DNA of 64,000 nucleotides, taken from Fibrobacterota bacterium. Its GTDB lineage: Bacteria > Fibrobacterota > Fibrobacteria > UBA11236. The number at the start of each line of letters is the position of its first letter. The stretch's first letter is position 1. The stretch lies in NCBI GenBank assembly GCA_947466585.1, contig CANIEU010000004.1, positions 1 through 64,000 on the forward strand. Direction: 5' to 3'. The notes beneath the pieces are model-generated. The model worked only from the letters and a program-made list of their open reading frames with translations. It ran no database searches and was not told the origin of the DNA. The position numbers and the translations under genes are program-made. Shown here one piece after another: positions 1 through 64,000 of this stretch.

Positions 1-426
1 CTCCCCGAGGTCGCCCCCAACCACGTCCAGAACTTCCTCGACCTCGCGCGCGCAGGGTTCTACGACAACACCAAATTCCATCGCGTCATTCCTGGATTCA
101 TGATCCAGGGCGGTGACCCGAACAGCAAGCAGGACGACCGCCGCCTCCATGGCACGGGCGGTTCCGGCAAAAACGTGAAGGCCGAGTTCAACGCGACCAA
201 GCATGTGCGCGGCATCGTGTCGGCGGCCCGTTCGTCGAACCCCGATTCGGCCTCGTCGCAGTTCTTCATCATGGTGGCCGACTCCGGTCATCTCGACGGC
301 CAGTACAGCGCTTTCGGCAAGGTCGTGTCGGGCATCGAAGTCGCCGACAAGATCGTGGCCGAAAAGACCGACCACCGCGACAATCCGGTGGAGCCCGTGT
401 CGATCACGGTGAAGGTGGTTGATTAG
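1..426 (+). CDS. Cyclophilin-type peptidyl-prolyl isomerase (5' truncated)
   Basis: The frame is open from the first base, so the N-terminus lies outside the window. Cyclophilins catalyse cis-trans isomerisation of X-Pro bonds during folding. Visible family motifs are FHRVIPGFMIQGGDP, which carries the catalytic Arg, then GTGGSGKNVKAEF, the substrate-pocket block SASSQFFIMV, and LDGQYSAFGKVVSGIEV. The short loops fit a bacterial single-domain enzyme. Whether it is cytoplasmic or periplasmic cannot be told without the N-terminus. The TAG stop forms part of a degenerate GGTAGAC repeat that continues into the intergenic region. Confidence 0.93.
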   Translation, partial: LPEVAPNHVQNFLDLARAGFYDNTKFHRVIPGFMIQGGDPNSKQDDRRLHGTGGSGKNVKAEFNATKHVRGIVSAARSSNPDSASSQFFIMVADSGHLDGQYSAFGKVVSGIEVADKIVAEKTDHRDNPVEPVSITVKVVD

Positions 427-576
427 ACGGTAGAAGGTAGACGGTAGTCGGTAGCGAAGATACTGACACCCTAAACTGAACCAGAAAAAAGCCCGGCTCT
501 CCGATTGGAGGCCGGGCTTTTTGTTTCCGGAGTTATCGGATAGGCAGTATGGAATCCTCTACCGTCTACCTACTCG
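425..576. repeat. Inverted degenerate GGTAGAC repeats around a terminator
   Basis: Bases 425-454 repeat the word GGTAGAC/GGTAGTC about four times. Bases 558-576 carry the complementary words (CTACCGTCTACCTAC), so the two arms face each other around the hairpin at 485-523. They lie between two convergent genes. The same word occurs at 4060-4172. Confidence 0.7.
485..523. terminator. Bidirectional intrinsic terminator
   Basis: GCCCGGC (491-497) pairs with GCCGGGC (511-517), extended inside by CTCC/GGAG around a GATT loop. An A-tract precedes it (485-490) and a T-tract follows, so it can end both convergent genes. Confidence 0.9.
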
Positions 577-580
577 CTGT

Positions 581-1039
581 TTACTCTTCGTCCACCTGAT
601 CGTATTCGGCCTTGGATGCTTCGATCTCCTCCGCCACGGCGGGGAAGGTGTGGGCGATGTTGCGACCTTCGAAGGTTTCGTACAAGATGCCGGCCACCGA
701 GGTGAATTCTTCCACGGCGGATTCACGCAGCACCATAACATTGCCCGGTCCGTACAAGCCCTGGAAGTATCCGATGGCATACAACGCCTTCTCGCGATCA
801 TCGTCGGCGGTAAGCACTACGATGGCGTGTGAGGCGTCTTCGGTGAAGCGATCGAGCGAATCGATGTCGGTTATGTCGCCATCTTCCTCTTCGGGCAGGG
901 AAATCGCTTCGATCTCCAGCTTGGTTTGCACGAAATCGGCGACCTGTTTCCACAAAGGATTGCGGCCGTGGAACACGAACACGCGGAACGGGGGGATTTC
1001 TTCTTCTTGATCGTCAAACAGCGGTTCTTCGAACGACAT
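581..1039 (-). CDS. Stand-alone TIR-like nucleotide-binding domain protein
   Basis: A 152-residue acidic protein. Residues ~18-125 follow the TIR-like family of predicted nucleotide-binding proteins (Pfam TIR_2-like, seen in STING-TIR and Pycsar effectors): VFVFHGRNPLWKQVADF, then HAIVVLTADDD, then ALYAIGYFQGLYGPGNVMVL, then a loop ending GILYETFEG. Family members usually read FELGYF at the fifth element; here the Glu is Ala (YAIGYF), so NAD hydrolysis as in the effectors is doubtful. No effector domain and no cyclase or Thoeris partner is nearby. An AAGGAA ribosome site sits about 7 nt before the ATG. The fold call is by motif order; the function is unknown. Confidence 0.6.
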   Translation of the reverse strand: MSFEEPLFDDQEEEIPPFRVFVFHGRNPLWKQVADFVQTKLEIEAISLPEEEDGDITDIDSLDRFTEDASHAIVVLTADDDREKALYAIGYFQGLYGPGNVMVLRESAVEEFTSVAGILYETFEGRNIAHTFPAVAEEIEASKAEYDQVDEE

Positions 1040-1427
1040 GGCATTTTTCCTTGAATTTTCGCGATAAAGTGCGCGGGGAACGGCAAAGGTAGGAAACGGG
1101 GGTGTGGTTGGGGGAGAGCCTCGAGATCGCCCGTGGCGAGCGAGTCATGAGGGCGGTGGTGGGGAGTGGGAGGTTTGACGCCTTTGGCCGTTCCGGGGGT
1201 GGAGAGCCTGATCTACCTTCGTCAGCTCAGTCCAGGCTTCATCGACCTAGGGACTGACGAATTCTAAAACTGCAATTCGGACCGGCTTTAGTTTGAAATG
1301 CGTTTGAAGCGTTTTGTTTGTTGCGGATACTCTTTTCAATGACAAATTTAAAGTCATCACGGATTAATTTATTTTGAGATAATCAGTACAAATGCATAAC
1401 TGATAACTCTACAGGGGAATATTGCGT
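1040..1427. other. Divergent intergenic region, AT-rich on the right
   Basis: No gene is supported here. The left half is GC-rich; the right half (1260-1420) is markedly AT-rich and holds a candidate promoter for the gene at 1428. Confidence 0.5.
1304..1331 (+). promoter_or_regulatory. Candidate sigma70 promoter
   Basis: TTGAAG (1304-1309) and GATACT (1326-1331) are separated by 16 bp in the AT-rich leader. This would leave an untranslated leader of about 90 nt before the gene at 1428. Confidence 0.35.
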
Positions 1428-2066
1428 ATGAAACTGGTGAACATAATTGTTGTCGCACTTGCATGTCTGTCCGTCAGCGCCTATTCGCAAATCGACCTCT
1501 CGGCAGCGGTCGCGGTTCCGGTTGGCAAATTCGCATCTAACACGGATGGTTTGGCGCAAACCCGATTCGGGATCTCTGGCACCTATTACAAGCCTGTGTC
1601 ACCCCAGCTTTCGATCGGTGCGGAAGCCGCATTCATCATGAATACGCTGGACAGGAAGGCTTTCGCTGCCCAGTTGTTGGATCAAGGGGCCTCCGACGCT
1701 TCCGTGGGTGGCGGAACCTATCTGAATTTTCCTTTGATGGCCGTAGTGATGGTCTCTCCGGGTGAATTGAAGAACCACGGAATTTCACTTCACGCAGGTA
1801 TCGGTGTTGATTTCATGCGTATGACGGATATGGATTTTGAAATTGACGGGGACAAAGGAACAATTGAATTCGATCCTGGTTCAGCCCTCGCATGGTCGCT
1901 TGGTGGACAAATTACTTCTGGCCAATTCATATTTGGCGCACGCTATTTAGATCTCGGCGAACATTCCATGACTGGGAAGGTGAAATCCAATAACGGTACC
2001 AGTACCTTATCCGGAACCCAAAAGGTCGCAGTGGTAAACATTTTCGCTGGAGTACGGATTCCTTAG
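1428..2066 (+). CDS. Small outer-membrane beta-barrel protein
   Basis: A 212-residue protein with a signal peptide ([21 protein letters not shown]) followed by alternating amphipathic strands rich in Gly and aromatics, for example [21 protein letters not shown] and [15 protein letters not shown], ending [10 protein letters not shown]. This is the pattern of OmpA/OmpW-like small barrels; no specific family is recognised. ATG 1428 is preferred over the in-frame TTG at 1422 because AGGGGA lies about 10 nt upstream. Base composition is more AT-rich than its neighbours, which may indicate weaker codon selection or a different origin. It converges on the sugar-binding gene with only 14 bp between stops. 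Confidence 0.65.
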
Positions 2067-2067
2067 C

Positions 2068-2089
2068 GCCTACTGCTCACCTACTGCTT
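2068..2089. repeat. Two copies of CTACTGCTYA at a convergent gene end
   Basis: CCTACTGCTCA is followed directly by CCTACTGCTTA. The stop codon of the minus-strand gene lies inside the second copy. A short example of the gene-end repeat words seen elsewhere in the window. Confidence 0.45.
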
Positions 2090-3127
2090 AATCTCCGCTT
2101 CCGTGTGAAAGCCGTCCGCCACGACGGTTTGAAGGATGTTCTCCTTCGTCACCGCGATTGGTTCGAGGAAAAGCGTCGGCACCTCGTAGCCACCGTTCTT
2201 CAGTTTTTCGGACCCAGCATCCATCGCCTCGCCGCGCGCGGCTTTGACGGCCTGTTCCGCCGCGACCTCGGCCAGCTTCTGGATCGGTTTGTAAACCGTG
2301 ACGGCCTGCAAACCCTTCCACACGTTTTGGCACGCGATCAGGTCGGCGTCTTGCCCCGATACGGGAACCTTGCCCGCGAGCCCTTTGGCCTGCAGTGCGG
2401 CGATGGCGCCCGACGCGGTGCCGTCGTTGCTGGCGACGATGGCGTCGATCTTGTTCTTCTGCAACGCATCGGCAGTGATGCGCAGAGCCTCGCTGCGCAG
2501 CCATTTGTCGCACGACTGCACGGCGGCGATCTTGATTTTTCCGGCGTCGATCAAGGGCTGCAGCACGTGCAAATGGCCTTGGTGGATCATGTCCGAATTC
2601 TTGTCGGCAGGATCGCCCTTCAGGATGAGATAGTTTCCGGCAGGCACTCGATCCACGATGGCTTGGGCTTGAATCTCACCGACCTTGACGTTGTCGAAGG
2701 AGAGATACAGATCCACCGGCGCATCCGCGATGAGGCGGTCGTAGGAGATGACCTTCACCCCGCGGGCATTGGCGTTGAGCACGATGGGGCGCGCTGCGTC
2801 TGCGTTTTTGGGTACAACCACAAGCACCTGCACGCCCTTGGCGAGCAGGCCGTCGCATTGGCGCAGTTGGGCGTTCGGGTCGCCGGATGCGTCTTGCACG
2901 ATGACTTCGGCACCGAGCGCCTCGGCTTTGGCGACGAAGAAATCGCGGTCACGCTGCCAGCGTTCTTCCTTGAGATCGGCGAGGCTGAGGCCGATGAGAA
3001 TCTTGGCAGGCTTGGCCGCGCCGGAGGAATCGACCTCGTCTTTTTTCTTGCAACCCGTGATGGCAAAAAGAAACGGAAGGGCGACCGCTGCGGCAAGGAG
3101 GGGAATCAAGGTTTTACGGAAGTGCAT
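2081..3127 (-). CDS. xylF: D-xylose-type sugar-binding lipoprotein of an ABC importer
   Basis: A 348-residue periplasmic binding protein of the ribose/xylose class I fold. The lipobox ITGC (after about 25 residues) predicts anchoring as a lipoprotein. It tracks E. coli XylF closely: [68 protein letters not shown] and AVTVYKPIQ. XylF delivers xylose or a similar aldose to XylGH, but no ATPase or permease gene is in the window, so it is an orphan here. It is divergent from a mutarotase-like gene 84 bp away, which suggests a joint sugar role (inference). The exact sugar is not determined. Confidence 0.88.
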
Positions 3128-3211
3128 GCAAGTTCCTTTTGGCCAGGGCGAAAGAGCCGGGAAGGCCTCGGAAATCTACACCGGACGCCGCGCAAGTACA
3201 TTTGGTTTTCC

Positions 3212-4054
3212 ATGATTTTTCTCCGTAACGACCAGCTTACCGTCACCGTACTCGACCCCGCGCAAGACCGCGACAAACTGGGTAGCCGCTACTGCACGGG
3301 CGGGTATATCTGGCAGGTCGAAAACGCTGCCCATCAGCCCCTGCTCTCGGGCCCGTTCTTTCCCGATGCGACAACGCCGTTCGACGGGCAAGGCGCTCCC
3401 GAGGTGTTCGAAACAGTGCTCGGCGGTGCCGATGCACGGGTGGGGGACGAGGTCTGCGTGCTCGGGGTGGGTACGGTTCGTCGCGAGAGTCCCGTAGAGC
3501 CCTTTCATGTCCGCAACAACCCCACCGTCACGCGGTTTGCCGATTGGGTCGTGTTGCCCGGCCTGGATACCGTGCGCATGTGTACCCTTCAGGAATTCGG
3601 TCTGAACGCCGTCGAGGTCAAACGCGATCTGACGTTGATCGAACGGTCGCTTGAGTCCAGAACCACCGCGGTCAACCATGGCGATTCCCCGCTTCCATTG
3701 CGCTGGTTCGCCCATCCGTTTTTCCCCGCGCATGAAAGGCTGTGTCGTTTTTCGATCGAGGCCTCCCTGCCGGCCAATCCGGCCTTTGGGTTCGATTCCG
3801 ACGGCAGTTTGATGCGGGACCCCGGATTCCCGTGGGAGCAGGGTTTTTTCCAACCGCTGGAGATGCCGTTCGGGCATCCGCTACGCGTGGAACAATTTCA
3901 TCCGGTCGTCGGCAAGGTCGGCGTAGAATGCGATTTTCCGCTCGCGTGGCTACCGGTGTGGGGCAACGCCCGCACGTTCTCCTTCGAACCGTATTTCGAG
4001 GCCGTCCTCGCTCCCGGGAAACGCACGAGCTGGTCGATGCGGTATTTGTTTTAG
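3212..4054 (+). CDS. Galactose mutarotase-like protein
   Basis: A 280-residue protein with features of the aldose 1-epimerase fold: RWFAHPFFP in the position of the catalytic-His block HPYF, and a late [17 protein letters not shown] resembling the block with the catalytic Glu. It would interconvert sugar anomers or bind a sugar without turnover; overall similarity is low and subfamily assignment is not possible. No signal peptide is seen, so it is cytoplasmic. The frame stays open far upstream, but that part is antisense to xylF; ATG 3212 is the first ATG in the divergent gap. No strong ribosome site is visible. Confidence 0.55.
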
Positions 4055-4059
4055 AGAAG

Positions 4060-4172
4060 GACGGTAGGCGGTAGACGGTAGACGGTGGCAGGTAGAGAAC
4101 ACAAAACATCTATTACCTGACTTTTATCTCTACCATCTACCGACTACCGTCTACCTACTACCTACTACCTAC
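4060..4172. repeat. Long inverted GGTAGAC/CTACCGT degenerate repeat
   Basis: The left arm (4060-4097) repeats GGTAGAC words and the right arm (4127-4172) repeats CTACCGT/CTACCTA words. The arms are approximate reverse complements and could fold into an imperfect hairpin filling the gap between two co-directional genes. Confidence 0.7.
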
Positions 4173-4181
4173 TTTTCCCTC

Positions 4182-5012
4182 ATGGCCAACATCAAGGACA
4201 CCGGATTTTTGTTGCGGAAGATTCCGTATTCGGAGTCGAGCCTGATTCTCAAGGCCTATACGCGCGAGCACGGGTTGGTGTCGTTCATGGCCAAGGGCGC
4301 GAAGCGGCAGAACTCAAAGCTGCACGGCCTGCTCGAGCCGGTGATCCATCTGCAATTCCTGTTTCCCGGGCACTCGCGCAGTGAAATCCGGATTCTTGCA
4401 GATGTCGCGCTTCTTCAAGATTTTCCCACCGTGCGCGAAGACATCGTAAAGCAAAGTCTGGCGCAGGCCTGCGGCGAAGTGTTGCTTAAATACATGCCCG
4501 ACGAAGCGCGTGCTCCCGACTTCCACGATCTTTTGTTGTCGGTCACCGCGCGTCTCGAGGCCGCTGCTGCGCATCGCCGCACGCTCGAAATGATTTTCGA
4601 CCACTACCTGCTTGACTTCTGCCGGCTTTCGGGTTTCCAGCCACAGTTCCGTTTTTGCGTGCGCTGTGAGACTCCCGTATTCGGTCCAGGTGCTGCTTCC
4701 GCGCAGGCAGTCGCCACGGGGCAAACCTTCGCCTTCGAAGTGGATCAGGGCGGGCCGATTTGCAATCGCTGTCACGCCAACGAAGGCGGTGTGCTCCGCC
4801 TGCGCGAGGACATTCTCCGCTGGCTCGACTTTGTGCAGAACGATTCTGCAGATCCCTTCGTGCAGAACGATTCTTCAGATCCCGCGCCCGAAATCGGCTG
4901 GCGCGACGCCGTGCATGCCGAGGAGTTTCTGCTCCAGTTTCTCGGTCGCCACGCCGGCGGACAAAAACCTCTGAAGGCCGTCGCCGTGTGGCGCGCGTTG
5001 ATGGACACATAA
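4182..5012 (+). CDS. recO: DNA repair protein RecO
   Basis: A 276-residue recombination mediator that helps RecR load RecA on SSB-coated gaps. It starts with the OB fold (DTGFLLRKIPYSESSLILKA, then FMAKGAKRQNSKL) followed by the helical domain and a zinc module (FCVRCE about residue 165 and ICNRCH about residue 195). Near residues 218-235 there is an in-frame duplication, FVQNDSADP then FVQNDSSDP, encoded by a 27-bp direct repeat. The stop overlaps the next start as TAATG, indicating translational coupling to gluQ. No clear ribosome site precedes the ATG, which sits just after a repeat arm. Confidence 0.9.
   Translation: MANIKDTGFLLRKIPYSESSLILKAYTREHGLVSFMAKGAKRQNSKLHGLLEPVIHLQFLFPGHSRSEIRILADVALLQDFPTVREDIVKQSLAQACGEVLLKYMPDEARAPDFHDLLLSVTARLEAAAAHRRTLEMIFDHYLLDFCRLSGFQPQFRFCVRCETPVFGPGAASAQAVATGQTFAFEVDQGGPICNRCHANEGGVLRLREDILRWLDFVQNDSADPFVQNDSSDPAPEIGWRDAVHAEEFLLQFLGRHAGGQKPLKAVAVWRALMDT
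4827..4880 (+). repeat. 27-bp in-frame direct repeat inside recO
   Basis: Two adjacent copies differing at a few bases encode FVQND(S)ADP and FVQNDSSDP. They lie between the zinc module and the C-terminal helices, where length variation is tolerated. Confidence 0.7.
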
Positions 5013-5968
5013 TGCGCACCCGCATCGCACCCACGCCCAGCGGATTGCTGCATCTTGGCAACGCGTGGTCGTTCACCCTGACCTGGCTAGCCGCCCGCGC
5101 CGCACCTAGAGGCCAAGGGCACGTTCGATTGCGGATTGACGACCTCGACGCCGCGCGCGCGCAGGATGCGTATCTCGAAGACATCTTCGCATCCTTGCGC
5201 TGGCTCGGGATCGATTGGGATAGCGGGCCCCGTGACGTGGCGGAATTCAAAGCGTTGTATTCGCAGCGCCTACGAATGGATCACTATCGCGATGCCGTGA
5301 AAACATTGCAGGAGCATGGATGCACGTACGTTTGCTCCTGTACCCGCGCGGAGATCCGCACGCAAACCGGTTCCTCGGGCGCCGTGTATCCCGGAACCTG
5401 CCGCATCCGCGGCTTGGAATTCGGGTTGCCCGATCACGCCGTGCGGTTCCGCATGCCCGATGACGTCGTCCAGGTGCGCGACGCAGACGGAGGCCGGTTT
5501 GAACTGCGCCCGGCGCGCGACATCGGCGATTTCGTGGTGTGGCGCCGTGACGACGAACCCGCCTATCAAATCGCCTCGGTTGTCGACGACATGGAGCATT
5601 CCGTGGATTTCGTGGTGCGCGGATTGGATCTCATGCCGTCCACAGGTGCGCAGGCGGCGCTTGCTGCGGCACTCGGTTTGTATGCGTTCAAGCAGGTGCG
5701 GTTTTGGCATCACCCCTTGGTGGTGGACGACACCGGCGAAAAACTTTCGAAGTCCAAACGAGCCGAATCGCTCGCCGCTTTGCGCGAGCAATTTCCCGAT
5801 CCCGCACCGATCCTGCGCTGGTTCGCACGGTCGCTCGGACGGGATGAGCAGGGAGTCCACACGGTTCGCGACCTCCTGCCTGGATTTGACCCGATTCAAA
5901 TCTCGACCAAACCGCTTTTACTCTCCGATTTTTGGCGATTCGTAAATTCGGGAACTTCAGATCGATAA
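5012..5968 (+). CDS. gluQ: Glutamyl-Q tRNA(Asp) synthetase
   Basis: A 318-residue truncated glutamyl-tRNA synthetase homologue. These enzymes attach Glu to queuosine at position 34 of tRNA-Asp rather than to the CCA end. Seen here: IAPTPSGLLHLGN (class I HIGH-like block), a zinc site CSCTR...YPGTC, and GEKLSKSKRA (KMSKS block). The anticodon-binding domain of a full GltX (about 470 residues) is absent. The start overlaps the recO stop by one base, so the pair is co-translated. The last 25 residues (SDFWRFVNSGTSDR) run past the usual end. Confidence 0.87.
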   Translation: MRTRIAPTPSGLLHLGNAWSFTLTWLAARAAPRGQGHVRLRIDDLDAARAQDAYLEDIFASLRWLGIDWDSGPRDVAEFKALYSQRLRMDHYRDAVKTLQEHGCTYVCSCTRAEIRTQTGSSGAVYPGTCRIRGLEFGLPDHAVRFRMPDDVVQVRDADGGRFELRPARDIGDFVVWRRDDEPAYQIASVVDDMEHSVDFVVRGLDLMPSTGAQAALAAALGLYAFKQVRFWHHPLVVDDTGEKLSKSKRAESLAALREQFPDPAPILRWFARSLGRDEQGVHTVRDLLPGFDPIQISTKPLLLSDFWRFVNSGTSDR

Positions 5969-6012
5969 ATCGGTTCCGGGCCTCGGTTCCGTGGTTTTAC
6001 ATTGGGAATTCC

Positions 6013-6744
6013 ATGCTTTCTTCTGCAGACATCGCCCGTCACCCCGGACCCTTGGTCGTTTGTACGGCCTATGATTTTCCCTTCGCCCGTGTGCTCGAAC
6101 GCGCGGGGGTGGATGTGATTCTGGTCGGGGATTCCCTCGCCAACGTGGTGCTCGGCCTCGACAGCACGCGGGGAGTGGGCATGGCCGAGATGGAGCTGTT
6201 CGCGGCCGCCGTGCTGCGCGGCGCCCCTCATACTCATGTTACGGTTGACCTGCCCTTCGGTGCCGATGCCACCGTTGAGTCTGCGGTGCGCAACGGGCAC
6301 CGTCTGATGGAAATCGGGGCGGCTTCGGTCAAACTGGAAGGCTGCAAGCCCGGTGCCATTCAGGCGCTGGTGGCAGCGGGTATTCCTGTGATGGGGCACC
6401 TCGGCGTGTTACCGCAAACGGCCAAGTCGTTTAAAAAAGTCGGTGCTGCGGCCCCGGATCGCGAGACCCTCTTGCGTGAAGCGCGCGAGATCCGTGACGC
6501 CGGCGTCTTTGCCATGGTACTCGAAAATGTGGATGCCGACACGGCGCGTGAAATCACGCTGGCGGTTGATGTTCCCACCATCGGCATCGGCGCCGGAGAC
6601 GCCACCCGAGGCCAAGTACAGGTGTTGCATGACGTGTTGGGACTGGCGGATAAGTCGCCTCCCTTCGCGAAGGCCTTCGCCGACCTGGGTGCCGCGGCCG
6701 AAACCGCCGTACGTGAATACGCCGAGTGGGTACGGAAGCCTTAA
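6013..6744 (+). CDS. panB: 3-methyl-2-oxobutanoate hydroxymethyltransferase
   Basis: The first committed step of pantothenate synthesis: a hydroxymethyl group is transferred from 5,10-methylene-THF to alpha-ketoisovalerate to give ketopantoate. The TIM-barrel motifs are intact: VVCTAYDFPFARVLE, VILVGDSLANVVLG, VTVDLPFG, ASVKLEGC, PVMGHLGVLPQ, VLENVDAD and PTIGIGAG. At 243 residues it is about 20 shorter than usual at the N-terminus. ATG 6013 follows a gap of 44 bp after gluQ. No other pan gene is in the window. Confidence 0.93.
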   Translation: MLSSADIARHPGPLVVCTAYDFPFARVLERAGVDVILVGDSLANVVLGLDSTRGVGMAEMELFAAAVLRGAPHTHVTVDLPFGADATVESAVRNGHRLMEIGAASVKLEGCKPGAIQALVAAGIPVMGHLGVLPQTAKSFKKVGAAAPDRETLLREAREIRDAGVFAMVLENVDADTAREITLAVDVPTIGIGAGDATRGQVQVLHDVLGLADKSPPFAKAFADLGAAAETAVREYAEWVRKP

Positions 6745-6765
6745 CCGTCTACTACCTTTCCAAAC

Positions 6766-7131
6766 ATGTCCGACGAACAATCTTCGCCTAACGCCCAGCC
6801 CGAATCCTCCGCTCCTTCCGAAACGGGTTTGCGCCCGAAGCCGGGTCTCGAAATTCTCGAAGGGCGCGAGTTCATCGCCGAGAACGTGGCGATTTCTGGT
6901 CGGCATTTCATCCGCTGTTCCTTTAACTTCTGCAACCTGATTTATTCAGGTGGCCCGGTGGGCCTGGTCGAATGCGGCGGCGCCCACAACGAGCTGATTG
7001 AAGTGGGACCGGTCAAGGAAGCGATCCAGAACCTCGGCCCGGAAGCCATCTGCGACAAAATGATCCGCTATTGGAAAGACGTGCGCAAGGGATTGAACCT
7101 CGAGATCCCGCCCGACGTCAACGCCGGGTAA
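6766..7131 (+). CDS. Small conserved-looking protein of unknown function
   Basis: A 121-residue soluble protein, 21 bp after panB in the same direction. The first ~30 residues are Ser/Pro-rich and probably disordered. The core reads GREFIAENVAISGRHFIRC, then FNFCNLIYSGGPVGLVECGG, reminiscent of one or two beta-helix turns, followed by a helical tail with IRYWKDVRKGL. Three Cys residues lie in the core. No family or function is recognised. Codon use matches its neighbours, so it is probably a real gene. Confidence 0.6.
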   Translation: MSDEQSSPNAQPESSAPSETGLRPKPGLEILEGREFIAENVAISGRHFIRCSFNFCNLIYSGGPVGLVECGGAHNELIEVGPVKEAIQNLGPEAICDKMIRYWKDVRKGLNLEIPPDVNAG

Positions 7132-7158
7132 GGGATTCCGTTCCCGGGTGCGCGATGA

Positions 7159-8313
7159 TCAGGTCGCGGCAGCCAACTCCACGCGTGTGATTTCCGAAGT
7201 CGTACCCACCCGCATGGGCGGCCCCCAATATCCGGTTCCCTGACTCACGTAGATCGTCGTGTTTCCATGGTGATAGAGCCCGTGGAGATACGGTTGGTCA
7301 AGGTGTGCCAGCCAGGTGAACGGCCAAATCTGTCCTCCGTGCACATGCCCCGAGAGTTGCAGATCCACTCCGTTTAGCCCGGCCTCCAGGACCGATTTCG
7401 GCTGATGGGCCAAGAGCACTACGGCCTTGGCCGGATCCCGGCCCACCATGGCCTTGGCCACATCTTGCCCGTGACCGGGCGCCATGCCTGCCGACTTGGC
7501 ATCGTCCACACCGGCGAGGTCGAATAGCCCGCGAATGTCGACCCGCTCGTTGCGCAGCACCCGAATGCCGAGGGTTTCCAGATGCGCGATCCACGCATCC
7601 GCACCGGAATAGTATTCGTGGTTTCCCGTCACGAAATACACTCCGTCGCGTGCCTTGAGCCCGGCCAGCGGCGCCACCGCATCGCGCAGAGCGTCCACGG
7701 TGCCGTCTACGAGGTCGCCGGTGATGGCGATGAGGTCGGGGTTCAAGGCGTTGGTTTCGCGCACCACATCTTCGATGAACCCTCGCCCGATGGTGGGGCC
7801 GACATGCACGTCGGTGAGCTGGGCGATCACGTAGCCATCAGCGGCGGTGGGAAGTTTTGCGAGCGGGATGCGGATATTCTTGATGCGGAAGCCCCGGGCC
7901 ACGTGCAGCATACCACCCAAGCCGGTGGCCAATGCCGCCGCGCCCACGCCGCCCGCAAGCAGCCGGGTGAGAAACGAACGCCGCACGGGATCCTGCGGAA
8001 AGTTGCCGGTGAGAAAAGCCATTCCGCGCAACGCGTCGCTGATCAGCCCGAAGGCAAAGAGGTAAAAGAGAAAGCCCATCCAGGAATACACGACCCACGC
8101 CATGGCGGAGCTGATCCCGCGCGGTGCGCTGTCACGCAGAACGAAAAGGAGGGGGATGGAGGCGCAGAGCGTGAAGAGGACGATGGTCGCGACACGGCCC
8201 CAGGGTGGGGGAAACCCGGCCCCGCGTACGACCTTGAACCACACGTACAGGTGGACCAGAAAGAGAACGGAGGTCAGGATTCCGAGAAATACCAGCAGTC
8301 GAGAAAGAGGCAT
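7159..8313 (-). CDS. Membrane-anchored metallophosphoesterase
   Basis: A 384-residue protein. Residues ~1-105 contain three to four membrane helices and ~120-140 a further hydrophobic segment. The rest is a calcineurin-like phosphoesterase of the YaeI type: QLTDVHVG, ITGDLVDG, VTGNHEYYSG, LAHQP and LSGHVHGGQIWP supply the dinuclear metal ligands. YaeI relatives act on lipid-linked phosphates such as UDP-diacylglucosamine, but the substrate here is unknown. The gene converges with the small orphan upstream. Confidence 0.88.
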   Translation of the reverse strand: MPLSRLLVFLGILTSVLFLVHLYVWFKVVRGAGFPPPWGRVATIVLFTLCASIPLLFVLRDSAPRGISSAMAWVVYSWMGFLFYLFAFGLISDALRGMAFLTGNFPQDPVRRSFLTRLLAGGVGAAALATGLGGMLHVARGFRIKNIRIPLAKLPTAADGYVIAQLTDVHVGPTIGRGFIEDVVRETNALNPDLIAITGDLVDGTVDALRDAVAPLAGLKARDGVYFVTGNHEYYSGADAWIAHLETLGIRVLRNERVDIRGLFDLAGVDDAKSAGMAPGHGQDVAKAMVGRDPAKAVVLLAHQPKSVLEAGLNGVDLQLSGHVHGGQIWPFTWLAHLDQPYLHGLYHHGNTTIYVSQGTGYWGPPMRVGTTSEITRVELAAAT

Positions 8314-8366
8314 GGTGGAAAATTAACAGCGAATAGGGGCCGGTGGGGTGACGATCCGTAACAGGG

Positions 8367-11090
8367 TCATTCCACCTCCAGCCGTTTCCCGAGCCACACC
8401 TTCCGCAATTCCAGCACCATCAGCGGAATCAGGCTGAGCGACACGATGCGCGTAAAGGAGCCAATGTCCCAGGCTTGCAAGTGCAGCACGGTCTCCAAGG
8501 CGTCGATCTCGTGACACAAGGTTTGTAAGACGAGCATGCCGCCCAAGGTGAGCCACAGCGGCCAAATGAAGCGCAAGTTCACCCGCCAGAACGGAAGGCG
8601 GTCGCTATGGTAAGCCAAGGCGCGGAATACTTCGGAGAGCACGAGGGTGTCGAAGGCGTCGCTGCGCGCCGAATTCAGATCGCCGAGGAACAGGTACTCG
8701 ATAGCGAAAATGGTGAGTGACACCGCCGCGGTGAGCATGCCGGTTCCGAGCATTGCGATCAGGAAGGGCTTGTTGGCTAGGGATTCCTTCGCCTTGCGCG
8801 GTTTGCGTCGCATCAGGGAACCGTCGGGACTATCCGCCGCAAGCACCAGAGCGGGCAGCCCGTCCGTTATCAGGTTGATCCACAGGAGGTGCACGGGCAG
8901 CAGGGGAGAGGGCCAGCCCAATAGCACGGCAATGAGCATGACCAAGATTTCGCCGGCATTGCCGGCGAGCAGATACTGGAGGGTTTTGCGGATGTTGAAG
9001 TAGACGCCGCGCCCCTCTTCGACCGCCGCCACGATGGTGGCGAAATTGTCGTCGGCGAGAATGACGTCGGCGGTTTGTTTGGTCACCTCGGTGCCCGTGC
9101 GACCCATGGCGATGCCGATGTCGGAACCCTTGAGCGCGGGTGCATCGTTCACCCCGTCGCCAGTCATGGCGGTGACGGCCCCGCGCGTGCGCCAAGCCTT
9201 GACGATGCGGAGTTTGTGGGCCGCGGTCACGCGCGCATACACGCGGATGTTCTCGATGCGGGAGGCGAGCCCCGCCTCGCCCTCCTCGGGAATCGCGTCC
9301 AGATCGGCGCCCGAGAGCACCTGCTCCGGGCCGGTGGCGAGTCCGAGCTCGGTGGCGACGGCCAAGGCCGTGCGCGGGTGGTCGCCGGTGATCATCACCA
9401 CCCGGATCCCCGCATCGTGGCAACGCACGATGGCCGCGGCGGCCTCAGCCCGGGGCGGATCCTGCAGACCCGCCAGGCCCGTAAAGACAAGCCCGCGTTC
9501 GGCTTCGGAGCGTTCCGGAAGGGTAAAGCCTGCAGAGTCCCCGATCTCCTTGAAATCCTTGTACGCCGATCCGATCACCCTTAATGCACGGCCCGCCATG
9601 GCCGCATTGGCTTCCAGAATGCGCTTACGCCCTTCTTCCGTCAGCGGACGGACGCCCTCGGCGGTGAGTTCTTGCTCGCAAAGTCCGATCAAAACGTCGG
9701 GTGCGCCATTAACGAGCATCCGCGTGGATCCGTCGACCATTTTGCGAAAGACGCCGTGACGTTTGCCATCCGAATCAAAGGGATATTCTCCGAGGACGGG
9801 ATGATTGTTCGGGAACCCCTGAGGCACACCGATTTTGCGGCCCGATGCGAGCAGGGCACCCTCCGTGGGGTCGCCCGAAACCACCCAGCGGCCTTCAACT
9901 TGGTCGAGACCAGCGTTGTTGCAACCTGTGTGGATCAGGGCGAGTGTACGGAGATTTTCTGTTTGCGATACGGTGGGTGCGCCCTCGTTGAAGAGGATGC
10001 CGCCGTCGGGAGAGAGGCCTTCTCCTCCGGGGACGAAGGTTTCTCCTGCGAGCCACAGTTCGCGCACGGTCATTTCTCCCGTGGTGAGCGTCCCGGTTTT
10101 ATCGGTGCAGATCACTTCGGCGGAGCCGAGGGTTTCCACCGAGTGCAACCGGCGAATCAAGGCCTTGCGCCGCGCCATGCGTTTCACGCCCAATGCGAGG
10201 GCAATGGTGACGATGGCGGGTAACCCCTCGGGCACCGCCGCCACCGCCAAACTTACCGACGTCAGAAAGAGCTCAAGTAGGGGGAGACCGCGGAGAAGAC
10301 CGAACAGAAAGATGACCCCAACGAGGCCGAGACAAATCCAAAACACCGCCTTGCCGAACTGCGCCAATTGTTTTTGCAACGGCGTGGCTTCGCGTTCCTC
10401 GGCCTGCAGCATGCCTGCGATGCGTCCGATCTCGGTATGCATGCCGGTCGCCACCACCAGCGCCGTCGCCGTTCCGGTAACCACGTCGGTGCCGAGAAAG
10501 GCGAGGTTTGCGCGATCGCCCAGCGACGCGTCTTCCGGAAGCTGGGCATCAGCGTGCTTTTCCGCCGGCACCGATTCTCCGGTGAGAGCGGCTTCGCGTA
10601 CGCGCAAATCCGCCGAGGTCAGCAATCGCGCATCTGCGGCAACCTGATCGCCCGCCTCGAGAAGCAGCACGTCTCCCCGCACCACTTCTGCTGCGGGGAT
10701 CTGCTTGCTGCGTCCGTCGCGAAGCACGCGTGCCATAGGGGCCGTCATTTTTTTGAGCGCGGCGATGGCTTTCTCGGCGCGGTACTCCTGAAAAAACCCG
10801 ACGAAAGCATTCAGTGCCACGATGGCGGCGATGGCGATGGCATCCACCCATTCGCCGAGCAGCCAGGCGATGAGCGCGGCAGCAAACAGCAGCGCGATCA
10901 GCGGGCTCCAGAATTGCCCCGCCAGCAGCACCCACGGATTGATGGCCTTGGCATCCTGCAACACGTTGGGTCCGTCTTCCGTGCGCTGTTTTTCCACGAT
11001 TTCGGGGTTAAGGCCCTGAGCCGGGTTTACCTTGAGCCGTTGCCCCGTTTCATCCGGGGAGAGAGCGTGCCATGCAGGTGTCATAAACAA
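8367..11090 (-). CDS. Calcium-type (P2A) cation-transporting P-type ATPase
   Basis: A 907-residue pump with every P-type landmark in order: the actuator loop ALTGESVPAEK, M4 block AAVPEGLPAIV, phosphorylation site CTDKTGTLT, nucleotide-domain hinge TGDGVNDAPALKGSDIG, M5 AGNAGEILVM, M6 INLITDGLPALVLAAD, and a six-helix C-terminal region. The M4 PEGLPA, M5 GE and M6 NLITDGLPA residues match calcium-binding positions of SERCA, so export of Ca2+ (possibly Mn2+) is likely. There is an N-terminal cation-ATPase domain (WHALSPDETGQRL). It is a single gene, separated from the upstream tRNA-Gly by two terminators. Confidence 0.92.
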   Translation of the reverse strand: MFMTPAWHALSPDETGQRLKVNPAQGLNPEIVEKQRTEDGPNVLQDAKAINPWVLLAGQFWSPLIALLFAAALIAWLLGEWVDAIAIAAIVALNAFVGFFQEYRAEKAIAALKKMTAPMARVLRDGRSKQIPAAEVVRGDVLLLEAGDQVAADARLLTSADLRVREAALTGESVPAEKHADAQLPEDASLGDRANLAFLGTDVVTGTATALVVATGMHTEIGRIAGMLQAEEREATPLQKQLAQFGKAVFWICLGLVGVIFLFGLLRGLPLLELFLTSVSLAVAAVPEGLPAIVTIALALGVKRMARRKALIRRLHSVETLGSAEVICTDKTGTLTTGEMTVRELWLAGETFVPGGEGLSPDGGILFNEGAPTVSQTENLRTLALIHTGCNNAGLDQVEGRWVVSGDPTEGALLASGRKIGVPQGFPNNHPVLGEYPFDSDGKRHGVFRKMVDGSTRMLVNGAPDVLIGLCEQELTAEGVRPLTEEGRKRILEANAAMAGRALRVIGSAYKDFKEIGDSAGFTLPERSEAERGLVFTGLAGLQDPPRAEAAAAIVRCHDAGIRVVMITGDHPRTALAVATELGLATGPEQVLSGADLDAIPEEGEAGLASRIENIRVYARVTAAHKLRIVKAWRTRGAVTAMTGDGVNDAPALKGSDIGIAMGRTGTEVTKQTADVILADDNFATIVAAVEEGRGVYFNIRKTLQYLLAGNAGEILVMLIAVLLGWPSPLLPVHLLWINLITDGLPALVLAADSPDGSLMRRKPRKAKESLANKPFLIAMLGTGMLTAAVSLTIFAIEYLFLGDLNSARSDAFDTLVLSEVFRALAYHSDRLPFWRVNLRFIWPLWLTLGGMLVLQTLCHEIDALETVLHLQAWDIGSFTRIVSLSLIPLMVLELRKVWLGKRLEVE

Positions 11091-11201
11091 ACCGGGTTGG
11101 GGTACCCCCGGAATCTAATCCTTGGAGGGAAAGAACCCATGGGGTTCACACCGAAACCTCCACCCAATTCCTCAAACCATCCGGATCCAAAAATCGGAAA
11201 C

Positions 11202-11237
11202 AAAAAAGCCCCCCGATTTTTCGGGAGGCTTAAAAAA
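11202..11237 (-). terminator. Second terminator downstream of tRNA-Gly
   Basis: AAGCCCCCCGA pairs with TCGGGAGGCTT (one mismatch) with T-tracts on both outer sides. It backs up the terminator at 11240-11271. Confidence 0.8.
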
Positions 11238-11239
11238 CA

Positions 11240-11271
11240 AAGAGCCCTTCAGTTTCCTGAAGGGCTCTTGT
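11240..11271 (-). terminator. Intrinsic terminator of tRNA-Gly
   Basis: A perfect stem AAGAGCCCTTCAG / CTGAAGGGCTCTT with a short loop, nine bases after the tRNA 3' end. Confidence 0.9.
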
Positions 11272-11279
11272 TTGAAAAT

Positions 11280-11355
11280 TGGAGCGGGTTAAGGGACTCG
11301 GACCCTCGACCTTCTCCTTGGCAAGGAGATGCTCTACCAACTGAGCTAAACCCGC
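11280..11355 (-). tRNA. tRNA-Gly(GCC)
   Basis: A complete cloverleaf of 76 nt. Acceptor GCGGGTT pairs with AACCCGC, the D arm has AGCTCAGTTGGTAGAGC, the anticodon stem CTCCT/AGGAG encloses loop TTGCCAA (anticodon GCC), and the T arm reads GAGGGTCCGAGTCCCTT. The CCA end is encoded in the DNA. Confidence 0.95.
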
Positions 11356-11372
11356 AATTTTCGAAATTTCAA

Positions 11373-11398
11373 CCGCTCAAGGGCGAACCCTCAAGCGG
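11373..11398 (-). other. Hairpin in the tRNA-Gly leader
   Basis: CCGCT-TG-AGGG-TTCG-CCCT-TG-AGCGG can fold between the promoter and the mature tRNA 5' end. It may be part of the precursor leader removed by RNase P. Confidence 0.4.
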
Positions 11399-11404
11399 GG
11401 ACAA

Positions 11405-11433
11405 AGGATAAAAAGGGCCGGTAGGGAATTCAA
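11405..11433 (-). promoter_or_regulatory. Sigma70-type promoter of tRNA-Gly
   Basis: On the minus strand TTGAAT (11433-11428) and TATCCT (11410-11405) are exactly 17 bp apart, about 50 bp before the tRNA. Confidence 0.65.
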
Positions 11434-11500
11434 GTGGGGAGGAGGCTTTTCAAGACAATTTCTTTAGAACGTCCGCATTTTTCCCGAAGGAATGGCCACT

Positions 11501-13738
11501 TCACATCTCTAACAACGCTTTCACGTCGGCTTCACTCTTCACGGGAATCCCCAGCTTCGTCGCCTTGTCCAACTTGCTCCCGGCCGCCTCGCCGGCCAGC
11601 AGGGCCGTGGTCTTTTTCGAAACGGAATCGCTCACCTTGGCGCCCGCGTTCTCTAACAGCGTCCGCGCCTCTTCACGGCTCCAGGAGGGAAGGGTTCCGG
11701 TAATGACCCAGGTTTGGCCTGCCAACGTCTGTTCACCCGTCGGGGCGTCATAATCCAGTTTAAGCCCAGCCTTCTTAAGTTCTTGTAACAGATCGATATT
11801 ATGGATGTTGTGGAAATAGTCAAAGAGGCTTTTGGCGATGCGCCCGCCGACTTCGGGGACCGTTTCGAGTTCCTCTAACGAAGCCGCTTGTAACCGGTCC
11901 AACGATCCGAAGTGGCGTGCGAGCATGCGAGCCGTTGTTTTGCCCACAAAGCGGATCCCCAGACCGAAGAGCAGGGCATCCAGGCCGCGCAGCTTGCTCT
12001 CTTCGAGCGACTGGATCACCCGTTGCGCTGACTTCTCGGCCATGCGTTCGAGACCCTCCAGATCCTCCTGCTGCAACGTGTACAGGTCGGCGGCGTCGGC
12101 GATCTTCCCCGATTCCACCAGCGCGTCCATCAGTGCCGGGCCCATGTGCTCGATATTCATCGCCCCGCGGCTCGCGAAGTGCAGCAACGCGCGCTGCACC
12201 TGCGCCGGGCACTGCAGGTTGTCGCAACGCCAGGCGACCTCTTCTTCTACCTTCGACAACTCACCGCCGCATACGGGGCATGCCTCGGGCGGAAGAATGG
12301 GCCTGCTTTCCTGCGTGCGCTTCTCCAGCACCACCGCAGTGATCTTGGGGATGATCTCTCCGCCCTTTTCCACTCGCACGGTATCCGGCACCTGCAGGCC
12401 GAGGCGCGCGATCTCATCGAAGTTGTGCAAGGTCGCGCGTCTCACGGTGGTGCCGCCGAGGGCAACGGGCTTGAGGTTGGCCACCGGGGTGACCACGCCC
12501 GTGCGGCCCACCTGAAAGTCCACCGATTCCAGCAGCGTCTCGGCCGCCTCGGTCTTGTATTTGAACGCGATCACCCACTTGGGGCTTTTCGCCGTGCGGC
12601 CGAGCGCGGCTTGTTGTGTCAATGCGTTGACCTTGATCACCACGCCATCGATGAGGTAGGGGAGAGCAGCGCGCTTTTCTTCCCAGCGGGCGCACACGGC
12701 CATCACCTCTTCAACACCCCGCACCCGTTCCCGCAGCGAGTTGACGGGGAAACCGGCCTTCACCAATCGCAACAAATTGCCCCAGTGGGTCTTCTCGGTA
12801 TTCTCAACATTCTCGGCATTCTGGGCATCCTCATCCTGCGGCCCCGCATTTTGTGCGGACAAGGGGGCGAACAAGGGTGCGAACAAGTCACCGAACGGCT
12901 GAGCGTTGGGAGTTTCCTCGACCTTCTGATCTTCCTCCAAAATCGCGTAGGCGAAAAACGAGAGCGGTCGTTCCGCCGCTTCCTTCGGATCCTTCAGCTT
13001 GAGACTTCCCGAGGTCGTGTTGCGCGGGTTTTGCAGTTCCTTACCGTAAACGCGCATCGAATACGCGTTGTACTTGAGGAAGTCCGCCTCGGCCATGTAG
13101 ACTTCGCCGCGCACCTCCACGCGTCCCTCCGGCCAATCAGTTGGCAGCGTCCGCGGAATGCTCTGGATCGTCAGAATATTGCGCGTCACGTCATCGCCGC
13201 GGACTCCGTCGCCGCGCGTCACGCCCAGTACCAGCTTGCGCCCCGTGTAAACCAGCGACATCGCCACGCCGTCGATCTTGGGCTCGCACACGTATTCAAG
13301 GGCCGCCTCGTCCACCTTGCCCGTCACCTGCCGGTGAAAGTCGCGTACCTCTTCCTCGGAATAGGTGTTTTGGATCGAAAGCATAGGGAAGAGATGATCG
13401 ACCTTTTCAAATCCACGCAGGGCTCCCGGTTTTTCGGTACTCTGGCCGTCCTCTATGTCTCCCGTCTCTCCCGCCTCTCCCGTCTCTTCGGCTTCGCCGG
13501 AATCCAGGTCCGATCCGACCCGCTGCGTGGGGGAGTCGGGGTCCTGCAGCGCGGGATAGGCCGATTCCAGGTCCTCGAGTTCGCGCAAGAGCCGGTCGAA
13601 CTCGAGGTCGCTCATCACCATGCTGTGCGCGCGGTAATAGGCGTCGTTGGCGGCTGTCAAGGTCGCCCGCAATTCCTCGACGCGCGCGCGGGCCTCTACA
13701 GAAAAGGTCCCCTTGGTGGGTTTCTTTGGCGCGGTCAT
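11501..13738 (-). CDS. ligA: NAD+-dependent DNA ligase LigA
   Basis: Seals nicks in replication and repair by adenylation with NAD+. The domains follow the family order: Ia (NDAYYRAHSMVMSDLEFDRLL), adenylation with the active Lys in CEPKIDGVAMSL, OB fold (GRTGVVTPVANLKPV), four-Cys zinc finger (CPVCGG...CDNLQCPAQ), helix-hairpin-helix repeats and a C-terminal BRCT domain (GQTWVITGTL). At 745 residues it is ~75 longer than usual. The excess is two low-complexity inserts, one of Gly/Glu/Thr near residue 85 and one of Glu/Asn/Ala near residue 300, both encoded by 9-bp repeats. Confidence 0.95.
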   Translation of the reverse strand: MTAPKKPTKGTFSVEARARVEELRATLTAANDAYYRAHSMVMSDLEFDRLLRELEDLESAYPALQDPDSPTQRVGSDLDSGEAEETGEAGETGDIEDGQSTEKPGALRGFEKVDHLFPMLSIQNTYSEEEVRDFHRQVTGKVDEAALEYVCEPKIDGVAMSLVYTGRKLVLGVTRGDGVRGDDVTRNILTIQSIPRTLPTDWPEGRVEVRGEVYMAEADFLKYNAYSMRVYGKELQNPRNTTSGSLKLKDPKEAAERPLSFFAYAILEEDQKVEETPNAQPFGDLFAPLFAPLSAQNAGPQDEDAQNAENVENTEKTHWGNLLRLVKAGFPVNSLRERVRGVEEVMAVCARWEEKRAALPYLIDGVVIKVNALTQQAALGRTAKSPKWVIAFKYKTEAAETLLESVDFQVGRTGVVTPVANLKPVALGGTTVRRATLHNFDEIARLGLQVPDTVRVEKGGEIIPKITAVVLEKRTQESRPILPPEACPVCGGELSKVEEEVAWRCDNLQCPAQVQRALLHFASRGAMNIEHMGPALMDALVESGKIADAADLYTLQQEDLEGLERMAEKSAQRVIQSLEESKLRGLDALLFGLGIRFVGKTTARMLARHFGSLDRLQAASLEELETVPEVGGRIAKSLFDYFHNIHNIDLLQELKKAGLKLDYDAPTGEQTLAGQTWVITGTLPSWSREEARTLLENAGAKVSDSVSKKTTALLAGEAAGSKLDKATKLGIPVKSEADVKALLEM
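12796..12892. repeat. In-frame 9-12 bp tandem repeats inside ligA (second insert)
   Basis: ATTCTCAAC, ATTCTCGGC, ATTCTGGGC and ATCCTCATC follow one another, then GGGGGCGAACAA and GGGTGCGAACAA. They encode an Asn/Glu/Ala-rich loop followed by a Phe-Ala-Pro-Leu duplication in the adenylation domain. Confidence 0.7.
13450..13500. repeat. In-frame 9-bp tandem repeat inside ligA (first insert)
   Basis: About five degenerate copies of TCTCCCGYC encode a Gly-Glu-Thr/Ala run in a loop between domain Ia and the adenylation domain. Confidence 0.7.
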
Positions 13739-13779
13739 ATCGCGGCTAAAAGTATCTTTTCGAGCGTTCGGATGGTGTG

Positions 13780-13812
13780 CTGCCTATTGCTCATTGTCTA
13801 TTGTTCATTGTC
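13780..13812 (+). repeat. CTATTGTTCATTGT degenerate repeat in the cysM leader
   Basis: The words CTATTGCTCATTGT and CTATTGTTCATTGT follow each other in the leader between divergent ligA and cysM. It is unrelated in sequence to the other repeat words but similar in size and degeneracy. Confidence 0.6.
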
Positions 13813-13835
13813 CCCAGAGCCCCTACGGAGTTTCC

Positions 13836-14717
13836 ATGCCCTCCATTCTCGACCTTGTCGGCAACACCCCCCTGGTGGAGCTTTCGCGTCTCCAGCCCAA
13901 TCCCAAGGTGAAGCTCTACGGCAAGCTCGAGGGAAACAATCCCGGCGGCTCGCTCAAGGATCGTCCCGCCAAATCGATGATCCTCAAGGCCATCGAACGC
14001 GGCACGCTCAAACCCGGCATGAAACTCGTCGAGCCCACCTCGGGTAACACGGGCATCGCGCTCGCCATGATCGCCGCCGTCGCCGGTTACGAAATGCACC
14101 TCGTCATGCCGGAGAGCGCCACGCCCGAGCGCGTGCGCACCATGCGCGCCTACGGTGCCGTCGTGCATCTGACCGCGGCCGATAAGGGCATGGAGGGCAC
14201 CATCGACTACGCCCGCGCCATGGTGGCCCGGGGCGGCTTCGTCATGCTGGATCAGTTCTCGAATCCCGATAATCCGCTGGCGCATTACGAGACCACCGGT
14301 CCCGAAATCTGGCGCGACACGCAGGGCAAGGTCACACACTTCGTCTCTTCGATGGGGACCACCGGCACCATCATGGGCACCTCGCGCTACCTCAAGGAGG
14401 TTGCCCCGCAGGTCGAAATCATCGGCGTTCATCCCGCCGAAGGTTCCAACATTCCCGGTATCCGTTGCTGGCCGATCGAGTACCGGCCCAAGATTTACGA
14501 CACCAGCCGCGTCGATCGCGTGCTCGAGGTCACCCAGGCACAAGCCGAAGCCATGACGCGCGCCCTTGCGGCCCGCGAAGGTGTTTTTGCCGGCATCTCT
14601 TCGGGTGGCGTCGTCCACTCGGCGCTCGAAGTCTGCCGCGGGCTCAAAGAGGGCGTGGTGGTCTGCATCATTTGCGATCGCGGCGACCGCTACCTGAGCG
14701 CGTCGGTTTTTGGATAG
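13836..14717 (+). CDS. cysM: Cysteine synthase B (O-acetylserine sulfhydrylase)
   Basis: A PLP enzyme that makes cysteine from O-acetylserine and sulfide or thiosulfate. It has 293 residues. The PLP-Lys block reads EGNNPGGSLKDRPAKSM, followed by EPTSGNTGIALAM, DQFSNPDNPLAHYETTGPEIW, SSMGTTGTIMG and FAGISSGG, ending ICDRGDRYLSASVFG. NNPGGSLKDR and the short C-terminus favour CysM over CysK. ATG 13836 was chosen because the frame upstream is antisense to ligA and repeat DNA. It is convergent with a lipoprotein gene across an inverted repeat. Confidence 0.94.
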   Translation: MPSILDLVGNTPLVELSRLQPNPKVKLYGKLEGNNPGGSLKDRPAKSMILKAIERGTLKPGMKLVEPTSGNTGIALAMIAAVAGYEMHLVMPESATPERVRTMRAYGAVVHLTAADKGMEGTIDYARAMVARGGFVMLDQFSNPDNPLAHYETTGPEIWRDTQGKVTHFVSSMGTTGTIMGTSRYLKEVAPQVEIIGVHPAEGSNIPGIRCWPIEYRPKIYDTSRVDRVLEVTQAQAEAMTRALAAREGVFAGISSGGVVHSALEVCRGLKEGVVVCIICDRGDRYLSASVFG

Positions 14718-14734
14718 GATTCGGTACGGATGCG

Positions 14735-14843
14735 GTGGAGAGCGGAAAGTTTACAGCTTCCAGCGAACAGCTTTCTTCGATGAATACGCTTTGGAGTTTT
14801 TGTGTTTGTGGTGGCTGTTCGCTGTAAGCTGTCCGCTGTCCAC
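14735..14843. repeat. Inverted AGCGGACAGCTTACAGC repeat between convergent genes
   Basis: The left arm (14735-14771) and the right arm (14814-14843) are reverse complements apart from a 7-nt insertion and three mismatches. The right arm ends exactly at the stop codon of the minus-strand lipoprotein gene. Both arms are built from degenerate AGCTTACAGCGAAC-type words. Confidence 0.75.
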
Positions 14844-15394
14844 TACTTAAAAAACAAATTCATCAGGCTGCCGCCCAATCCACCACCCATGCCGCCCATC
14901 AGCGAGGAGAGATCGATGGCGTGTTTCTCCCGCACCGCGTTCTTCACGAGGCGCGAACCGAATAGGGTCGGCACGGCCACATCGCCGGTGAGTAGAATTT
15001 CGGCGGAACCCGTGCGGCGCATGCTCCGCAGCGCCTTGTTCCAAGCGGTCTGCGGCAGGGTCACATCAAAGGACAGTCCCGTGGTATCGCGTGCACCCAG
15101 TTCAATGCGCCCGGGATTTTTCAGCATTGCCAACGTATCGCCTTCCATCAGCGCCCACAGATGAAGTCCGTCGATCCGCAACTTTTTGCCGTTGGGGTTG
15201 ATCGCGGAGACGGTGATGCGCCAATCGGTCTGGTTTTCCCGGAGCCCCAAAAACTCGATATCGTTGACATGGAAGCTACAGCGGCGCCAGTCGGCGGTCG
15301 TGGGAATGCCGCACCCGGAGAACAACAGGGAAAGGGCGAGGGCGAGCAGAAGCCAGAGACGGTGGGGGGCGGGAGAGCGGAAGCGAGGCAACAT
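14843..15394 (-). CDS. LEA14-like envelope lipoprotein
   Basis: A 183-residue protein with a signal peptide and lipobox LFSGC at about residue 25. The body (DIEFLGLRENQTDWRITVSA, INPNGKKLRIDGLHLWALM, then ARDTTGLSFDVTLPQTAW) resembles the water-stress/LEA14 domain, a fibronectin-like sandwich found in some bacterial lipoproteins. The tail is Gly/Met-rich (SSLMGGMGGGLGGSLMNLFF). Function is unknown; a structural periplasmic role is an inference. Its start overlaps the possible start of the divergent ATP-grasp gene. Confidence 0.65.
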   Translation of the reverse strand: MLPRFRSPAPHRLWLLLALALSLLFSGCGIPTTADWRRCSFHVNDIEFLGLRENQTDWRITVSAINPNGKKLRIDGLHLWALMEGDTLAMLKNPGRIELGARDTTGLSFDVTLPQTAWNKALRSMRRTGSAEILLTGDVAVPTLFGSRLVKNAVREKHAIDLSSLMGGMGGGLGGSLMNLFFK

Positions 15395-16732
15395 CGGCCC
15401 AAAATACAAAGCCCTCGTTCTCCAGCACGCCTCTGGTGGTGCAACGCCGATTTCGATCTGACGTTGGCCCATGGCGGCGGCAAGGTGCCCGCGAAGATCC
15501 TCGAGGCGGCGCGGGGAATGGCTTGGATGCTCTGGCCGGCGCTGGCGCCGGAGGACACCCTGATCATACCCGCGCCGCCTCCCGCCGGGTTTCTGGACTA
15601 CCTCACCGAACAGGGCCTCACTCCGCCGCATTTTTGCACGGAGGCCGAAGTTCAGGCCAAGGTTCAGACCAAAATTCAGGGCAAGGTCGATGCGGCGGAG
15701 GGCGCTCTCGATCTCCAAAAAATACCGGATGTCACGGATGCCTTGTTCACTCCTTTCGGCTGGAATGAGGATGCCGCCCGGCTCAACGCCGATCGCAACT
15801 TACCCGCTAGCCATCCCGACCCCGAGATCGTGCGCCGCGTCAACAGCCGCGCATTCGGACTCGAACTGGAACGCCGGTTGTTTCCTGAGTCCGCCTGTCC
15901 CGCCACGCTTTGCCTGACGCGTATGGCGCTGGCGGAATGGCTCACCCACGCGCCTCCGGGACGTTACCTCGCCAAGGGCAATTACGGTCACGCGGGGATC
16001 GGGCAGTTGCGATTCGAACTTCCCGATGCCGATCTGTCGCTTCAAAAAAAACTGCGCCGACTGCTCGAGCGGCACGCGGGTTTGGTGATGGAAGAACGGC
16101 AAGAGATCGAGCAGGAATGGGGCGTGCTCTTTCGCGTCGGGGCGGTTCCGGGGCCTCTCCAGTTGAGGGTGCATCGTCTGCTCTCCGATTCCTCCGGCGG
16201 TTATGCGGGCGCCTTGGTGCTTTCAAAAGGTCAGATGGATACGGCATGGCAAATTCATAAAGCTTCCATTACGGATGCCGTGCAAAAAATTTCACAGTCT
16301 CTTCGAGATATCGGGTATTTCGGTCCGGTTGGCATCGATGTGTATACGCACCGCAGTGCGGATGGGGTGACGCATCTACGCAACCTCGTGGATCTCAATG
16401 CCCGGTTGACCATGGCGTGGCCGGTGCATGGATTGGCGCGACGTTTTCCGGACCGTGCCATCCTATTGCGGCACTTTTCCACCTCGGCGCTTCGAGCGAA
16501 GAGGGCTGAGCCTGAGTCACAATTGATGAATGACAAATTGTCTTGGCCGCAACGATTGGATGGCCTATCTGAAGGGATTTCGGAAGGGGTTGCGATTTGG
16601 CTAACGCCACAATTACCTTTGACGCGACATGCGATGGTGCTTTTCGGAGAATCGGAATCGGATGTTCTTCGGAAGGATGATACCCTGCGCAAACGATTAA
16701 ACGACTTCAAAAACTGGGACGCGTGCCTTTAA
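15362..16732 (+). CDS. ATP-grasp family protein of unknown substrate (start uncertain)
   Basis: The recognisable protein begins at LWWCNADFDLTLAHGG, which matches N-termini of uncharacterised ATP-grasp-like proteins (pattern LFNPEHDLALA, from memory). A central RYLAKGNYGHAGIG block (ATP-binding Lys, loop) and a C-terminal GPVGIDVYTH...LVDLNARLTMAW (Mg ligands) support carboxylate-amine ligase chemistry. No ATG, GTG or TTG lies just before the conserved start; the nearest upstream is GTG 15362, which adds ~25 odd residues and overlaps the divergent lipoprotein gene. Residues ~95-117 (AEVQAKVQTKIQGKV) are a repeat-encoded expansion. The real start may be a rare codon. Confidence 0.6.
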   Translation: MGGGRAEARQHRPKIQSPRSPARLWWCNADFDLTLAHGGGKVPAKILEAARGMAWMLWPALAPEDTLIIPAPPPAGFLDYLTEQGLTPPHFCTEAEVQAKVQTKIQGKVDAAEGALDLQKIPDVTDALFTPFGWNEDAARLNADRNLPASHPDPEIVRRVNSRAFGLELERRLFPESACPATLCLTRMALAEWLTHAPPGRYLAKGNYGHAGIGQLRFELPDADLSLQKKLRRLLERHAGLVMEERQEIEQEWGVLFRVGAVPGPLQLRVHRLLSDSSGGYAGALVLSKGQMDTAWQIHKASITDAVQKISQSLRDIGYFGPVGIDVYTHRSADGVTHLRNLVDLNARLTMAWPVHGLARRFPDRAILLRHFSTSALRAKRAEPESQLMNDKLSWPQRLDGLSEGISEGVAIWLTPQLPLTRHAMVLFGESESDVLRKDDTLRKRLNDFKNWDACL

Positions 16733-16770
16733 AAAAAAACTCATATCGCGCTTCCTCGCCGGTTTCGCCC

Positions 16771-17727
16771 ATGACCATGTTGTCGTGGCCTTGTATTGTC
16801 ATCGCCGGTCCAACCGCCTCCGGAAAAACCGCACTTGCGGCGGCGGTCGCGCACGGTCTCGGCACCGATATTTTTTCAATGGACTCTCGTCAGGTGTATC
16901 GCGGCCTCGACCTCGGTACGGGCAAGGATCTACACGAGTACGGTCGGTTTAAGCCCGCCGTTAGGCATCATTTGATCGATATCGTTGATCCGGATCAAGT
17001 TTACAGTTTGTTCCGATTCCAGGTGGATGCCTACGTCGCTCTCGACACATTCCTCGGAGAACACGGTCCCGATATGCCGCCGGTGCTGACGGGTGGCACC
17101 GGTTTGTATTTGGAGGCAGTGCTCAAGCGGTACGCCATCGCCGAAGTTCCTGAAAACGCGAAACTGCGCACCGAACTGATGGAACAGGATGTCGAATTGT
17201 TGCGGCAGGATTTGAAAAACCTCAATCCCGAATTGTACACACGGACCGACTTGACCAGCAAAAAACGCGTGGTGCGGGCCCTCGAAATCGCCTACACCCC
17301 GCGCGGCTCGATTCCGCCCAGCTGGCTTCCCGACTGGGAAATCAATCCGCTCATATTTGTCACAAAACCGGATAGGGCCACCTTGCGGGCTCGCATTGGC
17401 GAACGTTTGAAAGAACGGCTCGACGCCGGATTGGTCGAAGAGGTGCGCCATCTTCGTGAAGCGGGTCTCAGTTGGGAGCGACTTGCCCTGCTGGGCATGG
17501 AATATCGTCAAGTCGCCGCCCATCTGCGCGGTGAGAGCACTCTTGAAGAGATGACCGGCACCTTGCTTCACGAGATCCACTTGCTCGCCAAGCGCCAGGA
17601 GACCTATTTCCGGGGCATGGAGCGTCGCGGACTTTCGGTGCAGTGGATCGGGCCCGAATTCACCGCCGACTATGTGTTGAGCACCTACCGGGCCTGGAAA
17701 GAGGCCAGGTTCGTCCGCCCTACCTGA
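16771..17727 (+). CDS. miaA: tRNA dimethylallyltransferase MiaA
   Basis: Transfers a dimethylallyl group to A37 of tRNAs reading UNN codons. It has 318 residues with the P-loop IAGPTASGKTALA, SMDSRQVYRGLDLGTGK, the block HHLIDIVDPDQVYS, TGGTGLYLEAVL, and C-terminal LLGMEYRQVAAHLRGE and KRQETYFRGM. ATG 16771 gives the normal N-terminus; an in-frame GTG at 16723 overlaps the previous gene and would add 16 residues. The sequence between is A-rich. It is probably transcribed with the ATP-grasp gene. Confidence 0.93.
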   Translation: MTMLSWPCIVIAGPTASGKTALAAAVAHGLGTDIFSMDSRQVYRGLDLGTGKDLHEYGRFKPAVRHHLIDIVDPDQVYSLFRFQVDAYVALDTFLGEHGPDMPPVLTGGTGLYLEAVLKRYAIAEVPENAKLRTELMEQDVELLRQDLKNLNPELYTRTDLTSKKRVVRALEIAYTPRGSIPPSWLPDWEINPLIFVTKPDRATLRARIGERLKERLDAGLVEEVRHLREAGLSWERLALLGMEYRQVAAHLRGESTLEEMTGTLLHEIHLLAKRQETYFRGMERRGLSVQWIGPEFTADYVLSTYRAWKEARFVRPT

Positions 17728-17758
17728 TTTTCTCCCGGTAACCTGAACCGGCGGAATC

Positions 17759-18220
17759 GTGCACATTCCTCCTCCCATTTTTCCTGCCGGTGCACCGAAA
17801 CCTCCGGAGCATCCGGAAGCCCGGTTTTGCTTGGCTGTTCTGTTGAATGCCCGCAATGAAATCCTGCTCTTGCGGCGGGCCCTCGACGATGGTTTCGCAC
17901 CGGGACAGTGGGGGTTGCCGGGTGGGCATATCCAGGATCCGGAATCACCTGTGGCGACAATACTGCGCGAACTCGATGAGGAAATCGGGGGTGCAGTGAA
18001 CTTGCAAGCGCTCCAACGTGTCGGTCCGGTCGGCGATACAGGATACGGCGGGATTTACGAAGTCCACATCTTTCTGTTCCGGTACGAGGGCGGTCCCATC
18101 GTGTTAAACGAAGAGCACGATGCCTTGGCCTGGGTGGCGCAACACGATTATCCGGGTTATCATGTCGTGAAAGGTATCGACGAAGACCTGCGGTATCTCG
18201 AGGTTTGGCAGGAGCCCTGA
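17759..18220 (+). CDS. Nudix hydrolase
   Basis: A 153-residue hydrolase of nucleoside diphosphates linked to another moiety. The Nudix box is complete from G (in LPGGHIQDPE) to RELDEEIGG, with GX5E and REUXEE in register; only the last hydrophobic position is Gly. The start is a GTG 31 bp after miaA. The substrate cannot be predicted. A strong hairpin overlaps its stop codon. Confidence 0.88.
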   Translation: MHIPPPIFPAGAPKPPEHPEARFCLAVLLNARNEILLLRRALDDGFAPGQWGLPGGHIQDPESPVATILRELDEEIGGAVNLQALQRVGPVGDTGYGGIYEVHIFLFRYEGGPIVLNEEHDALAWVAQHDYPGYHVVKGIDEDLRYLEVWQEP

Positions 18221-18254
18221 AATCGGGTCCTTCGACCGTAATCCGATTTCAGGG
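18215..18254 (+). terminator. Hairpin overlapping the Nudix stop codon
   Basis: CCCTGAAATCGG (18215-18226) pairs perfectly with CCGATTTCAGGG (18243-18254). No strong T-tract follows, so termination is likely but not certain. Confidence 0.6.
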
Positions 18255-18429
18255 GGCTTGTCCGTTTCCTTTCGGCCCTCCGTCCGTTTCTTATTCCGGT
18301 TACCACATCGTCAATCTTCGATCGGCTCTAGGGCGAACTCCCCATTGCGCTGCCTGCGGGATCTTTGGAACTCTATAAGCGAGCCGCGTCGCCATCCGGT
18401 TGGGATGGTATCCGGCCCGGGAGGTCACA

Positions 18430-18981
18430 ATGGGAATCAGTAATGACTTGAAATCAAATACGAACACTCTTCAGGATGATATACGCTCGACCGTGAACGT
18501 GCTGAAGGACGGGGCAGGTGTCGTAAAAAACGACCTCCACGAAACTATGCGTGACAACGCGCGCGACACGCGTCGAGAATTCGATCACATTGGCAACGAT
18601 CTGCACAAGGCCGGCCGCACCTTCGCCGCGCGTGCCGAAGAGGGAATGGAATCCGCCAAAGGCGGATTGGAATCGATGCGGGAAGAGGTTTGCGAGGCCA
18701 GCAAAAAAATCAGCTGGAAGATGTTGGTCGGAGTATTGGCTGGTGTGGTGACGGTTGCCGGCGTCATTTTAATCGTACGGCGGCGCTCACAAAACGCCCG
18801 CCGGGGATTGATCGAACGGGGATTCTACGAGGGTTCGCGTTATGCGGCACAGGTTCCGGCTGAGTGGCACAAGGCGCAACACATGGCCCGCAAGGCCGCG
18901 AAGCGGCTCGCCAAGAATACGGCACGGGAATCCGCGCGTCTCTGGTCTCGGATTCCTCGGTATCATCTCGAACGGAACTAG
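18430..18981 (+). CDS. Single-pass membrane protein with long coiled coil
   Basis: A 183-residue protein. Residues ~1-95 are highly charged amphipathic helix (SNDLKSNTNTLQDDIRS, then GMESAKGGLESMREEV), ~97-117 a membrane helix (KMLVGVLAGVVTVAGVILIV), and ~118-183 a very basic tail. The plan resembles ElaB/YqjD (DUF883) and YtxH-like stress proteins but is not a clear member of either. ATG 18430 is preceded by GGGAGG at good spacing. The basic tail could contact nucleic acid or phospholipid (inference). Confidence 0.65.
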   Translation: MGISNDLKSNTNTLQDDIRSTVNVLKDGAGVVKNDLHETMRDNARDTRREFDHIGNDLHKAGRTFAARAEEGMESAKGGLESMREEVCEASKKISWKMLVGVLAGVVTVAGVILIVRRRSQNARRGLIERGFYEGSRYAAQVPAEWHKAQHMARKAAKRLAKNTARESARLWSRIPRYHLERN

Positions 18982-18984
18982 GCT

Positions 18985-19022
18985 CAGATTCCGCTTCGGA
19001 ATCTGCTTCAGATCCCGCGTTA
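18985..19022. repeat. CAGATTCCG hairpin and degenerate GATCCCGC words
   Basis: CAGATTCCG-CTT-CGGAATCTG is a perfect 9-bp hairpin (18985-19005), followed by TCAGATCCCGCG TTAGATCCCG. It lies between convergent genes and reaches the tatD stop, so it may terminate both. Confidence 0.6.
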
Positions 19023-19814
19023 GATCCCGTAAAGTCGCTTGGCGTTTTCTCGGGTGGCGGTCGCGAGGGTTTCCAATGGAAGCCTGCACACGGTCGCCAG
19101 CTTATCCAGAATCAGAGGGATATGCCCGGGGTGCGCGGGTTTGCCGCGGTGCGGGGCGGGCGCCAGATAGGGCCCGTCCGTTTCCACCAGCATGCGATCG
19201 AGTGGCACGCAGCGCGCCGTCGCGTGCAGGTCATCGGTATTTTTAAATGTCACGATTCCGGTAAATCCGATATACAGGTTGGTGAAATCCGCCAGCAAGG
19301 CCTCGGCCAGCTTCTGTGACGAAGTGAAGCAGTGCACGTGCACCGGCCATTCGGAGGGAACGAGATCGCGCATCATGGCGAGCGTATCCTCCTCCGCTTC
19401 CCGCGTGTGGATCACCAAGGGTTTTTTGGCTTGTACGCCGACCCGGATCTGATGGGCGAATGCATCGCGCTGCAGATCGCGCGGAGAAAAATCGTAGTGA
19501 TAGTCGAGCCCGATTTCTCCATAGGCCATGCATTTGGGGTGGAGGAGAGCCTGCGCGATCGCGGCCTCCACCTCGGGGGTGTATTTCGAGGCATCGTGCG
19601 GATGAATGCCGAAGGACCCGTATACTCCGTCATTGGCAAGCAGAGCCAAGTTGGGATCGATGGCTTCGGGATCGCAAGCGATGGTTAGGCAGGCCTCGAA
19701 CCCTTCCGGGAAAAACCGGGTGCGTAAATCCGCAAAGTCCGCAGCCTCTGTTTTCTCAAGAATTTGGTCGAGGTGGCAATGCGTGTCGATATAAGGATGC
19801 ATGGACGAAAGCAT
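19020..19814 (-). CDS. tatD: TatD family metal-dependent DNase
   Basis: A 264-residue amidohydrolase-fold nuclease, linked in other bacteria to 3'-5' trimming of damaged or single-stranded DNA. Metal ligands are visible in DTHCHLD, AYGEIGLDYHYD, VIHTREAEED, HVHCFTSS and VETDGPYLAPAPHRG. Two start ATGs are possible (19814 or 19802); the conserved part begins MHPYIDTHCH. It follows ppk2 by 38 bp on the same strand. Confidence 0.92.
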   Translation of the reverse strand: MLSSMHPYIDTHCHLDQILEKTEAADFADLRTRFFPEGFEACLTIACDPEAIDPNLALLANDGVYGSFGIHPHDASKYTPEVEAAIAQALLHPKCMAYGEIGLDYHYDFSPRDLQRDAFAHQIRVGVQAKKPLVIHTREAEEDTLAMMRDLVPSEWPVHVHCFTSSQKLAEALLADFTNLYIGFTGIVTFKNTDDLHATARCVPLDRMLVETDGPYLAPAPHRGKPAHPGHIPLILDKLATVCRLPLETLATATRENAKRLYGI

Positions 19815-19852
19815 GGTGGAAAGTTAGGAATCGGAGCCCGGGACTACTTCAC

Positions 19853-20728
19853 TCAATCCTTCGCGACAAGCTTCCTTCGTGCCGTCCGCAGCGCCTTTAG
19901 CTGGGTGGAGTCGATTACAGGAGGTTTCAGTTTCAGCTCGTGGAAGGCATTGAGAATCACCTGTGAAATCAGCAGCCGGGCATCTTCTTTCCGGTCGGCC
20001 GGAATGGCGTACCAAGGCGCGTGGCCAGTGCTCGTGGCCGAAAGACATTCGGCATAAGCCTTCTCATAGGCATCCCATTGGGCACGCGCTTCCAGATCGG
20101 CGGACTTGAATTTCCAGTTCTTAGCGGGATCGTCGATGCGTCGCAAAAGGCGCTTGCGTTGCTCTTCCCGCGACAAGTGCAGGAAAAATTTCACGATGCG
20201 GGTGCCGTTGCGGTGCAGGTGGGCTTCATGATCGAGGATCGACCGGTAACGTCCCTGCCACAGCTTTTTGGAAGGACCCGTGACCCCGGGCAATCGTTGG
20301 GATTGCAGGATTTCCGGCTCAACGCGAACGATCAGCACTTCCTCGTAGTAGGATCGGTTGAAGATACCGACGCGTCCCCGTTCTGGAAGCAATTGCACGG
20401 AGCGCCATAAAAAATCGTGATCCAGTTCGAGGTTGCTAGGATGTTCGAAGCTGTGAACCTCGCATCCTTGCGGGTTGAGGCCCGAAAGCACATGTTTGAT
20501 GGCACCGTCCTTGCCCGCGGCATCCATGGCCTGAAAGATGACGAGGAGGGCGTGGCTGTCGTTCGCATAAAGCAGTTCTTGCTGCGGCCGCATCGCCTGG
20601 AGTTGCGCCTCCATCCGGTCACGGTACTCTTCCCGGGAGGCGCACAACGGTTTGATGGCTGTCGGGCGTTTCGAGAGGTGGACCTTCTTGCCCGGTACGA
20701 TGCGGAATTTCTCGGGGTTAATGGCCAT
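19853..20728 (-). CDS. Polyphosphate kinase 2 (PPK2 family)
   Basis: A 291-residue single-domain kinase that uses polyphosphate to phosphorylate nucleotides. Walker A is MDAAGKDGAIKHV, Walker B is VGIFNRSYYEEVLIVRV, and the lid module follows LSREEQRKRLLRRIDDP and NWKFKSADLEARAQWDAYE. The length and motif spelling fit the class III / AMP- and ADP-using branch, though this needs a tree. It may recover nucleotides or store energy under stress. It lies just downstream of tRNA-Ala and its terminator. Confidence 0.92.
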   Translation of the reverse strand: MAINPEKFRIVPGKKVHLSKRPTAIKPLCASREEYRDRMEAQLQAMRPQQELLYANDSHALLVIFQAMDAAGKDGAIKHVLSGLNPQGCEVHSFEHPSNLELDHDFLWRSVQLLPERGRVGIFNRSYYEEVLIVRVEPEILQSQRLPGVTGPSKKLWQGRYRSILDHEAHLHRNGTRIVKFFLHLSREEQRKRLLRRIDDPAKNWKFKSADLEARAQWDAYEKAYAECLSATSTGHAPWYAIPADRKEDARLLISQVILNAFHELKLKPPVIDSTQLKALRTARRKLVAKD

Positions 20729-20750
20729 AGGTAGAAGCTACGAAACCCGA

Positions 20751-20785
20751 AAAAAAGGGGCGGTCCGAAGACCGTCCCTTTGAAA
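20751..20785 (-). terminator. Terminator of tRNA-Ala
   Basis: AAGGGACGGTC pairs with GACCGCCCCTT around a TTCG loop on the minus strand, followed by a T-tract. Confidence 0.88.
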
Positions 20786-20786
20786 A

Positions 20787-20862
20787 TGGTGGAGATTAGC
20801 GGGGTCGAACCGCTGACCTCCTGCATGCCATGCAGGCGCTCTACCAACTGAGCTAAATCCCC
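20787..20862 (-). tRNA. tRNA-Ala(GGC)
   Basis: A 76-nt cloverleaf with acceptor GGGGATT/AATCTCC, D arm AGCTCAGTTGGTAGAGC, anticodon stem CCTGC/GCAGG enclosing ATGGCAT (anticodon GGC), and a T arm with GGTTCGACC. CCA is encoded. Confidence 0.95.
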
Positions 20863-20874
20863 ATTGAGGGGGAA

Positions 20875-20903
20875 AAGTTAATTCACCCGGGCGGTGCGTA
20901 CAA
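20875..20903 (-). promoter_or_regulatory. Sigma70-type promoter of tRNA-Ala
   Basis: TTGTAC (20903-20898) and TAACTT (20880-20875) on the minus strand with a 17-bp spacer, immediately upstream of the tRNA. Confidence 0.55.
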
Positions 20904-20923
20904 GGCTTTCCCTGCCCAGAATT

Positions 20924-22939
20924 TCAAGGATGCGTCCCGTTTTTGTGCGGCCAAAGCGCATCCCGTTCCAAGACATCCATCTGAAGGCGCGCCACCTGAC
21001 GCACAAAAACGGAAAGGGATTCCCGCATTTCGGGTTGGGCCGGCATCAAGTCATGGCATTCTCCGCGGTCCTTGATGAGATCGAACAGTTCCTCACCTTG
21101 TTGGCGCGGCGTGTTTCCCCACGCACCGTGCCACCGGTAATTTCCTTTTTCCACCATCGCCTGTTCACCGCGGATACTGAAGGAAACGCGGTTCGGATTG
21201 GGTCCCTGAAGCAAGCTGTGGCCCATGAAGGAATTGGGCGCTCGAATGCCGGCGATATCCAGGAACGTCGGCCCAAGGTCGAGCCCGGAGGCCAGATCGA
21301 AACGCGGACCGCCCGCAGCCAGTTTGGGATGCTTGCCGATCATGACCAAGGGCATCCAAACACTTTCGGTGTAGAGGCCATAGCCGATTTGCGACGACCC
21401 GTGCTCGCCGAGCGGAAATCCGTGGTCGGCCAGAATCACGAAAACGGTATGGTCGAACCACGGCTGATGGCGGACGCCCTCGATAAATGATTTCAAACCG
21501 GAGTCGGCGTAATGCATGGTCGCATCCAACCGATCCAAGAGCGGTGCACCCGGAGGCACGGGATGCACGCCTGGCTCCGGATTGAACGGGTAGTGGTTGG
21601 TCTTGGTCATCGCGGTGATGAAGAAGGGCTTGTTGCTCGGAAGGCTGTCTCGCATCCACATGCCGAGGTGATTGAACATGCCAGCGTCGTTTTCACGGTT
21701 GCGGTCGTAGTCGAAGCCTTGGTACCACTGACGCAGCCACGGTGTTTTGTTGTCCCAAGAAGGATCGGATGTCGAGAAATACCGGGTCGTATATCCGTTC
21801 CGACCGAGAATCTGAACGAAGCTTTCATTGGTGAGCCAAGTGAATTCACTGGCCAGATAACGCGTGGGATGCTGGGGCACCGACAGATGGATCGACATCC
21901 AGGAATTGATGGTGGGAATACCGGTGGCCACCATGCGCGTCCAAAAGGTGCCTTGCGCGGCGAGTTGGTCGAGGTACGGTGCGGACGAGTGCTGCGCGCC
22001 GTAGGGGATCAGGTGGCCCACGTTGATCGCACGTTGGGTCTCCATGAGGATGAGCACGATGTTCCAGGGTTTCTCGCCAGGCTTTTTTAAGGCGGTCTCC
22101 GTGCCGGGGCGCGGCTCGCGATAGAACGGATAGTCCGAACGGGGGAACACCCAGTCCTTATCGTTGCTGGAGGACAGCCAGTATTTTCGGTAGTCGCTCG
22201 TGAGCAGGGCGAGGCTGTCTGCGGAGAGGGGCGTGGTTTGCTCCCTCCAAACCGAGAGATAGGCGGTCTGCACCACGGGCCGTAGCAATCGCAGACGGTT
22301 TCCACCGGGCCAGATGTGGTACACGTACAGATAGCCCGCGATGCCCCCGAGAACGATCCACAGAACAGGCGTGAGTTTCCACTCCGGGTGGCGCGCCCAG
22401 CGGGTGCGCGAAAAAATACGGTAGAACAACCACGCCAGCGGGATGCATCCCGCGAGCAACAGGAAGGGGAGGCCGGGAATCGAGGCGTCTCCGAGAATGA
22501 ACTTCGAGACGTCGCGCGTGGCGGCGCCATTGCCGTAAGTGCGCATCATGCCGGGATCGAAATGCATGCCCATGAAGCGCAGGGTCTCGTGATCGATGAC
22601 CGTGAAGATCAGAATGGCGGCATGCGCGACGGCCAGCAAGGTGAAGATCGGCGCGCACAGTCTTTTGGCATAACGCGCTGCAGCCGTCAGCGCAAGCAGC
22701 AGGGGGAGGGAACCGAGAAAGATCCAGTGCAGGTCGAGGAAAACGGCATGGAAGATGTACCAGTCGGCCTTGCCCACGAGGGGCAAGCCGAAGCCGTCCT
22801 TACGGAAGAGCACCGCCATTCGTAAAACGGTATGGGTTGCCCAAACGGCGAACATTAGGGCCATTGCCCGGTTCAACCAAGGGCCTGCAGGTCCGGCTCC
22901 GCGTTTCAGGCCGGCGGCGAGGCGATGGTGGTGGCGCAT
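20924..22939 (-). CDS. LTA-synthase-like membrane sulfatase-fold transferase
   Basis: A 671-residue protein. Residues ~20-225 form five or so membrane helices; from ~290 on it is an alkaline-phosphatase-superfamily domain. WNIVLILMET supplies a metal ligand, GIPTINSWMSIHLS the candidate catalytic Thr, DHTVFVILADHGFPLGEHG a metal-binding block, and GHSLLQGPNP follows near the end. The architecture matches LtaS/MdoB-type enzymes that move phosphoglycerol or phosphoethanolamine onto envelope glycans or lipids. In a diderm, periplasmic glucan or lipid A modification is plausible but not shown. Confidence 0.85.
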   Translation of the reverse strand: MRHHHRLAAGLKRGAGPAGPWLNRAMALMFAVWATHTVLRMAVLFRKDGFGLPLVGKADWYIFHAVFLDLHWIFLGSLPLLLALTAAARYAKRLCAPIFTLLAVAHAAILIFTVIDHETLRFMGMHFDPGMMRTYGNGAATRDVSKFILGDASIPGLPFLLLAGCIPLAWLFYRIFSRTRWARHPEWKLTPVLWIVLGGIAGYLYVYHIWPGGNRLRLLRPVVQTAYLSVWREQTTPLSADSLALLTSDYRKYWLSSSNDKDWVFPRSDYPFYREPRPGTETALKKPGEKPWNIVLILMETQRAINVGHLIPYGAQHSSAPYLDQLAAQGTFWTRMVATGIPTINSWMSIHLSVPQHPTRYLASEFTWLTNESFVQILGRNGYTTRYFSTSDPSWDNKTPWLRQWYQGFDYDRNRENDAGMFNHLGMWMRDSLPSNKPFFITAMTKTNHYPFNPEPGVHPVPPGAPLLDRLDATMHYADSGLKSFIEGVRHQPWFDHTVFVILADHGFPLGEHGSSQIGYGLYTESVWMPLVMIGKHPKLAAGGPRFDLASGLDLGPTFLDIAGIRAPNSFMGHSLLQGPNPNRVSFSIRGEQAMVEKGNYRWHGAWGNTPRQQGEELFDLIKDRGECHDLMPAQPEMRESLSVFVRQVARLQMDVLERDALWPHKNGTHP

Positions 22940-23056
22940 TCGGGATAAATTAGAAGGTGGCGGGCGTCCCGGAAAGCAAATCGAAAAGGTTTCGTGGGCG
23001 ATTTGAAAAGAAAACGAAACCGGGAATGTGTGGCTTCTTTTATGTCGGTATTGGAC

Positions 23057-23090
23057 AAAAAAAGAGACGCCCTTGCGGACGTCTCTTCAA
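23057..23090 (-). terminator. Terminator of tRNA-fMet
   Basis: AAGAGACG pairs with CGTCTCTT with an inner CC/GG extension; a T-tract follows on the minus strand. Confidence 0.88.
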
Positions 23091-23093
23091 TTT

Positions 23094-23170
<77 letters not shown>

Positions 23171-23182
23171 TCGTAGGCTGAA

Positions 23183-23211
23183 AGTATAACTCAAGACGAC
23201 GTGATGGTCAA
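23183..23211 (-). promoter_or_regulatory. Strong sigma70-type promoter of tRNA-fMet
   Basis: TTGACC (23211-23206) and TATACT (23188-23183) on the minus strand, 17-bp spacer, starting about 10 bp before the mature 5' end. Each box differs from consensus at one position. Confidence 0.75.
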
Positions 23212-23234
23212 GGTTTTTAATACTGAAAACCTTG
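23209..23234 (-). terminator. Hairpin between trxA and tRNA-fMet
   Basis: CAAGGTTTT pairs perfectly with AAAACCTTG across an 8-nt loop. It lies downstream of trxA and overlaps the -35 edge of the tRNA promoter. It may end trxA or simply give an AT-rich upstream element. Confidence 0.4.
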
Positions 23235-23294
23235 GGCCAAATGCGTTTCCTTGTGATTCGCGGCAAGTTTTTAATCGAGAACCCAGGCCGTGTT

Positions 23295-23600
23295 TTAGCC
23301 GATCCAACCCGCGAATTCCGCCTTCAGGGCGGAGGCCGGACGCGCACCACTCACGCGGTGGACTTCCTTGCCGCCTAAAAACAGAACGAGGGTGGGAAGG
23401 CTGTGAATTTCAAACCGCTGTGCCAACTCCGGTTGTTCGTCGGAGTTGACCTTCACAACGGAAGCCTTGCCCTTCCATTCCTTGGCCAGTTCTTCCAGAA
23501 CCGGGTGCATCATGCGGCAGGGCCCGCACCACTCCGCCCAAAAATCGGCGAGAACGGGTTTGTCTTGTGTTGCGATATAGTCCAAAAATTTTGAATTCAT
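23295..23600 (-). CDS. trxA: Thioredoxin
   Basis: A 101-residue protein of normal thioredoxin length with the active site FWAEWCGPCRMM, the cis-Pro block HSLPTLVLFLGG and no signal peptide. It is a cytoplasmic dithiol reductant, for example for the ribonucleotide reductase encoded at 54-58 kb. The gene is a single unit between tRNA genes with its own candidate promoter. Confidence 0.93.
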   Translation of the reverse strand: MNSKFLDYIATQDKPVLADFWAEWCGPCRMMHPVLEELAKEWKGKASVVKVNSDEQPELAQRFEIHSLPTLVLFLGGKEVHRVSGARPASALKAEFAGWIG

Positions 23601-23632
23601 GCGACCTACCGTTTCTTTCTGCGCCGGCGACC

Positions 23633-23681
23633 GTTATAGGGAGGCTCGGTTAGTGAGAAAACGCCTAGATAAGACGTCTTA
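23633..23681 (-). promoter_or_regulatory. Candidate trxA promoter with upstream palindrome
   Basis: TATAAC (23638-23633) is a good -10 box; the -35 (TTTTCT, 17 bp away) is weak. A perfect 12-bp palindrome TAAGACGTCTTA (23670-23681) sits just upstream and could be an activator site. Confidence 0.35.
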
Positions 23682-23774
23682 CCTCGTTCTGAGCGAGCGG
23701 CGTGCCAAAAACGGCGCCACAGGATTTTCTGGGCAAAAAATGCGGGTTGGAAAAGCATGTTTAAAACGGAGGGG

Positions 23775-23793
23775 ATTCCTGATTTTCAGGAAT
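23775..23793 (-). terminator. Weak terminator-like hairpin after tRNA-Asn
   Basis: ATTCCTGA-TTT-TCAGGAAT, six bases after the tRNA 3' end, with only a partial T-tract about 10 nt further on. Confidence 0.45.
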
Positions 23794-23798
23794 AGAGA

Positions 23799-23873
23799 TG
23801 GCTGGCCAGGTAGGAGTCGAACCTACGACCAGTCGGTTAACAGCCGACTGCTCTACCACTGAGCTACTGGCCA
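23799..23873 (-). tRNA. tRNA-Asn(GTT)
   Basis: A 75-nt cloverleaf with acceptor TGGCCAG/CTGGCCA, discriminator G, D arm AGCTCAGTGGTAGAGC, anticodon stem GTCGG/CCGAC enclosing CTGTTAA (anticodon GTT), and T arm GTAGGTTCGACTCCTAC. CCA is encoded. Confidence 0.95.
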
Positions 23874-23999
23874 ATGCTCATCCACACTTCAACAACCTAT
23901 TCGGTCCGAGGGGCTCCAAAAAGGAGGGAGGAATTTAGTCTATGGTTGCGAAGCTTTCAAGAACTTCGCATCATATTCCAAAATTCATCCCGAACGGAA

Positions 24000-25628
24000 T
24001 TAATCGCGGCGGGATTCCTGCTGCGACGGACGACGACGATCGGCCGGAGAAGCGCCCGAAAAACGCTTCCAGAACGGGGTGTACTCGCTGCGACCTTCCT
24101 GACGGGGTGCGCCGGAACCCTCGCGGCGCGGGCCGCGGGAATCACCGTAGCCGCCGGAACCGGTGGATCCGCCCTGAGGGCGCGAGGCGGCGGCATTGCC
24201 GTAAGAACGCGGAGCATCCGAACGCTCACCGGAGCGTTCCGGGCGATCCGTACGCACAGCGCCTTCCGCACGGGGTGCACTCGAAAATTCACGACGCGGG
24301 CCGCGGTTGCCGCTGGAATGCGAACCCGCCTGGGAATAGGGGGAGCGCTCGCCATAAGAGTTGCTCGAAGCGGGGCGTCCGCCATAAGACGAACGGCCGC
24401 CTTCGGAACGCGTTCCTCGCGGACCGCGGTCGTTGCCGCGCTCCGGACGCGCAGAACGTTCGGCTTCGAGGCGAATTGCTTCGGCCGACATCGGAGGCGG
24501 CGCGGCCATTTCGGGCAGGGCGAGCACCGGCAGTTGCGTCCGGGTCACGCGCTCGATCTGGCGCAGGTAGGAGCGCTCTTCGGCATCACAGAAGGCCACG
24601 GCCATGCCGGAAGCTCCGTTGCGGCCCGTGCGTCCGATGCGGTGCACGTAGCTCTCCGCCACTTCGGGAAGATCGTAGTTGAACACGTGCGAGATTTCTT
24701 GCACATCGATGCCGCGGGACGCGATATCGGTGGCCACGAGCACGCGTGTGCGGCCGCTCTTGAAGTTTGTGAGCGCGCGCTGGCGTGCGCCCTGTGCCTT
24801 GTTGCCATGGATCGCTTCGGCGAACACGCCGAAGCGGTCGAGGGCACGCACCACCTTGTCGGCACCGTGCTTGGTGCGCGTGAACACGAGCGCGCTGCGG
24901 ATGGTCTCATCCTTGAGCAGATGCCCGAGCAGGTTCGGCTTCATGTTGCGGCTCACATGGTAAACCGACTGTTCGATCTTCGACACCGTGGAGGAAACGG
25001 GGCTCACTTCCACGTTGACGGGGTCGTGCAGCAGGCTCTTGGCGAGCGAGCGGATTTCAGGGGGCATGGTGGCCGAGAACAACAGCGTCTGGCGCTTTTG
25101 CGGCAGCAGCGTCGCGATGCGGCGTACGTCGTGGATGAAACCCATGTCGAGCATGCGGTCGGCTTCGTCCAGCGTGAAGACTTCCACGTGGTCTAGCGTC
25201 AGGGCCTTCTGTGCGAGGAGGTCCATCAGACGTCCGGGAGTCGCGACGAGGATCTCGACACCTTGGCGCAGCTTCTGCTTCTGGCCGTAATCGCTCACGC
25301 CGCCGAAGATCACCGTAGTGCGCAGGCGGAGGCCCTTGCCGTAGGCGTCGAACTGTTCCGCGATCTGCAGCGCGAGTTCGCGGGTGGGGGAGAGCACGAG
25401 GGCGCGCACGGCGTTCGTCTTCACGAACGGGCGGCTCGAAAGGTTGTTCAGAATCGGCAAAGCGAACGCGGCGGTTTTGCCGGTTCCGGTTTGCGCACAA
25501 CCCCAAAGATCGCGGCCTGCGAGAATGGGCGGAATCGCCCCGGCCTGGATCGGGGTCGGGGTTTCATAACCCTTGGCCTGCAGGGCGGCGAGAATGGTGG
25601 GGTTCAGATTGAGTTCACGAAAAAGCAT
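24000..25628 (-). CDS. DEAD-box RNA helicase (RhlE-like)
   Basis: A 542-residue ATP-dependent RNA helicase. The core (~1-375) carries the Q motif (GYETPTPIQAGAIPPIL), AQTGTGKTAAF, PTRELALQI, TPGRLMDLL, DEADRML, FSATMP, VFTRTK and YVHRIGRTGRNG. The tail (~395-542) is a disordered Arg/Gly/Ser region such as RGPRREGSGAPRQEG, typical of RhlE/CsdA tails that bind RNA. It probably remodels ribosomal or cold-shock RNA; the exact paralog is not resolvable by eye. It has a long upstream gap (about 500 bp), which would fit a regulated leader. Confidence 0.92.
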   Translation of the reverse strand: MLFRELNLNPTILAALQAKGYETPTPIQAGAIPPILAGRDLWGCAQTGTGKTAAFALPILNNLSSRPFVKTNAVRALVLSPTRELALQIAEQFDAYGKGLRLRTTVIFGGVSDYGQKQKLRQGVEILVATPGRLMDLLAQKALTLDHVEVFTLDEADRMLDMGFIHDVRRIATLLPQKRQTLLFSATMPPEIRSLAKSLLHDPVNVEVSPVSSTVSKIEQSVYHVSRNMKPNLLGHLLKDETIRSALVFTRTKHGADKVVRALDRFGVFAEAIHGNKAQGARQRALTNFKSGRTRVLVATDIASRGIDVQEISHVFNYDLPEVAESYVHRIGRTGRNGASGMAVAFCDAEERSYLRQIERVTRTQLPVLALPEMAAPPPMSAEAIRLEAERSARPERGNDRGPRGTRSEGGRSSYGGRPASSNSYGERSPYSQAGSHSSGNRGPRREFSSAPRAEGAVRTDRPERSGERSDAPRSYGNAAASRPQGGSTGSGGYGDSRGPRREGSGAPRQEGRSEYTPFWKRFSGASPADRRRPSQQESRRD

Positions 25629-26139
25629 GGAAAGATTCCTTCAGTTGCCGGTGTAGCAAACACCCGTTCCCCGGGGAACGGACTGATGTTTTCCGGCGTG
25701 CGGCCCGAAGAACGGACCGGGAAAAGCCGGGTAACGAAAGTGGGGCGAAGAAACCGGAGGTACTCCGGACAAGGCCCGCGCGTCTGATGGCGCCGTCCCG
25801 CACGACATTGTGCCGTGAAGGGGACGCGAACATCATGGTCTCCGTCGGTCGCGGGTGTGAACCCTGGATTTTGCAATCCGTGCGGCCGCCCGGTATCCAA
25901 GTGTCGACGAAGCGGTAAAGATTCGCGGAAGTCGAGGAAAGCGGGACAGGACAATGACTGGGAGGGAAGAGTAATTCAAATAGCCCCGTTTGTAAACAGA
26001 ATGCCAACAGAGTGGCGTTTTCACTTGTAAAACGTTGTCTGGGGCGCTTGTGGCCACGCGTTCTGTAGGGGCGATCGCGCCACCTTTATGGGCGCAAGAA
26101 CCCCTGTGTTACCGATGACCGAACTCCTAGCTTGCTTTC
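25629..26139. other. Long divergent intergenic region
   Basis: About 510 bp without a supported gene, between the divergent helicase and DUF445 genes. The left part (25629-25960) is GC-rich and may be a structured 5' leader of the helicase. The stretch 25970-26040 is AT-richer. Short frames on both strands lack codon bias and start signals. Confidence 0.5.
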
Positions 26140-26760
26140 ATGACCTTCCCTCAAGTTCTCTCCTTGATCCTCGTTCCCATGGCTGTGGCGACAGCCCATG
26201 GATTTTTCACGAACTGGATGGCCGTGCAATTATTGCTCAAGCCCGTCCGGCCGATAAACATCCTCGGATTCAAGATTCAGGGATTGCTGCCGCGTCGGCA
26301 AGCCGAATTGGCTGAGCGTATTTCCGGTGCGATCGCGGAGCGGTTCCTGACGCGCGATGATATCCTCAATTTTATTCGGCAGGTAGATCCAGTCGCTGCG
26401 ATGCGGTCCTTGCTGGTTGAGAAGTGGGACGAGAAGCTTGGCGAAATCATCGACTCCATCCCCATGGCCAAGATGTTCGTGAATCCCGAACGGTTGCAAG
26501 GGATTCGCGATAAGCTCGTCGGCGCGCTTGCTGACGAAGCCGGACCTTTCACCGAGCGCTTGGTGGATAGTCTGGACGGGAAGATTGACCTAAAAGAAAC
26601 CTTGCGCCGCAATATCATGGCGTTCGATGTCTCCGAACTCAACGGAATCATCGAGCAAATCGGCTATCGGGAGTTTCGCGAGATCGCTTGGGTAGGAGCC
26701 GCCATCGGCCTCGGCATCGGCTCGATCCACGCATTGATCAACTGGCTGATTTTCGGATAG
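26140..26760 (+). CDS. DUF445 family membrane protein
   Basis: A 206-residue protein with a membrane helix at each end (~5-35 and ~183-203) and a soluble helical middle. The N-terminus GFFTNWMAVQLLLKPVRP followed by FKIQGLLPRRQAELAE is the diagnostic DUF445/YheB block. The family's function is unknown; members are often linked to the inner membrane and cell envelope. Here the protein is about half the length of full DUF445 proteins. Confidence 0.82.
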   Translation: MTFPQVLSLILVPMAVATAHGFFTNWMAVQLLLKPVRPINILGFKIQGLLPRRQAELAERISGAIAERFLTRDDILNFIRQVDPVAAMRSLLVEKWDEKLGEIIDSIPMAKMFVNPERLQGIRDKLVGALADEAGPFTERLVDSLDGKIDLKETLRRNIMAFDVSELNGIIEQIGYREFREIAWVGAAIGLGIGSIHALINWLIFG

Positions 26761-26768
26761 GGATAAAA

Positions 26769-26847
26769 CATCACAACAACACAACAACAGAGCAATAAAG
26801 CGCGAAGAACCCCTTTTCTATTGCTGTGTTGTTGTGTTGTTGTGATG
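26769..26847. repeat. 29-bp inverted ACAACAAC repeat between convergent genes
   Basis: The arms (26769-26797 and 26819-26847) match at 28 of 29 positions as reverse complements and consist of ACAACA/ACAACAAC words. The right arm encodes the last residues of the symporter (HHNNTTTQQ) and abuts its stop codon. The loop is about 21 nt. Confidence 0.85.
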
Positions 26848-28308
26848 CTCTCCGCTCCGTCCCATTCCCCAATCCAGAAGTTGAGCGATCACCAGCATTG
26901 CCGACATGGAAATCAGCGGATTCCATGTCCAGGCGACAGGGTAGAGCGGCGTCCACATGCCCTCGGGCAGCACGGGTATTTTGACAAAGAGCAACAGGGT
27001 GGCCATGCCGCCGAAGACCGCAGTCATCACCGCGCCGGGGCGGAGATTCGGGCGCAGGAAGGCCAAAAGAAAAAGACCGAGCAACGGGCCGATGAACAGG
27101 GACGTGAAGAACAAGGCCTTCGAGAGAATCGAGATGGTCCCCAGAGCGCAGATGAACGAAGCACCGAGCCCCAGCAGTCCCCACACCAACACCCAACGCC
27201 GCGCGTTCTTCAGATTGATTTCCGCGTCGGTGCGCGACCGCGCGCGCAGGTCTACGACGGTGGTGTTGGAAAGCGCGGTGAGCACCGAACTCAGCGCGCC
27301 CATGTCGGCGGCCAAAATCGCGGCGACGAGCAGCCCCTTCACCCCGATCGGCAGATTGTGGATGATGAACCAGGGGAGCACCTCGTTGACCTTCAGGTCC
27401 GGGATCGCGGCCACGTGCGCGACCTGGAAATACACGTACAAGAACGCTCCGACCGTGAAGAACAGAACGCCGACGCAGATGCCGAGCAGGGAAGAGGTCA
27501 ACGAGGAATAGTTGGCGGAGCGCGTGTCCTTCGTCGACAGATACCGCTGCACGAATTGCTGGTCGCATCCGCGGATCGCCACTTCGAATACCGTGTAGAC
27601 TACCGCCGCGGAAAGAAAATTGCGCTCACTGGAAGGGTCGAATGTGAAGTCGAGCCAGCGGGTTTTCCCTGCTTCCGCCGCCAAGCGCCAGGTTTCCGTA
27701 AAGGAACCGACTCCCTTCGCACAGAAATAAATACAGAGAATACCGCCCCCGAAAAAAATGCAGAACTGGATCACATCCGTCGTGGTTGCGGCCTTGATGC
27801 CTCCGAGCGAGGTATAAAGCATGGCAAAGACGGATAGCGCCACCGCCGCGACCCAGAAAGGCGCTCCGGTCATCTTCATCAGTACGATGGAAGGGCCGTA
27901 AATCAGCATTCCCATTCTGAAAAGCAGATGGCACGAATACAACGATGCCGCGAGCCTGCGAACCGGGCGCGAGAAGCGGATCTCCAACAGTTCGTAGGCA
28001 GACCTTGTTCCGCTGGCCCGGAAGCGGGGAATGAAGAAAACGCCCACGATGACGATGGCTGTAAGGGAGCCGAAGTTCAACATGAGCAGGCGCATGTCGT
28101 TGCCGTAGGCTTCGGCGGGGTATCCTAGAAAGGTGTTCGCGCTTACGGAGGTCGCGATCAGCGAAATACCGACGGCCAGCCACGGCATATTGCCGCCGCC
28201 GAACATGAAATCTTTGAAGTTTTTGTTTTTGCGGGAGAAGTAAACGCCGACGCCTGCCATGGCGGCGAAATACACGAAGACCACCGCCCAATCCCAGATC
28301 GAGAACAT
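26818..28308 (-). CDS. Sodium:solute symporter (SSS family)
   Basis: A 496-residue protein with about 13 membrane helices. Family landmarks are ISLIATSVSANTFLGYPAEA in TM2, YTSLGGIKAATTTDVIQF in TM5-6, and RGCDQQFVQRYLSTKD. It is probably a Na+-driven carrier of a sugar, amino acid or carboxylate; the substrate is unknown. The C-terminal HHNNTTTQQ is encoded by the inverted repeat and is probably functionless. It follows a GAF-domain gene by 12 bp, so the two are likely an operon. Confidence 0.9.
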   Translation of the reverse strand: MFSIWDWAVVFVYFAAMAGVGVYFSRKNKNFKDFMFGGGNMPWLAVGISLIATSVSANTFLGYPAEAYGNDMRLLMLNFGSLTAIVIVGVFFIPRFRASGTRSAYELLEIRFSRPVRRLAASLYSCHLLFRMGMLIYGPSIVLMKMTGAPFWVAAVALSVFAMLYTSLGGIKAATTTDVIQFCIFFGGGILCIYFCAKGVGSFTETWRLAAEAGKTRWLDFTFDPSSERNFLSAAVVYTVFEVAIRGCDQQFVQRYLSTKDTRSANYSSLTSSLLGICVGVLFFTVGAFLYVYFQVAHVAAIPDLKVNEVLPWFIIHNLPIGVKGLLVAAILAADMGALSSVLTALSNTTVVDLRARSRTDAEINLKNARRWVLVWGLLGLGASFICALGTISILSKALFFTSLFIGPLLGLFLLAFLRPNLRPGAVMTAVFGGMATLLLFVKIPVLPEGMWTPLYPVAWTWNPLISMSAMLVIAQLLDWGMGRSGEHHNNTTTQQ

Positions 28309-28320
28309 GGGGCGTCCTCT

Positions 28321-28785
28321 TTACTTGAGGTAGGTGGCGATGAGGCGCGCCACGGAAGTCAGGTCCGCAACTTCATCGGGTGCATAATTGGGGTGAAAAT
28401 TTTTCGCGATACCGAGCACGCCGCGCAAGGAGTTTTCGGTGACCATCGGAACGAACAGGGAACCTTCGGGTAGGGTTTCGCGTTCTTCGACGCACACGGA
28501 TGCGGCGTGGCGCATGCCTTCCACCGGTTCGCGCGTGCTGGCGGCGCGGCCCGCGAGGCCTTTGCCCACGCACAAAAAGCGGATGCGTGCGGCGGCTTCG
28601 CGGTCGAGTCCGCAGTGACAACGGAGTTTAAGCATGCCTGTGCCGGCATCGAGCGTATAGACAACGGCGGTTTGAGCGTCGAACTCACCAAGGATTTTAC
28701 AGGCGATCGAATCGAACGCCAGATCACTGGTCCCTTGACGGTCCAACACTTTTTGAATTTCGTCGCGCAAGGCGGGCGTCATCAC
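28321..28785 (-). CDS. GAF-domain protein
   Basis: A 154-residue soluble protein made of one GAF domain (~10-150). Core strands are TAVVYTLDAGTGMLKLRCHCG, VGKGLAGRAASTREPVEG and SLFVPMVTENSLRGVLGIA. GAF domains bind small ligands such as cyclic nucleotides or haem and usually sit on a signalling output, but none is attached. It is first in an operon with the Na+/solute symporter, suggesting a link to that carrier (inference). Confidence 0.82.
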   Translation of the reverse strand: MMTPALRDEIQKVLDRQGTSDLAFDSIACKILGEFDAQTAVVYTLDAGTGMLKLRCHCGLDREAAARIRFLCVGKGLAGRAASTREPVEGMRHAASVCVEERETLPEGSLFVPMVTENSLRGVLGIAKNFHPNYAPDEVADLTSVARLIATYLK

Positions 28786-29105
28786 ATCCCCTCTCTTCCA
28801 CGGGTATCCTGCGGATCATTCCTTGAGGAAATTCTCCGAAACGGGGACAAAGCTAGTCACCTGAATGCTTGCCACAAGGCGAAATCAGGGGAATTCTCCA
28901 AAATTCACCAACCTTCCGATTTTTTGCCTTCGGAAGCGCGAATCGTCGGGGATTCTCTTGCCAAAAAGGCATTTGCATCGACACAATGTCCATTGTTTGC
29001 CGGTTTGGGCTTAGGTTTACAAGAGAAAAGGGGCGTTATCGTATTTGATTCCGCATTTGGATCGATTTGGTTCTAAAGGCCCAAATTTTGCTTGAGATGA
29101 CGTTC
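28786..29105. other. Divergent intergenic region, AT-rich
   Basis: About 320 bp. It contains a small inverted repeat CTTCCGA/TTCGGAAG near 28914-28936 and otherwise shows nothing I can assign. Both flanking transcripts must start here. Confidence 0.45.
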
Positions 29106-30461
29106 ATGCTGAAGAAACTTCTGATTCTGGACGACGAACAAAGCATTCTCGACTCCCTCTCCCGCACCCTGTCGGATCTCGGAATGGAATTGGTTTTCAG
29201 TTCCGATCCCCGTCAGGCAATAGAAATTGTGAAGACGGATGGCCCGCAGGTCGTGCTCACCGACCTCAAAATGCCCGGGATGGACGGCCTCGAAGTTCTT
29301 CAACGAGTCAAGGAGTACAACCCCGACATCCAGGTGATCCTGATCACGGGGCACGGTTCCATCGATGAAGCCGTGGCTGCCATGAAAAAGGGCGCCTACG
29401 ACTTCATTCCCAAGCCGTTCAACAAGCAGGAAATTACCGCGGTGGTCAACCGTGCGTTTGAAAAGGTCTCCCTGCTCGCCGAAAACTTCCATTTGCGCGA
29501 AAAGCTGAAGAAGGCTCCCGCGAACTTCGAGTCGGGCAAGAGTCGCGCCTTCAAGGATTTGCTCAGCCGCTCCGCGCAAGCAGCCAACAGCGACGCGACC
29601 ATTCTGATTTTAGGTGAATCTGGAACCGGCAAGGAGGTTTTGGCCGGGCACATCGTGCAGAACTCTCCGCGGGCCTATAAACCCTTCGTCACCGTCAACT
29701 GCGCGGCCATTCCGGAGAACCTCATCGAGGCGGAACTGTTCGGTTTCAAGAAGGGTTCCTTCACCGGAGCCTACCAAGACAAAAAAGGCCGGTTCATGGA
29801 TGCCGACGGCGGAACCATGTTGCTCGACGAAATAGGCGAACTGCCGCTGGCGATGCAGGCGAAATTACTGCGCGTGCTGCAAGAAGGAGAGGCCACTCCC
29901 GTGGGTGGTATGGCGCAGAAAGTGGATGTGCGCATCATCGCAGCGACGAACAAGCCGTTGCGCAAGATGGTCGAAGAAGGCACCTTCCGCGAAGACCTCT
30001 TCTACCGCCTCAACGTGATTCCTCTTACGATTCCGCCGCTGCGTCAACGTCCCGGTGACTTGCACGCCCTTATTCTCTACTTTATCGCGAAGTACTGCAA
30101 AAAGAACAAGCGTCCCAACCTGTCTGTGAGTGCGGAAGCCCTACGCTTGATGGAGCACTACTCTTGGCCGGGCAACGTCCGCGAGTTGGAGAACGCCATT
30201 GAGCGGGCGGTGATTTTGTGCCTCGGTCACCAGATCACGGTGGACGATCTGCCGCCGGAGCTCAGCGGGGCCAGCGAATGGCGCGCCACGGTGAGCCTGT
30301 CTCCCGGTATGACGCTGGCCGAAGTCGAAATGACCTTGATCCGTACCACGCTCGAAAAGAACCACGGCGACAAAGCCAAGACTGCGGAAGAGCTCGGCAT
30401 CAGCCTGCGCACGATTTACCGCAAGCTCGACTCCCAGACCCCGGAATTAAAAGAGACCTAA
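29106..30461 (+). CDS. NtrC-family sigma54-dependent response regulator
   Basis: A ~451-residue activator. Receiver domain (~1-120): LILDDEQSI, VVLTDLKMPGMDG with the phosphoryl Asp, ITGHGS and IPKPF. AAA+ domain (~135-375): ILGESGTGKEVLAGHIV, ELFGFKKGSFTGAYQ, GGTMLLDEIGELP and RIIAATNK. C-terminal Fis-type helix-turn-helix: AKTAEELGISLRTIYRKLD. The sigma54 contact loop reads GSFTGA instead of the usual GAFTGA. No histidine kinase is adjacent. ATG 29106 follows GAGATGA; an in-frame ATG at 29097 is also possible. The targets are unknown. Confidence 0.93.
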   Translation: MLKKLLILDDEQSILDSLSRTLSDLGMELVFSSDPRQAIEIVKTDGPQVVLTDLKMPGMDGLEVLQRVKEYNPDIQVILITGHGSIDEAVAAMKKGAYDFIPKPFNKQEITAVVNRAFEKVSLLAENFHLREKLKKAPANFESGKSRAFKDLLSRSAQAANSDATILILGESGTGKEVLAGHIVQNSPRAYKPFVTVNCAAIPENLIEAELFGFKKGSFTGAYQDKKGRFMDADGGTMLLDEIGELPLAMQAKLLRVLQEGEATPVGGMAQKVDVRIIAATNKPLRKMVEEGTFREDLFYRLNVIPLTIPPLRQRPGDLHALILYFIAKYCKKNKRPNLSVSAEALRLMEHYSWPGNVRELENAIERAVILCLGHQITVDDLPPELSGASEWRATVSLSPGMTLAEVEMTLIRTTLEKNHGDKAKTAEELGISLRTIYRKLDSQTPELKET

Positions 30462-30494
30462 AAACGGCCGGAATAAACCCTCTAGGGTATCCGG

Positions 30495-31445
30495 TTATTT
30501 GCCCAGCCGCGGCTTGATTTTCATCGAGTCCCCGAGTCCGTCTTCGCGCAGGAAGTGCGAGACCTTCGTAAGATTTTCCACCAAGCCCACAAGCGTGTCG
30601 TACAAGGCGCGGTCGCCCAGCAATTTGCCCACGCCTGTGGAATCATTGGCCGCGGCTGCGATGCGTTCGGCCGCGGTGACCGCGTCGCCGAGTCGGGCTT
30701 CCATTTCGAGAACGGAAGTCAGGCTGGATTGAATGTTCCGTCGCGCCCGATCCAAACCCGGTTCCGCGGTGCGGAGTCCCGTGCGGACCTGATCGCCGGC
30801 CGCTGCGGCGGCGTTGAGGTTTTTGCCGAGCGAGGCCGCCGCGGTTTCGAGCGTCGCGGAGAGAGCGTGCAGCTTGCGGAGGGTTTCCTCGAGTCGGCGC
30901 TGTGAAAAAAGGGGGGCCAGAGAGCCCCGCACATAGGCGCTGTCGGCGAGAATACGATCGGTTTGCGCGCGCAGCTGCTCCACCCGTTCGGTGAGAGAGC
31001 GCACCTTGTGCAGCACTTCGGCCAACCCGGGAGCGAAGTACCCGGTTTGCACCGCGGATTCGTCGAGCGCAAGCGTGGAGGTGCCTGGCAACACCACGAC
31101 CATGCGGGCGCCCATGAGCGAGTGGCTGAAGTTCACGAAGCGCGCGTCGCTCTCGATAAAATCGTGATGGAACAGTTGGATCTCGGCCACGGCGGAGCCG
31201 TTATTCATCCCGGTGCCGTTTTCGAGCGCAATGCGCCGCACCCGCCCGATGGTCACCCCGCGTTCGGAGACGGGGTCGCCTGCCGACAAGGTGGAGATTT
31301 CGGGAAACCGGACCTGAACGGTGCGGCCAGTGTGAAGGGCCTCGCGGAGGAAGAAGGCCGCCAAAAAAAACACTAGCAGCGTCCCGCCCAAAACGATGGA
31401 ATATCCAAGGAGACGGGGGTTCAAGCGGGAAACGGAGACGGACAT
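30495..31445 (-). CDS. MlaD/MCE-domain protein
   Basis: A 316-residue protein with one N-terminal membrane helix (~12-35) and one MCE domain (~45-135: RTVQVRFPEISTLSAGDPVSERGVTIGRV...GARMVVVLPGTSTLA), followed by a long helical region of Ala/Leu/Arg heptads. MCE proteins form periplasmic rings or tunnels carrying phospholipids between membranes. No MlaE or MlaF partner is in the window. ATG 31445 is chosen because it starts directly at the membrane anchor; an upstream in-frame start would add 28 unlikely residues. Confidence 0.85.
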   Translation of the reverse strand: MSVSVSRLNPRLLGYSIVLGGTLLVFFLAAFFLREALHTGRTVQVRFPEISTLSAGDPVSERGVTIGRVRRIALENGTGMNNGSAVAEIQLFHHDFIESDARFVNFSHSLMGARMVVVLPGTSTLALDESAVQTGYFAPGLAEVLHKVRSLTERVEQLRAQTDRILADSAYVRGSLAPLFSQRRLEETLRKLHALSATLETAAASLGKNLNAAAAAGDQVRTGLRTAEPGLDRARRNIQSSLTSVLEMEARLGDAVTAAERIAAAANDSTGVGKLLGDRALYDTLVGLVENLTKVSHFLREDGLGDSMKIKPRLGK

Positions 31446-31599
31446 GCAGGAATAATAGGTTGAGGAGTGAGGGATCGGTTCACGGTTTAGAGATAACCGG
31501 CAGCTATTTGCTACCTTGCGCATCCGCAATAGACGGCTTGAACGCTATCTTTCAACCCGTTATGTTACCGTAACTTGTAGCTTGGATCGAGTCCATCAA

Positions 31600-33066
31600 A
31601 TGAAGCTTCCCTGCGTCGTCATCGCCGGCCGTCCCAATGTCGGCAAATCGAGCCTGTTCAACCGTCTCCTCGGCCGGCGCGCCGCCGTGGTGTCGGATCG
31701 CGAAGGCGTGACCCGGGATCGCCACTATCAGGAACGCGAACACGACGGCAAACGTTTCAACCTCGTGGATACCGGCGGTTTCATGCCCCGGGTCGAAGGC
31801 TCACTCGACGAGCAGGTGCGCGATCAGATCGGCGCGGCGCTCGATGAAGCCGACGTGGTGCTGTTCGTCATCGACGGCCGTTCCGGCATTGTGACCCAGG
31901 ATCAGGAATTCGCGCGCATGGTGCTCCGCCGTAAGCGGCCGGTCATTCTCTGCGTGAACAAGTCCGAAAAGCCTGAGACGGCCCAGGAGGCCATGGAGAT
32001 GTGGTCTTTGGGAATGGGCGAGCCCTTCCCGGTCTCCGCGATTTCCGGGTTGGGGATCCGGGATCTTATGGATCGCTTCGCGAAGATGCTGCCTGCGAGC
32101 GCGCCCGCCGTGCGCGACGACAGCCTGCGCCTCGCGGTGCTCGGTCGCCCCAACGCGGGCAAGAGCACTCTGGTGAACGCCCTGCTCGGCGAAGACCGCG
32201 TGATCACTTCCGAGAAGGCGGGCACCACCCGTGACGCCATCGACACCGAGTTCGAATACAAGGGCCGTCGCGTGATCCTCACCGACACGGCGGGTCTCCG
32301 TAAAAAGGCGCGCGTGTACGACGAGGTGGAAAAATTCTCCAACCTGCGCGCCCTCGAAGCCATCCGGCGCAGCGAAGTGTGTTTGCTATTGATCGATACC
32401 CCGCTCGATGTCAGCGAGCAGGATTACCGCATCGTGCAAAAGGTACAGGAGGCCGGAAAAGGCCTGATCATCGGCCTCAACAAATGGGACCTGGTGGACG
32501 CGGGTGACAAAACCTTCGACCACATGGTCAAAGAAATCCTTTACCAGAATCGTGAACTCGAAGGGCTTCCCTTCGTCGCCATCTCCGCACTCACCGGCAA
32601 ACGCGTGCAGCGCGTTCTCGATCTCGCCTTTGAGGTGAAGGAAAATCTATCCCGAGTGCTGGGTCGCGACAACGTGATCAAGTATTTCGAGGAAACCGTG
32701 CTGACCTATCCGCACCCGAACACCTCGGCGGGCCCGGCTCGCCTCGAGCGCTGCTGCCAGGTGATGGTCGATCCGGTGGCGCTGGCCTTTGAGGTTTCGC
32801 ACCCCGAACGCGTGCTGCCGAGCTACACGCGCTACCTGCGCCGCAAGGCGTTGGAGTTTTTCGACCTGAAGGGCGTGCCGCTCCGCATTTGGTTCCGCAG
32901 CCGCTTCCAGCTCCGCACCGATGAGGAGTTGCAAGGCTATCTGAATTACGGCGTGCGTCCCGATTTCCAAGAGTGGGATGAGGCAGACGAACACGACAAG
33001 AACTTGCGCGCGGCCGAGCTTGCAGGTGAGGTGGATGATCTGGACGAGCGGAATACGGGTCGCTAA
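31600..33066 (+). CDS. der: GTPase Der (ribosome assembly)
   Basis: A 488-residue double-G-domain GTPase required for 50S maturation. Domain 1 has AGRPNVGKSSLFNRLLG, DTGGFMP and NKSE; domain 2 has LGRPNAGKSTLVNALLG, DTAGLRKKARV and LNKWDLVD; a KH-like domain follows (GVPLRIWFRSR). It is about 30-50 residues longer than usual because of an acidic C-terminal tail. It leads the der-plsY-MerR-SprT run. Confidence 0.95.
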   Translation: MKLPCVVIAGRPNVGKSSLFNRLLGRRAAVVSDREGVTRDRHYQEREHDGKRFNLVDTGGFMPRVEGSLDEQVRDQIGAALDEADVVLFVIDGRSGIVTQDQEFARMVLRRKRPVILCVNKSEKPETAQEAMEMWSLGMGEPFPVSAISGLGIRDLMDRFAKMLPASAPAVRDDSLRLAVLGRPNAGKSTLVNALLGEDRVITSEKAGTTRDAIDTEFEYKGRRVILTDTAGLRKKARVYDEVEKFSNLRALEAIRRSEVCLLLIDTPLDVSEQDYRIVQKVQEAGKGLIIGLNKWDLVDAGDKTFDHMVKEILYQNRELEGLPFVAISALTGKRVQRVLDLAFEVKENLSRVLGRDNVIKYFEETVLTYPHPNTSAGPARLERCCQVMVDPVALAFEVSHPERVLPSYTRYLRRKALEFFDLKGVPLRIWFRSRFQLRTDEELQGYLNYGVRPDFQEWDEADEHDKNLRAAELAGEVDDLDERNTGR

Positions 33067-33104
33067 GTAAACGGATTCGTTGAACCGGAACCGAAGGAGG
33101 CTTT

Positions 33105-33755
33105 ATGGATGCATTCGTCACGTTCGATTCTCCTGCGGCGTGGGCGCTAGCCCTTCTCGTCGGCTATCTCCTGGGCTCCCTGCCGTTTGGGTTGTGGATC
33201 AGTCGCCTGCGCGGGGTCGACATCATGAGCGTGGGGAGCGGCAACCCCGGCATGACCAACGTGTGGCGTACCCTTGGTTGGAAGCCCGCCATTCCTGTGG
33301 CTCTACTCGACACCTTGAAAGGTGTGTTCGCCGCTTGGGCGGGGGCATTGCTGACCGGGTCGGCGTTGTGGGCCTTGCTGGCAGGTATAGCGGCGGTACT
33401 CGGGCACTCCTTCTCGTTTTGGATCCGCTTCAAAGGCGGTAAAAGCGTGCTCACCGCCTTCGGCGTTTTTTTGTTCCTCAGCCCGGTAGCGAGCTTGCTG
33501 GCCTTCGCCGTCTGGATCTTCGTGATGGCGGTGTCCGGTTACGTGAGCCTGTCCTCCATGCTTGCGGCCGTCGCCCTGCCTTTATTGGTGGTTTGGAAAA
33601 GTCATGCTGCGGGCACGGAAAGCGCGGAAAGCGCTCTGACGCCCGTGTTTTGGGCCGCACTGCTCGTCGCCATCTTCATCCTTATCCGGCATCGCGCCAA
33701 CATCGGCCGACTGGTACGTGGTGAAGAGCCGAAATTCCGGGGGAAGGCTTCATGA
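33105..33755 (+). CDS. plsY: Acyl-phosphate:glycerol-3-phosphate acyltransferase PlsY
   Basis: The membrane enzyme that makes lysophosphatidate from acyl-phosphate. 216 residues, five or so membrane helices. Family blocks: GSLPFGLWISRLRGVDI, SVGSGNPGMTNVWRTLG, GHSFSFWIRFKGGKSVLTAFG and IRHRANIGRLVRGEE. Two positions differ from the common spelling (GSGNPGATN and KGGKGVAT), which looks like lineage variation. A good AAGGAGG precedes the ATG. Its stop overlaps the next start as ATGA. Confidence 0.93.
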   Translation: MDAFVTFDSPAAWALALLVGYLLGSLPFGLWISRLRGVDIMSVGSGNPGMTNVWRTLGWKPAIPVALLDTLKGVFAAWAGALLTGSALWALLAGIAAVLGHSFSFWIRFKGGKSVLTAFGVFLFLSPVASLLAFAVWIFVMAVSGYVSLSSMLAAVALPLLVVWKSHAAGTESAESALTPVFWAALLVAIFILIRHRANIGRLVRGEEPKFRGKAS

Positions 33756-34237
33756 ATCGTTTGCTCCAGCGGCTTGAAGAAGGCAAACTCTACTACTCGA
33801 TTTCGGAAGTGTGCCGCATGACGGGGCTCGAAGCCCACGTGCTGCGCTACTGGGAGACCGAATTCGCCCAGATGCGTCCCAAGAAAAACCGCTCAGGCAA
33901 CCGCGCCTACCGTACCCGTGAGATCGATTACATCCGATATATTCGTCACCTGTTGCACGAAGAGAAGTACACACTCCAGGGCGCCAAGAAAAAACTTGCC
34001 GAGGTGAGCTACGAGGAAGTGGTGGGACAAACGACGCTGTTGCGTGTGGCTCCGATCGAGCCTGCAGCAAAGGCGAAGCCTGCCGCAGATAGAAGTGCAG
34101 GCAAGGTGGACGCTACTGAAGGTTCCGCCGCTCCTGCAGCCGCTGCGGCAGCAGGCGGTCTCACCGAAACCCAACGCAAGGAACTCGCCGATATCCGCGA
34201 AGGATTGAAGGATGTTTTGAAGAACCTAGGTCGATAA
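33752..34237 (+). CDS. MerR-family transcriptional regulator
   Basis: A 161-residue protein with a winged-helix MerR DNA-binding domain (~13-85: YSISEVCRMTGLEAHVLRYWE, then RAYRTREIDYIRYIRHLLHEEKY). The C-terminal part is an Ala/Pro-rich linker and a short helix, with no conserved Cys for metal sensing. It overlaps plsY by 4 bp, typical of the stand-alone MerR genes found next to housekeeping genes. The effector is unknown. Confidence 0.88.
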   Translation: MNRLLQRLEEGKLYYSISEVCRMTGLEAHVLRYWETEFAQMRPKKNRSGNRAYRTREIDYIRYIRHLLHEEKYTLQGAKKKLAEVSYEEVVGQTTLLRVAPIEPAAKAKPAADRSAGKVDATEGSAAPAAAAAAGGLTETQRKELADIREGLKDVLKNLGR

Positions 34238-34247
34238 TTTTGCACCG

Positions 34248-35120
34248 ATGATTCGCTGGCTGCAAACGTCTTTGTTCGGCAGGGTGGTCGAAAAGCCCGC
34301 GCGTAAGAATCCCGCTCAACCGACGCGAAAAACCGGTGCGTCGGCACCCGCATTGTCGCCCACACTGTTGCCCGCAATCTCGCCCGAACTCTCGCTTCGC
34401 TGGAATGCAGCCCGGGCCGATCTACCTGTTATGCTGTCTCTTGTGCCGCGCCTGCGACAAGGATGGCGTATGGAGTGGCGGCGCGGCGGAGTCGGTTCCG
34501 AGGCGATCTTGCGTGCCCCGAAAATTTTCGGGGAGGCGCCCGACGAGATTCTGCAAAGCCTCGCTTCGTGGGTACGGCTCGCCATGCAACGCAAGTCGCC
34601 CGCGCGGCGCATTGAGCGACAGGCACTCGAAACATCGCTGCATGCCTGGATCTCCGCACGCCACGCCGTCGACGGGCACACGCAAAAACTCTTACGGGGC
34701 CGCGCCGCGCGCAAGATCGACCGACTCGATCCGCGCGGCGCTTACCACGATCTCGATGCGATTCTTGCCGCGGTCAATGCGGAGTATTTCGAAGGAAAAC
34801 TGGAGGCCAAGATCACTTGGTCGGCGCGGTGGGGGGGGCTTTCGACCCAAACCATGGCCAAGGATGAGCAAGGCAAACCCTACGCCTTGCTGACCATCAG
34901 CCGCGGCTACGATCACAAATCAGCGAGTGCGGAGATCGTCGGCGGCGTTGTGTATCACGAGTGTTTGCACATCGCGGTGCCGCCCCAATTTCGCGACGGT
35001 CGTCGCGTCGTGCACGGTCGCGAGTTCCGCCAACGCGAAAAGGAATACCGATTTTACGAAGCGTGGCGCAAGTGGCACGCGGAGAAGTTGCCGGGAATCA
35101 TCCGGCGCGGGTCAACTTAA
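34248..35120 (+). CDS. SprT-like zinc metalloprotease
   Basis: A 290-residue protein. The N-terminal ~100 residues are Pro/Ala-rich and basic. The C-terminal part is a SprT-like domain: AYHDLDAILAAVNAEYFEGKL, the zinc site VVYHECLHIAVPP (HExxH form HECLH) and a third ligand in VHGREFRQREKEY. Related SprT/Spartan proteins act on DNA-protein crosslinks, but many bacterial members are uncharacterised. It is ten bp after the MerR gene and probably co-transcribed. Confidence 0.75.
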   Translation: MIRWLQTSLFGRVVEKPARKNPAQPTRKTGASAPALSPTLLPAISPELSLRWNAARADLPVMLSLVPRLRQGWRMEWRRGGVGSEAILRAPKIFGEAPDEILQSLASWVRLAMQRKSPARRIERQALETSLHAWISARHAVDGHTQKLLRGRAARKIDRLDPRGAYHDLDAILAAVNAEYFEGKLEAKITWSARWGGLSTQTMAKDEQGKPYALLTISRGYDHKSASAEIVGGVVYHECLHIAVPPQFRDGRRVVHGREFRQREKEYRFYEAWRKWHAEKLPGIIRRGST

Positions 35121-35126
35121 TCCGTC

Positions 35127-35825
35127 TTAACGGATTTTCATCACACAGCGGTAAATCGGGCGGCCTTCGGCGCGGTATTTGATCTCGAAGTTGGTTTGAA
35201 TGCCTTCGGTGGGCTGGGCGTCGGGTTCGAGCATTTCAAGCCACGGCGTGGCGGCGAAGAGTTCGCGCGCCGACTCGTTGTATTCGGCGTGGTCGGTGCC
35301 GAAATAGAATAGGGCTCCGTGTAGCGCTACGCGCCGCATCAATTCCAGAAAATCGGGACGCATGGTGCGGTTTTTGTGGTGGCGTTTTTTGGGCCACGGA
35401 TCGGGAAAATAAATGTGGAAGGCCTGCGCGCAATTCTCGGGGAGAAAGTCCCGCAAGAAGGGGACGGCATCGCCCAAAATCACGCGCGCGTGCTGGAGGT
35501 GCGGGCGCTTGGCCATGCGTTCGGCGGCGTGGTAGGCGAACTCGGCCTCCCACTCCAGCGCGACGAAGGGCAGCTCGGGATGGTTCTGGCAGTAGGCCGC
35601 CATGAAGGTTCCCTTGCCGCACCCGACCTCGATCTCGATGGGCCCGGGCTTACCGAGGAACGCCTCGATGTCGAGCAGGTTTTTCTGCGGCACGCCATCT
35701 GGGGCCAGCGTGGGAAGGTTTTTTTCGTCCTTCACCAAGCGCAGGTGGTGATAGTGGGGAAGGTCGCGACTGGGAATCAGTTCGCGGAGGAATTCATAGG
35801 AGGCGAGGCCGGAAGGGAGAGACAT
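35127..35825 (-). CDS. trmB: tRNA (guanine-N7)-methyltransferase TrmB
   Basis: Makes m7G46 in the variable loop of tRNAs using S-adenosylmethionine. 232 residues. The SAM site is IEIEVGCGKGTFMAAYC, followed by VALEWEAEFAYHAAERM, the signature FHIYFPDPWPKKRHHKNR and TDHAEYNESARELF. ATG 35825 gives a normal N-terminus with the short helix before the Rossmann core; the frame stays open upstream but into non-coding DNA. Convergent with the SprT-like gene with 6 bp between. Confidence 0.93.
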   Translation of the reverse strand: MSLPSGLASYEFLRELIPSRDLPHYHHLRLVKDEKNLPTLAPDGVPQKNLLDIEAFLGKPGPIEIEVGCGKGTFMAAYCQNHPELPFVALEWEAEFAYHAAERMAKRPHLQHARVILGDAVPFLRDFLPENCAQAFHIYFPDPWPKKRHHKNRTMRPDFLELMRRVALHGALFYFGTDHAEYNESARELFAATPWLEMLEPDAQPTEGIQTNFEIKYRAEGRPIYRCVMKIR

Positions 35826-35871
35826 GGGAGGGCAAATGTAACAGAATGGGTAACCGAACCGCGCGGGTCGG

Positions 35872-37719
35872 CTAAGGTACCTCGACCTTATCCTGTTGCT
35901 TTTGCAGTGCGGCTGCGAGATTTTGCCGGGCGCTGGCGTTAGCCGAATCGGAGGCAAGGGACTGCTGGTAATAGGAAATCGCTCCCGTTAAGTCGCCGCT
36001 GAGATCATGGATCATCCCGAGGTAATTGAGCGCTCCCGAATGCGCGGGAATCTGGGCGAGAACCGCGCGGATGTGCGCTTCGGCTTCTACCATGCGGTTC
36101 TGGCGCAAGAGCGCGGAGGCCAATCCGTAATGCAGGTCCGGGTTCGACGGGTCCATCTCCAGCGCGGCTTGAAACTGCAATGCGGCCAGCACGGGTTGTT
36201 CGAGGGTCAAATACAAGTAGCCGAGGTTTTTGCGCATCTCGGTGTTTTCGGGTTCGCGCGCAACCGCCATCCGGTAGTGTTCGGCGGCGCCGAAGAGGTC
36301 GCCTTTGCGATACAGCATATCGGCGTAGAAGAGTTGCCCTTCGGTAAAGTCCGGATTGTACTGCACCGTGCGCGCGTATTCGGCTTCGGCACGGTCGAGC
36401 TGGCCTTGTCCCTTGAAATACGTTCCGGCCAAAAAATGCGCTAGCCAGCTACCCGGAATCGCCTCGCTGAGATTGACGACTTGATCTTCAAATTGTGGAG
36501 CGCGCTGATGATATTGGCTCCAGCCGAGGTAGGCGACGGGGATGAGGAAAAAGGCCCATTTCCAGGCATGCGCGGTGAACTTCGGAAGGCGAATAGTCGG
36601 CGCCGTGGGTGCTCCGGGTTGACCGCTTTTCTGTGTGGTCAGCCCCAGACCTTGGCGGATCTCCGCTTGCCGGATGCGCCAGATGAAGCCGTCGTAGTAG
36701 AAATGGAGCAATGCCGAGACGAGGGTGATGCGCAAAAGCCATTGCGAAGCGCCGTCACCCAGCAGGATTTTTTCGGGTGTGTTGACGTCTCGGAAGGAGG
36801 TAAAGACGCCGATGAGGCCGTAGGCGACGATCAATCCGGAGTAAACCACGATGCGTTTCCACCCGGGGAGAAAGAGCATCCGCTCGAAGGCGCCGACGGA
36901 ATGTCCTGCGTCCACCCGGTTGCGCTGAAAACGCCAGACGAGGGCGTTGTACTGAATATCGTGGAATATTTCCCACATGAGAACACCCAAAAGCAGGTTG
37001 CTCACCGAAGCGACGCAATACCACCAAAAGGCAAAACCGGAAAGCATCACCAGTATTTTCAACGGGCTGGGCGGGGTGCCGGCTTTCCATTGACGTCGGG
37101 CATTTTCCAGGAACAGGACGGTGATCACGGCCGTGCCGATGTTCCAGAATCCGCGAAATAGGGGAAAGAAGGCTGGAGGAATCAGGTCGCCGCCGGAGAT
37201 GTAAAACTGCGTGACGAGCGAAAATTGTTTGGTGGGGGATTGCAGGATGGCGAGTCCGAACCAGGCGAGGCACATCAGCCAGTCGAGCCAGGCCGTGGCG
37301 GGACTGAAGGATCCGACCTTGGAGTCGTAAATGCGGGCGAAGCCGTTGATCTGCATGGCGCCGTGCCATGTGCCCCAGGCGATGGTGATACAGGCAAGGG
37401 CATTGAGATTGAGGAAGGAGTACAGCCCGGCGATCAGGATCAGCAACGCCGGAACGACGATGAACCGGTGACGGAATTGACGGAAGAGCTCCCGGTCGGA
37501 GTACGCTCGGATAAAGCCGGGCAAATGGTGGCCGAATCCGCCGATTCCAAGCACGTATAAGGCGATGTTTTCCGGTGCGAATCCCTGTTTCAGGAGCCAA
37601 ACCAATGGAAGGATCAGGAGAGGGGGCAGGATGAAGAACAGCAGGTCTTGAACAGGCCCCAGAATCCACGGATTCCGGGCAAGAATAGCTTTGGCCGGGG
37701 CTTGTGCAGAGTGCTTCAT
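35872..37719 (-). CDS. Polytopic membrane protein with His motifs and C-terminal TPR
   Basis: A 615-residue protein. Residues ~20-385 hold about ten hydrophobic segments. Between them lie conserved-looking His/acidic blocks: GIGGFGHHLPGFIRAY, WGTWHGAMQINGFARIYDSK, WEIFHDIQYNALVWRF and LLHFYYDGFIWRI. Their spacing recalls di-iron membrane enzymes (desaturases, hydroxylases), but the canonical HxxHH set is not complete. Residues ~410-605 hold five to six TPR units. No family is recognised. The TPR part probably faces the periplasm and recruits a partner (inference). Confidence 0.7.
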   Translation of the reverse strand: MKHSAQAPAKAILARNPWILGPVQDLLFFILPPLLILPLVWLLKQGFAPENIALYVLGIGGFGHHLPGFIRAYSDRELFRQFRHRFIVVPALLILIAGLYSFLNLNALACITIAWGTWHGAMQINGFARIYDSKVGSFSPATAWLDWLMCLAWFGLAILQSPTKQFSLVTQFYISGGDLIPPAFFPLFRGFWNIGTAVITVLFLENARRQWKAGTPPSPLKILVMLSGFAFWWYCVASVSNLLLGVLMWEIFHDIQYNALVWRFQRNRVDAGHSVGAFERMLFLPGWKRIVVYSGLIVAYGLIGVFTSFRDVNTPEKILLGDGASQWLLRITLVSALLHFYYDGFIWRIRQAEIRQGLGLTTQKSGQPGAPTAPTIRLPKFTAHAWKWAFFLIPVAYLGWSQYHQRAPQFEDQVVNLSEAIPGSWLAHFLAGTYFKGQGQLDRAEAEYARTVQYNPDFTEGQLFYADMLYRKGDLFGAAEHYRMAVAREPENTEMRKNLGYLYLTLEQPVLAALQFQAALEMDPSNPDLHYGLASALLRQNRMVEAEAHIRAVLAQIPAHSGALNYLGMIHDLSGDLTGAISYYQQSLASDSANASARQNLAAALQKQQDKVEVP

Positions 37720-37943
37720 TTGATGTTTATGAGGGATTTAGGGTATGCACAAGTGTTTAAGTGGCGGATATTTCAGGGGGTTTGGGAGTAGGTTGTGCTA
37801 GACTAGCCCGTTCGCGTTCAAATTCGCGAATTGATCGGGGACTTCGGACGAAATTAGACATAATTCAGGGAAAAAATGGAGCTCGGACTTAAGTTACACG
37901 AACGGGTCGTCGGTCTCGATTCCTCTCCGGCAAAGGTTTAAGA
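37720..37943. other. Divergent intergenic region
   Basis: An AT-rich 224-bp gap between a minus- and a plus-strand gene. A palindrome AATTCGCGAATT is present near 37822. No clear promoter pair can be named. Confidence 0.4.
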
Positions 37944-39614
37944 ATGCGGTTCATCTGGATATTCCTGGTGGTGGTTTTCGCCTTGTTGCCGGGGTTGGCC
38001 ATCGGTTTTGTTTCGGTCGACAAGCTGTCGGGCGAGGCGTATACGGACATGGGGCAAATCGTTCAGGGAAACATCGGCGGCACCCAAAAGGTGGAAGGAG
38101 ATTACCTCAACCGGATGGGGGTGACCCTGACCGCAGAGGATACCGTCAGTGGCAAGCTGGTGGTGCGCGTGGGCGTCGGAGGAATTTTCTGGCAGACCTA
38201 CCCCTTGGAAGACTTCTGGCACAATTCGGTCCGCTTCGGCCCGGGCATCACCGAGGCCTCTTCGAAGTTGTTGTTGACCCCGAGTAGCTCGCTTCAGGCG
38301 GGTTATTTCCCGTTCAAGTACAATGCAGGCGCCATGGATCTGGGCGAATACTTGCTGCGCAGCGAATCCTATCCCACCGCCATCACCACGGGCGGTTGGA
38401 CGTGGGTCGATAGCGCGTACACGCGCGTGCTCGGTGTCCGGTTCCAGGCTTCCCATTTCGGTGGAGCCTTCCGTCAGGAGATCGGTATGTATACCGAGGT
38501 ACAAACCGTTCCCCTTTTCGATATCACACCCGCTTACCTCTTTTCGTGGAAACCGGTCAAGGGTCTCGAAGTCGGTGGCGGCGTAGCGCTGCGTCGGTGG
38601 TTTCAGCCGAACGTCGGTTATTATGGCCTCGAACATACGGATTCCTTGGCAGTGCCTGCGAGCCGGTATCAGGTGATCGGAAACTTTCCCGAAGTCCAGA
38701 ACCATGCCCTCGTGCATTACACCTATAACAACGGTTCTGGAATCGTGGCCGCAGATACGTTCGTCGTCTGGCGCGGCGGCACTGCCTTCGACGCTTCGAC
38801 CGCCTTGGCCGGAAAAACCGACGCGCACGTTGTCAGCAAGGACATGTTGCAGCAAGGAAGCGCGGCGGGGGTTCGTCGCGACATCCAGCTATTCCTGCAA
38901 AACACCCGTTACTCCGAAAACGGCGCAAACTGCTGGGATCATCCCTTGGACTGTCAGGCCTATCTGGACGCCGCGGGGAACCTTCTCGTGACCGACGCCA
39001 ATGGGAACGTGATCGCCGATACCGTCGTAGCGGCGAAGATAACCAAGAACCAAAAGATCACCCGGCGGGCAGTGAACCTGATGGGCCATGCCAGCTTCAA
39101 CTTCGTCGAAGCTTTTGATCTTCACGGTACGGGCCCCTTCAAGGTGTACGTCGAGTCGGCGATTTTAGGTTACGAAAATCAACCGGTCTATTACGAAGAC
39201 CGGACCAATAGAATGCCCGTGATGGTGGGCTTGCACGTGCCCACTTTCGGACTTCTCGACCTTCTCGCCGTCGAGGGCGAATATCTGAACAACCCGAACC
39301 GTGACAGCCCCGCGATCTTGTCGACTCATGTAAATGCCAATCTTCCTGGCCCCAGCATGGCCATCCCGGATCTGGACGAACCCGACTACCGGCGGCCTTA
39401 TTACAACGCGAAATCGGTACACTCCGACGACTGGAAATGGAGCGTCCACCTTGTACGCACCATCACTCCCGGCCTTATGATCAAGTTCCAAGCCGCAAAC
39501 GATCATCTGCGGTTACACCAGTTCGGAGTTGCCGGCCCTTCGTTGGCTCCTTCTCCAATCACGTTGAATCCGGATGATTGGTACTACGTGGCCCATCTGC
39601 AGTGGGGCTTTTGA
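37944..39614 (+). CDS. Outer-membrane barrel protein, first of a tandem pair
   Basis: A 556-residue exported protein with a signal peptide (MRFIWIFLVVVFALLPGLAIG). The rest is beta-rich with a terminal Phe (HLQWGF), as for BAM-assembled barrels. It shares ordered blocks with the next gene: RFGPGITEAS, YNAGAMDLGEYLLRSESYPT, VGGGVALRRW, NRMPVMVGLHVPTFGLLDLL, EGEYLNNPN and ANDHLRLHQF. No named family is recognised; a large porin-like barrel is plausible. An insert with Cys residues (ENGANCWDHPLDCQAY) is absent from the paralog. It heads a likely three-gene operon. Confidence 0.75.
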   Translation: MRFIWIFLVVVFALLPGLAIGFVSVDKLSGEAYTDMGQIVQGNIGGTQKVEGDYLNRMGVTLTAEDTVSGKLVVRVGVGGIFWQTYPLEDFWHNSVRFGPGITEASSKLLLTPSSSLQAGYFPFKYNAGAMDLGEYLLRSESYPTAITTGGWTWVDSAYTRVLGVRFQASHFGGAFRQEIGMYTEVQTVPLFDITPAYLFSWKPVKGLEVGGGVALRRWFQPNVGYYGLEHTDSLAVPASRYQVIGNFPEVQNHALVHYTYNNGSGIVAADTFVVWRGGTAFDASTALAGKTDAHVVSKDMLQQGSAAGVRRDIQLFLQNTRYSENGANCWDHPLDCQAYLDAAGNLLVTDANGNVIADTVVAAKITKNQKITRRAVNLMGHASFNFVEAFDLHGTGPFKVYVESAILGYENQPVYYEDRTNRMPVMVGLHVPTFGLLDLLAVEGEYLNNPNRDSPAILSTHVNANLPGPSMAIPDLDEPDYRRPYYNAKSVHSDDWKWSVHLVRTITPGLMIKFQAANDHLRLHQFGVAGPSLAPSPITLNPDDWYYVAHLQWGF

Positions 39615-39658
39615 TTATGACGAAAATTTTCCAAGCATCTCGCAATTGGAGCCGGCCC

Positions 39659-41161
39659 ATGAACTACACCTTTTTTGCTGTGGCCCTCTTCGCCGCTGCG
39701 ACTCCCTCCATGGCGGCTCCCGCTGAAACCCGCATCAGCGACCGCAACATCTCGGTCACCGCCTTCGTCGATGCCGGGCAGGTGATCCATGGTTCGCTCG
39801 TGAACGGCGACGGTTCGAATTCCCAAAAGGTTGAGAACCTCTTTTTGAATCGCGACGGCGTGGCCTTGACCTATTCGGCCACCGCGAACGAGAAATTGCA
39901 CATAAACATAGGGGTGGGAGGGCTTTTCTGGAAACCCGTTCCCGAGGCCAATGACGCGGCCACCAAGCGCATCAACTTCGGCCCTGGAATCTCCGAGGCC
40001 TCCGCCCGATACTCCTTTACGGATCGTGCGAGCCTCAAGTTCGGCTTTTTCGGGTATAAGTACAATCCCGATGCAGTGAATCTCGGAGAATATTTGCTCC
40101 GCAGCGAAGCCTATCCCACCGTCATCCAGACCGGCAGCATGGGCGGTTGGGTGTGGATGAACAGCAACGAATACAAGTCGATGGGCACGCAATTCAGTTG
40201 GACTTCGCCGGGTGGCAACTGGCGACATGATTTTCTCCTGTTCAGCGAGTTCAACCAGGCGCCGTTGTTCGATTTCTCGCCCTCCTACGTTGTGACCGGT
40301 AAGGTTCACAAGGCGGTCGAGGTGGGAGCGGGTGTCTCCTTGCATCGCTGGCTGCCGATCCGCAACAGCGTCGAGTCCCCCCGCGGTGCCTCGAACACCT
40401 ATGTCGAGGTGGACGATTTTCCGGCCTACGGAGTTTGGGATCCGAACGACTTGGTGTTTACTCCGGTCGGTGACAGCGGAACCCTCAAGGATATTCAGAC
40501 CCGGGTCACCACCTATACGGATACCAACGGTGTGCCAATCGTAACACAGAGCACCGATGCTGCGGGGCGGACCATTTACATCCGTTCCGACAACGGTGAC
40601 ACCCTCCGCATCTCCAACCGGCACCGGTTCACCTTCAAGGCCGTCAAGGTGATGGGCCGCGCCTCGCTCGACCTTGGGACCCTTTTGGACCTGCCGTCCT
40701 CAACCGGACCGTTCAAGGTTTTCGGTGAAATCGCCCTGTTGGGGGTAGAGAATCAACCGTATTTCTTTAAAAATCGTACCGAGCGTATGCCGGTCATGCT
40801 CGGAGTGGATATCCCAACCTTCGGCGTGCTTGACCTGCTGACTTTCCAAGTCGAATACCTCAACAATCCGTATCCCGACAACAACTATCAGCAGTTCAGT
40901 CAAAATCTTCCGCAGCCAACGTTGGCGGGGGATGATCCGTTGGATTACGCCGCGCGCCGCGATGCCGGCCAATACAAAGACGACGATCTAAAGTGGTCGG
41001 CCCAGTTGAAAAAATCCGTGGTCGCGGGCCTCGACATCTATTTGCAGGTCGCTAACGATCACTTCCGCGTGCAGGACGTGACGGCGCAACCGTCCTTCAT
41101 GCCGTTGACCCAAGACAAGAATGACTGGTACTACATGCTCCGCTTCCAATGGAGCCTTTGA
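39659..41161 (+). CDS. Outer-membrane barrel protein, second of a tandem pair
   Basis: A 500-residue paralog of the preceding gene, 44 bp downstream. Signal peptide MNYTFFAVALFAAATPSMAA; ends LRFQWSL, a barrel-like C-terminus. Shared blocks are NFGPGISEAS, YNPDAVNLGEYLLRSEAYPT, VGAGVSLHRW, ERMPVMLGVDIPTFGVLDLL and QVEYLNNPYPD. Overall identity looks moderate (perhaps a third), so the duplication is old. ATG 39659 is chosen because GGAG lies 7 nt upstream and it begins the signal peptide. Confidence 0.75.
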   Translation: MNYTFFAVALFAAATPSMAAPAETRISDRNISVTAFVDAGQVIHGSLVNGDGSNSQKVENLFLNRDGVALTYSATANEKLHINIGVGGLFWKPVPEANDAATKRINFGPGISEASARYSFTDRASLKFGFFGYKYNPDAVNLGEYLLRSEAYPTVIQTGSMGGWVWMNSNEYKSMGTQFSWTSPGGNWRHDFLLFSEFNQAPLFDFSPSYVVTGKVHKAVEVGAGVSLHRWLPIRNSVESPRGASNTYVEVDDFPAYGVWDPNDLVFTPVGDSGTLKDIQTRVTTYTDTNGVPIVTQSTDAAGRTIYIRSDNGDTLRISNRHRFTFKAVKVMGRASLDLGTLLDLPSSTGPFKVFGEIALLGVENQPYFFKNRTERMPVMLGVDIPTFGVLDLLTFQVEYLNNPYPDNNYQQFSQNLPQPTLAGDDPLDYAARRDAGQYKDDDLKWSAQLKKSVVAGLDIYLQVANDHFRVQDVTAQPSFMPLTQDKNDWYYMLRFQWSL

Positions 41162-41198
41162 ACCCCCGATGAGTATTCGCAACAAACAGGAGAATCCC

Positions 41199-42413
41199 AT
41201 GAACAAACCCGTCTCATCTCTGAAACGGTTGGTGCGCGCTGCCCTCTTCATCGCTGCTTTCGCAGCGTTGTCCCAGGCGCAAACCGTGCCGTTGGCCAAG
41301 CAACGCGTGGAAACCATCGGGGGCAAGCAATATCAGCTCACCTCTAAGCTCCAGAAAATTCTGGTCGGCAGTTTCTATTACAACTACAATCACGACATCG
41401 GAGCGCCGAACCTTGACTCTACCTTGAAGCGTATCGGCCGCGCCGAGGGCTGGACGGTCGACATTTCGAAATCCGGGTCCGAAATCACCGCCGCCAAGCT
41501 CGCCGGGTATCAGGTTTTCTTCGGCAACTACATCTCCAGCTGGGCGAGTTCGACGAGCTTTCCGACCGCGAACCGTACGGCGGTGCAGAATTTCGTGGAA
41601 CAACAGGGTGGCGGCGTGTTCGTGATGCACTCTTCGGGCGACTCGCGCTCCTCCAGCAACTGGGCGTGGTACTATAGCACCCTGATGCCCATTACCTACA
41701 CCGGCGAGTCGTCGCGTTTGACGGTTTCGGCGAAAGTCGGCATCAACCCGGGATCGAAGGTTCACCCCATCATGGAAGGCATCGGGTTCGGCGTCGACGG
41801 AACGAACGACAGCGTGGTCTGGTCTCAAGGTGAATGGCATACCTTCAGCGGGAGCATCACGACCAAGGTGGCCGACAAGAACATTTTTCTGAAAATGAAT
41901 CCGGCCACTTGCACCAAGGACGGTACCGGCACCAATTGCGGAACCGCTACTGGTACCTACAATTATGGCGCAACCGCGGGCGGCTATTCCGCCACCTGGA
42001 CCTTCCCGGCCGGCAAGGGCAACGTGGGCTACTTCATGGAAGGCCATGACAAAATCACCATGAACGCCATGGGTCAAGCCGCCTGGGATCGATTCTATAA
42101 GCAGTTCATGTACTACATCGCCGGGTATGACACCGTCGAGGTGGTTTCGATCGGCAGACCGGGTCAGGACATGCTAGCCATGGATCGCTCCGGCATCTCG
42201 TTCCATCCCGAGAATCCAGGTGTATTCATCAGCAAACCGGGTGTTCACTCTGTGGCGTTATTCGACCTTTCCGGTCGTCTCGTCAAGGAATTGCATGGCC
42301 GCAAATCCACCGATTACAACCTTACCCAATATTTGAAGGCTGCCAAGCACGGGGTGTACGTGGTGCGGGTCAGCCTCTCGGGCCATACCCAGTCCCACCG
42401 CTACGTTCTCTAG
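41199..42413 (+). CDS. Secreted ThuA-like protein with type IX-like sorting tail
   Basis: A 404-residue protein. Signal peptide (~1-28), then a ThuA (trehalose-utilisation, glutamine-amidotransferase-like) domain: KILVGSFYYNYNHDIGAPN, FVEQQGGGVFVMHSSGD, KVHPIMEGIGFG and KGNVGYFMEGHDK. From ~345 the tail reads FHPENPGVFISKPGVHSVAL, FDLSGRLVKELHG and KHGVYVVRVSLSGHTQSHRYVL, the pattern of type-A sorting domains for type IX secretion. AGGAGA precedes ATG 41199. The operon with two barrels suggests an exported carbohydrate role (inference). Confidence 0.78.
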   Translation: MNKPVSSLKRLVRAALFIAAFAALSQAQTVPLAKQRVETIGGKQYQLTSKLQKILVGSFYYNYNHDIGAPNLDSTLKRIGRAEGWTVDISKSGSEITAAKLAGYQVFFGNYISSWASSTSFPTANRTAVQNFVEQQGGGVFVMHSSGDSRSSSNWAWYYSTLMPITYTGESSRLTVSAKVGINPGSKVHPIMEGIGFGVDGTNDSVVWSQGEWHTFSGSITTKVADKNIFLKMNPATCTKDGTGTNCGTATGTYNYGATAGGYSATWTFPAGKGNVGYFMEGHDKITMNAMGQAAWDRFYKQFMYYIAGYDTVEVVSIGRPGQDMLAMDRSGISFHPENPGVFISKPGVHSVALFDLSGRLVKELHGRKSTDYNLTQYLKAAKHGVYVVRVSLSGHTQSHRYVL

Positions 42414-42459
42414 CGATTCTCATTTCCGGATCCGCCGGGATGTACAGAAATCCAATACC

Positions 42460-42486
42460 GGATCGGGGCTCCCCGGTCCAGTTTTT
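42460..42486 (+). terminator. Terminator after the barrel/ThuA operon
   Basis: GGATCGGGG pairs with CCCCGGTCC (one G-U) around a two-base loop, followed by a T-tract. Confidence 0.75.
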
Positions 42487-42548
42487 GGTTTTCGGGCTTG
42501 GGTTTTTTGGCGGTTTTTTTTGCCTTGGCTCAGCTATCTTTGCCTCCT

Positions 42549-44021
42549 ATGCCTGCATCGTCTTACAGTGTCGTCATCGGACTCGAAGTCCACGCCCAGC
42601 TATCGACCAAAACCAAAATGTTCTGCGGGTGCCGCGTCGAATTCGGCGCCGAGCCGAACACCCTCGTTTGCCCGGTTTGCCTCGGATTTCCGGGCACATT
42701 GCCGGTGCCCAACGCCCGAGCGGTGGAGTCTGCCGTGATGATGGGCTTGGCCTGCGGCGCGAATATCGACCCGCGTCCCATGTGGACCCGCAAGAATTAC
42801 TTCTACCCCGATCTTCCCAAGGGCTACCAGATCACCCAACAGGGGGGATCCCCGATTTACGATCGCCCCATCTGCACGGGCGGCCATCTCGACATCGATC
42901 TCGACGACGGCACGCGCAAGCGCATCGGCCTTACCCGCATTCACATGGAAGAGGATGCCGGAAAGCTGATCCATGACCTCACCGTCAGCGATTCGCTGTT
43001 CGACGCCAACCGTTGCGGTACGCCCCTGATCGAAATCGTTTCCGATCCGGATCTGCGCACTCCCCGTGAGGCTTACCTCTATCTCGAAAAGCTGAAGCAG
43101 ATTCTCGAGTATCTCGAAATCTGCGATGCGAACATGGAGCGCGGCAACCTCCGTTGCGACGCGAACATTTCGTTGCGTACCAGCGAGGATGCGCCCTTCG
43201 GTGAACGTATTGAGCTGAAGAACATGAATTCGTTCCACAACATCGAGAAGGCGCTTGAGGCCGAAATCGAGTTGCAAGCAGGCATCCTCGATGCGGGCGG
43301 CATCGTGAAACGCGAAACCAAACGCTGGGACGTGACCAAGGGCACCACCATCGCCAACCGCAGCAAGGAAGACGCGCAGGATTACCGTTACTTCCCCGAG
43401 CCCGACTTGGTGCGCCTCAGCGTCACCCCGGGTGACATCGAGGCCGTCCGCGGAATGTTGCCCGAGCTGCCCGAAGCCCGCCGTTATCGCTATGTGGCCC
43501 AATACGGTTTGCCGGCCTACGACGCCGACGTGCTTACGCGTGAGAAGCCGGTTTCCGAATTCTTCGAGTCGGCCTGCGCGGTTACGGGCGATGCCCCCGC
43601 CGATAAAAAGGCCGTATCCAACTGGGTGATGGGTGAAGTGCTGCGTGTGCTTAAGGAGGGCAATCTCTCCATTGCAGACCTCAAATTCTCCGCGCTCCAC
43701 ATCGGCGAAATGGTGAACCTGATTCAATCGGGCGCGATTTCGGGCAAGATCGCCAAAACCGTGTTCGAACACATGCTGGCCGGCGAAGGCGCCCCTGCCG
43801 ATATCGTGAAGGCGCGCAACCTCTCGGTGATCAACGACGCTTTCGCGGTGGAAGGGTTCATTCGTCAGGTGATGGACGCCAACGCGGATAAGGTGGCCGA
43901 GTACCGTTCCGGAAAAGACAAGTTGTTCGGCTTCTTCGTGGGCCAGGTGATGAAGGTTTCGCAAGGCAAGGCCGGACCCGAACAGGTGAACGCCCTGCTG
44001 AAGGACATGCTGGCGGGATGA
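42549..44021 (+). CDS. gatB: Aspartyl/glutamyl-tRNA amidotransferase subunit B
   Basis: The kinase/tRNA-binding subunit of GatCAB, which amidates Glu-tRNA-Gln and/or Asp-tRNA-Asn. 490 residues. Blocks: VVIGLEVHAQLSTKTKMFCGC, CPVCLGFPGTLPVPN, KNYFYPDLPKGYQITQ, IHMEEDAGKL and KNMNSFHNIEKALE, with a YqeY-like tail. The zinc Cys set (CGC...CPVC) is visible. GatA and GatC are not here. ATG 42549 is the natural N-terminus. It overlaps the next small gene by 4 bp. Confidence 0.95.
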   Translation: MPASSYSVVIGLEVHAQLSTKTKMFCGCRVEFGAEPNTLVCPVCLGFPGTLPVPNARAVESAVMMGLACGANIDPRPMWTRKNYFYPDLPKGYQITQQGGSPIYDRPICTGGHLDIDLDDGTRKRIGLTRIHMEEDAGKLIHDLTVSDSLFDANRCGTPLIEIVSDPDLRTPREAYLYLEKLKQILEYLEICDANMERGNLRCDANISLRTSEDAPFGERIELKNMNSFHNIEKALEAEIELQAGILDAGGIVKRETKRWDVTKGTTIANRSKEDAQDYRYFPEPDLVRLSVTPGDIEAVRGMLPELPEARRYRYVAQYGLPAYDADVLTREKPVSEFFESACAVTGDAPADKKAVSNWVMGEVLRVLKEGNLSIADLKFSALHIGEMVNLIQSGAISGKIAKTVFEHMLAGEGAPADIVKARNLSVINDAFAVEGFIRQVMDANADKVAEYRSGKDKLFGFFVGQVMKVSQGKAGPEQVNALLKDMLAG

Positions 44022-44377
44022 TGAAAACGGGCGCCCCGGTCCGCGCGTACCGTATGGTCGCTGGCGCCACCCGATCCCGGCGCAGGATCTCCCTGTTGCT
44101 CGCCGTGTTTCTCGTTCTTGCGCTGTTCCTTTCCCTGCCCGCCCAGCCGTTGACCCCCGTGGCTCAAACCCGCTCCCTGACGTCTCTCTCGGACTCCCTG
44201 CGGGCGGACAGCTTGGCGCGGGCGAAGCAGGGCTTGGCGCGTCGGGTCGACACAGCCAAGGTGGTGATGCATCACTTTGATCACAAACAGCAAATCATTA
44301 CCGGGGGCTCCATCATGGCCTGCCTGATCGGGATCATGGTGGTGATGAACAATTACAACCCCCGGGTGCCGCTCTAG
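44018..44377 (+). CDS. Small membrane protein of unknown function
   Basis: A 119-residue protein overlapping the gatB stop by 4 bp (ATGA). It has a basic N-terminus and a hydrophobic segment (~24-42, a signal anchor or signal peptide), a Ser/Leu/Arg-rich helical middle, and a C-terminal membrane helix (~94-112: GSIMACLIGIMVVMNNY). No family is recognised. The overlapping start and intact frame support a real gene. Confidence 0.55.
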   Translation: MMKTGAPVRAYRMVAGATRSRRRISLLLAVFLVLALFLSLPAQPLTPVAQTRSLTSLSDSLRADSLARAKQGLARRVDTAKVVMHHFDHKQQIITGGSIMACLIGIMVVMNNYNPRVPL

Positions 44378-44654
44378 GTATTCGGGGGCCCGGAACCCGG
44401 CTCGGACAGGGGAATTTCGGCAGGGAACCCCTCGATCTTTGATTATATTATGGGCACCAGCCAAGATTGTTGGCTCCCTCCGGACAGTACGAGTTGAACG
44501 CGCGGCAACGACAACGGCATAACAAACGCCGTGCCTGCGCTTGAACGGGGCAAACGCCCTCCGCTCCCGGACCCGCGATTTTACAACGCTTTGAACGGCC
44601 TTCCCGCAACTGGGTGCCGTTTTCCCAAGACAACCGCCTGAACTCAGGGGACGC
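44378..44654. other. Leader region upstream of rho
   Basis: About 277 bp with small hairpins such as GCCAA-GATTG-TTGGC near 44462. rho leaders are autoregulated in other bacteria; no specific element is recognised here. Confidence 0.4.
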
Positions 44655-46202
44655 ATGCAAGAGCAAGATCAAGATTTACAAGCCAATGCCGCACGTGATG
44701 CCGAAGATGCCGAAATCTACGCGCAGAACATGAAGGCCGCGGCTGCCCGGGCTGCGGCAGAGGATGAGGACGATGACGAAGACGATGATGAAGAGGACTT
44801 CGAGTTCGTGGAAGACGAGGCGGGGGCACCCAATGGCAACGTGGTGGCCCGAGGCGGCAAGGGCTACGACCCCACCCGGCAAATTGAGAATCTTTCCCAG
44901 ATCACCCACGAGCCCAACGACAGCTCACGCCGCAAGCGCAAGCGCGTGAAGCTCGACAAGATCGTCAATCGCGGCGGCCAAAATGGTCATGGCGGCCAAC
45001 GTGGGTCGAATGGTCAACGCGGCCAGAACGGGCCCGGTGGCAAGAACAACCGCCGCGAGCCGATGGATTACTCGCCCGATTTCGATCCTCGTTCCGATGC
45101 CGAGGAATATACGGCCATCATTCAGATCTCCGAGGCCGGACACGGCTTCATGCGCTCCGAGCGGCTGAACTTTCAGCCACAGGAACACGATGTGGTGATT
45201 CCACGCGACATGGTGAACCGTTACAGTTTGCGCACCGGCCACACGATTCAGGCCATCGTGCGGGGCAAGCGCAACAAGCGCCAAAAAGTGGTAAGCCAGT
45301 TGTTGGCCGTGGAAGGGATTCCGACCGCGACCTGGCGCCCCACCGCGCCCTTCCAGAACCTCACCAGCATCAGCCCTGAGGAGATGTACCACCTCTCCGC
45401 TCCCGACGACTTGGACAAGAGCATGGTGCTGCTCGAACTGCTCGCGCCCATCGGCAAGGGCCAACGTGGTTTGCTGGTGGCCCCGCCGCGCACGGGTAAA
45501 ACCATTTTGATGGAGAAGATCGCCAACGGCATCGCGACCAACCATCCCGACGCCGACATTCTCATGCTGCTCATCGACGAGCGCCCCGAAGAAGTCACCC
45601 ACCTGTCGCGTCGCATCAAGGGCAAGGTGTATGCTTCCTGCCTCGACCGTCCCATCGACGAGCATATCACGCTCAGTAAAATGGTGATGGAGATGGCCAT
45701 GCGCCGCGTGGAATGCGGCAAGGACGTTGTGATTCTGCTCGACTCGATCACCCGCATGGCGCGCGCCTTCAACAACGAATTGAAATCCTCCGGCCGCACG
45801 CTTTCGGGCGGTGTGGACGCCAAGGCCATGATGGAGCCGAAGAAGTTCTTTGGTGCCGCGCGAAAGGTGGAGGACGGCGGTTCTCTGACCATCATCGCCA
45901 CCGCGCTGGTGCAGACCGGCTCGCAGATGGACGAAGTGATCTTTCAGGAGTTCAAAGGCACGGGCAACATGGAGCTGGTGCTGAACCGTAAGCTTTCGGA
46001 GAAGCGCATCTATCCGGCCATCGACATCGGCCTTTCCGGCACGCGCCGCGAGGAGCTGATTCTGCCTCCGGAGTATTATAAGGCTTCGCAACGCTTCCGC
46101 CGCTACCTCTCGAACCTCACCGAGGCGAACCAGATGCCTGCGGCCATTCAGGCGATCGAGAAGTTCAAGACGACCGAAGAATTCGTGAACGCTTTCGTCT
46201 AA
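44655..46202 (+). CDS. rho: Transcription termination factor Rho
   Basis: A hexameric RNA helicase. 515 residues, about 95 longer than E. coli Rho because of an N-terminal extension. ~1-55 is very acidic ([20 protein letters not shown]), ~95-130 is Gln/Gly/Asn-rich ([13 protein letters not shown]) and encoded by degenerate 9-bp words. Then come the RNA-binding OB fold ([12 protein letters not shown]), Walker [16 protein letters not shown], Walker [35 protein letters not shown] and the Q/R loop region. Such N-terminal inserts are common in high-GC and FCB Rho proteins. Confidence 0.95.
44970..45050 (+). repeat. Degenerate 9-bp GGCCAAAATGGT-type repeat inside rho
   Basis: Several copies of a degenerate nine-base word encode the GQNG/GQRG run. 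Similar in style to the in-frame repeats in ligA and recO. Confidence 0.5.
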
Positions 46203-46243
46203 GTTCGCATCAGTTCGAATAAGTTGGTGGAAGGATCGATCCG

Positions 46244-46666
46244 ATGAACATTACCCTGCGCGGTACTCCCGATTTTCGCTTCGAGGCCAAAAGCCCCGAC
46301 AACGGCTACACCTTTTCCATCGGTGCCTCCAAAGGCATCGGCGGGGACGAGAGCGGCTTTCGCCCCATGCAGGTAATGCTAGCGTCGCTGGGCGGCTGCT
46401 CGGGGATCGACGTGATCAACATTCTCAAGAAAACTCGGGTCGACTTTGACACCGTCGATGTGGCCGTCGAGGGCGACCGCGAAGCCGGCAAGGAGCCCTC
46501 ACCGTTCACGCGCGTGAAGCTGACCTTCAAGGTCACGGGCCGCGGCGTGGAGCCGGCCAAGGTCGAAAAGGCCGTCAAATTATCCGTCGAAAAGTATTGC
46601 TCGGCAATTGCGTCGCTCAACCCGACCACCGCCGTGGAAACTGCCATCGAAATCGTGGAGGCGTGA
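46244..46666 (+). CDS. OsmC family peroxiredoxin-like protein
   Basis: A 140-residue OsmC/YhfA-type protein. The two redox-active Cys blocks are present: LASLGGCSGIDVINIL and EKYCSAIASLNPT. These proteins reduce organic hydroperoxides with thiols. Its stop overlaps the next start as TGATG. It follows rho by 41 bp with degenerate repeats (AGTTCGCATCAGTTCGAATAAG) between. Confidence 0.88.
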   Translation: MNITLRGTPDFRFEAKSPDNGYTFSIGASKGIGGDESGFRPMQVMLASLGGCSGIDVINILKKTRVDFDTVDVAVEGDREAGKEPSPFTRVKLTFKVTGRGVEPAKVEKAVKLSVEKYCSAIASLNPTTAVETAIEIVEA

Positions 46667-46947
46667 TGCGCGGATTTTTTCGTATGGCCGGTTGGCTCGA
46701 AGGCCTTTCCTACCTCTTGTTGCTTGGTGTGGCGATGCCGCTCAAATACATCTACGGTGAGCCGCTCATGGTGCGCATTGTCGGCATGGCGCACGGACTG
46801 CTGTTCCTGACCTATTTGGGGGCGGCTTTCGCGATGTACGATCGCGAGAATTGGTCACCGAAAAAACTCGCGGGTGCGTTCCTCGCCTCGTTGCTTCCCT
46901 TCGGCCCCTTCGTGTTCGATTGGAAGTTTCTCGACCGTAAAATTTGA
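46666..46947 (+). CDS. DUF3817 integral membrane protein
   Basis: A 93-residue protein with three membrane helices. The sequence GWLEGLSYLLLLGVAMPLKY followed by VRIVGMAHGLLFLTYLG is the DUF3817 signature. Function is unknown. It is translationally coupled to the OsmC gene by a one-base overlap, so the two probably act together. Confidence 0.82.
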   Translation: MRGFFRMAGWLEGLSYLLLLGVAMPLKYIYGEPLMVRIVGMAHGLLFLTYLGAAFAMYDRENWSPKKLAGAFLASLLPFGPFVFDWKFLDRKI

Positions 46948-46966
46948 GTCGGACTGACCCGCCGTT

Positions 46967-47908
46967 TTACTTCGTAGAGTCCGGGTCGCGAAATCGTTCC
47001 AGGACTTTCTGGTAGCGAGCCGTCTCTGTTTCCGTGGGTACATACCCGGCGTTCTGCACGCGATCCAACATGCGAAGAGCCCAGACCAAATCGGGATCCA
47101 TGGAATCCTCGGGAACGGTTACGGTCGAGGACGAATCGTGGCCGGGCTGCGGGCCATATTCGGATGGTCCGACTTGTGCCGAATTTTTCGCTTGTTCCGT
47201 GATTTCATCCTGTCCGGCTTGGTGCCGCAGATAAATGTCCTGATAGGTTTGAATCTCTGCGGGTGTGGCCCGGTAACCTTCCTGAACCTTGGCCTGAAGT
47301 TGCGTCGCCCATTCCAGTTCCTGCGCTGTAACAGAGTTGGAGGCTTTGCCGATCATACTCCCGCTCTCATGGGGCGCGTTGATTTTGTCTCCTGACCTTT
47401 TGTCCGCTGGTCCGGAGGGTTGCTGCGGCGCAAGCTGCTGCCTTGCCAAGCGGCTGGTAACATCTTCGTAGCGAGCGATTTCCTGGGGCGTCGCCTTGTA
47501 ATTCTCCGTCTTCACCCGACTTTCCAACGCGAGGGCCCAGTCGATCTCGGATTGTGAAACCGGGGCTGCACCGGGTGCGGTTTGATTGCCGGCATCGGAT
47601 CTCCGGGAATATTCCTGGGCGAGTTTGTGCGAGAGATCCTCGTATTGCGCCATCTCCTGCGCGTTCGGCTGATAATTTTCCGTCTTGACGCGCTTTTCCA
47701 AAGTGAGTGCCCATTGGATTTCGGCTTGGGTAATGCCCGGTGGTAAGGAGGATGCAGTCGGGGCTGCTGCACTGTCGTTCTTGACCACTGAGGCAGCGGA
47801 ACTCTTAGTGCCTGCAGCGCGCGTGCCTCCACAGGCGACGCACAGGAAGGCGGACGAAACCACCAAAAAGGCAAGCCCCAGACGCGTCATGGTTTGCGAA
47901 AGTTTCAA
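46967..47908 (-). CDS. Lipoprotein with four ~35-residue WA...Y...Y repeats
   Basis: A 313-residue lipoprotein (signal peptide, lipobox LCVAC near residue 25). The mature part holds four copies of one unit at ~58-96, ~115-153, ~190-226 and ~268-304. Copy 1 has AEIQWALTLEKRVKTENYQP and later QYEDL; copy 2 SEIDWALALESRVKTENYKA; copy 3 QELEWATQLQAKVQEGYRAT; copy 4 DLVWALRMLDRVQNAGYVPT. The spacers are low-complexity. No known repeat family is recognised. The gene overlaps the cupin gene by 4 bp and closes a three-gene operon. Confidence 0.75.
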   Translation of the reverse strand: MKLSQTMTRLGLAFLVVSSAFLCVACGGTRAAGTKSSAASVVKNDSAAAPTASSLPPGITQAEIQWALTLEKRVKTENYQPNAQEMAQYEDLSHKLAQEYSRRSDAGNQTAPGAAPVSQSEIDWALALESRVKTENYKATPQEIARYEDVTSRLARQQLAPQQPSGPADKRSGDKINAPHESGSMIGKASNSVTAQELEWATQLQAKVQEGYRATPAEIQTYQDIYLRHQAGQDEITEQAKNSAQVGPSEYGPQPGHDSSSTVTVPEDSMDPDLVWALRMLDRVQNAGYVPTETETARYQKVLERFRDPDSTK

Positions 47909-48258
47909 GCGGCGTTCTCCGAAGTAAAATGCAGCGCGATCCAGACGGCATCGTCCGAAACGGTTTCGACACGGTGTTTCCGATGGGCAGGAATCGTCAG
48001 GCTTTCTCCGGCAATCAAGTCGAGCGACGCGATCGCAGAGTCGCCCTCAGCGAAAGCCAGCCTTGCCGATCCGCGAAGCAATACGACCCATTCCTCTTGT
48101 GGCTGGTCGTACCAAAACCCCGGCGGGCTTGGCTGACCGTGCGAGACGAGGTGTTCCAAACGGAAAGCAGGATTTTTGACGAGGTCGAGGACTTCCTCGA
48201 CCGGGCTACCGTTTGGGCTGTGGAGAAGACGCGTGATAGCCGGAAGCGCGGAGGCCAT
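47905..48258 (-). CDS. Small cupin-domain protein
   Basis: A 117-residue single cupin. The barrel shows FWYDQPQEEWVVLLRGSARLAF (motif 1 without its usual His pair), GESLTIPAHRKHRVETV (motif 2 His) and WIALHF. It could bind a metal or small ligand; metal binding is uncertain because motif 1 has few His. ATG 48258 lies 4 bp after the MFS stop, and the stop overlaps the next lipoprotein start. Confidence 0.75.
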   Translation of the reverse strand: MASALPAITRLLHSPNGSPVEEVLDLVKNPAFRLEHLVSHGQPSPPGFWYDQPQEEWVVLLRGSARLAFAEGDSAIASLDLIAGESLTIPAHRKHRVETVSDDAVWIALHFTSENAA

Positions 48259-48262
48259 TTCC

Positions 48263-49522
48263 CTACATCGCCTCGTGCTTGGTCTCCCGCGTCCACAGCA
48301 GAGCCAGCAGGCTGACCAAGGCGGCCGCAGAGAGGTAGTAGCCCACATACTCCAACCCCTTGTGGGTCGCCAGCCACATCGCAATGTAAGGGGCTAAGGA
48401 AGCCCCCAGAATGCCTGCGATGTTGAAGGTGAGCGACGAACCGGTATAGCGAACCTTGGTCGGGAACAATTCCGAAAGCGTGGTGCCGAGCGGTCCGTAG
48501 GAGAGCCCCATCAGGCCAAGTCCGATGCAAAGAAAGAGTGTCACGCCGACGGTGTCGTTGGCGTTGAAGAGTCGCGCAAAGAAGAGGCCGAAGGCGAGGC
48601 TGGCAATTGCTGCACCGATTTGTGTGATGCGTCTCCCGTGACGATCGGCCAACAACGCCGAGATCGGGATCGTCGCTCCAAAGAACAGCATGCCGATCAT
48701 TTGCATGATGAGAAACCGTTCGCGCGTATATCCGAGCGCCTTGGTGCCCCAACCCAACGTGAACACCGTCATCAGGTAAAACAGCACGAACACCAGCACG
48801 GCGATCAAGGTGCCCAGCACCAAGGCTTTGCCATGCCGGGCGAAAACATCAAACATGGGCACGGCGGAACGCTCATTGCGGTCGAGTGTCTTTTGGAAAA
48901 TCGGCGTTTCCTCGAGATTCAATCGGACGTACAGACCCAGCAGTACGAGCAGCGCGCTCGCGAGGAAGGGAATGCGCCAGCCCCAGGCGAAGAACTGTGT
49001 GTCAGTGAGGGTTTCGCTGAGAATCAGGAAAATTCCGCCCGAAAAGATGAAGCCGATAGGCGCACCGAGTTGCGGGAACATGCCGTACCAAGCGCGTTTG
49101 CCGGGAGGGGCATTTTCGGTAGCCAGGAGAATCGCGCCGCCCCATTCACCGCCGAGGCCCAGTCCCTGGCCGAACCGGCAGAGGGCCAACAGAACGGGTG
49201 CCCACAATCCGATTTGCGCATAACCCGGCAACACGCCGATCAGTACCGTGGATAAGCCCATCGTGAGCAACGCCGCGACCAAGGTGGCCTTGCGTCCGAC
49301 ACGATCGCCGAAATGCCCGAACAGCGCTGAGCCGATGGGGCGCGCGAAGAAGGCCAAGGCGAAGGTGGCGAGTGACTGCAGGGTCGCCGTGGCGGGGTCA
49401 GAGGCGGGAAAGAACAGGTGCGGAAACACCAGCACCGCAGCCGTCGCGTAGATATAAAAATCGAAGAATTCTATCGCCGTGCCGATGAGGCTGGCGAATA
49501 GCACGCGGCTCGGTGAGTTCAC
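48263..49522 (-). CDS. MFS transporter of the MHS (proline/betaine-type) family
   Basis: A ~419-residue transporter with 12 membrane helices. MHS landmarks: FASLIGTAIEFFDFYIYATAA, FGHFGDRVGRKATL, RFGQGLGLGGEWGGAILLATE and LFPTKVRYTGSS. These are H+ symporters for osmolytes or carboxylates; the substrate is not predicted. The start is uncertain: GTG 49522 gives the standard N-terminus; earlier starts (49552, 49603) run into the preceding gene through a degenerate repeat. It leads the operon with the cupin and repeat lipoprotein. Confidence 0.85.
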   Translation of the reverse strand: MNSPSRVLFASLIGTAIEFFDFYIYATAAVLVFPHLFFPASDPATATLQSLATFALAFFARPIGSALFGHFGDRVGRKATLVAALLTMGLSTVLIGVLPGYAQIGLWAPVLLALCRFGQGLGLGGEWGGAILLATENAPPGKRAWYGMFPQLGAPIGFIFSGGIFLILSETLTDTQFFAWGWRIPFLASALLVLLGLYVRLNLEETPIFQKTLDRNERSAVPMFDVFARHGKALVLGTLIAVLVFVLFYLMTVFTLGWGTKALGYTRERFLIMQMIGMLFFGATIPISALLADRHGRRITQIGAAIASLAFGLFFARLFNANDTVGVTLFLCIGLGLMGLSYGPLGTTLSELFPTKVRYTGSSLTFNIAGILGASLAPYIAMWLATHKGLEYVGYYLSAAALVSLLALLWTRETKHEAM

Positions 49523-49539
49523 CCGCGAATGAACGAGAC

Positions 49540-49575
49540 CCTCGAGACTCACGAGACTATTGAGGCTGCTCGGGG
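49540..49575. repeat. Degenerate CTCGAGACT words at a gene junction
   Basis: CTCGAGACT, CACGAGACT and ATTGAGGCT follow each other across the end of the small basic protein gene and the presumed MFS leader. Confidence 0.5.
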
Positions 49576-49754
49576 TGAGAATCTGCCTGCCCGATGCTTT
49601 CATCAGAATCACCGTCGGCACCATCGGCGTCATCGTCGCTAACAATGCCGTTGGCGGCATCCTGCAGCTTGCGAAGGCGCTTTTCTTCCTTTTTCTTCTG
49701 TTTCGCCTGTTCTTTTTGACGCTTCAGAAATTCATAATTGGGTTTGGCAGGCAT
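49557..49754 (-). CDS. Small charged protein (MPAKPNY type)
   Basis: A 65-residue protein. It begins MPAKPNYEFLKRQKEQAKQ with a Lys/Gln/Glu-rich helix, then a disordered Asp/Ser/Glu tail (VSDDDADGADGDSDES). The start resembles a short, widespread family of uncharacterised bacterial proteins (from memory). Function unknown. It sits directly upstream of the MFS gene. Confidence 0.6.
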   Translation of the reverse strand: MPAKPNYEFLKRQKEQAKQKKKEEKRLRKLQDAANGIVSDDDADGADGDSDESIGQADSHPEQPQ

Positions 49755-49836
49755 CGTGCTCCGGGGCTATAAGTCGCTTTTGTTTAAAACGGCGTGTAAG
49801 TGCATGGAAGAATAGGAATTTAGAGGGGGGCGAAAC

Positions 49837-49869
49837 AAAAACGCGCTCCCGGCGGGAAGCGCGTTTTTT
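49837..49869 (-). terminator. Terminator of the cytochrome c maturation operon
   Basis: ACGCGCT-CCC pairs with GGG-AAGCGCGT; T-tract follows on the minus strand (TTTTTGTTTC). The A-tract on the other side would also serve the plus strand. Confidence 0.88.
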
Positions 49870-49889
49870 GGTGAGGTGGGGCGGGATGC

Positions 49890-51926
49890 TTAGGGTGTCG
49901 AAGGCGCGGTGTGCGCACCGGTTCTCGTTTTACGCTTCCGCCATGCCGTCAAACCCCAGATCACCAGCAGAAAAAGAACCTCGCCGCCGATGTAGCTGAA
50001 CAGCTTGATTGCTGCGCCCGAAGTGAAGCCGTAGGAATGCAGGCCCACATTGAGAAGGTTCACGCCCTGCCAAGCTATACTCACGATCACGCCTCCCAGC
50101 ACCGCGCCGGCAGCCAAACCGGTCTCGCGCACCACGCCCCAGAACTTGGAGTGGAGAAGCAGCGCGCACCAGATCACGATCAGTAGCGCTCCGTTTTCCT
50201 TGGGATCCCAACCCCAGAAGCGCCCCCAGCTTTGGTCGGCCCAAATGCCGCCCAGCACCGTGCCGATAAAGGAGAACAGCAAGCCGAAGCAAATGGTGCC
50301 GAACACCATGCGGTCGATCTCACGAAGCGAGGTGCGCTGCGCAGGGGTAGGGAAGGGCGTCCACGCTCCACGCGCCAACCGGATGTGCGCGATGGCTCCG
50401 GAGAGGGCACAGGCCGCGTAGCCAACGGTGATGGTCACCACATGGGTTGAGAGCCAGAAGTTGCTGTTGAGTACCGCCACCAGCATTTGCATGGTGTCGC
50501 CATCCGCAGCGTAACGCTGGGCGATAGTGAGAAGCACTGTGCCAAGTAAGGCGGCCGAAAGCAGCGCTACGCCCTGACGGCTCCGCGATTCAAGGAAGAG
50601 CGCAACGGCGATCGACACGGCCGCCACGAACGGAAAGGTTTCGAACAACGAGGTGACCGGCGGGCGGCGCATGATCAGGATCCGCGCCACGATGGACGCG
50701 GTCAACAAAAACAACGCCAAGCCAGAAAGCGTCCACGCGGAGCGGTAAATCCAGCGCTTGCGGAACAGGAAGAAAAGAAAGGTCGTGAACAACGCGATGT
50801 AGAACAACACCATCGCCTGATAGAGCGGGTTGACTCGGTTCTTCAGGATTTCAATGCCAAAGCGGGTGCGGCCGATTTCTGTAGCGGCTATGGTCGACAC
50901 CCCGCCATTATAGCGTTCTGCGGCTGCGGCAAAAGCGGTGGCGTTGCCCGCACGGTAGGCGTCCGTCATTTCGGCGAGGAAGGCGATTTCGTGGTTTAAA
51001 ACCTGCAGCATATTCCCGTTGGCGACTACCTCGGCCGGGCTGAACCATTCACCCGCTTTGCCGGGTTCGGGCAACACACGCAGCAACGACGGGGCCCCGG
51101 TTTGTGATTGCAGGAACATGGCGCGCGAGATGCGCACGATTTCGGACTCCACCGGGCCGACTCCACCGGAGGACTTGCCCACGCCCTCGAGGATGGCCGC
51201 GATACGCGGCGCGCGCGACATCATCTCCCAGAACGAATAGGTGGGTCCGGTAGGCAACTCCAGCAGTCTGCGGGTCTCGGGCAGCACCACCATCAACGCA
51301 GCGCTTGGCAGCGCGAATTGGACCGAACGGGTGAGGTTCAGAAACGACGCCACGTTGGTGAACGTCCGCAGCGCTTCCTCCTGCACGAGATTGCGCTTGT
51401 TCTTCGCCACCGAATCGGCCTGCGCGGCCAGCACTTGCAGGCGTTCCAGACCCGGTTCGATCTGACGGTAGGTATAGAGTCGCTTTTCTTGCGGTTTGAT
51501 ACCCATGGCCTCGGCGACCTCGGGATTGTCGATGCGGAACAGTTTGAGGTCGCCGTTCTTTTCGGGGGCGAACACGATTTGAGCCAGCACAGACAGGGCG
51601 GAACGACCCTTCAGGTTGTCGCGGCCAGACCACTGCGTCAGGGTAAGGCGTGCAAGCGTTTCCACCGGTTTGAGGCGGCCGTCATGCAAAACGGCCATGG
51701 AGGCGAACCCGTCGAGGTCGGCATCCTTTTCAAGGCCTTTCGAGGCGCGACCCAGATCTTCGGGCAATAGGGTGAACTCGCCGCCCAGATCCGACTTGGC
51801 CGGGGCAGAGGACGGCTGGGCGGACTCGTCGTCGATGCCTGCGAACGTGCGCGGAGCGACGAAGGAAAGTGCCAGCAGGCAGAGCGCCAGCACCGAGGAA
51901 CGGGAGAAAGTCTGAAAGCGGTTCAT
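49890..51926 (-). CDS. CcsA-type cytochrome c maturation protein with large N-terminal domain
   Basis: A 678-residue protein of the CcsA/CcmF haem-handling superfamily. The C-terminal half (~365-665) is polytopic and contains the haem-binding WWD motif (IWADQSWGRFWGWDPKENGALL) with flanking His residues (STHVVTITVGYAACALSG, LHSYGFTSG). The first ~365 residues follow a signal peptide and form a periplasmic domain (VLHDGRLKPVETLARLTLTQWSG) that in related FCB/PVC proteins precedes CcsA. With ResB it forms the system II synthetase that ligates haem to CxxCH apocytochromes. It overlaps resB by 4 bp. Confidence 0.9.
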   Translation of the reverse strand: MNRFQTFSRSSVLALCLLALSFVAPRTFAGIDDESAQPSSAPAKSDLGGEFTLLPEDLGRASKGLEKDADLDGFASMAVLHDGRLKPVETLARLTLTQWSGRDNLKGRSALSVLAQIVFAPEKNGDLKLFRIDNPEVAEAMGIKPQEKRLYTYRQIEPGLERLQVLAAQADSVAKNKRNLVQEEALRTFTNVASFLNLTRSVQFALPSAALMVVLPETRRLLELPTGPTYSFWEMMSRAPRIAAILEGVGKSSGGVGPVESEIVRISRAMFLQSQTGAPSLLRVLPEPGKAGEWFSPAEVVANGNMLQVLNHEIAFLAEMTDAYRAGNATAFAAAAERYNGGVSTIAATEIGRTRFGIEILKNRVNPLYQAMVLFYIALFTTFLFFLFRKRWIYRSAWTLSGLALFLLTASIVARILIMRRPPVTSLFETFPFVAAVSIAVALFLESRSRQGVALLSAALLGTVLLTIAQRYAADGDTMQMLVAVLNSNFWLSTHVVTITVGYAACALSGAIAHIRLARGAWTPFPTPAQRTSLREIDRMVFGTICFGLLFSFIGTVLGGIWADQSWGRFWGWDPKENGALLIVIWCALLLHSKFWGVVRETGLAAGAVLGGVIVSIAWQGVNLLNVGLHSYGFTSGAAIKLFSYIGGEVLFLLVIWGLTAWRKRKTRTGAHTAPSTP

Positions 51927-53062
51927 GAGCGGGCCGTTCTTTTGACGTATCCCAAAAAGTGGAGGATGAAGTGGAGCAACATGCCGCCGAACACCATCAG
52001 GCTGCTGATATAGGGCAGCAGACGGCCGGGGTTGGTGACCACGGCGAAGGTGGAATGCTCGCCGTCGTTCTCGATGCTGAAGCTGGCCTGGAAGAAGGTG
52101 TATCCCTTGTAGCGCAAAGGATTGTTCATCCAGATCTTGAGCGCGCGCGAGGCCGCGCCGTCGAGGAGATCGATGTTGCTTTCAAAACTCTTCGCGACTT
52201 CGGTGCCCGGATGCAGCGTGCGGATGAAGTCGTTGAGTTTGATGGCGAAGTCAAGCGGGTAATTGCGGCGACGCAATTGCAAGAACATCCTCTGGTCGCC
52301 GATGGAGATCGCCAGCGGATTGCGCTCCAAAGCATAAAGCAGAATGTCGCGATCGGGCGCGCCGTTCACATGCAGGGTGGCGATCAGACCGGGCGCGTTT
52401 TGCGGGGCTTCCTTCTCGGGCTTCCGCGGCTCCATGGAGGCGATGCGCGAGGCGTTCAAAAAGGGCATCACACCGCCGGTGGCCATGGAGGTGAAGGCCG
52501 CCGCATTCGGGTAGTAGGCCTTCACGGTGAGTGAGGCGGGCAGCGGATCGAACTTCACGGTTTTGCCCGGGCGCAGATGGTCGTCGATTTGGGCGACCAC
52601 GTCGTTGGTATCTCCGTGTGCCGTCCAGACGGCGACTTCCCACTCGTGATAGGCGGTGGTAAAGTGTCCCGTTTCGCCTTCGGCCAAGGTCAATTGCGAT
52701 TCCACCGCCATGGTCTGGGTGATGAAGCCGCCCACGAGCAAAAGCACCAAACCGCCATGCACGATCCACAGACCGAGTTTCCTCCACACGAGCGGCAGCA
52801 CGAGGGTCATCATCAATACGAGTTGCAGCGTCAGCACCCACAGCACGGTGGCCGTGCCGGGGAAGGGAATGACCTTGGCGACCCAGATCACGTAACCGAA
52901 AAACACGCGCTGCGCTTCGTACAAACCGTTTTCGGCTTGGTACAGCGTACCGAAAATCACCAGCAACAGCAACATGAACAAACCCGTCAGTGTGATGAGC
53001 GGGTGCAGGGCGGCTTTCGTCAGCGGATGACGCGCGGCCTTTTGTCTCCATTTGGGATTCAC
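51923..53062 (-). CDS. ResB-type cytochrome c biogenesis protein
   Basis: A 379-residue ResB/Ccs1 homologue with three N-terminal membrane helices (~20-130), a large periplasmic beta-rich domain and a last helix (~350-370). Blocks: LGLWIVHGGLVLLLVGGFIT with its His, MFLQLRRRNYPLDFAIKLNDF, GYTFFQASFS and VTNPGRLLPYISSLMVFGGM. It partners CcsA in system II. It overlaps both neighbours by 4 bp, so lipoprotein-resB-ccsA is one tightly coupled operon. Confidence 0.9.
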   Translation of the reverse strand: MNPKWRQKAARHPLTKAALHPLITLTGLFMLLLLVIFGTLYQAENGLYEAQRVFFGYVIWVAKVIPFPGTATVLWVLTLQLVLMMTLVLPLVWRKLGLWIVHGGLVLLLVGGFITQTMAVESQLTLAEGETGHFTTAYHEWEVAVWTAHGDTNDVVAQIDDHLRPGKTVKFDPLPASLTVKAYYPNAAAFTSMATGGVMPFLNASRIASMEPRKPEKEAPQNAPGLIATLHVNGAPDRDILLYALERNPLAISIGDQRMFLQLRRRNYPLDFAIKLNDFIRTLHPGTEVAKSFESNIDLLDGAASRALKIWMNNPLRYKGYTFFQASFSIENDGEHSTFAVVTNPGRLLPYISSLMVFGGMLLHFILHFLGYVKRTARS

Positions 53063-53751
53063 TTCGAGCCCTCCGCCTTGCCTGCGTCAGAAGATTTATC
53101 CAGAGGCGTGATCGCCAGGTTGCGGCAGAACTCCAGCAACTGTTCCTTGACCTTGGGAACGTGGCTGCGTGCGCCCATGGCTTTCACGAAGACCGTGTTG
53201 TCGCCGCCGTCCAGGATGGCGCCGATGATGCTTTTCGATTGCGTGAGGTCGTCCGAGAGATACGGTGTGAAGTCCACCACGATACCGGTTTGACCCGTCG
53301 AAGTGCGGATCGGTTTCGCTTCCGCGATGGCCTTTTTCGCCAATGTGGGGGAGAGCGTGACCTGCCCGAGCCAGCGCGTCACGTTGGCTTCGAGTCCGCC
53401 GGCGTCCCCTGCGAGTTGCACGATCGACACGTCGACGGGCTTCGGATCGGCCTCGCCCTTCTTCGTGAATTCCGGGTCGGGCGCCCAAAAGCCGGTGAGG
53501 CGCATCGGGTCGCCTTCGGGTTGCACCGTCCATCCGGCGGGAAGCGTCCAGGCAAATCGCCCGAGCGGCCCGCGTTGCAGGTTCGGGTTGCCCCCCTGCA
53601 AAACGATTTCGCGATAGCGTCGCGGTTCCGAATTCTGGTTGCAGGCGGTGAGGAGTAGTGAGGAGAGCAGGGAGGCGGCAAGGCCGGCGGTAACCATAAG
53701 GTTACTCAACCGGGTTCCCGATCTTGAGTCACAAGAAAATGGCTTGATCAT
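53059..53751 (-). CDS. Lipoprotein opening the cytochrome c maturation operon
   Basis: A 230-residue protein. The signal sequence (~15-36) ends in lipobox LLLTAC. The mature domain contains FAWTLPAGWTVQPEGDPMRL, VDVSIVQLAGDAGG, RWLGQV and a late VFVKAMGARSHVPKVKEQLLEF, resembling the PsbP/Mog1-like alpha-beta fold; that match is by pattern only. Its place suggests help in assembling or reducing cytochromes (inference). ATG 53751 is used; an internal ATG at 53697 is an alternative but would leave a poor signal peptide. Confidence 0.7.
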   Translation of the reverse strand: MIKPFSCDSRSGTRLSNLMVTAGLAASLLSSLLLTACNQNSEPRRYREIVLQGGNPNLQRGPLGRFAWTLPAGWTVQPEGDPMRLTGFWAPDPEFTKKGEADPKPVDVSIVQLAGDAGGLEANVTRWLGQVTLSPTLAKKAIAEAKPIRTSTGQTGIVVDFTPYLSDDLTQSKSIIGAILDGGDNTVFVKAMGARSHVPKVKEQLLEFCRNLAITPLDKSSDAGKAEGSK

Positions 53752-54267
53752 TGGGAGAAGAAGTTAGAAACCCGAGAACTCTTAGACCCGTTTTTACGCC
53801 CTTTTCTGCAAGGGTATTGACGCGATCGTGCAGTATACCCGTTTTCGGTAATGTAACGACGCGTCACCCAGGAATTGCAGTCTTCACAAGTACCATCCAT
53901 CCATGGAAGAGCACTAAGAGGAATTTGCAACAGGGCGCGTGTGGCTGCTCCGGGGGGTATCGGTTCGCGCCACAGATTTGCACACGGGAACGTGGTGCGC
54001 GGGTCAGCCCCCGGAAAGGCCACAAGCACCCCAAAACCCCCTAAAAATCAGATATCATAGAATGGTCAAATTTCAACAATCTCCCCCAAATCTGTTTTAA
54101 CCCTAGACATGAAAGGGGGTTAGCGAAACTCTAACGGGTACACCATATAGTGTACCCCCTCCCGAAAAAAACACAATATTTGGTTGTTTTAGAGGGGAAA
54201 GAGGCTAAATTGGGGTCTGTCGGGTCCGCCGGATCCGTGTCCAATTTTTCAAGGAGGCGTTGCGGCT
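53752..54267. other. Divergent control region between the ccs and nrd operons
   Basis: About 515 bp without a gene. The right third is AT-rich and holds tandem palindromic boxes (54136-54186). The left part contains an inverted GGGTAT...ATACCC near 53811-53839 and otherwise nothing I can assign. Confidence 0.6.
54136..54186 (+). promoter_or_regulatory. Tandem NrdR-box-like sites upstream of nrdA
   Basis: Site 1 is GGGTACACCATATAGTGTACCC (54136-54157), a 22-bp near-palindrome. Site 2, ACACAATATTTGGTTG (54171-54186), matches about 12 of 16 positions of the NrdR consensus. Centres are 32 bp apart, three helical turns as in known NrdR pairs. Site 1 has 6 rather than 8 bases between its ACAC/GTGT halves, so it is atypical. 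Confidence 0.5.
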
Positions 54268-57207
54268 ATGACCACCGTAACCGAAGACGTTAAAGAATTA
54301 CTGGCGAGCGCTGAAGCAGCCGGTATGGCAGGCAGCGGACTCGATCCGGCCCGTTATCAGATCGAGCGCCGTGATGGATCGCTCGTAAAATTCAAAGGCG
54401 AGAAGATCATCCGCGCGGTGACCAAAGCCTTTTTGGCAGAAGAAAACCTGATGGAGCCGACCGAGCGGATTCTGCAGGAGATCAATCAGATCTCCGAGAC
54501 CGTGTTCTTGTCGCTGCTGCGTCGCCGCCCGAACGGCGGAACGTGGCACATCGAAGACATTCAGGACCAGGTCGAACTCGCGCTCATGCGCGTGGGTCGC
54601 CCCGAGGTAGCCAAGCGCTACGTGTTGTATCGGCAGGAGCGCGCCAAGCAGCGCGCCACCCAGCATGCCGAAGCGAATGCAGCCCTGGCACCGGTCGCAC
54701 CCGCCGCCACCTATACGGTGACCAATCTCGCGGGTCAGATCGTTCCGCTTGACGAGGTGCGCCTCAAGGCGATCATCTCGGAAGCCTGCGCAGGATATGA
54801 GAAGGAAGCGCCCCCGGAGCGTATTCTTAAAGAAGTGTTGACCAACTTGTTCCCTGCCATGCCCGCCACCGACGTGTCGAAGGCGCTGGTGATGGTGTCG
54901 TGCTCGCATATCGAAGAAGATCCGGCCTGGAGCTTCGTGACGGCGCGCCTGCTCATGGACGATATCCGTGAAGAGGCGATCGGCAAGCGTTTGACCGCCT
55001 CCGAAATGGCCGCGCGGTATCCGGTGTATTTCGCCGAATACATTGAGTTGGCCTCCAAGCACGACCTGCTCGACAAGCGTCTGCTCGAATTCGACCTCGA
55101 TCGATTGGGCAAGGCCCTCAAACCCGAGCGCGATCTCGACATCACCTACCTCGGTTTGCGTACGCTGCATGACCGCTACTTCGTGCATTTGCCCGAAGGC
55201 CGCCACATCGAATTGCTCCAGGCCTTCTGGATGCGCGTTTCGATGGGCCTTTCGCTGAACGAAGTGGATCGCGAAGCCAGCGCCATCGAGTTCTACGAAG
55301 CGCTTTCGAGCTTCCGCTTCGTGAGCAGCACGCCCACGTTGTTCAACTCGGGCACGCAACACTCGCAGATGTCGTCGTGCTACCTCACCACCGTTCCCGA
55401 CGACTTGCACGGCATCTTCGGTGCCATTCAAGACGACGCAATGCTCTCGAAGTTCGCGGGCGGTCTCGGCAACGACTGGACCCCGGTGCGCGCGCTTGGT
55501 TCACACATCAAGGGCACCAACGGCAAGAGCCAGGGCATCATCCCGTTCCTCAAGGTCGCCAACGATACCGCCGTGGCGGTGAATCAGGGCGGACGCCGCA
55601 AGGGTGCGATGTGCGCCTATCTTGAGACTTGGCACATGGACATCGAGGAGTTTCTCGAGCTACGCAAGAACACCGGTGACGACCGCCGCCGCACCCACGA
55701 CATGAACACCGCGAACTGGATTCCCGATCTGTTCATGAAGCGCGTGCTCGAAGACGGCGCTTGGACCTTGTTCAGCCCCAACGAGGCCAAGGATCTGCAC
55801 GACTTGTATGGCAAGGCCTTCGAAGAGCGCTACAAGTTCTACGAAAGCGAAGCCGCCGCAGGCCGCATCCGCACCTTCAAGACCATCCGCGCCAACGATC
55901 TGTGGCGCAAGATGCTTTCGATGCTTTACGAGACGGGCCATCCGTGGATCACCTTCAAGGATCCGTCGAACCTGCGTTCGCCGCAGCGTCACACGGGCGT
56001 GGTGCACAGCTCCAACCTTTGCACCGAGATCCTGCTCAACACGAGCAAGGACGAAATCGCGGTGTGTAACCTCGGTTCGATCAATCTCGTCGCGCACGTT
56101 AAAAACCGCGCGCTTAACGAAGAGCTGCTCGAAAAGACGGTGATCACGGCGATGCGCATGCTCGACAACGTGATCGATCTGAACTACTACCCGGTTCCGC
56201 AAGCGCGCAACTCCAACCTGAAGCACCGCCCCGTGGGCATGGGCATCATGGGTTTCCAAGATGCGCTGTATGCCACCGGAATCGCTTACGCATCCGATGC
56301 GGCGGTCGAATTCGCGGACACGAGCATGGAGGCGATCTCGTACTACGCGATTCTGGCCTCTTCGAAGTTGGCGAAGTCGCGCGGCACATATCCGAGCTAC
56401 CAGGGTTCCTCGTGGTCGCAGGGCCTTTTGCCCATCGATACGGTGAAACTGATGGAAGCCGAGCGCGGCGTTCCCGTGCTCATGGATACGACGGCGAAGA
56501 AGGACTGGTCGGTGGTTCGCGAGCACATCAAGGCCTACGGCATGCGCAACAGCAATTGCATGGCCATCGCACCCACGGCCACGATCTCCAACATCATTGG
56601 TGTGGCCCAATCCATCGAGCCCACCTACAAGAACCTGTACGTCAAGAGCAACCTGTCGGGCGAGTTCACGGTGATCAACACCTACCTCGTCGACGCGCTC
56701 AAGGACAAGGGACTGTGGGACAAGCCGATGGTCGAAGACCTGAAGTACTTCGACGGGGAACTGGCCGAGATCAGCCGCATTCCCGACGACATCAAACAAC
56801 GCTTCCTCACGGCCTTCGATGTCGACCCCAAATGGCTCATCGCCTGCGCGATGAAGCGGCAGAAGTGGATCGACATGGGTCAGTCGCTGAACCTGTATAT
56901 GGCGCAACCCAGCGGTAAAAAGTTGGACGCGATGTACAAGCTGGCCTGGCAAGCGGGTTTGAAGACGACCTACTACCTGCGTGCGCTCGGCGCCACCCAG
57001 GCCGAAAAGTCGACGCTCGACCGCACGCGCGGCACCAACGCGGTCACCACCGCGTCTGCGGCCGACACGGCGGTTTCGGAAGCGGAAGCCGCGGACGCCA
57101 TTCGGCGCATCCGCGAAGAAAACGGGTCCAAGAAAAACGATTCACCGGATGGAGCCGCACTGGCTTGCTCCATCTTGAATGGAGAGGATTGCGAAGCATG
57201 TCAATAA
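54268..57207 (+). CDS. nrdA: Ribonucleoside-diphosphate reductase alpha subunit
   Basis: The catalytic subunit of class I RNR, making deoxyribonucleotides. 979 residues. Two ATP-cone allosteric domains are visible at the N-terminus ([20 protein letters not shown], ~30-120; [19 protein letters not shown], ~150-240). Active-site blocks: [10 protein letters not shown] (redox Cys), [12 protein letters not shown] (N, radical Cys, E) and [11 protein letters not shown]. The C-terminal tail ends [11 protein letters not shown], the Cys pair re-reduced by thioredoxin. AAGGAGG precedes the ATG by 10 nt. Extra ATP cones resemble chlamydial NrdA. Overlaps nrdB by 10 bp. Confidence 0.96.
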
Positions 57208-58331
57208 CCTGGGACGAAGAAACCGCCGTCGCGGCCGCAAAATCGGTCATGAATGCCGTGGACAATAATGTGAGTGCTCCCGAGCCGGAGAAGCTCTCCT
57301 CGCTGTTCGGCGAGTCGACCGCGCGCGTGAAGGTCGATGAAAAGAAGATCATCAACTGCCGCGCTGACCTGAACCAATTAGTTCCGATCAAGTACCAGTG
57401 GGCTTGGCAGAAGTACCTCGACGCCTGCGCCAACCACTGGATGCCGCAGGAAGTCAACATGTCGCGCGACATCGAGCTCTGGAAGGGCAACACGATGAGC
57501 GAAGACGAGCGCCGCGTGGTGAAGCGCAACATGGGCTTCTTCTCGACCGCGGATTCGCTGGTCGCGAACAACATCGTGCTCGCCGCCTACCGCCACATCA
57601 CCAATCCGGAGTGCCGCCAGTACATGCTGCGCCAGGCTTTCGAGGAAGCGGTGCATACGCACGCCTATCAGTACATCATCGAATCGCTCGGCCTCGACGA
57701 GGGCGAGGTGTTCAATATGTACCACGAGGTGAACTCGATCCATGGCAAGGATGCCTTCGAGATCAACCTGACGCGCGAAATGTTGCGTCCCGATTTCGAA
57801 ACGGAGAGCTTCAAGGGTGCCCAGACCTTCCTTGAAAACCTCATCGGCTATTACGTGATCATGGAAGGCATCTTTTTCTACAGCGGTTTCGTGATGATGC
57901 TCAACTTCAAGCGCCAGAACCGCCTGCCGGGTTCGGGCGAGCAGTTCGAGTACATCCTTCGCGACGAGACGATGCATATGAACTTCGGCATCGACGTGAT
58001 CAACCAGATCAAGGCCGAGAATCCGGACCTCTGGACCAAGGAAGTGCGCGAGCGCTCCACGGATCTGGTGCGTGAAGCGGTGAAGCTCGAAGTCGCCTAT
58101 GCGAAGGATACCATGCCCCGCGGCATTCTCGGCATCAACGCCGGTATGTTCGAGGACTATGTGCAGTACGTGGCCGACCGCCGTCTCGAGAAGATCGGTT
58201 TAACCAAGATCTACGGTTCGGAAAATCCGTTCCCTTGGATGAGCGAAGTGCTTGACCTGCGCAAGGAGAAAAACTTCTTCGAAACGCGCGTGACCGAGTA
58301 TCAAGTGGGCGGTGCGCTCAGCTGGGATTAA
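57198..58331 (+). CDS. nrdB: Ribonucleoside-diphosphate reductase beta subunit
   Basis: The radical-generating subunit of class I RNR. 377 residues. Metal site: first ligand Asp in [12 protein letters not shown], then [13 protein letters not shown] with Glu and His ligands and a Tyr four residues after the His (radical position), later [15 protein letters not shown] and [11 protein letters not shown]. The sequence is chlamydia-like, but Chlamydia R2c has Glu for the Asp and Phe for the Tyr (recalled), so this looks like a Tyr-radical enzyme from the same clade. Start is ATG 57198 inside the end of nrdA. Confidence 0.94.
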
Positions 58332-58420
58332 TACCCCAGTTGTTTATTTCGCGGGATTGATTCTGTTCCTCCCTGCACAATGCCTCCGGGCGTTGGGTGG
58401 GGAGGATGAGAGGAGTCTTC

Positions 58421-59011
58421 ATGCGGTTTTCTGAAAATATGTTGGTTTCTGGGTCGGCGCTCTGCGTCGGCGCGGCGTTATTCGGGTTCGTTTCCTGTCA
58501 GCGCACGTCCCGGACCGCCGATCCCTCCAGCGCAGAAATGACCGCGACTATTCGAGTCGTTTCGGGTAATGGCCGTTTGGCCGGTGGGGAAGAGTATTCC
58601 ATCGCGGAGTGGAGAAGCGGGTCGAATTCTTCCGGCGTGAATAATGCTTCCGGTTACTTCGCCGATTTCCGTGGGCAAGACGGCGGCCCAACGATCGATC
58701 TTAGTTTGTCGGGCTTGAACGGCGTCGGGGAGTTCCCTTGCGGTGGTGCCAATGCCCCCGACGCCTCCCATTCCGCGGCGCTGGAACTGCGCGTCGATGT
58801 CAACAACGCTTATCGAGCGGCTCCCGATGCTCCGTGCACGGTCGAAGTGGAGCGCGCGGAGAATGGGGTGCTGGAAGGGCGTTATACGGCGACCTTGCGG
58901 CACACCGGGAATCCCACGGACGAGATGACTGTGGCCGGTACCTTCCGCGCTACCCAGGCGGGTGGGGTGGATATCAGCGCCGCGAAGGGTCCGAAGATTT
59001 TGGGGCGGTGA
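58421..59011 (+). CDS. Lipoprotein of unknown function
   Basis: A 196-residue lipoprotein with lipobox FVSCQ near residue 27. The mature part is beta-rich (YSIAEWRSG, GYFADFRGQDGGPTIDLSLSG, then CTVEVERAENGVLEGRYTATL) and contains two further Cys. No family is recognised. ATG 58421 is preceded by AGGAG at 5 nt; earlier in-frame starts (58397, 58406) are less well placed. Confidence 0.62.
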   Translation: MRFSENMLVSGSALCVGAALFGFVSCQRTSRTADPSSAEMTATIRVVSGNGRLAGGEEYSIAEWRSGSNSSGVNNASGYFADFRGQDGGPTIDLSLSGLNGVGEFPCGGANAPDASHSAALELRVDVNNAYRAAPDAPCTVEVERAENGVLEGRYTATLRHTGNPTDEMTVAGTFRATQAGGVDISAAKGPKILGR

Positions 59012-59055
59012 TTCCTGGCGCGGTGTTTCACACTACCGCATATTTCCGGAATTTC

Positions 59056-59736
59056 TTAACGCCCTAGGCTTCGAAGGGTGGATCCAATCCACGAGCACTG
59101 ATTCGTAAAAACCACCCCGGCGTTTTTCCAACCGATGTCCGCCAGATGCGCGATATCCGCGACGCCCAACAAGCAAATCGGCAGCGCCCCCGCGATAAAG
59201 AACATCGAGAATACGAATCCATAGGCGCGAAAATCGGATTGCCCGAAGTGAAACTCGCGCAATAGTCTCCAAAAGAAACTTCCGAGTAAAAACGCGACGG
59301 CAAATCTTCCGTAGGTGATCCATCCGTCACGCAGAATCAGGGTGAGAACCGCAAGTCCGCCTGCGAATAGGGGCAGACAATAGGGGGCGAGGGCGGCAAA
59401 CGGATTGGATCGTTTCAACTCGACTTCGCCACCATCACGCAAGGTGGCGGAGAGCGCGATCGGTGGGGCAAAGGTGAGCGTCCCGACAACCGCATGGGTG
59501 AGTTCATGTTCGAGCGTGTCGAGCAATTCCAGCGGATCCCCGCCGGGGAGGCGCGCGAGCAGCCACCGTGAGAAAAATCCCCCGACGAAAATCCACCAAG
59601 CGACCGAGGCTGCGAGCGAACCCCATCCGGCCGCGGTGGCGAGGGGTCCGAACGTCACCCGCAGGCAGGCCACCGCAAACCCCAGCAGGGCCAGCGCGAG
59701 AATCCAGCGGAGAACCCAGTAAAGAGGGCGTAACAT
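59056..59736 (-). CDS. Membrane protein with HExxH motif
   Basis: A 226-residue protein with five to six membrane helices. DTLEHELTHAVVGTLTF, at about residue 78, carries the zinc-peptidase motif HELTH next to a membrane segment, like M50-type site-2 proteases or their inactive relatives. A second motif is not obvious. ATG 59736 is chosen; the frame stays open far upstream but there it is antisense to enolase. Confidence 0.65.
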   Translation of the reverse strand: MLRPLYWVLRWILALALLGFAVACLRVTFGPLATAAGWGSLAASVAWWIFVGGFFSRWLLARLPGGDPLELLDTLEHELTHAVVGTLTFAPPIALSATLRDGGEVELKRSNPFAALAPYCLPLFAGGLAVLTLILRDGWITYGRFAVAFLLGSFFWRLLREFHFGQSDFRAYGFVFSMFFIAGALPICLLGVADIAHLADIGWKNAGVVFTNQCSWIGSTLRSLGR

Positions 59737-59934
59737 GCCCGGAAATGTAACCGGGGTGCCCTTAAAAGCCAGTGAAACCAAGTCAAAAAGGGGACTATGG
59801 ACATGATCGGCCCGCCGTCCTATCTTTAGAGGCTTTGAAAACGGGTTTGAAAGGCCTTCCGAGCAGGGTGCGGTTTCCGCGCAGCACCTCGAAGACGCCT
59901 TGGAACCCCGAAAATCCTCCGAAAGGGAACGTTC

Positions 59935-61221
59935 ATGAGCTCGATCAAATCCGTAACCGCCCGCCAAATCATCGATTCCCGCGGCAATCCGACCGTTGAA
60001 GTCGACGTCGTCCTCGAAGGCGGGGCCGTGGGCCGCGCTGCCGTGCCCTCCGGCGCCTCTACCGGCGAACGTGAGGCCGTGGAGCTGCGCGACGGTGACA
60101 AGACCAAGTACCTCGGCAAGGGCGTACTCAAGGCCGTCAAAAACGTGAAGACCGTGCTGGCCAAGTCTCTGCGCGGCAAGGATCCCTTCTGCCAGGCCGA
60201 GCTCGACAAGCTGATGATCGAAGCCGACGGCACGCCGAACAAGGGCGAGCTGGGCGCGAACGCGATTCTCGGCTGCTCGATGGCCATCGCCCGCGCCGCC
60301 GCTTTGGAGAAGGGCGTGCCGCTGTACGCCTACATCGCCGAACTCTCGGGCAACAAGAACTACCTGATGCCGGTGCCCATGTGCAACGTTATCAACGGCG
60401 GCGCACACAGCGACGCGCCGATCGACTTTCAGGAATTCATGATCGCCCCCGTGGGCGCAAAAAGCTTCTCCGAAGGCATCCGCATGTCGGCCGAAGTGTT
60501 CCATGCGCTCAAGGCGCTGCTCAAGAAGCGTGGTTTGTCCACCTCCGTGGGCGACGAGGGCGGCTTCGCTCCCGAGCTCAAGGGCACCAACGACGCGCTC
60601 GACAGCCTGATGAAGGCCATCCAGAACGCCGGGTACAAGCCGGGCGTCGACTTCAAGATCGCGCTCGACGTGGCCTCTTCCGAGTTCTACGAAAAGAGCA
60701 AGAACCGTTACGTCCTGCACAAGAGCAGCGGCAAGACCTACACCTCTTCGCAGATGGTGCGTTTGTACGCCGACCTGTGCTCCAAGTACCCGATCTACTC
60801 GATCGAAGACGGCCTCGACCAGAACGACTGGCAGGGTTGGAAGGAATTGACCACGGCGCTGGGCAAGAAGGTTCAGCTGGTGGGCGATGATCTCTTCGTC
60901 ACCAACCCGTCGATCCTGAAGCGCGGCATCACCGAGAAAACCGCCAACGCGATTCTCATCAAGGTGAACCAGATCGGTACCGTTACTGAAACCCTCGAGG
61001 CCATTGCGATGGCGAAGAAGGCGAAGTACGGCGTGATCTCCTCGCACCGCTCCGGCGAAACCGAAGACACGTTCATCTCCGACCTCGCCGTGGGCACCGC
61101 CGCCGGCCAGATCAAGACCGGTTCGCTTTCGCGCACCGACCGCGTGGCCAAGTACAACCAGCTCATCCGCATCGAGGAGGAGCTCGGTTCCAAGGCGAAG
61201 TGGAAAAAAGGGGCGTTTTAA
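59935..61221 (+). CDS. eno: Enolase
   Basis: The glycolytic interconversion of 2-phosphoglycerate and phosphoenolpyruvate. 428 residues, standard length. Signatures: [28 protein letters not shown] with the catalytic Glu, metal ligands around IEDGLDQND and [10 protein letters not shown], catalytic Lys in [21 protein letters not shown] and [18 protein letters not shown]. Codon use is strongly biased, as expected of a highly expressed gene. It is divergent from the membrane HExxH gene with a 198-bp gap that must hold its promoter. Confidence 0.97.
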
Positions 61222-61250
61222 CGCCATCGTTTTAAAGCGCTCGCCCGATC

Positions 61251-61730
61251 ATGAACGCGGGATATTCCGACAAGACCTTGGCGGCTAAGCTCGGCCTTGC
61301 CGAAGGTATGGCCGGAGTCGCCTTGGGCGCCCCGCGTGATGTGCTGGACGAGGTGCAAGCCCAGGTCCCTGGTGCTAAAATCGTATACCAACCGTTGGCC
61401 GGAGTCTACAAGCTCCGGCCTTCGTTGTTTTTATGGTGCTTCTGTTCGCTGGAGTCTGAGTTGAAACGGGCCTTACCCGCTTTGCGCCGCTCGCTCAAGG
61501 ACGAAGGCATGCTGTGGATTTCCTGGCCGAAAAAGGCGTCGTGGAAGCGCCTCGGCCTCGACCCCGCGCTCGCCATCACCGAAGACACCATTCGGGCTCT
61601 CGCGCTTCCGCTCGGTTTGGTCGATGTTAAGGTCTGCGCCGTCGACGATGTTTGGTCGGGGCTTAGGCTGGTGGTGCGGAAGGTTGAACGGGTAAACGGA
61701 TCGGTCCGAATGGATACGCTTCCGACCTGA
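61251..61730 (+). CDS. DUF3052-like protein
   Basis: A 159-residue protein 29 bp after eno. It begins GYSDKTLAAKLGLAEGMAGVAL, a DUF3052-type N-terminus, and contains LPALRRSLKDEGMLWISWPKK and AVDDVWSGLRLVVRK, matching the family's WVSWPKK and AID..WSGLKFV blocks. Such proteins look like truncated methyltransferases without a SAM site; function is unknown. Confidence 0.78.
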   Translation: MNAGYSDKTLAAKLGLAEGMAGVALGAPRDVLDEVQAQVPGAKIVYQPLAGVYKLRPSLFLWCFCSLESELKRALPALRRSLKDEGMLWISWPKKASWKRLGLDPALAITEDTIRALALPLGLVDVKVCAVDDVWSGLRLVVRKVERVNGSVRMDTLPT

Positions 61731-61913
61731 ATCCCTGGCCTACATTCAAACACTTTTTCGAACGGAAAGTTCTGTTTTGAGGACTTTCCCAAGTAATTGA
61801 ACAAGTGTGATTACCCATAAATTCTTAAAATTCCGGCTCGGCGCTGTTCAAGCGTTCTCATTGCGCATCGAAATGGATTTCAACGTTCTGATTTTATCAT
61901 GGGGAGTTTGAGT

Positions 61914-63161
61914 ATGCGGGTTAAATGTTTCGCTTGGCTTTGTGTGGCATTGTTTTCCGGTCTGATGATTCAGGCCTGCCTCACCGACGCCGGAAAGGAC
62001 AAATCAGGTAGCGTCTCTACCACCGGCATCAACGGCAAATGGCTAAAGGTACGCATGGTCAGCGAGTTGAGCGTCGGCGGAACCACCGTCGCCGACACCC
62101 TAGATTATGACACAAGTGATCTCGATCGTGAATTTCTCGTGATCCACGATTCGACCTTTCTCAAGGTCACCTACAATTTCCTTGAGGGTGCCGTAGATAC
62201 TATTGATCTGGAAGCCCATGCGGCCGCCTCCAATTGGGAGTTGGAAGGCGATACGGTTACGATCACGAGCACGGGGAACTTACTCAAGGTGGTAACCTCC
62301 TCCGCAGGGGGCCTTTCGACCCGCGATGAGTATGTGCTGCACACCGCGGGTTTCCCTCCGGCAAGCTGGGGACCTGACACCACGGGCACGGATACTACGG
62401 CAAGTGGTTCGGTCACGTCTTGGATCCTGAACAGAGATATTTATAGCGTCACCGATTCTGCGGGCACACGTCGGGACACGAACGATTACGCCGGGCGCCA
62501 GGAAGAGGATCTGTTCTATCTCCGTATTTACGCCGATAGTCTCGTTGCGGTGAATCTTCCTGATACCGCTTTGCTGAGTGATACCCGGATCGATGCGGCA
62601 CATTGGCTGACCCGTGGCGATGACACCCTGACCCTTTCGGTAACGGGCACTAAGCTGACGGTTTTGAGTACGTATTACGATGCGGAAAATAATGTGAGGA
62701 CTACTACGCGCAACGAGTATACCCGAATCTCCGTGTTTCCCCCGGCAAATTGGAACGCCACTCCTCCGACAAACGCGACCCCCGTCACGGTGGATGTCGA
62801 TGAGATCACGGATACGTTGGGCGAGAACGTGACCAACTGGTATTCCTTTACGGCGGGGGCGGGCAAAACTTATTACCTCCGCACGACCTCCACTTCGGAC
62901 GGGGTCGATACTTACATCCGTCTTTATTCGTCGACGGGCGAACGACTTGCATGGAATGACGACGATGAGGATTACCTCGCAGTAGGGTACAATGCGGGGC
63001 TCCAGTGGACCGCGCCGGCATCGGGTACCTACTGCTTCTCGGTCCGCGGGTTCGACGATATCGAAGTCGGATCCTATAAGGTCATGGTCGGTAAAATCAA
63101 CGTGATCCCCAAGCGCGCCGCGTTGCCGGCGGTCCCCAAGGTCAAGGTGCCGAAGCGCTGA
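61914..63161 (+). CDS. Lipoprotein with C-terminal PPC-like domain
   Basis: A 415-residue lipoprotein with lipobox MIQAC at about residue 20. The middle (~35-270) contains two related beta-rich halves with Thr/Asp-rich text such as GKWLKVRMVSELSVGG and RTTTRNEYTRISVFPPANWN. The last ~110 residues resemble the bacterial pre-peptidase C-terminal domain: NVTNWYSFTAGAGKTYYLRT, DTYIRLYSSTGERLAWNDDD, SGTYCFSVRGF. No enzyme domain is seen. ATG 61914 follows GGGGAG by 7 nt. It may bind carbohydrate or stabilise surface assemblies (inference). Confidence 0.68.
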   Translation: MRVKCFAWLCVALFSGLMIQACLTDAGKDKSGSVSTTGINGKWLKVRMVSELSVGGTTVADTLDYDTSDLDREFLVIHDSTFLKVTYNFLEGAVDTIDLEAHAAASNWELEGDTVTITSTGNLLKVVTSSAGGLSTRDEYVLHTAGFPPASWGPDTTGTDTTASGSVTSWILNRDIYSVTDSAGTRRDTNDYAGRQEEDLFYLRIYADSLVAVNLPDTALLSDTRIDAAHWLTRGDDTLTLSVTGTKLTVLSTYYDAENNVRTTTRNEYTRISVFPPANWNATPPTNATPVTVDVDEITDTLGENVTNWYSFTAGAGKTYYLRTTSTSDGVDTYIRLYSSTGERLAWNDDDEDYLAVGYNAGLQWTAPASGTYCFSVRGFDDIEVGSYKVMVGKINVIPKRAALPAVPKVKVPKR

Positions 63162-63188
63162 TCTTCGTAACGGTTTGAAAGTGCGGTT

Positions 63189-63208
63189 TCATCGGATCGA
63201 ACCGATGA
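63189..63208. other. Hairpin between two envelope-protein genes
   Basis: TCATCGG-ATCGAA-CCGATGA forms a 7-bp stem just before the next start. There is no T-tract, so it could be a weak terminator or a leader hairpin. Confidence 0.35.
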
Positions 63209-63221
63209 GTAACTTGGCCAT

Positions 63222-64000
63222 ATGCTGCGCGGGGCCATTTTCATCGGAGCGAGACTTCTCGCCCCCTTTCTTGCTCAGCCCGTGTGCGCCGATCTGTTTC
63301 CGCAACCGGTGACGCTCGGCGGTTCTCTGATCTACGCTCAGCCCGTGATCGCGCTGGAAACGAATTCGGAGGGGGGTAGGGTCGAGTTCGCTGCGCGGAC
63401 CCACGCGCGTCCGGGACTCGAGGCTACCTACGGCCGTTTCAACCTTTCGGTGTCGGCGATCTCCGCCGGATCGGATGGTAATTGGTTGACGCCCAAGATA
63501 CCCGCACCTGATTGGAATGATGTGCGCACCCGTTATCATGGAGACTTGTGGGGCGCCGAGGCCTTTCATCAGAACGTCCGAGGGTTCGATCGCCAATCCG
63601 AAGCGAGTCATCACACCGCACCCGAGTCGCGTTCCGCCATGTCGTTGCAGTCCAGCGGCGCGACGGTTTACCGTTCCATCGATCCCGACTCGCGCGTCTA
63701 TCGACTTTCGGAAGGGCTCGATCAAACGGGTGCCAACTTCGACGTATTCTGGACGCTCGGTATGTCGCACCTCAAGTTGCGCGATGACACACCGCTTCTG
63801 GAAGGATTGTACGCGCCCGACTCGAAATTCGAAAACGTGTATGCGGTGGACGTGACGAGCCTCGCGCTCGGAGCGGGTTACGCGATTTCAAGCAACATGG
63901 ACGGCCTCTATTTCGATCAGGCTTTGTTCGGCGGCTATGGTCCGCAAATTCGGACCTGGGGTGGGCATTCCGAGGCCGCGTGGAAACTGGTTCGGGTGAA
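63222..64000 (+). CDS. DUF4421-like outer-membrane protein (3' truncated)
   Basis: The reading frame is open to the window edge (259 codons and counting). Signal peptide MLRGAIFIGARLLAPFLAQP then CA. The body alternates polar and hydrophobic residues (GLEATYGRFNLSVSAISAG) and contains TRYHGDLWGAEAFHQNVRGF, reminiscent of the YYGRRWGIDGYYQ-type block of DUF4421 barrels, then VTSLALGAGYAISSNMDGLYF. The family call is a pattern match only. It lies 60 bp after the PPC-like lipoprotein gene on the same strand. Confidence 0.6.
   Translation, partial: MLRGAIFIGARLLAPFLAQPVCADLFPQPVTLGGSLIYAQPVIALETNSEGGRVEFAARTHARPGLEATYGRFNLSVSAISAGSDGNWLTPKIPAPDWNDVRTRYHGDLWGAEAFHQNVRGFDRQSEASHHTAPESRSAMSLQSSGATVYRSIDPDSRVYRLSEGLDQTGANFDVFWTLGMSHLKLRDDTPLLEGLYAPDSKFENVYAVDVTSLALGAGYAISSNMDGLYFDQALFGGYGPQIRTWGGHSEAAWKLVRV

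Follow-up and report, generated by a model that had tools for sequence, protein, structure and literature searches.

Heptamer arms in the window

The window, the first 64 kb (64,000 nucleotides) of contig C4 in a Fibrobacterota genome of 2.24 Mb (98.4% complete), holds three two-armed elements built of degenerate heptamers, one single arm of the same class and one relative built of 8-mers (Table 1). These account for five of eight loci at which a sequence-only reading had reported short words repeated imperfectly at gene boundaries. Its observation of imperfect arms facing each other at junctions holds for the four two-armed loci, whose RNA forms much stronger folds than dinucleotide shuffles do (z from −5.4 to −9.0). 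The other three loci fall outside the class, being a short repeat without a fold, a simple hairpin and a period-9 repeat.

The loop of element 1 contains a separate intrinsic-terminator-like hairpin, and the left arm of element 2 continues in extra degenerate units to about 4095. No facing partner was found for the single arm. Element 4 has a near-perfect stem and a related architecture with a different period. There is no rRNA in the window, and neither element 2 nor the longer element described below had plasmid matches. The ribonucleotide reductase (RNR) of this genome is 74% identical to one from a Fibrobacteria MAG, in line with its placement in Fibrobacterota.

Table 1. Repeat features of the window and of other contigs of the same genome (window positions are those of contig C4)
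Feature	Coordinates	Arms	Context	RNA fold z
Element 1, GGTAG-NN	424..573	424-454 and about 558-573	Convergent junction	-5.4
Short repeat, about 11 bp	2068-2089		No fold
Element 2, GGTAG-NN	4062..4173	4062-4086, 4129-4173	Tandem, upstream of recO	-7.6
Single CAATG-class arm	13784..13812		CATTG-NN on + strand; divergent junction	0.06
Element 3, ACAGC-NN	14744..14841	14744-14771, 14814-14841	Convergent junction	-7.7
Hairpin with 9-bp stem, CAGATTCCG-CTT-CGGAATCTG, then ~12 bp repeat	18985-19022		Convergent junction
Element 4, period-8 ACAACA-type	26767..26844	26767-26789, 26821-26844	Convergent junction	-9.0
Period-9 repeat	49533-49575		Adjoins gene start
Period-8 facing arms	C3:68301-68435
Period-8 facing arms	C3:94979-95073
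Period-8 facing arms	C4:88168-88258
Period-8 facing arms	C8:57556-57695
Period-8 facing arms	C10:33949-34086
Arm-bounded region with IVP ORF	C1:90666-91174
Degraded IVP ORF (internal TAA)	C4:146429-146888		Between degenerate TAC-type arms
Short region with TAC-type arm	C4:149755-149891		~3 kb from degraded IVP
Heptamer array at contig end	C1:7-53
Heptamer array at contig end	C6:122019-122051		Contig ends at 122123
Heptamer array at contig end	C9:103-182

Period-7 arrays and their word classes

Genome-wide figures rest on 1.59 Mb, pieced together from segments no longer than 20 kb, in which genes were called with our own dicodon model (1381 genes, 89.7% coding). The 162 kb of intergenic DNA in this sample contains 76 self-matching segments of period 7, whereas length-matched coding DNA has none and Markov shuffles give 0.2. 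Period 14 gives 68 segments in the same intergenic DNA; periods 3-6 show no excess over background and period 8 shows a mild one. An array is present in 116 of 990 intergenic regions; nine arrays lie within called genes, mostly less than about 100 bp from the gene edge, where start calls are uncertain. The genome-wide excess of such repeats is real and far above chance; it is not confined to gene ends.

The repeat unit is a fixed pentamer followed by a free dinucleotide, and falls into about seven recurrent classes, with class words that include GGTAG-NN, GAAAT-NN, AGTGG-NN, ACAGC-NN, CAATG-NN and ACAGT-NN. The dinucleotide after GGTAG is AC (66 times), TA (30) or TC (21), and that after GAAAT is AT (44), CA (41) or GA (30). 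A different word at each locus, as the sequence-only reading had it, is not what we find: GGTAGACGGTAG by itself occurs 105 times in the genome, and both arms are of the GGTAG or GAAAT class in 38 of the 86 two-armed elements. Triplets of GGTAG occur in only 7 of 168 genomes of the phylum. As degenerate tandem heptanucleotides that are chiefly intergenic, the arrays belong with the cyanobacterial STRR/heptamer repeat class. Some words (GGTAGAC, GAAATGA) have stop codons in all frames; this was rejected as an explanation of the period, since arrays of ACAGC-NN and GAAATCA lack them (both by inspection).

A second set of facing arms, of period 8 and ACAACA-type, lies nearly always at convergent junctions (Table 1). 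It may be a family of its own, with another role.

Several contigs end in heptamer arrays, both in this genome (Table 1) and in another, G060 (C32 and C222). Because heptamer repeats break assemblies, our array counts are lower bounds. Assembly error is nonetheless an unlikely source of the repeats, given that each loop is unique and that many other assemblies show this architecture.

Architecture and placement

A facing inverted partner (score at least 11; null maximum 10 in 300 trials) was found in 86 of 115 array-bearing regions. In the elements so defined (median 116 bp), two arms of 3-6 degenerate heptamers face each other across a loop of about 62 bp. Facing-partner scores, RNA folds and the pairing of the IVP flanks reported below all indicate complementary termini able to form a stem. 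Solitary arrays are common in other genomes: of 38 array loci taken one per genome from two phylum searches, only 8 showed a partner facing them at a distance of 260 bp or less.

Apart from a few terminator-, tRNA- or repeat-like pieces, the loops show no homology to one another or to the genome, and a transposon with a conserved interior was rejected on this ground. Loop edges are enriched in short motifs: AACRC stands at the left edge in 18 of 74 (4.7 expected) and GYGTT at the right edge in 18 of 74 (5.8 expected).

Of the 86 elements, 52 lie at tandem junctions, 23 at convergent and 11 at divergent ones. The median distance from an element end is 5 bp to a stop codon and 16 bp to a start codon. 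As 74 of the 172 ends (43%) face a start codon, 'gene ends' is too narrow a description.

Insertion at gene junctions

G001, a genome of the same genus (median protein identity 63% by reciprocal best hits), has no intergenic period-7 array above a strict threshold in 400 kb. At 12 conserved gene pairs that carry arrays here, the median gap is 142.5 bp in this genome and 16.5 bp in G001, where 5 of the 12 pairs are separated by at most 4 bp or overlap; the gap at the element 2 junction is 4 bp. The median length excess is 119 bp for these pairs, compared with 12 bp for 95 pairs that lack arrays (p=6e-5). The units are thus insertions: the whole arm-loop-arm structure is absent from the same junctions in G001. 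Neither movement of an element nor a clean target-site duplication was observed. At one junction a start-codon region may be present twice, as ATGAATAAT on the left and ATGTCTAGT on the right, alike at six of nine positions; otherwise the relatives are too distant.

Arms around IVP ORFs

One arm-bounded region, on contig C1, encloses an ORF of family PF05635, the 23S rRNA intervening-sequence protein (IVP/S23). IVP is a four-helix bundle protein (TIGR02436; PDB 2GSC match, E 1.7e-23), and IVP proteins also match the Avd model weakly (E 8e-10 for the IVP of this genome, below the curated cut-off). There are four IVP ORFs in the genome, three of them inside arms: one has GGTAG arms, one GAAAT arms, a degraded copy has degenerate TAC-type arms and the fourth has none. 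A short region with a TAC-type arm lies near the degraded copy (Table 1). Within the genus, this genome and G003 each have four IVPs together with GGTAG arrays, and G001 and G002 have neither.

The association extends beyond the genus. Period-7 arrays, in many different words, flank IVP at 27 of the 30 best Fibrobacterota IVP loci. Array density is 3.81 per kb near IVP and 0.126 in the rest of these loci; for Cyanobacteriota the two values are 2.45 and 0.126 per kb, and heptamer arms occur there at 15 of 30 IVP loci. Pairing of the IVP flanks was judged against shuffles and against control pairs within the same loci. Inverted flanks beat all 200 shuffles at 19 of 25 loci in Fibrobacterota, 24 of 28 in Cyanobacteriota and 13 of 16 in a Thiotrichales-order set, compared with 0 of 69 control pairs, so that IVP and arms are associated in three lineages. 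IVP is the sole ORF found inside arms at the loci examined, and no rRNA was found by Rfam in 15 IVP loci.

The same type of arm bounds IVP-bearing and ORF-less forms, although no IVP remnant is recognisable in the loops of the short elements. Both IVP arm words tested are abundant in their own genomes: the pattern GAGTTNTGAG has 19-109 genome matches where it forms IVP arms, while the median for the other genomes with an IVP is 0; for AGTGGTT the figures are 8-43 and 0. IVP is present in 51 of 62 genomes with any of three tested words and in 49 of 106 others (p=4e-6, uncorrected for phylogeny). It was not detected in G118 (83% complete) or G039 (96%), both with several array copies, nor in seven genomes reached through other loci, among them Chersky_265, the source of the closest RNR match.

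Two further observations concern Cyanobacteriota. At six loci (L245, L248-L250, L265 and L266), IVP ORFs outside rRNA are bounded by inverted repeats that are not heptameric; these may represent a further type of arm within this class of element. One genome (G293:C1) has 18 matches to IVP, of which many belong to a single short type, making it a candidate for recent IVP expansion.

Replacement and word switching at fixed junctions

Two neighbouring junctions were compared between species. The first lies downstream of a gene that we take to be lysS, judging from its C-terminal peptide. Here L230 and L231 have IVP ORFs that are 99.7% identical, as do L222 and L223, while their flanking genes differ by 5-23%; in L225/L232, L231/L232 and like pairs the ORF is only 62-68% identical, between flanks that are 90-93% identical. 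IVP identity is thus decoupled from flank identity, and the elements at this fixed site have been replaced or transferred independently of their flanks. The arm word has switched as well: one set has a word of AGTGGTT type, another a word of AGTAGAC/AGTAGGA type. At the second junction, about 1.2 kb away, the genes overlap in two species and the site is empty; three species have in common one mini-element, the arms of which are AAGTAGG, and a further three carry different inserts, of which two contain AGTGG words.

Interpretation

The sequence-only reading saw something real and misdescribed it: these are lineage-specific inserted IVS-like hairpins, not words amplified at gene ends. We consider it likely that they form a class of intergenic IVS-like hairpin elements, the short ones most probably being ORF-less derivatives of IVP elements. 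Insertion and the association with IVP are established; that IVP supports their spread is inferred.

Most of the evidence above also bears on other explanations. The process originally envisaged would amplify any short word found at the end of a gene and go on to invert it, for instance by slippage followed by hairpin-templated repair that copies the word in inverted orientation. Arm copy number does vary in steps of 7, and words do differ between species at one locus, but such a local process sits badly with a few words recurring at dozens of junctions, with whole units missing in G001 and with arms that bracket IVP ORFs in several lineages. Furthermore, in-register similarity between the two arms of an element is no higher than between arms from other elements of its class (score 14.55 against a permutation mean of 15.33), which speaks against per-locus templated inversion or hairpin-templated correction; we regard the process as very unlikely. 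We judge just as improbable the other suggestion of that reading, RNA 3′-end or terminator signals selected for structure and not sequence. The hairpins are strong, and elements occupy convergent junctions somewhat more often (23 of 86) than the share of such junctions would predict (197 of 1370), but a T-rich tract (six or more T or A among nine bases) stands behind the stem, on either strand, in only 6 (right) or 7 (left) of 86 elements. Nor does a pure end signal agree with the share of ends that face start codons, with the terminator-like hairpin that element 1 holds apart from its arms, or with the absence of elements from the sister species.

Arrays that act on expression, as has been argued for TAACTGA repeats (PMC4679880), would fit the heptamer period, the intergenic position and the arrays directly before some start codons. 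We give this explanation the least credence: facing arms occur at starts and stops alike, about seven unrelated words coexist in one genome, and the units are inserted between genes of relatives and surround IVP ORFs. Ordinary MITE-like derivatives of DNA transposons, with IVP as passenger cargo of no causal role, are an unlikely source too, although inverted ends, intergenic insertion and lineage-specific spread are what they would produce. Against them stand the lack of a conserved interior, the replacement of end words while the 7-bp period is kept, and IVP as the one ORF found within arms at the loci examined.

For IVS-like elements, a mechanism can be outlined. The repeats form the terminal arms of discrete elements that lie inserted at gene junctions, even where a relative's genes overlap, and the arms are able to pair as a long hairpin, in RNA or in single-stranded DNA. 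Longer elements of this build carry IVP/S23 (PF05635, TIGR02436) as their single ORF. This protein, a ring-forming four-helix bundle and distant relative of Avd, may act on the arms or on the hairpin RNA, supporting the spread of ORF-bearing and ORF-less forms, the short elements depending on it in trans. By analogy with rRNA IVSs, RNase III could trim the transcribed hairpin, and we propose that insertion between the genes of an operon would in this way be tolerated. IVP has, to our knowledge, no recognised catalytic domain; the DNA-joining enzyme is thus missing from the model, and the question arises how a hairpin spreads by or with such a protein. Another question is why the unit has seven bases, five fixed and two free.

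The findings suggest a common identity for several bacterial heptamer repeats that have lacked an explanation: they would be the termini of a single, widespread type of element. More tentatively, and with somewhat less than even confidence, we propose that IVP/S23 ORFs mark widespread minimal mobile elements that consist of heptamer arms and one four-helix-bundle ORF, with abundant ORF-less derivatives mobilised in trans; that STRRs, TAACTGA repeats, the heptamers of the Coxiella IVS and the Fibrobacterota arrays are their arms; and that lineages swap words while keeping period seven. Heptamer repeats are orphan features in several phyla, and IVP/S23 is a protein without an assigned function. 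The link to IVP proposes an origin for them, makes both testable and predicts that the IVP arm word is among the abundant heptamers of its genome.

Comparison with known systems

Among the open-access papers searched, we found none that links intergenic heptamer arms to IVP. The closest system is the rRNA IVS: in Coxiella burnetii, tandem heptamers precede the S23 ORF of the 23S rRNA IVS, which RNase III cleaves (PMC4990558). The elements described here resemble 23S rRNA IVSs in their complementary stem termini, in the optional S23/IVP ORF of the same family and in the existence of short ORF-less forms. They differ in lying between protein genes and not in rRNA, in their many copies per genome and in arms built of several degenerate heptamer words.

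The cyanobacterial STRR and the GGGNATC-type repeats of Xanthomonas and Nostoc are likewise degenerate intergenic heptamers with genome-wide spread (PMC4692102), and Cyanobacteriota IVP loci have heptamer arms; however, descriptions of these repeats present direct arrays or G-quadruplex formers and include neither facing arms nor IVP. Direct repeats of TAACTGA are found in Beggiatoaceae, Cyanobacteria and Bacteroidetes (PMC4679880). They have in common with our arrays the intergenic heptamers, a patchy distribution and indels in 7-nt steps, but consist of one main word, mostly in direct arrays before start codons, and have been read as translational sites.

REP/BIME and MITE families are also dispersed intergenic inverted-repeat units. 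The sequence-only reading had rightly set the repeats apart from REP/BIME, since here there are several word classes, unique loops and no single conserved palindrome; from MITEs they differ in having no conserved interior and in ends that fall into several word classes. The weak match of IVP proteins to the Avd model connects them with diversity-generating retroelements, of which no reverse transcriptase and no template or variable repeats came to notice in the loci, and homology between PF05635 and Avd has been reported (PMC10053308).

Follow-up and report, generated by a model that had tools for sequence, protein, structure and literature searches.

The inverted repeat that lies between a DUF445 gene and a sodium:solute symporter gene in the window, the 64,000-nucleotide stretch of DNA analysed here, is one of dozens of border brackets, inverted arrays of tandem words that edge a single intergenic gap. 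The brackets have one polarity, hug the gene borders, use one word class per gap and are concentrated between convergent genes, and in convergent gaps brackets and intrinsic terminators are nearly exclusive. This mutual exclusion provides a direct test, and the symporter tail is an example of repeats creating new protein ends.

The focal hairpin and the bracket family

The DUF445 and symporter ORFs are convergent, and both families were confirmed by Pfam. The preliminary description had reported a 29-bp near-perfect inverted repeat between them, which our measurements bore out: the arms are 29 nt each, 21 nt apart and 97% complementary (28/29). It had also proposed that one arm makes the symporter C-terminus. 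Indeed, the codons for HHNNTTTQQ and two of the three bases of the stop codon lie inside the right arm, with the third base in the loop (Table 1). The focal word is a period-8 tandem (octamer). As an inverted repeat, the hairpin scores 26, and scores of at least 25 were reached 7 times in 760 kb of the genome, compared with 0 in two shuffled copies; at a threshold of 14, there were 55 inverted repeats against a mean of 1.0 in the two shuffles. RNA folding of the two strands yielded z = -9.7 and -10.0, and 0 of 200 shuffles were as good. The focal hairpin is not due to chance. No terminator-like site (a short GC-rich stem followed by a U-tract) was present within 26600-27000, and an Rfam scan of the window returned four tRNAs and nothing else.

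Table 1. Positions of the focal hairpin, its flanking genes and further brackets in the window
Feature	Position	Strand	Remarks
DUF445 gene (PF04286)	26140-26760	+	stop 8 nt ahead of left arm
Left arm	26769-26797	+	octamer class; outward reading CATCACAACAACACAACAACAGAGCAATA
Loop between arms (21 nt)	26798-26818		last base (26818) completes the symporter stop codon as its third base
Right arm	26819-26847	-	outward reading (- strand) CATCACAACAACACAACAACACAGCAATA; 28/29 complementary to left arm
Symporter codons HHNNTTTQQ and stop	26818-26847	-	made by right arm; orthologs without
Sodium:solute symporter gene (PF00474)	26818-28308	-	ORF call and Pfam
Bracket, GTAGACG class, convergent genes	426-572		loop with GC-rich hairpin and T-run (intrinsic terminator)
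Bracket, GTAGACG/CTACCGT heptamers	4063-4162		arms 4063-4098 and 4127-4162
Bracket, AGCGAAC/AGCTTAC class	14741-14844		arms 14741-14771 and 14814-14844

When one octamer arm was compared with the whole genome (G000; 2.24 Mb in 28 contigs), allowing up to 3 mismatches, 36 matches were found against 6 with the reversed pattern. Many of these matches face each other in pairs, separated by some 25-90 nt; the arm end towards the loop reads TATTG in the octamer elements inspected. For a survey of brackets, 859 kb (38%) of the genome was taken, with genes called by a home-made script. It yielded 64 cases in which degenerate 7/8-mer arrays form an inverted pair at the two edges of one intergenic gap. 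The genome holds at least 8 word classes, each composed of constant and variable positions; beside the octamer they include the heptamer classes AATGAGA, AAATNNG, GTAGNNG, AGTGNNT, AGCNNAC, CAATGNN and CRGTNNA, all of them picked by eye from the very sequence on which they were then tested. Intergenic sequence (86 kb) contained 82 period-7 and 32 period-8 arrays, compared with 3 and 4 after shuffling; coding sequence (about 773 kb) contained 30 and 17, compared with 34 and 25.

The placement of the arrays follows a set of rules. Among 69 neighbouring pairs of same-class arrays, scored independently of gene calls, 64 read outward then inward, none showed the reverse order, 4 were ++ and 1 was --. 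A further 152 word clusters had no partner, many of which are probably chance overlaps of the chosen words. One heptamer array in the window, CTATTGCTCATTGT at 13784-13812, likewise has no partner arm. Of 46 gaps bordered on each side by class words, 44 had the same class on both, whereas 2000 permutations gave a mean of 7.6 and a maximum of 18. Among gaps of 30-500 nt, brackets occupied 17 of 69 convergent, 24 of 301 tandem and 3 of 98 divergent ones (p = 3e-5 for convergent). Class D showed its own convergent excess (7/9 versus 10/35, p = 0.017). Octamer counts, this one included, are biased upward, since about 99 kb of the surveyed sequence had been chosen for its octamer matches.

In the 44 bracketed gaps, an arm mostly starts within about 20 nt of the predicted gene end. 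It extends over the 3' coding end in 12 of them, in agreement with the earlier proposal that such repeats rewrite protein ends. Where a bracket lies in a tandem gap, its upstream arm comes after a stop codon and its downstream arm ahead of a start codon, after a pyrimidine-rich leader (judged by eye from 30 leaders; called start codons are uncertain). The motif TGTGTTC/GAACACA lies at the loop edge in 8 of 64 loops, compared with 0.4 expected. We also noticed a motif, TTTGTGTTC / GAACACAAA, adjoining arms of several word classes in loops of this genome, for instance at C3:188966, C4:84469 and C8:57558.

Related genomes and the origin of the arms

The symporter was found in 39 and DUF445 in 13 of 41 genomes searched. 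By coordinates, the two genes adjoin and converge in the window's genome and in the three genus-mates; in the remaining genomes with both, the best matches lie on different contigs. The HHNNTTTQQ tail was seen at a single symporter ORF end, the window's own, among 110; these ends come from two overlapping sets, one of 30 loci (39 genomes had a match) and one of 80 (95 loci were found). At the DUF445-symporter junction, G001 carries a TTCGACTCCGCTCA hairpin, G003 carries a palindrome, GTAGGGGCGAATAA/TTATTCGCCCCTAC, which in addition encodes the last residues of the protein, and in G002 the two genes overlap by 9 nt. Thus, as the preliminary description anticipated, orthologs lack the tail and have another hairpin word or none at the junction, so that the site persists while the word changes; conservation of the same tail and arms in distant orthologs, which it named as contrary evidence, was not seen. 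At two convergent sites with the focal octamer in the window's genome, G001 has the different hairpin word TTCGACTCCGCTCA. The octamer pattern matched 15 places in the window's genome and 0 in 149 other genomes of the phylum, and the class A pattern matched 20 places and one elsewhere. The focal word is confined to this species among the genomes searched. A strict octamer-hairpin pattern had no match in a genome-contig collection that may not contain the window's own genome.

Complementarity between the borders of one gap reached a score of 12 or more in 47 of 383 gaps of the window's genome, some of the 47 being classical terminators. The corresponding counts were 4/96 in G001, 0/29 in G002, 0/1 in G003, 3/86 in G004, 0/29 in G007 and 0/50 in G025. 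Among 57 conserved neighbour pairs, 7 rows (5 gaps) carried arrays, too few and too diverged for the birth of a bracket to be followed from orthologous gaps.

Other architectures were observed in these relatives. Contig C1 of G001 (L094-L105, L112-L113 and L134-L153; for example at 416614) contains about 14 short-loop palindromes with the core GTAGGGGCG or GTAAGGGCG, whose flanks are site-specific yet complementary. Some of them cover both stops of convergent genes and give both proteins the same last codons. Arm copying looks more plausible in these palindromes than in the window's genome. On the same contig, for example at 294604, 490637, 639332 and 660245, TTCGACT[A/C]CGCTCA occupies hairpin loops, and the stems vary by site while staying complementary. 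In G136, which belongs to the same taxonomic class, 38 places match AGTAAAGAGTAAAGAGTAA, the class A pattern written backwards as a control, so a heptamer family of its own seems to be present there. In a sister genus, contig C21 of G004 has AAATTGC/AAATTGA brackets near 76849, 78842 and 115996, alike in architecture and different in alphabet.

The preliminary description further suggested that one arm was copied from the other by a template switch at a stalled fork, a single mutation that would account for both the inverted word pair and the new C-terminus. The 28/29 complementarity of the focal arms and the lack of the tail in orthologs would fit such an event, and template switching is known to make perfect stems (PMC8794818, in the part available). 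An inverted duplication at birth also predicts the class match at 44 of 46 gaps, and a few elements share a variant between their own arms, such as that at C13:15217 (32/32). The family as a whole argues against it. Across the 64 elements, own arms were no more complementary than same-class arms of other elements (p = 0.37 for all classes, p = 0.97 for the octamer class), and words present in exactly two arms were common to own arms 6 times, with 5-6 expected by chance. A single base separates the focal right arm from its partner, and a single base likewise separates it from the left arm of a hairpin 61 kb away (C4:88170); the focal left arm differs from that distant arm by 2 bases. The focal word is already present at more than ten other sites. 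Given this tie and the family-wide lack of arm coherence, arm-from-arm copying is not needed and leaves no trace, and we regard a template switch as an unlikely source of the focal pair. As a general origin of arm likeness it was rejected, both the arm-coherence and the rare-word tests being negative. With regard to a one-armed ancestor, the genus-mates lack both arms and their junctions differ throughout. It is possible that the first element was born by template switching or inverted duplication and that words then turned over within the class, which would explain one class per gap.

Transcript ends and rival explanations

In convergent gaps of 60-250 nt, intrinsic terminators were found in 1 of 17 bracketed and 18 of 28 array-free gaps (p = 0.0001). 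After the array-free gaps were trimmed by 25 nt at each border, 13 of 28 retained a terminator (p = 0.007 versus bracketed). The sole bracketed convergent gap with a terminator, at 426-572 of the window, has it in the loop. For tandem gaps, the figures were 0/24 bracketed and 18/162 (p = 0.14; loop versus trimmed, p = 0.37), and with convergent and tandem gaps combined the deficit in loops versus trimmed gaps gave p = 0.09.

Since bracketed convergent gaps are almost free of intrinsic terminators, the likeliest role of a bracket there would be that of a two-way transcript-end hairpin, grown from arrays and acting in place of a classical terminator by termination or 3'-end protection. Judged from sequence, we give this reading an even chance. 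Arrays would grow by slippage-like addition of words, and pairing would require only a common class, so that the two arms could drift independently. The bracket might be tolerated or kept because it does the terminator's job between convergent genes, and an array spreading over a stop codon would leave the gene ending inside it, as may have happened at the symporter tail. The stable RNA stem on both strands is in favour of a transcript-end role. Against it, the focal site lacks a U-tract terminator, and most of the 44 brackets separate genes read in one direction, which have no need of a two-way terminator, while three others separate divergent genes. Own arms have no extra complementarity and thus give no sign of selection on pairing beyond class. 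The terminator deficit could also be a consequence of brackets arising in very short gaps that never held a terminator, a reading based on orthologous gaps of -9 and -4 nt in relatives. Transcripts might also end in a Rho-dependent way, as a Rho N-terminal domain is encoded in the genome. More tentatively, the words may form a word-independent alphabet, in which any 7/8-mer class would work if both edges match outward. The bracket rather than its sequence would then be selected, as a terminator replacement turning over between species, and quadruplexes would not be the reason why such heptamers exist; we lean against this wider proposal.

The main rival to a transcript-end role is neutral slippage, by which heptamers and octamers expand wherever they are tolerated, position, polarity and class follow from mutation and purifying selection on genes, and the arrays are functionless. 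Such a process fits words that are species-specific, many and unrelated, arms that lack coherence, coding sequence that avoids arrays and divergent promoters that have few, and polymerase slippage has been invoked for heptamer excess in the available parts of two reports (PMC4692102, PMC4679880). By itself, however, it does not account for the 64:0 polarity, the class match in 44 of 46 gaps or the near-absence of terminators from bracketed convergent gaps, and we consider it rather improbable. Still less probable, to the point of being very unlikely, is a foldback- or MITE-like mobile element, in which inverted ends composed of tandem subrepeats would flank a variable middle. The dispersal of class-mates with similar arms through the genome, the orthologous junctions without these elements and the common loop-edge motif would all be expected of one. 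But the loops of class-mates are unalike (mean local score 6.71, versus 6.48 between classes and 6.06 when shuffled), target duplications do not stand out clearly (5/44 share at least 5 flank bases, against 4.5% of cross pairs), and left and right arm types are unlinked across elements (p = 0.94). The RAYT transposase (Y1_Tnp, PF01797) had 0 matches in the window's genome and was present in 1 of 13 genomes searched. On these grounds mobility of the unit was rejected. An invertible promoter was ruled out by argument alone, the arms being imperfect and often between convergent genes.

Comparison with known systems

In REP/REPIN and similar families, the sequence of the whole element is conserved, and REPINs have a RAYT transposase; neither property was found in the brackets of the window's genome. 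These and other stem-loop families resemble the brackets in being dispersed intergenic hairpins, according to the portions available (PMC3116915, PMC3733652, PMC2267715). Hairpins made by template switching have long near-perfect stems like the focal one, but their arms are copies of each other, as far as the available text describes them (PMC8794818), whereas bracket arms vary independently within a class.

Other parallels are found among tandem heptamers. TAACTGA direct repeats occur in Beggiatoaceae, Cyanobacteria and Bacteroidetes (MacGregor 2015, PMC4679880). Like the brackets, they are intergenic tandem heptamers by start codons, some lying over the stop of the upstream gene; unlike them, they consist of one word, mostly in single direct arrays, with one inverted repeat reported in the part of that paper available. 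The GGGAATC / GGGGA(C/T)T heptamers of Xanthomonas and Nostoc are tandem, heterogeneous and intergenic, frequently form inverted pairs (70 cases in Xcc and 75 in Xac), in some cases overlap stop codons and are rare between divergent genes, as given in the accessible sections of Rehm et al. 2015 (PMC4692102). They share placement, polarity and inverted pairing with the brackets, but represent one G-rich quadruplex-forming word, compared with at least 8 classes here, one of them an octamer and most without G-runs. Same-class pairing per gap, independence of the arms and exclusion of terminators are not described for them in those sections (PMC4692102).

Of the traits that mark the GGGAATC kind, 7-nt intergenic units with fixed and variable positions are present in our set, from which the focal 8-mer departs, as are inverted pairs with the word reading outward from ORFs (64/69 +-, 0 -+). 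A quadruplex-capable G-tract is absent: octamer arms contain 6% G, class A 26% and class B 17%, and class A and B words have no G-runs. The architecture is therefore the same, and the repeat family is not. Many words in a single genome, matching of classes and exclusion of terminators were all absent from the literature covered, which was partial. In that literature, border tandem heptamers are known as single words and are explained by properties of the word, such as quadruplexes or a regulator binding site. Here many words, most of them without G-runs, form an architecture published for one G-quadruplex word. That so many words obey one placement rule in one genome suggests that the rule, and not the word, needs explaining.
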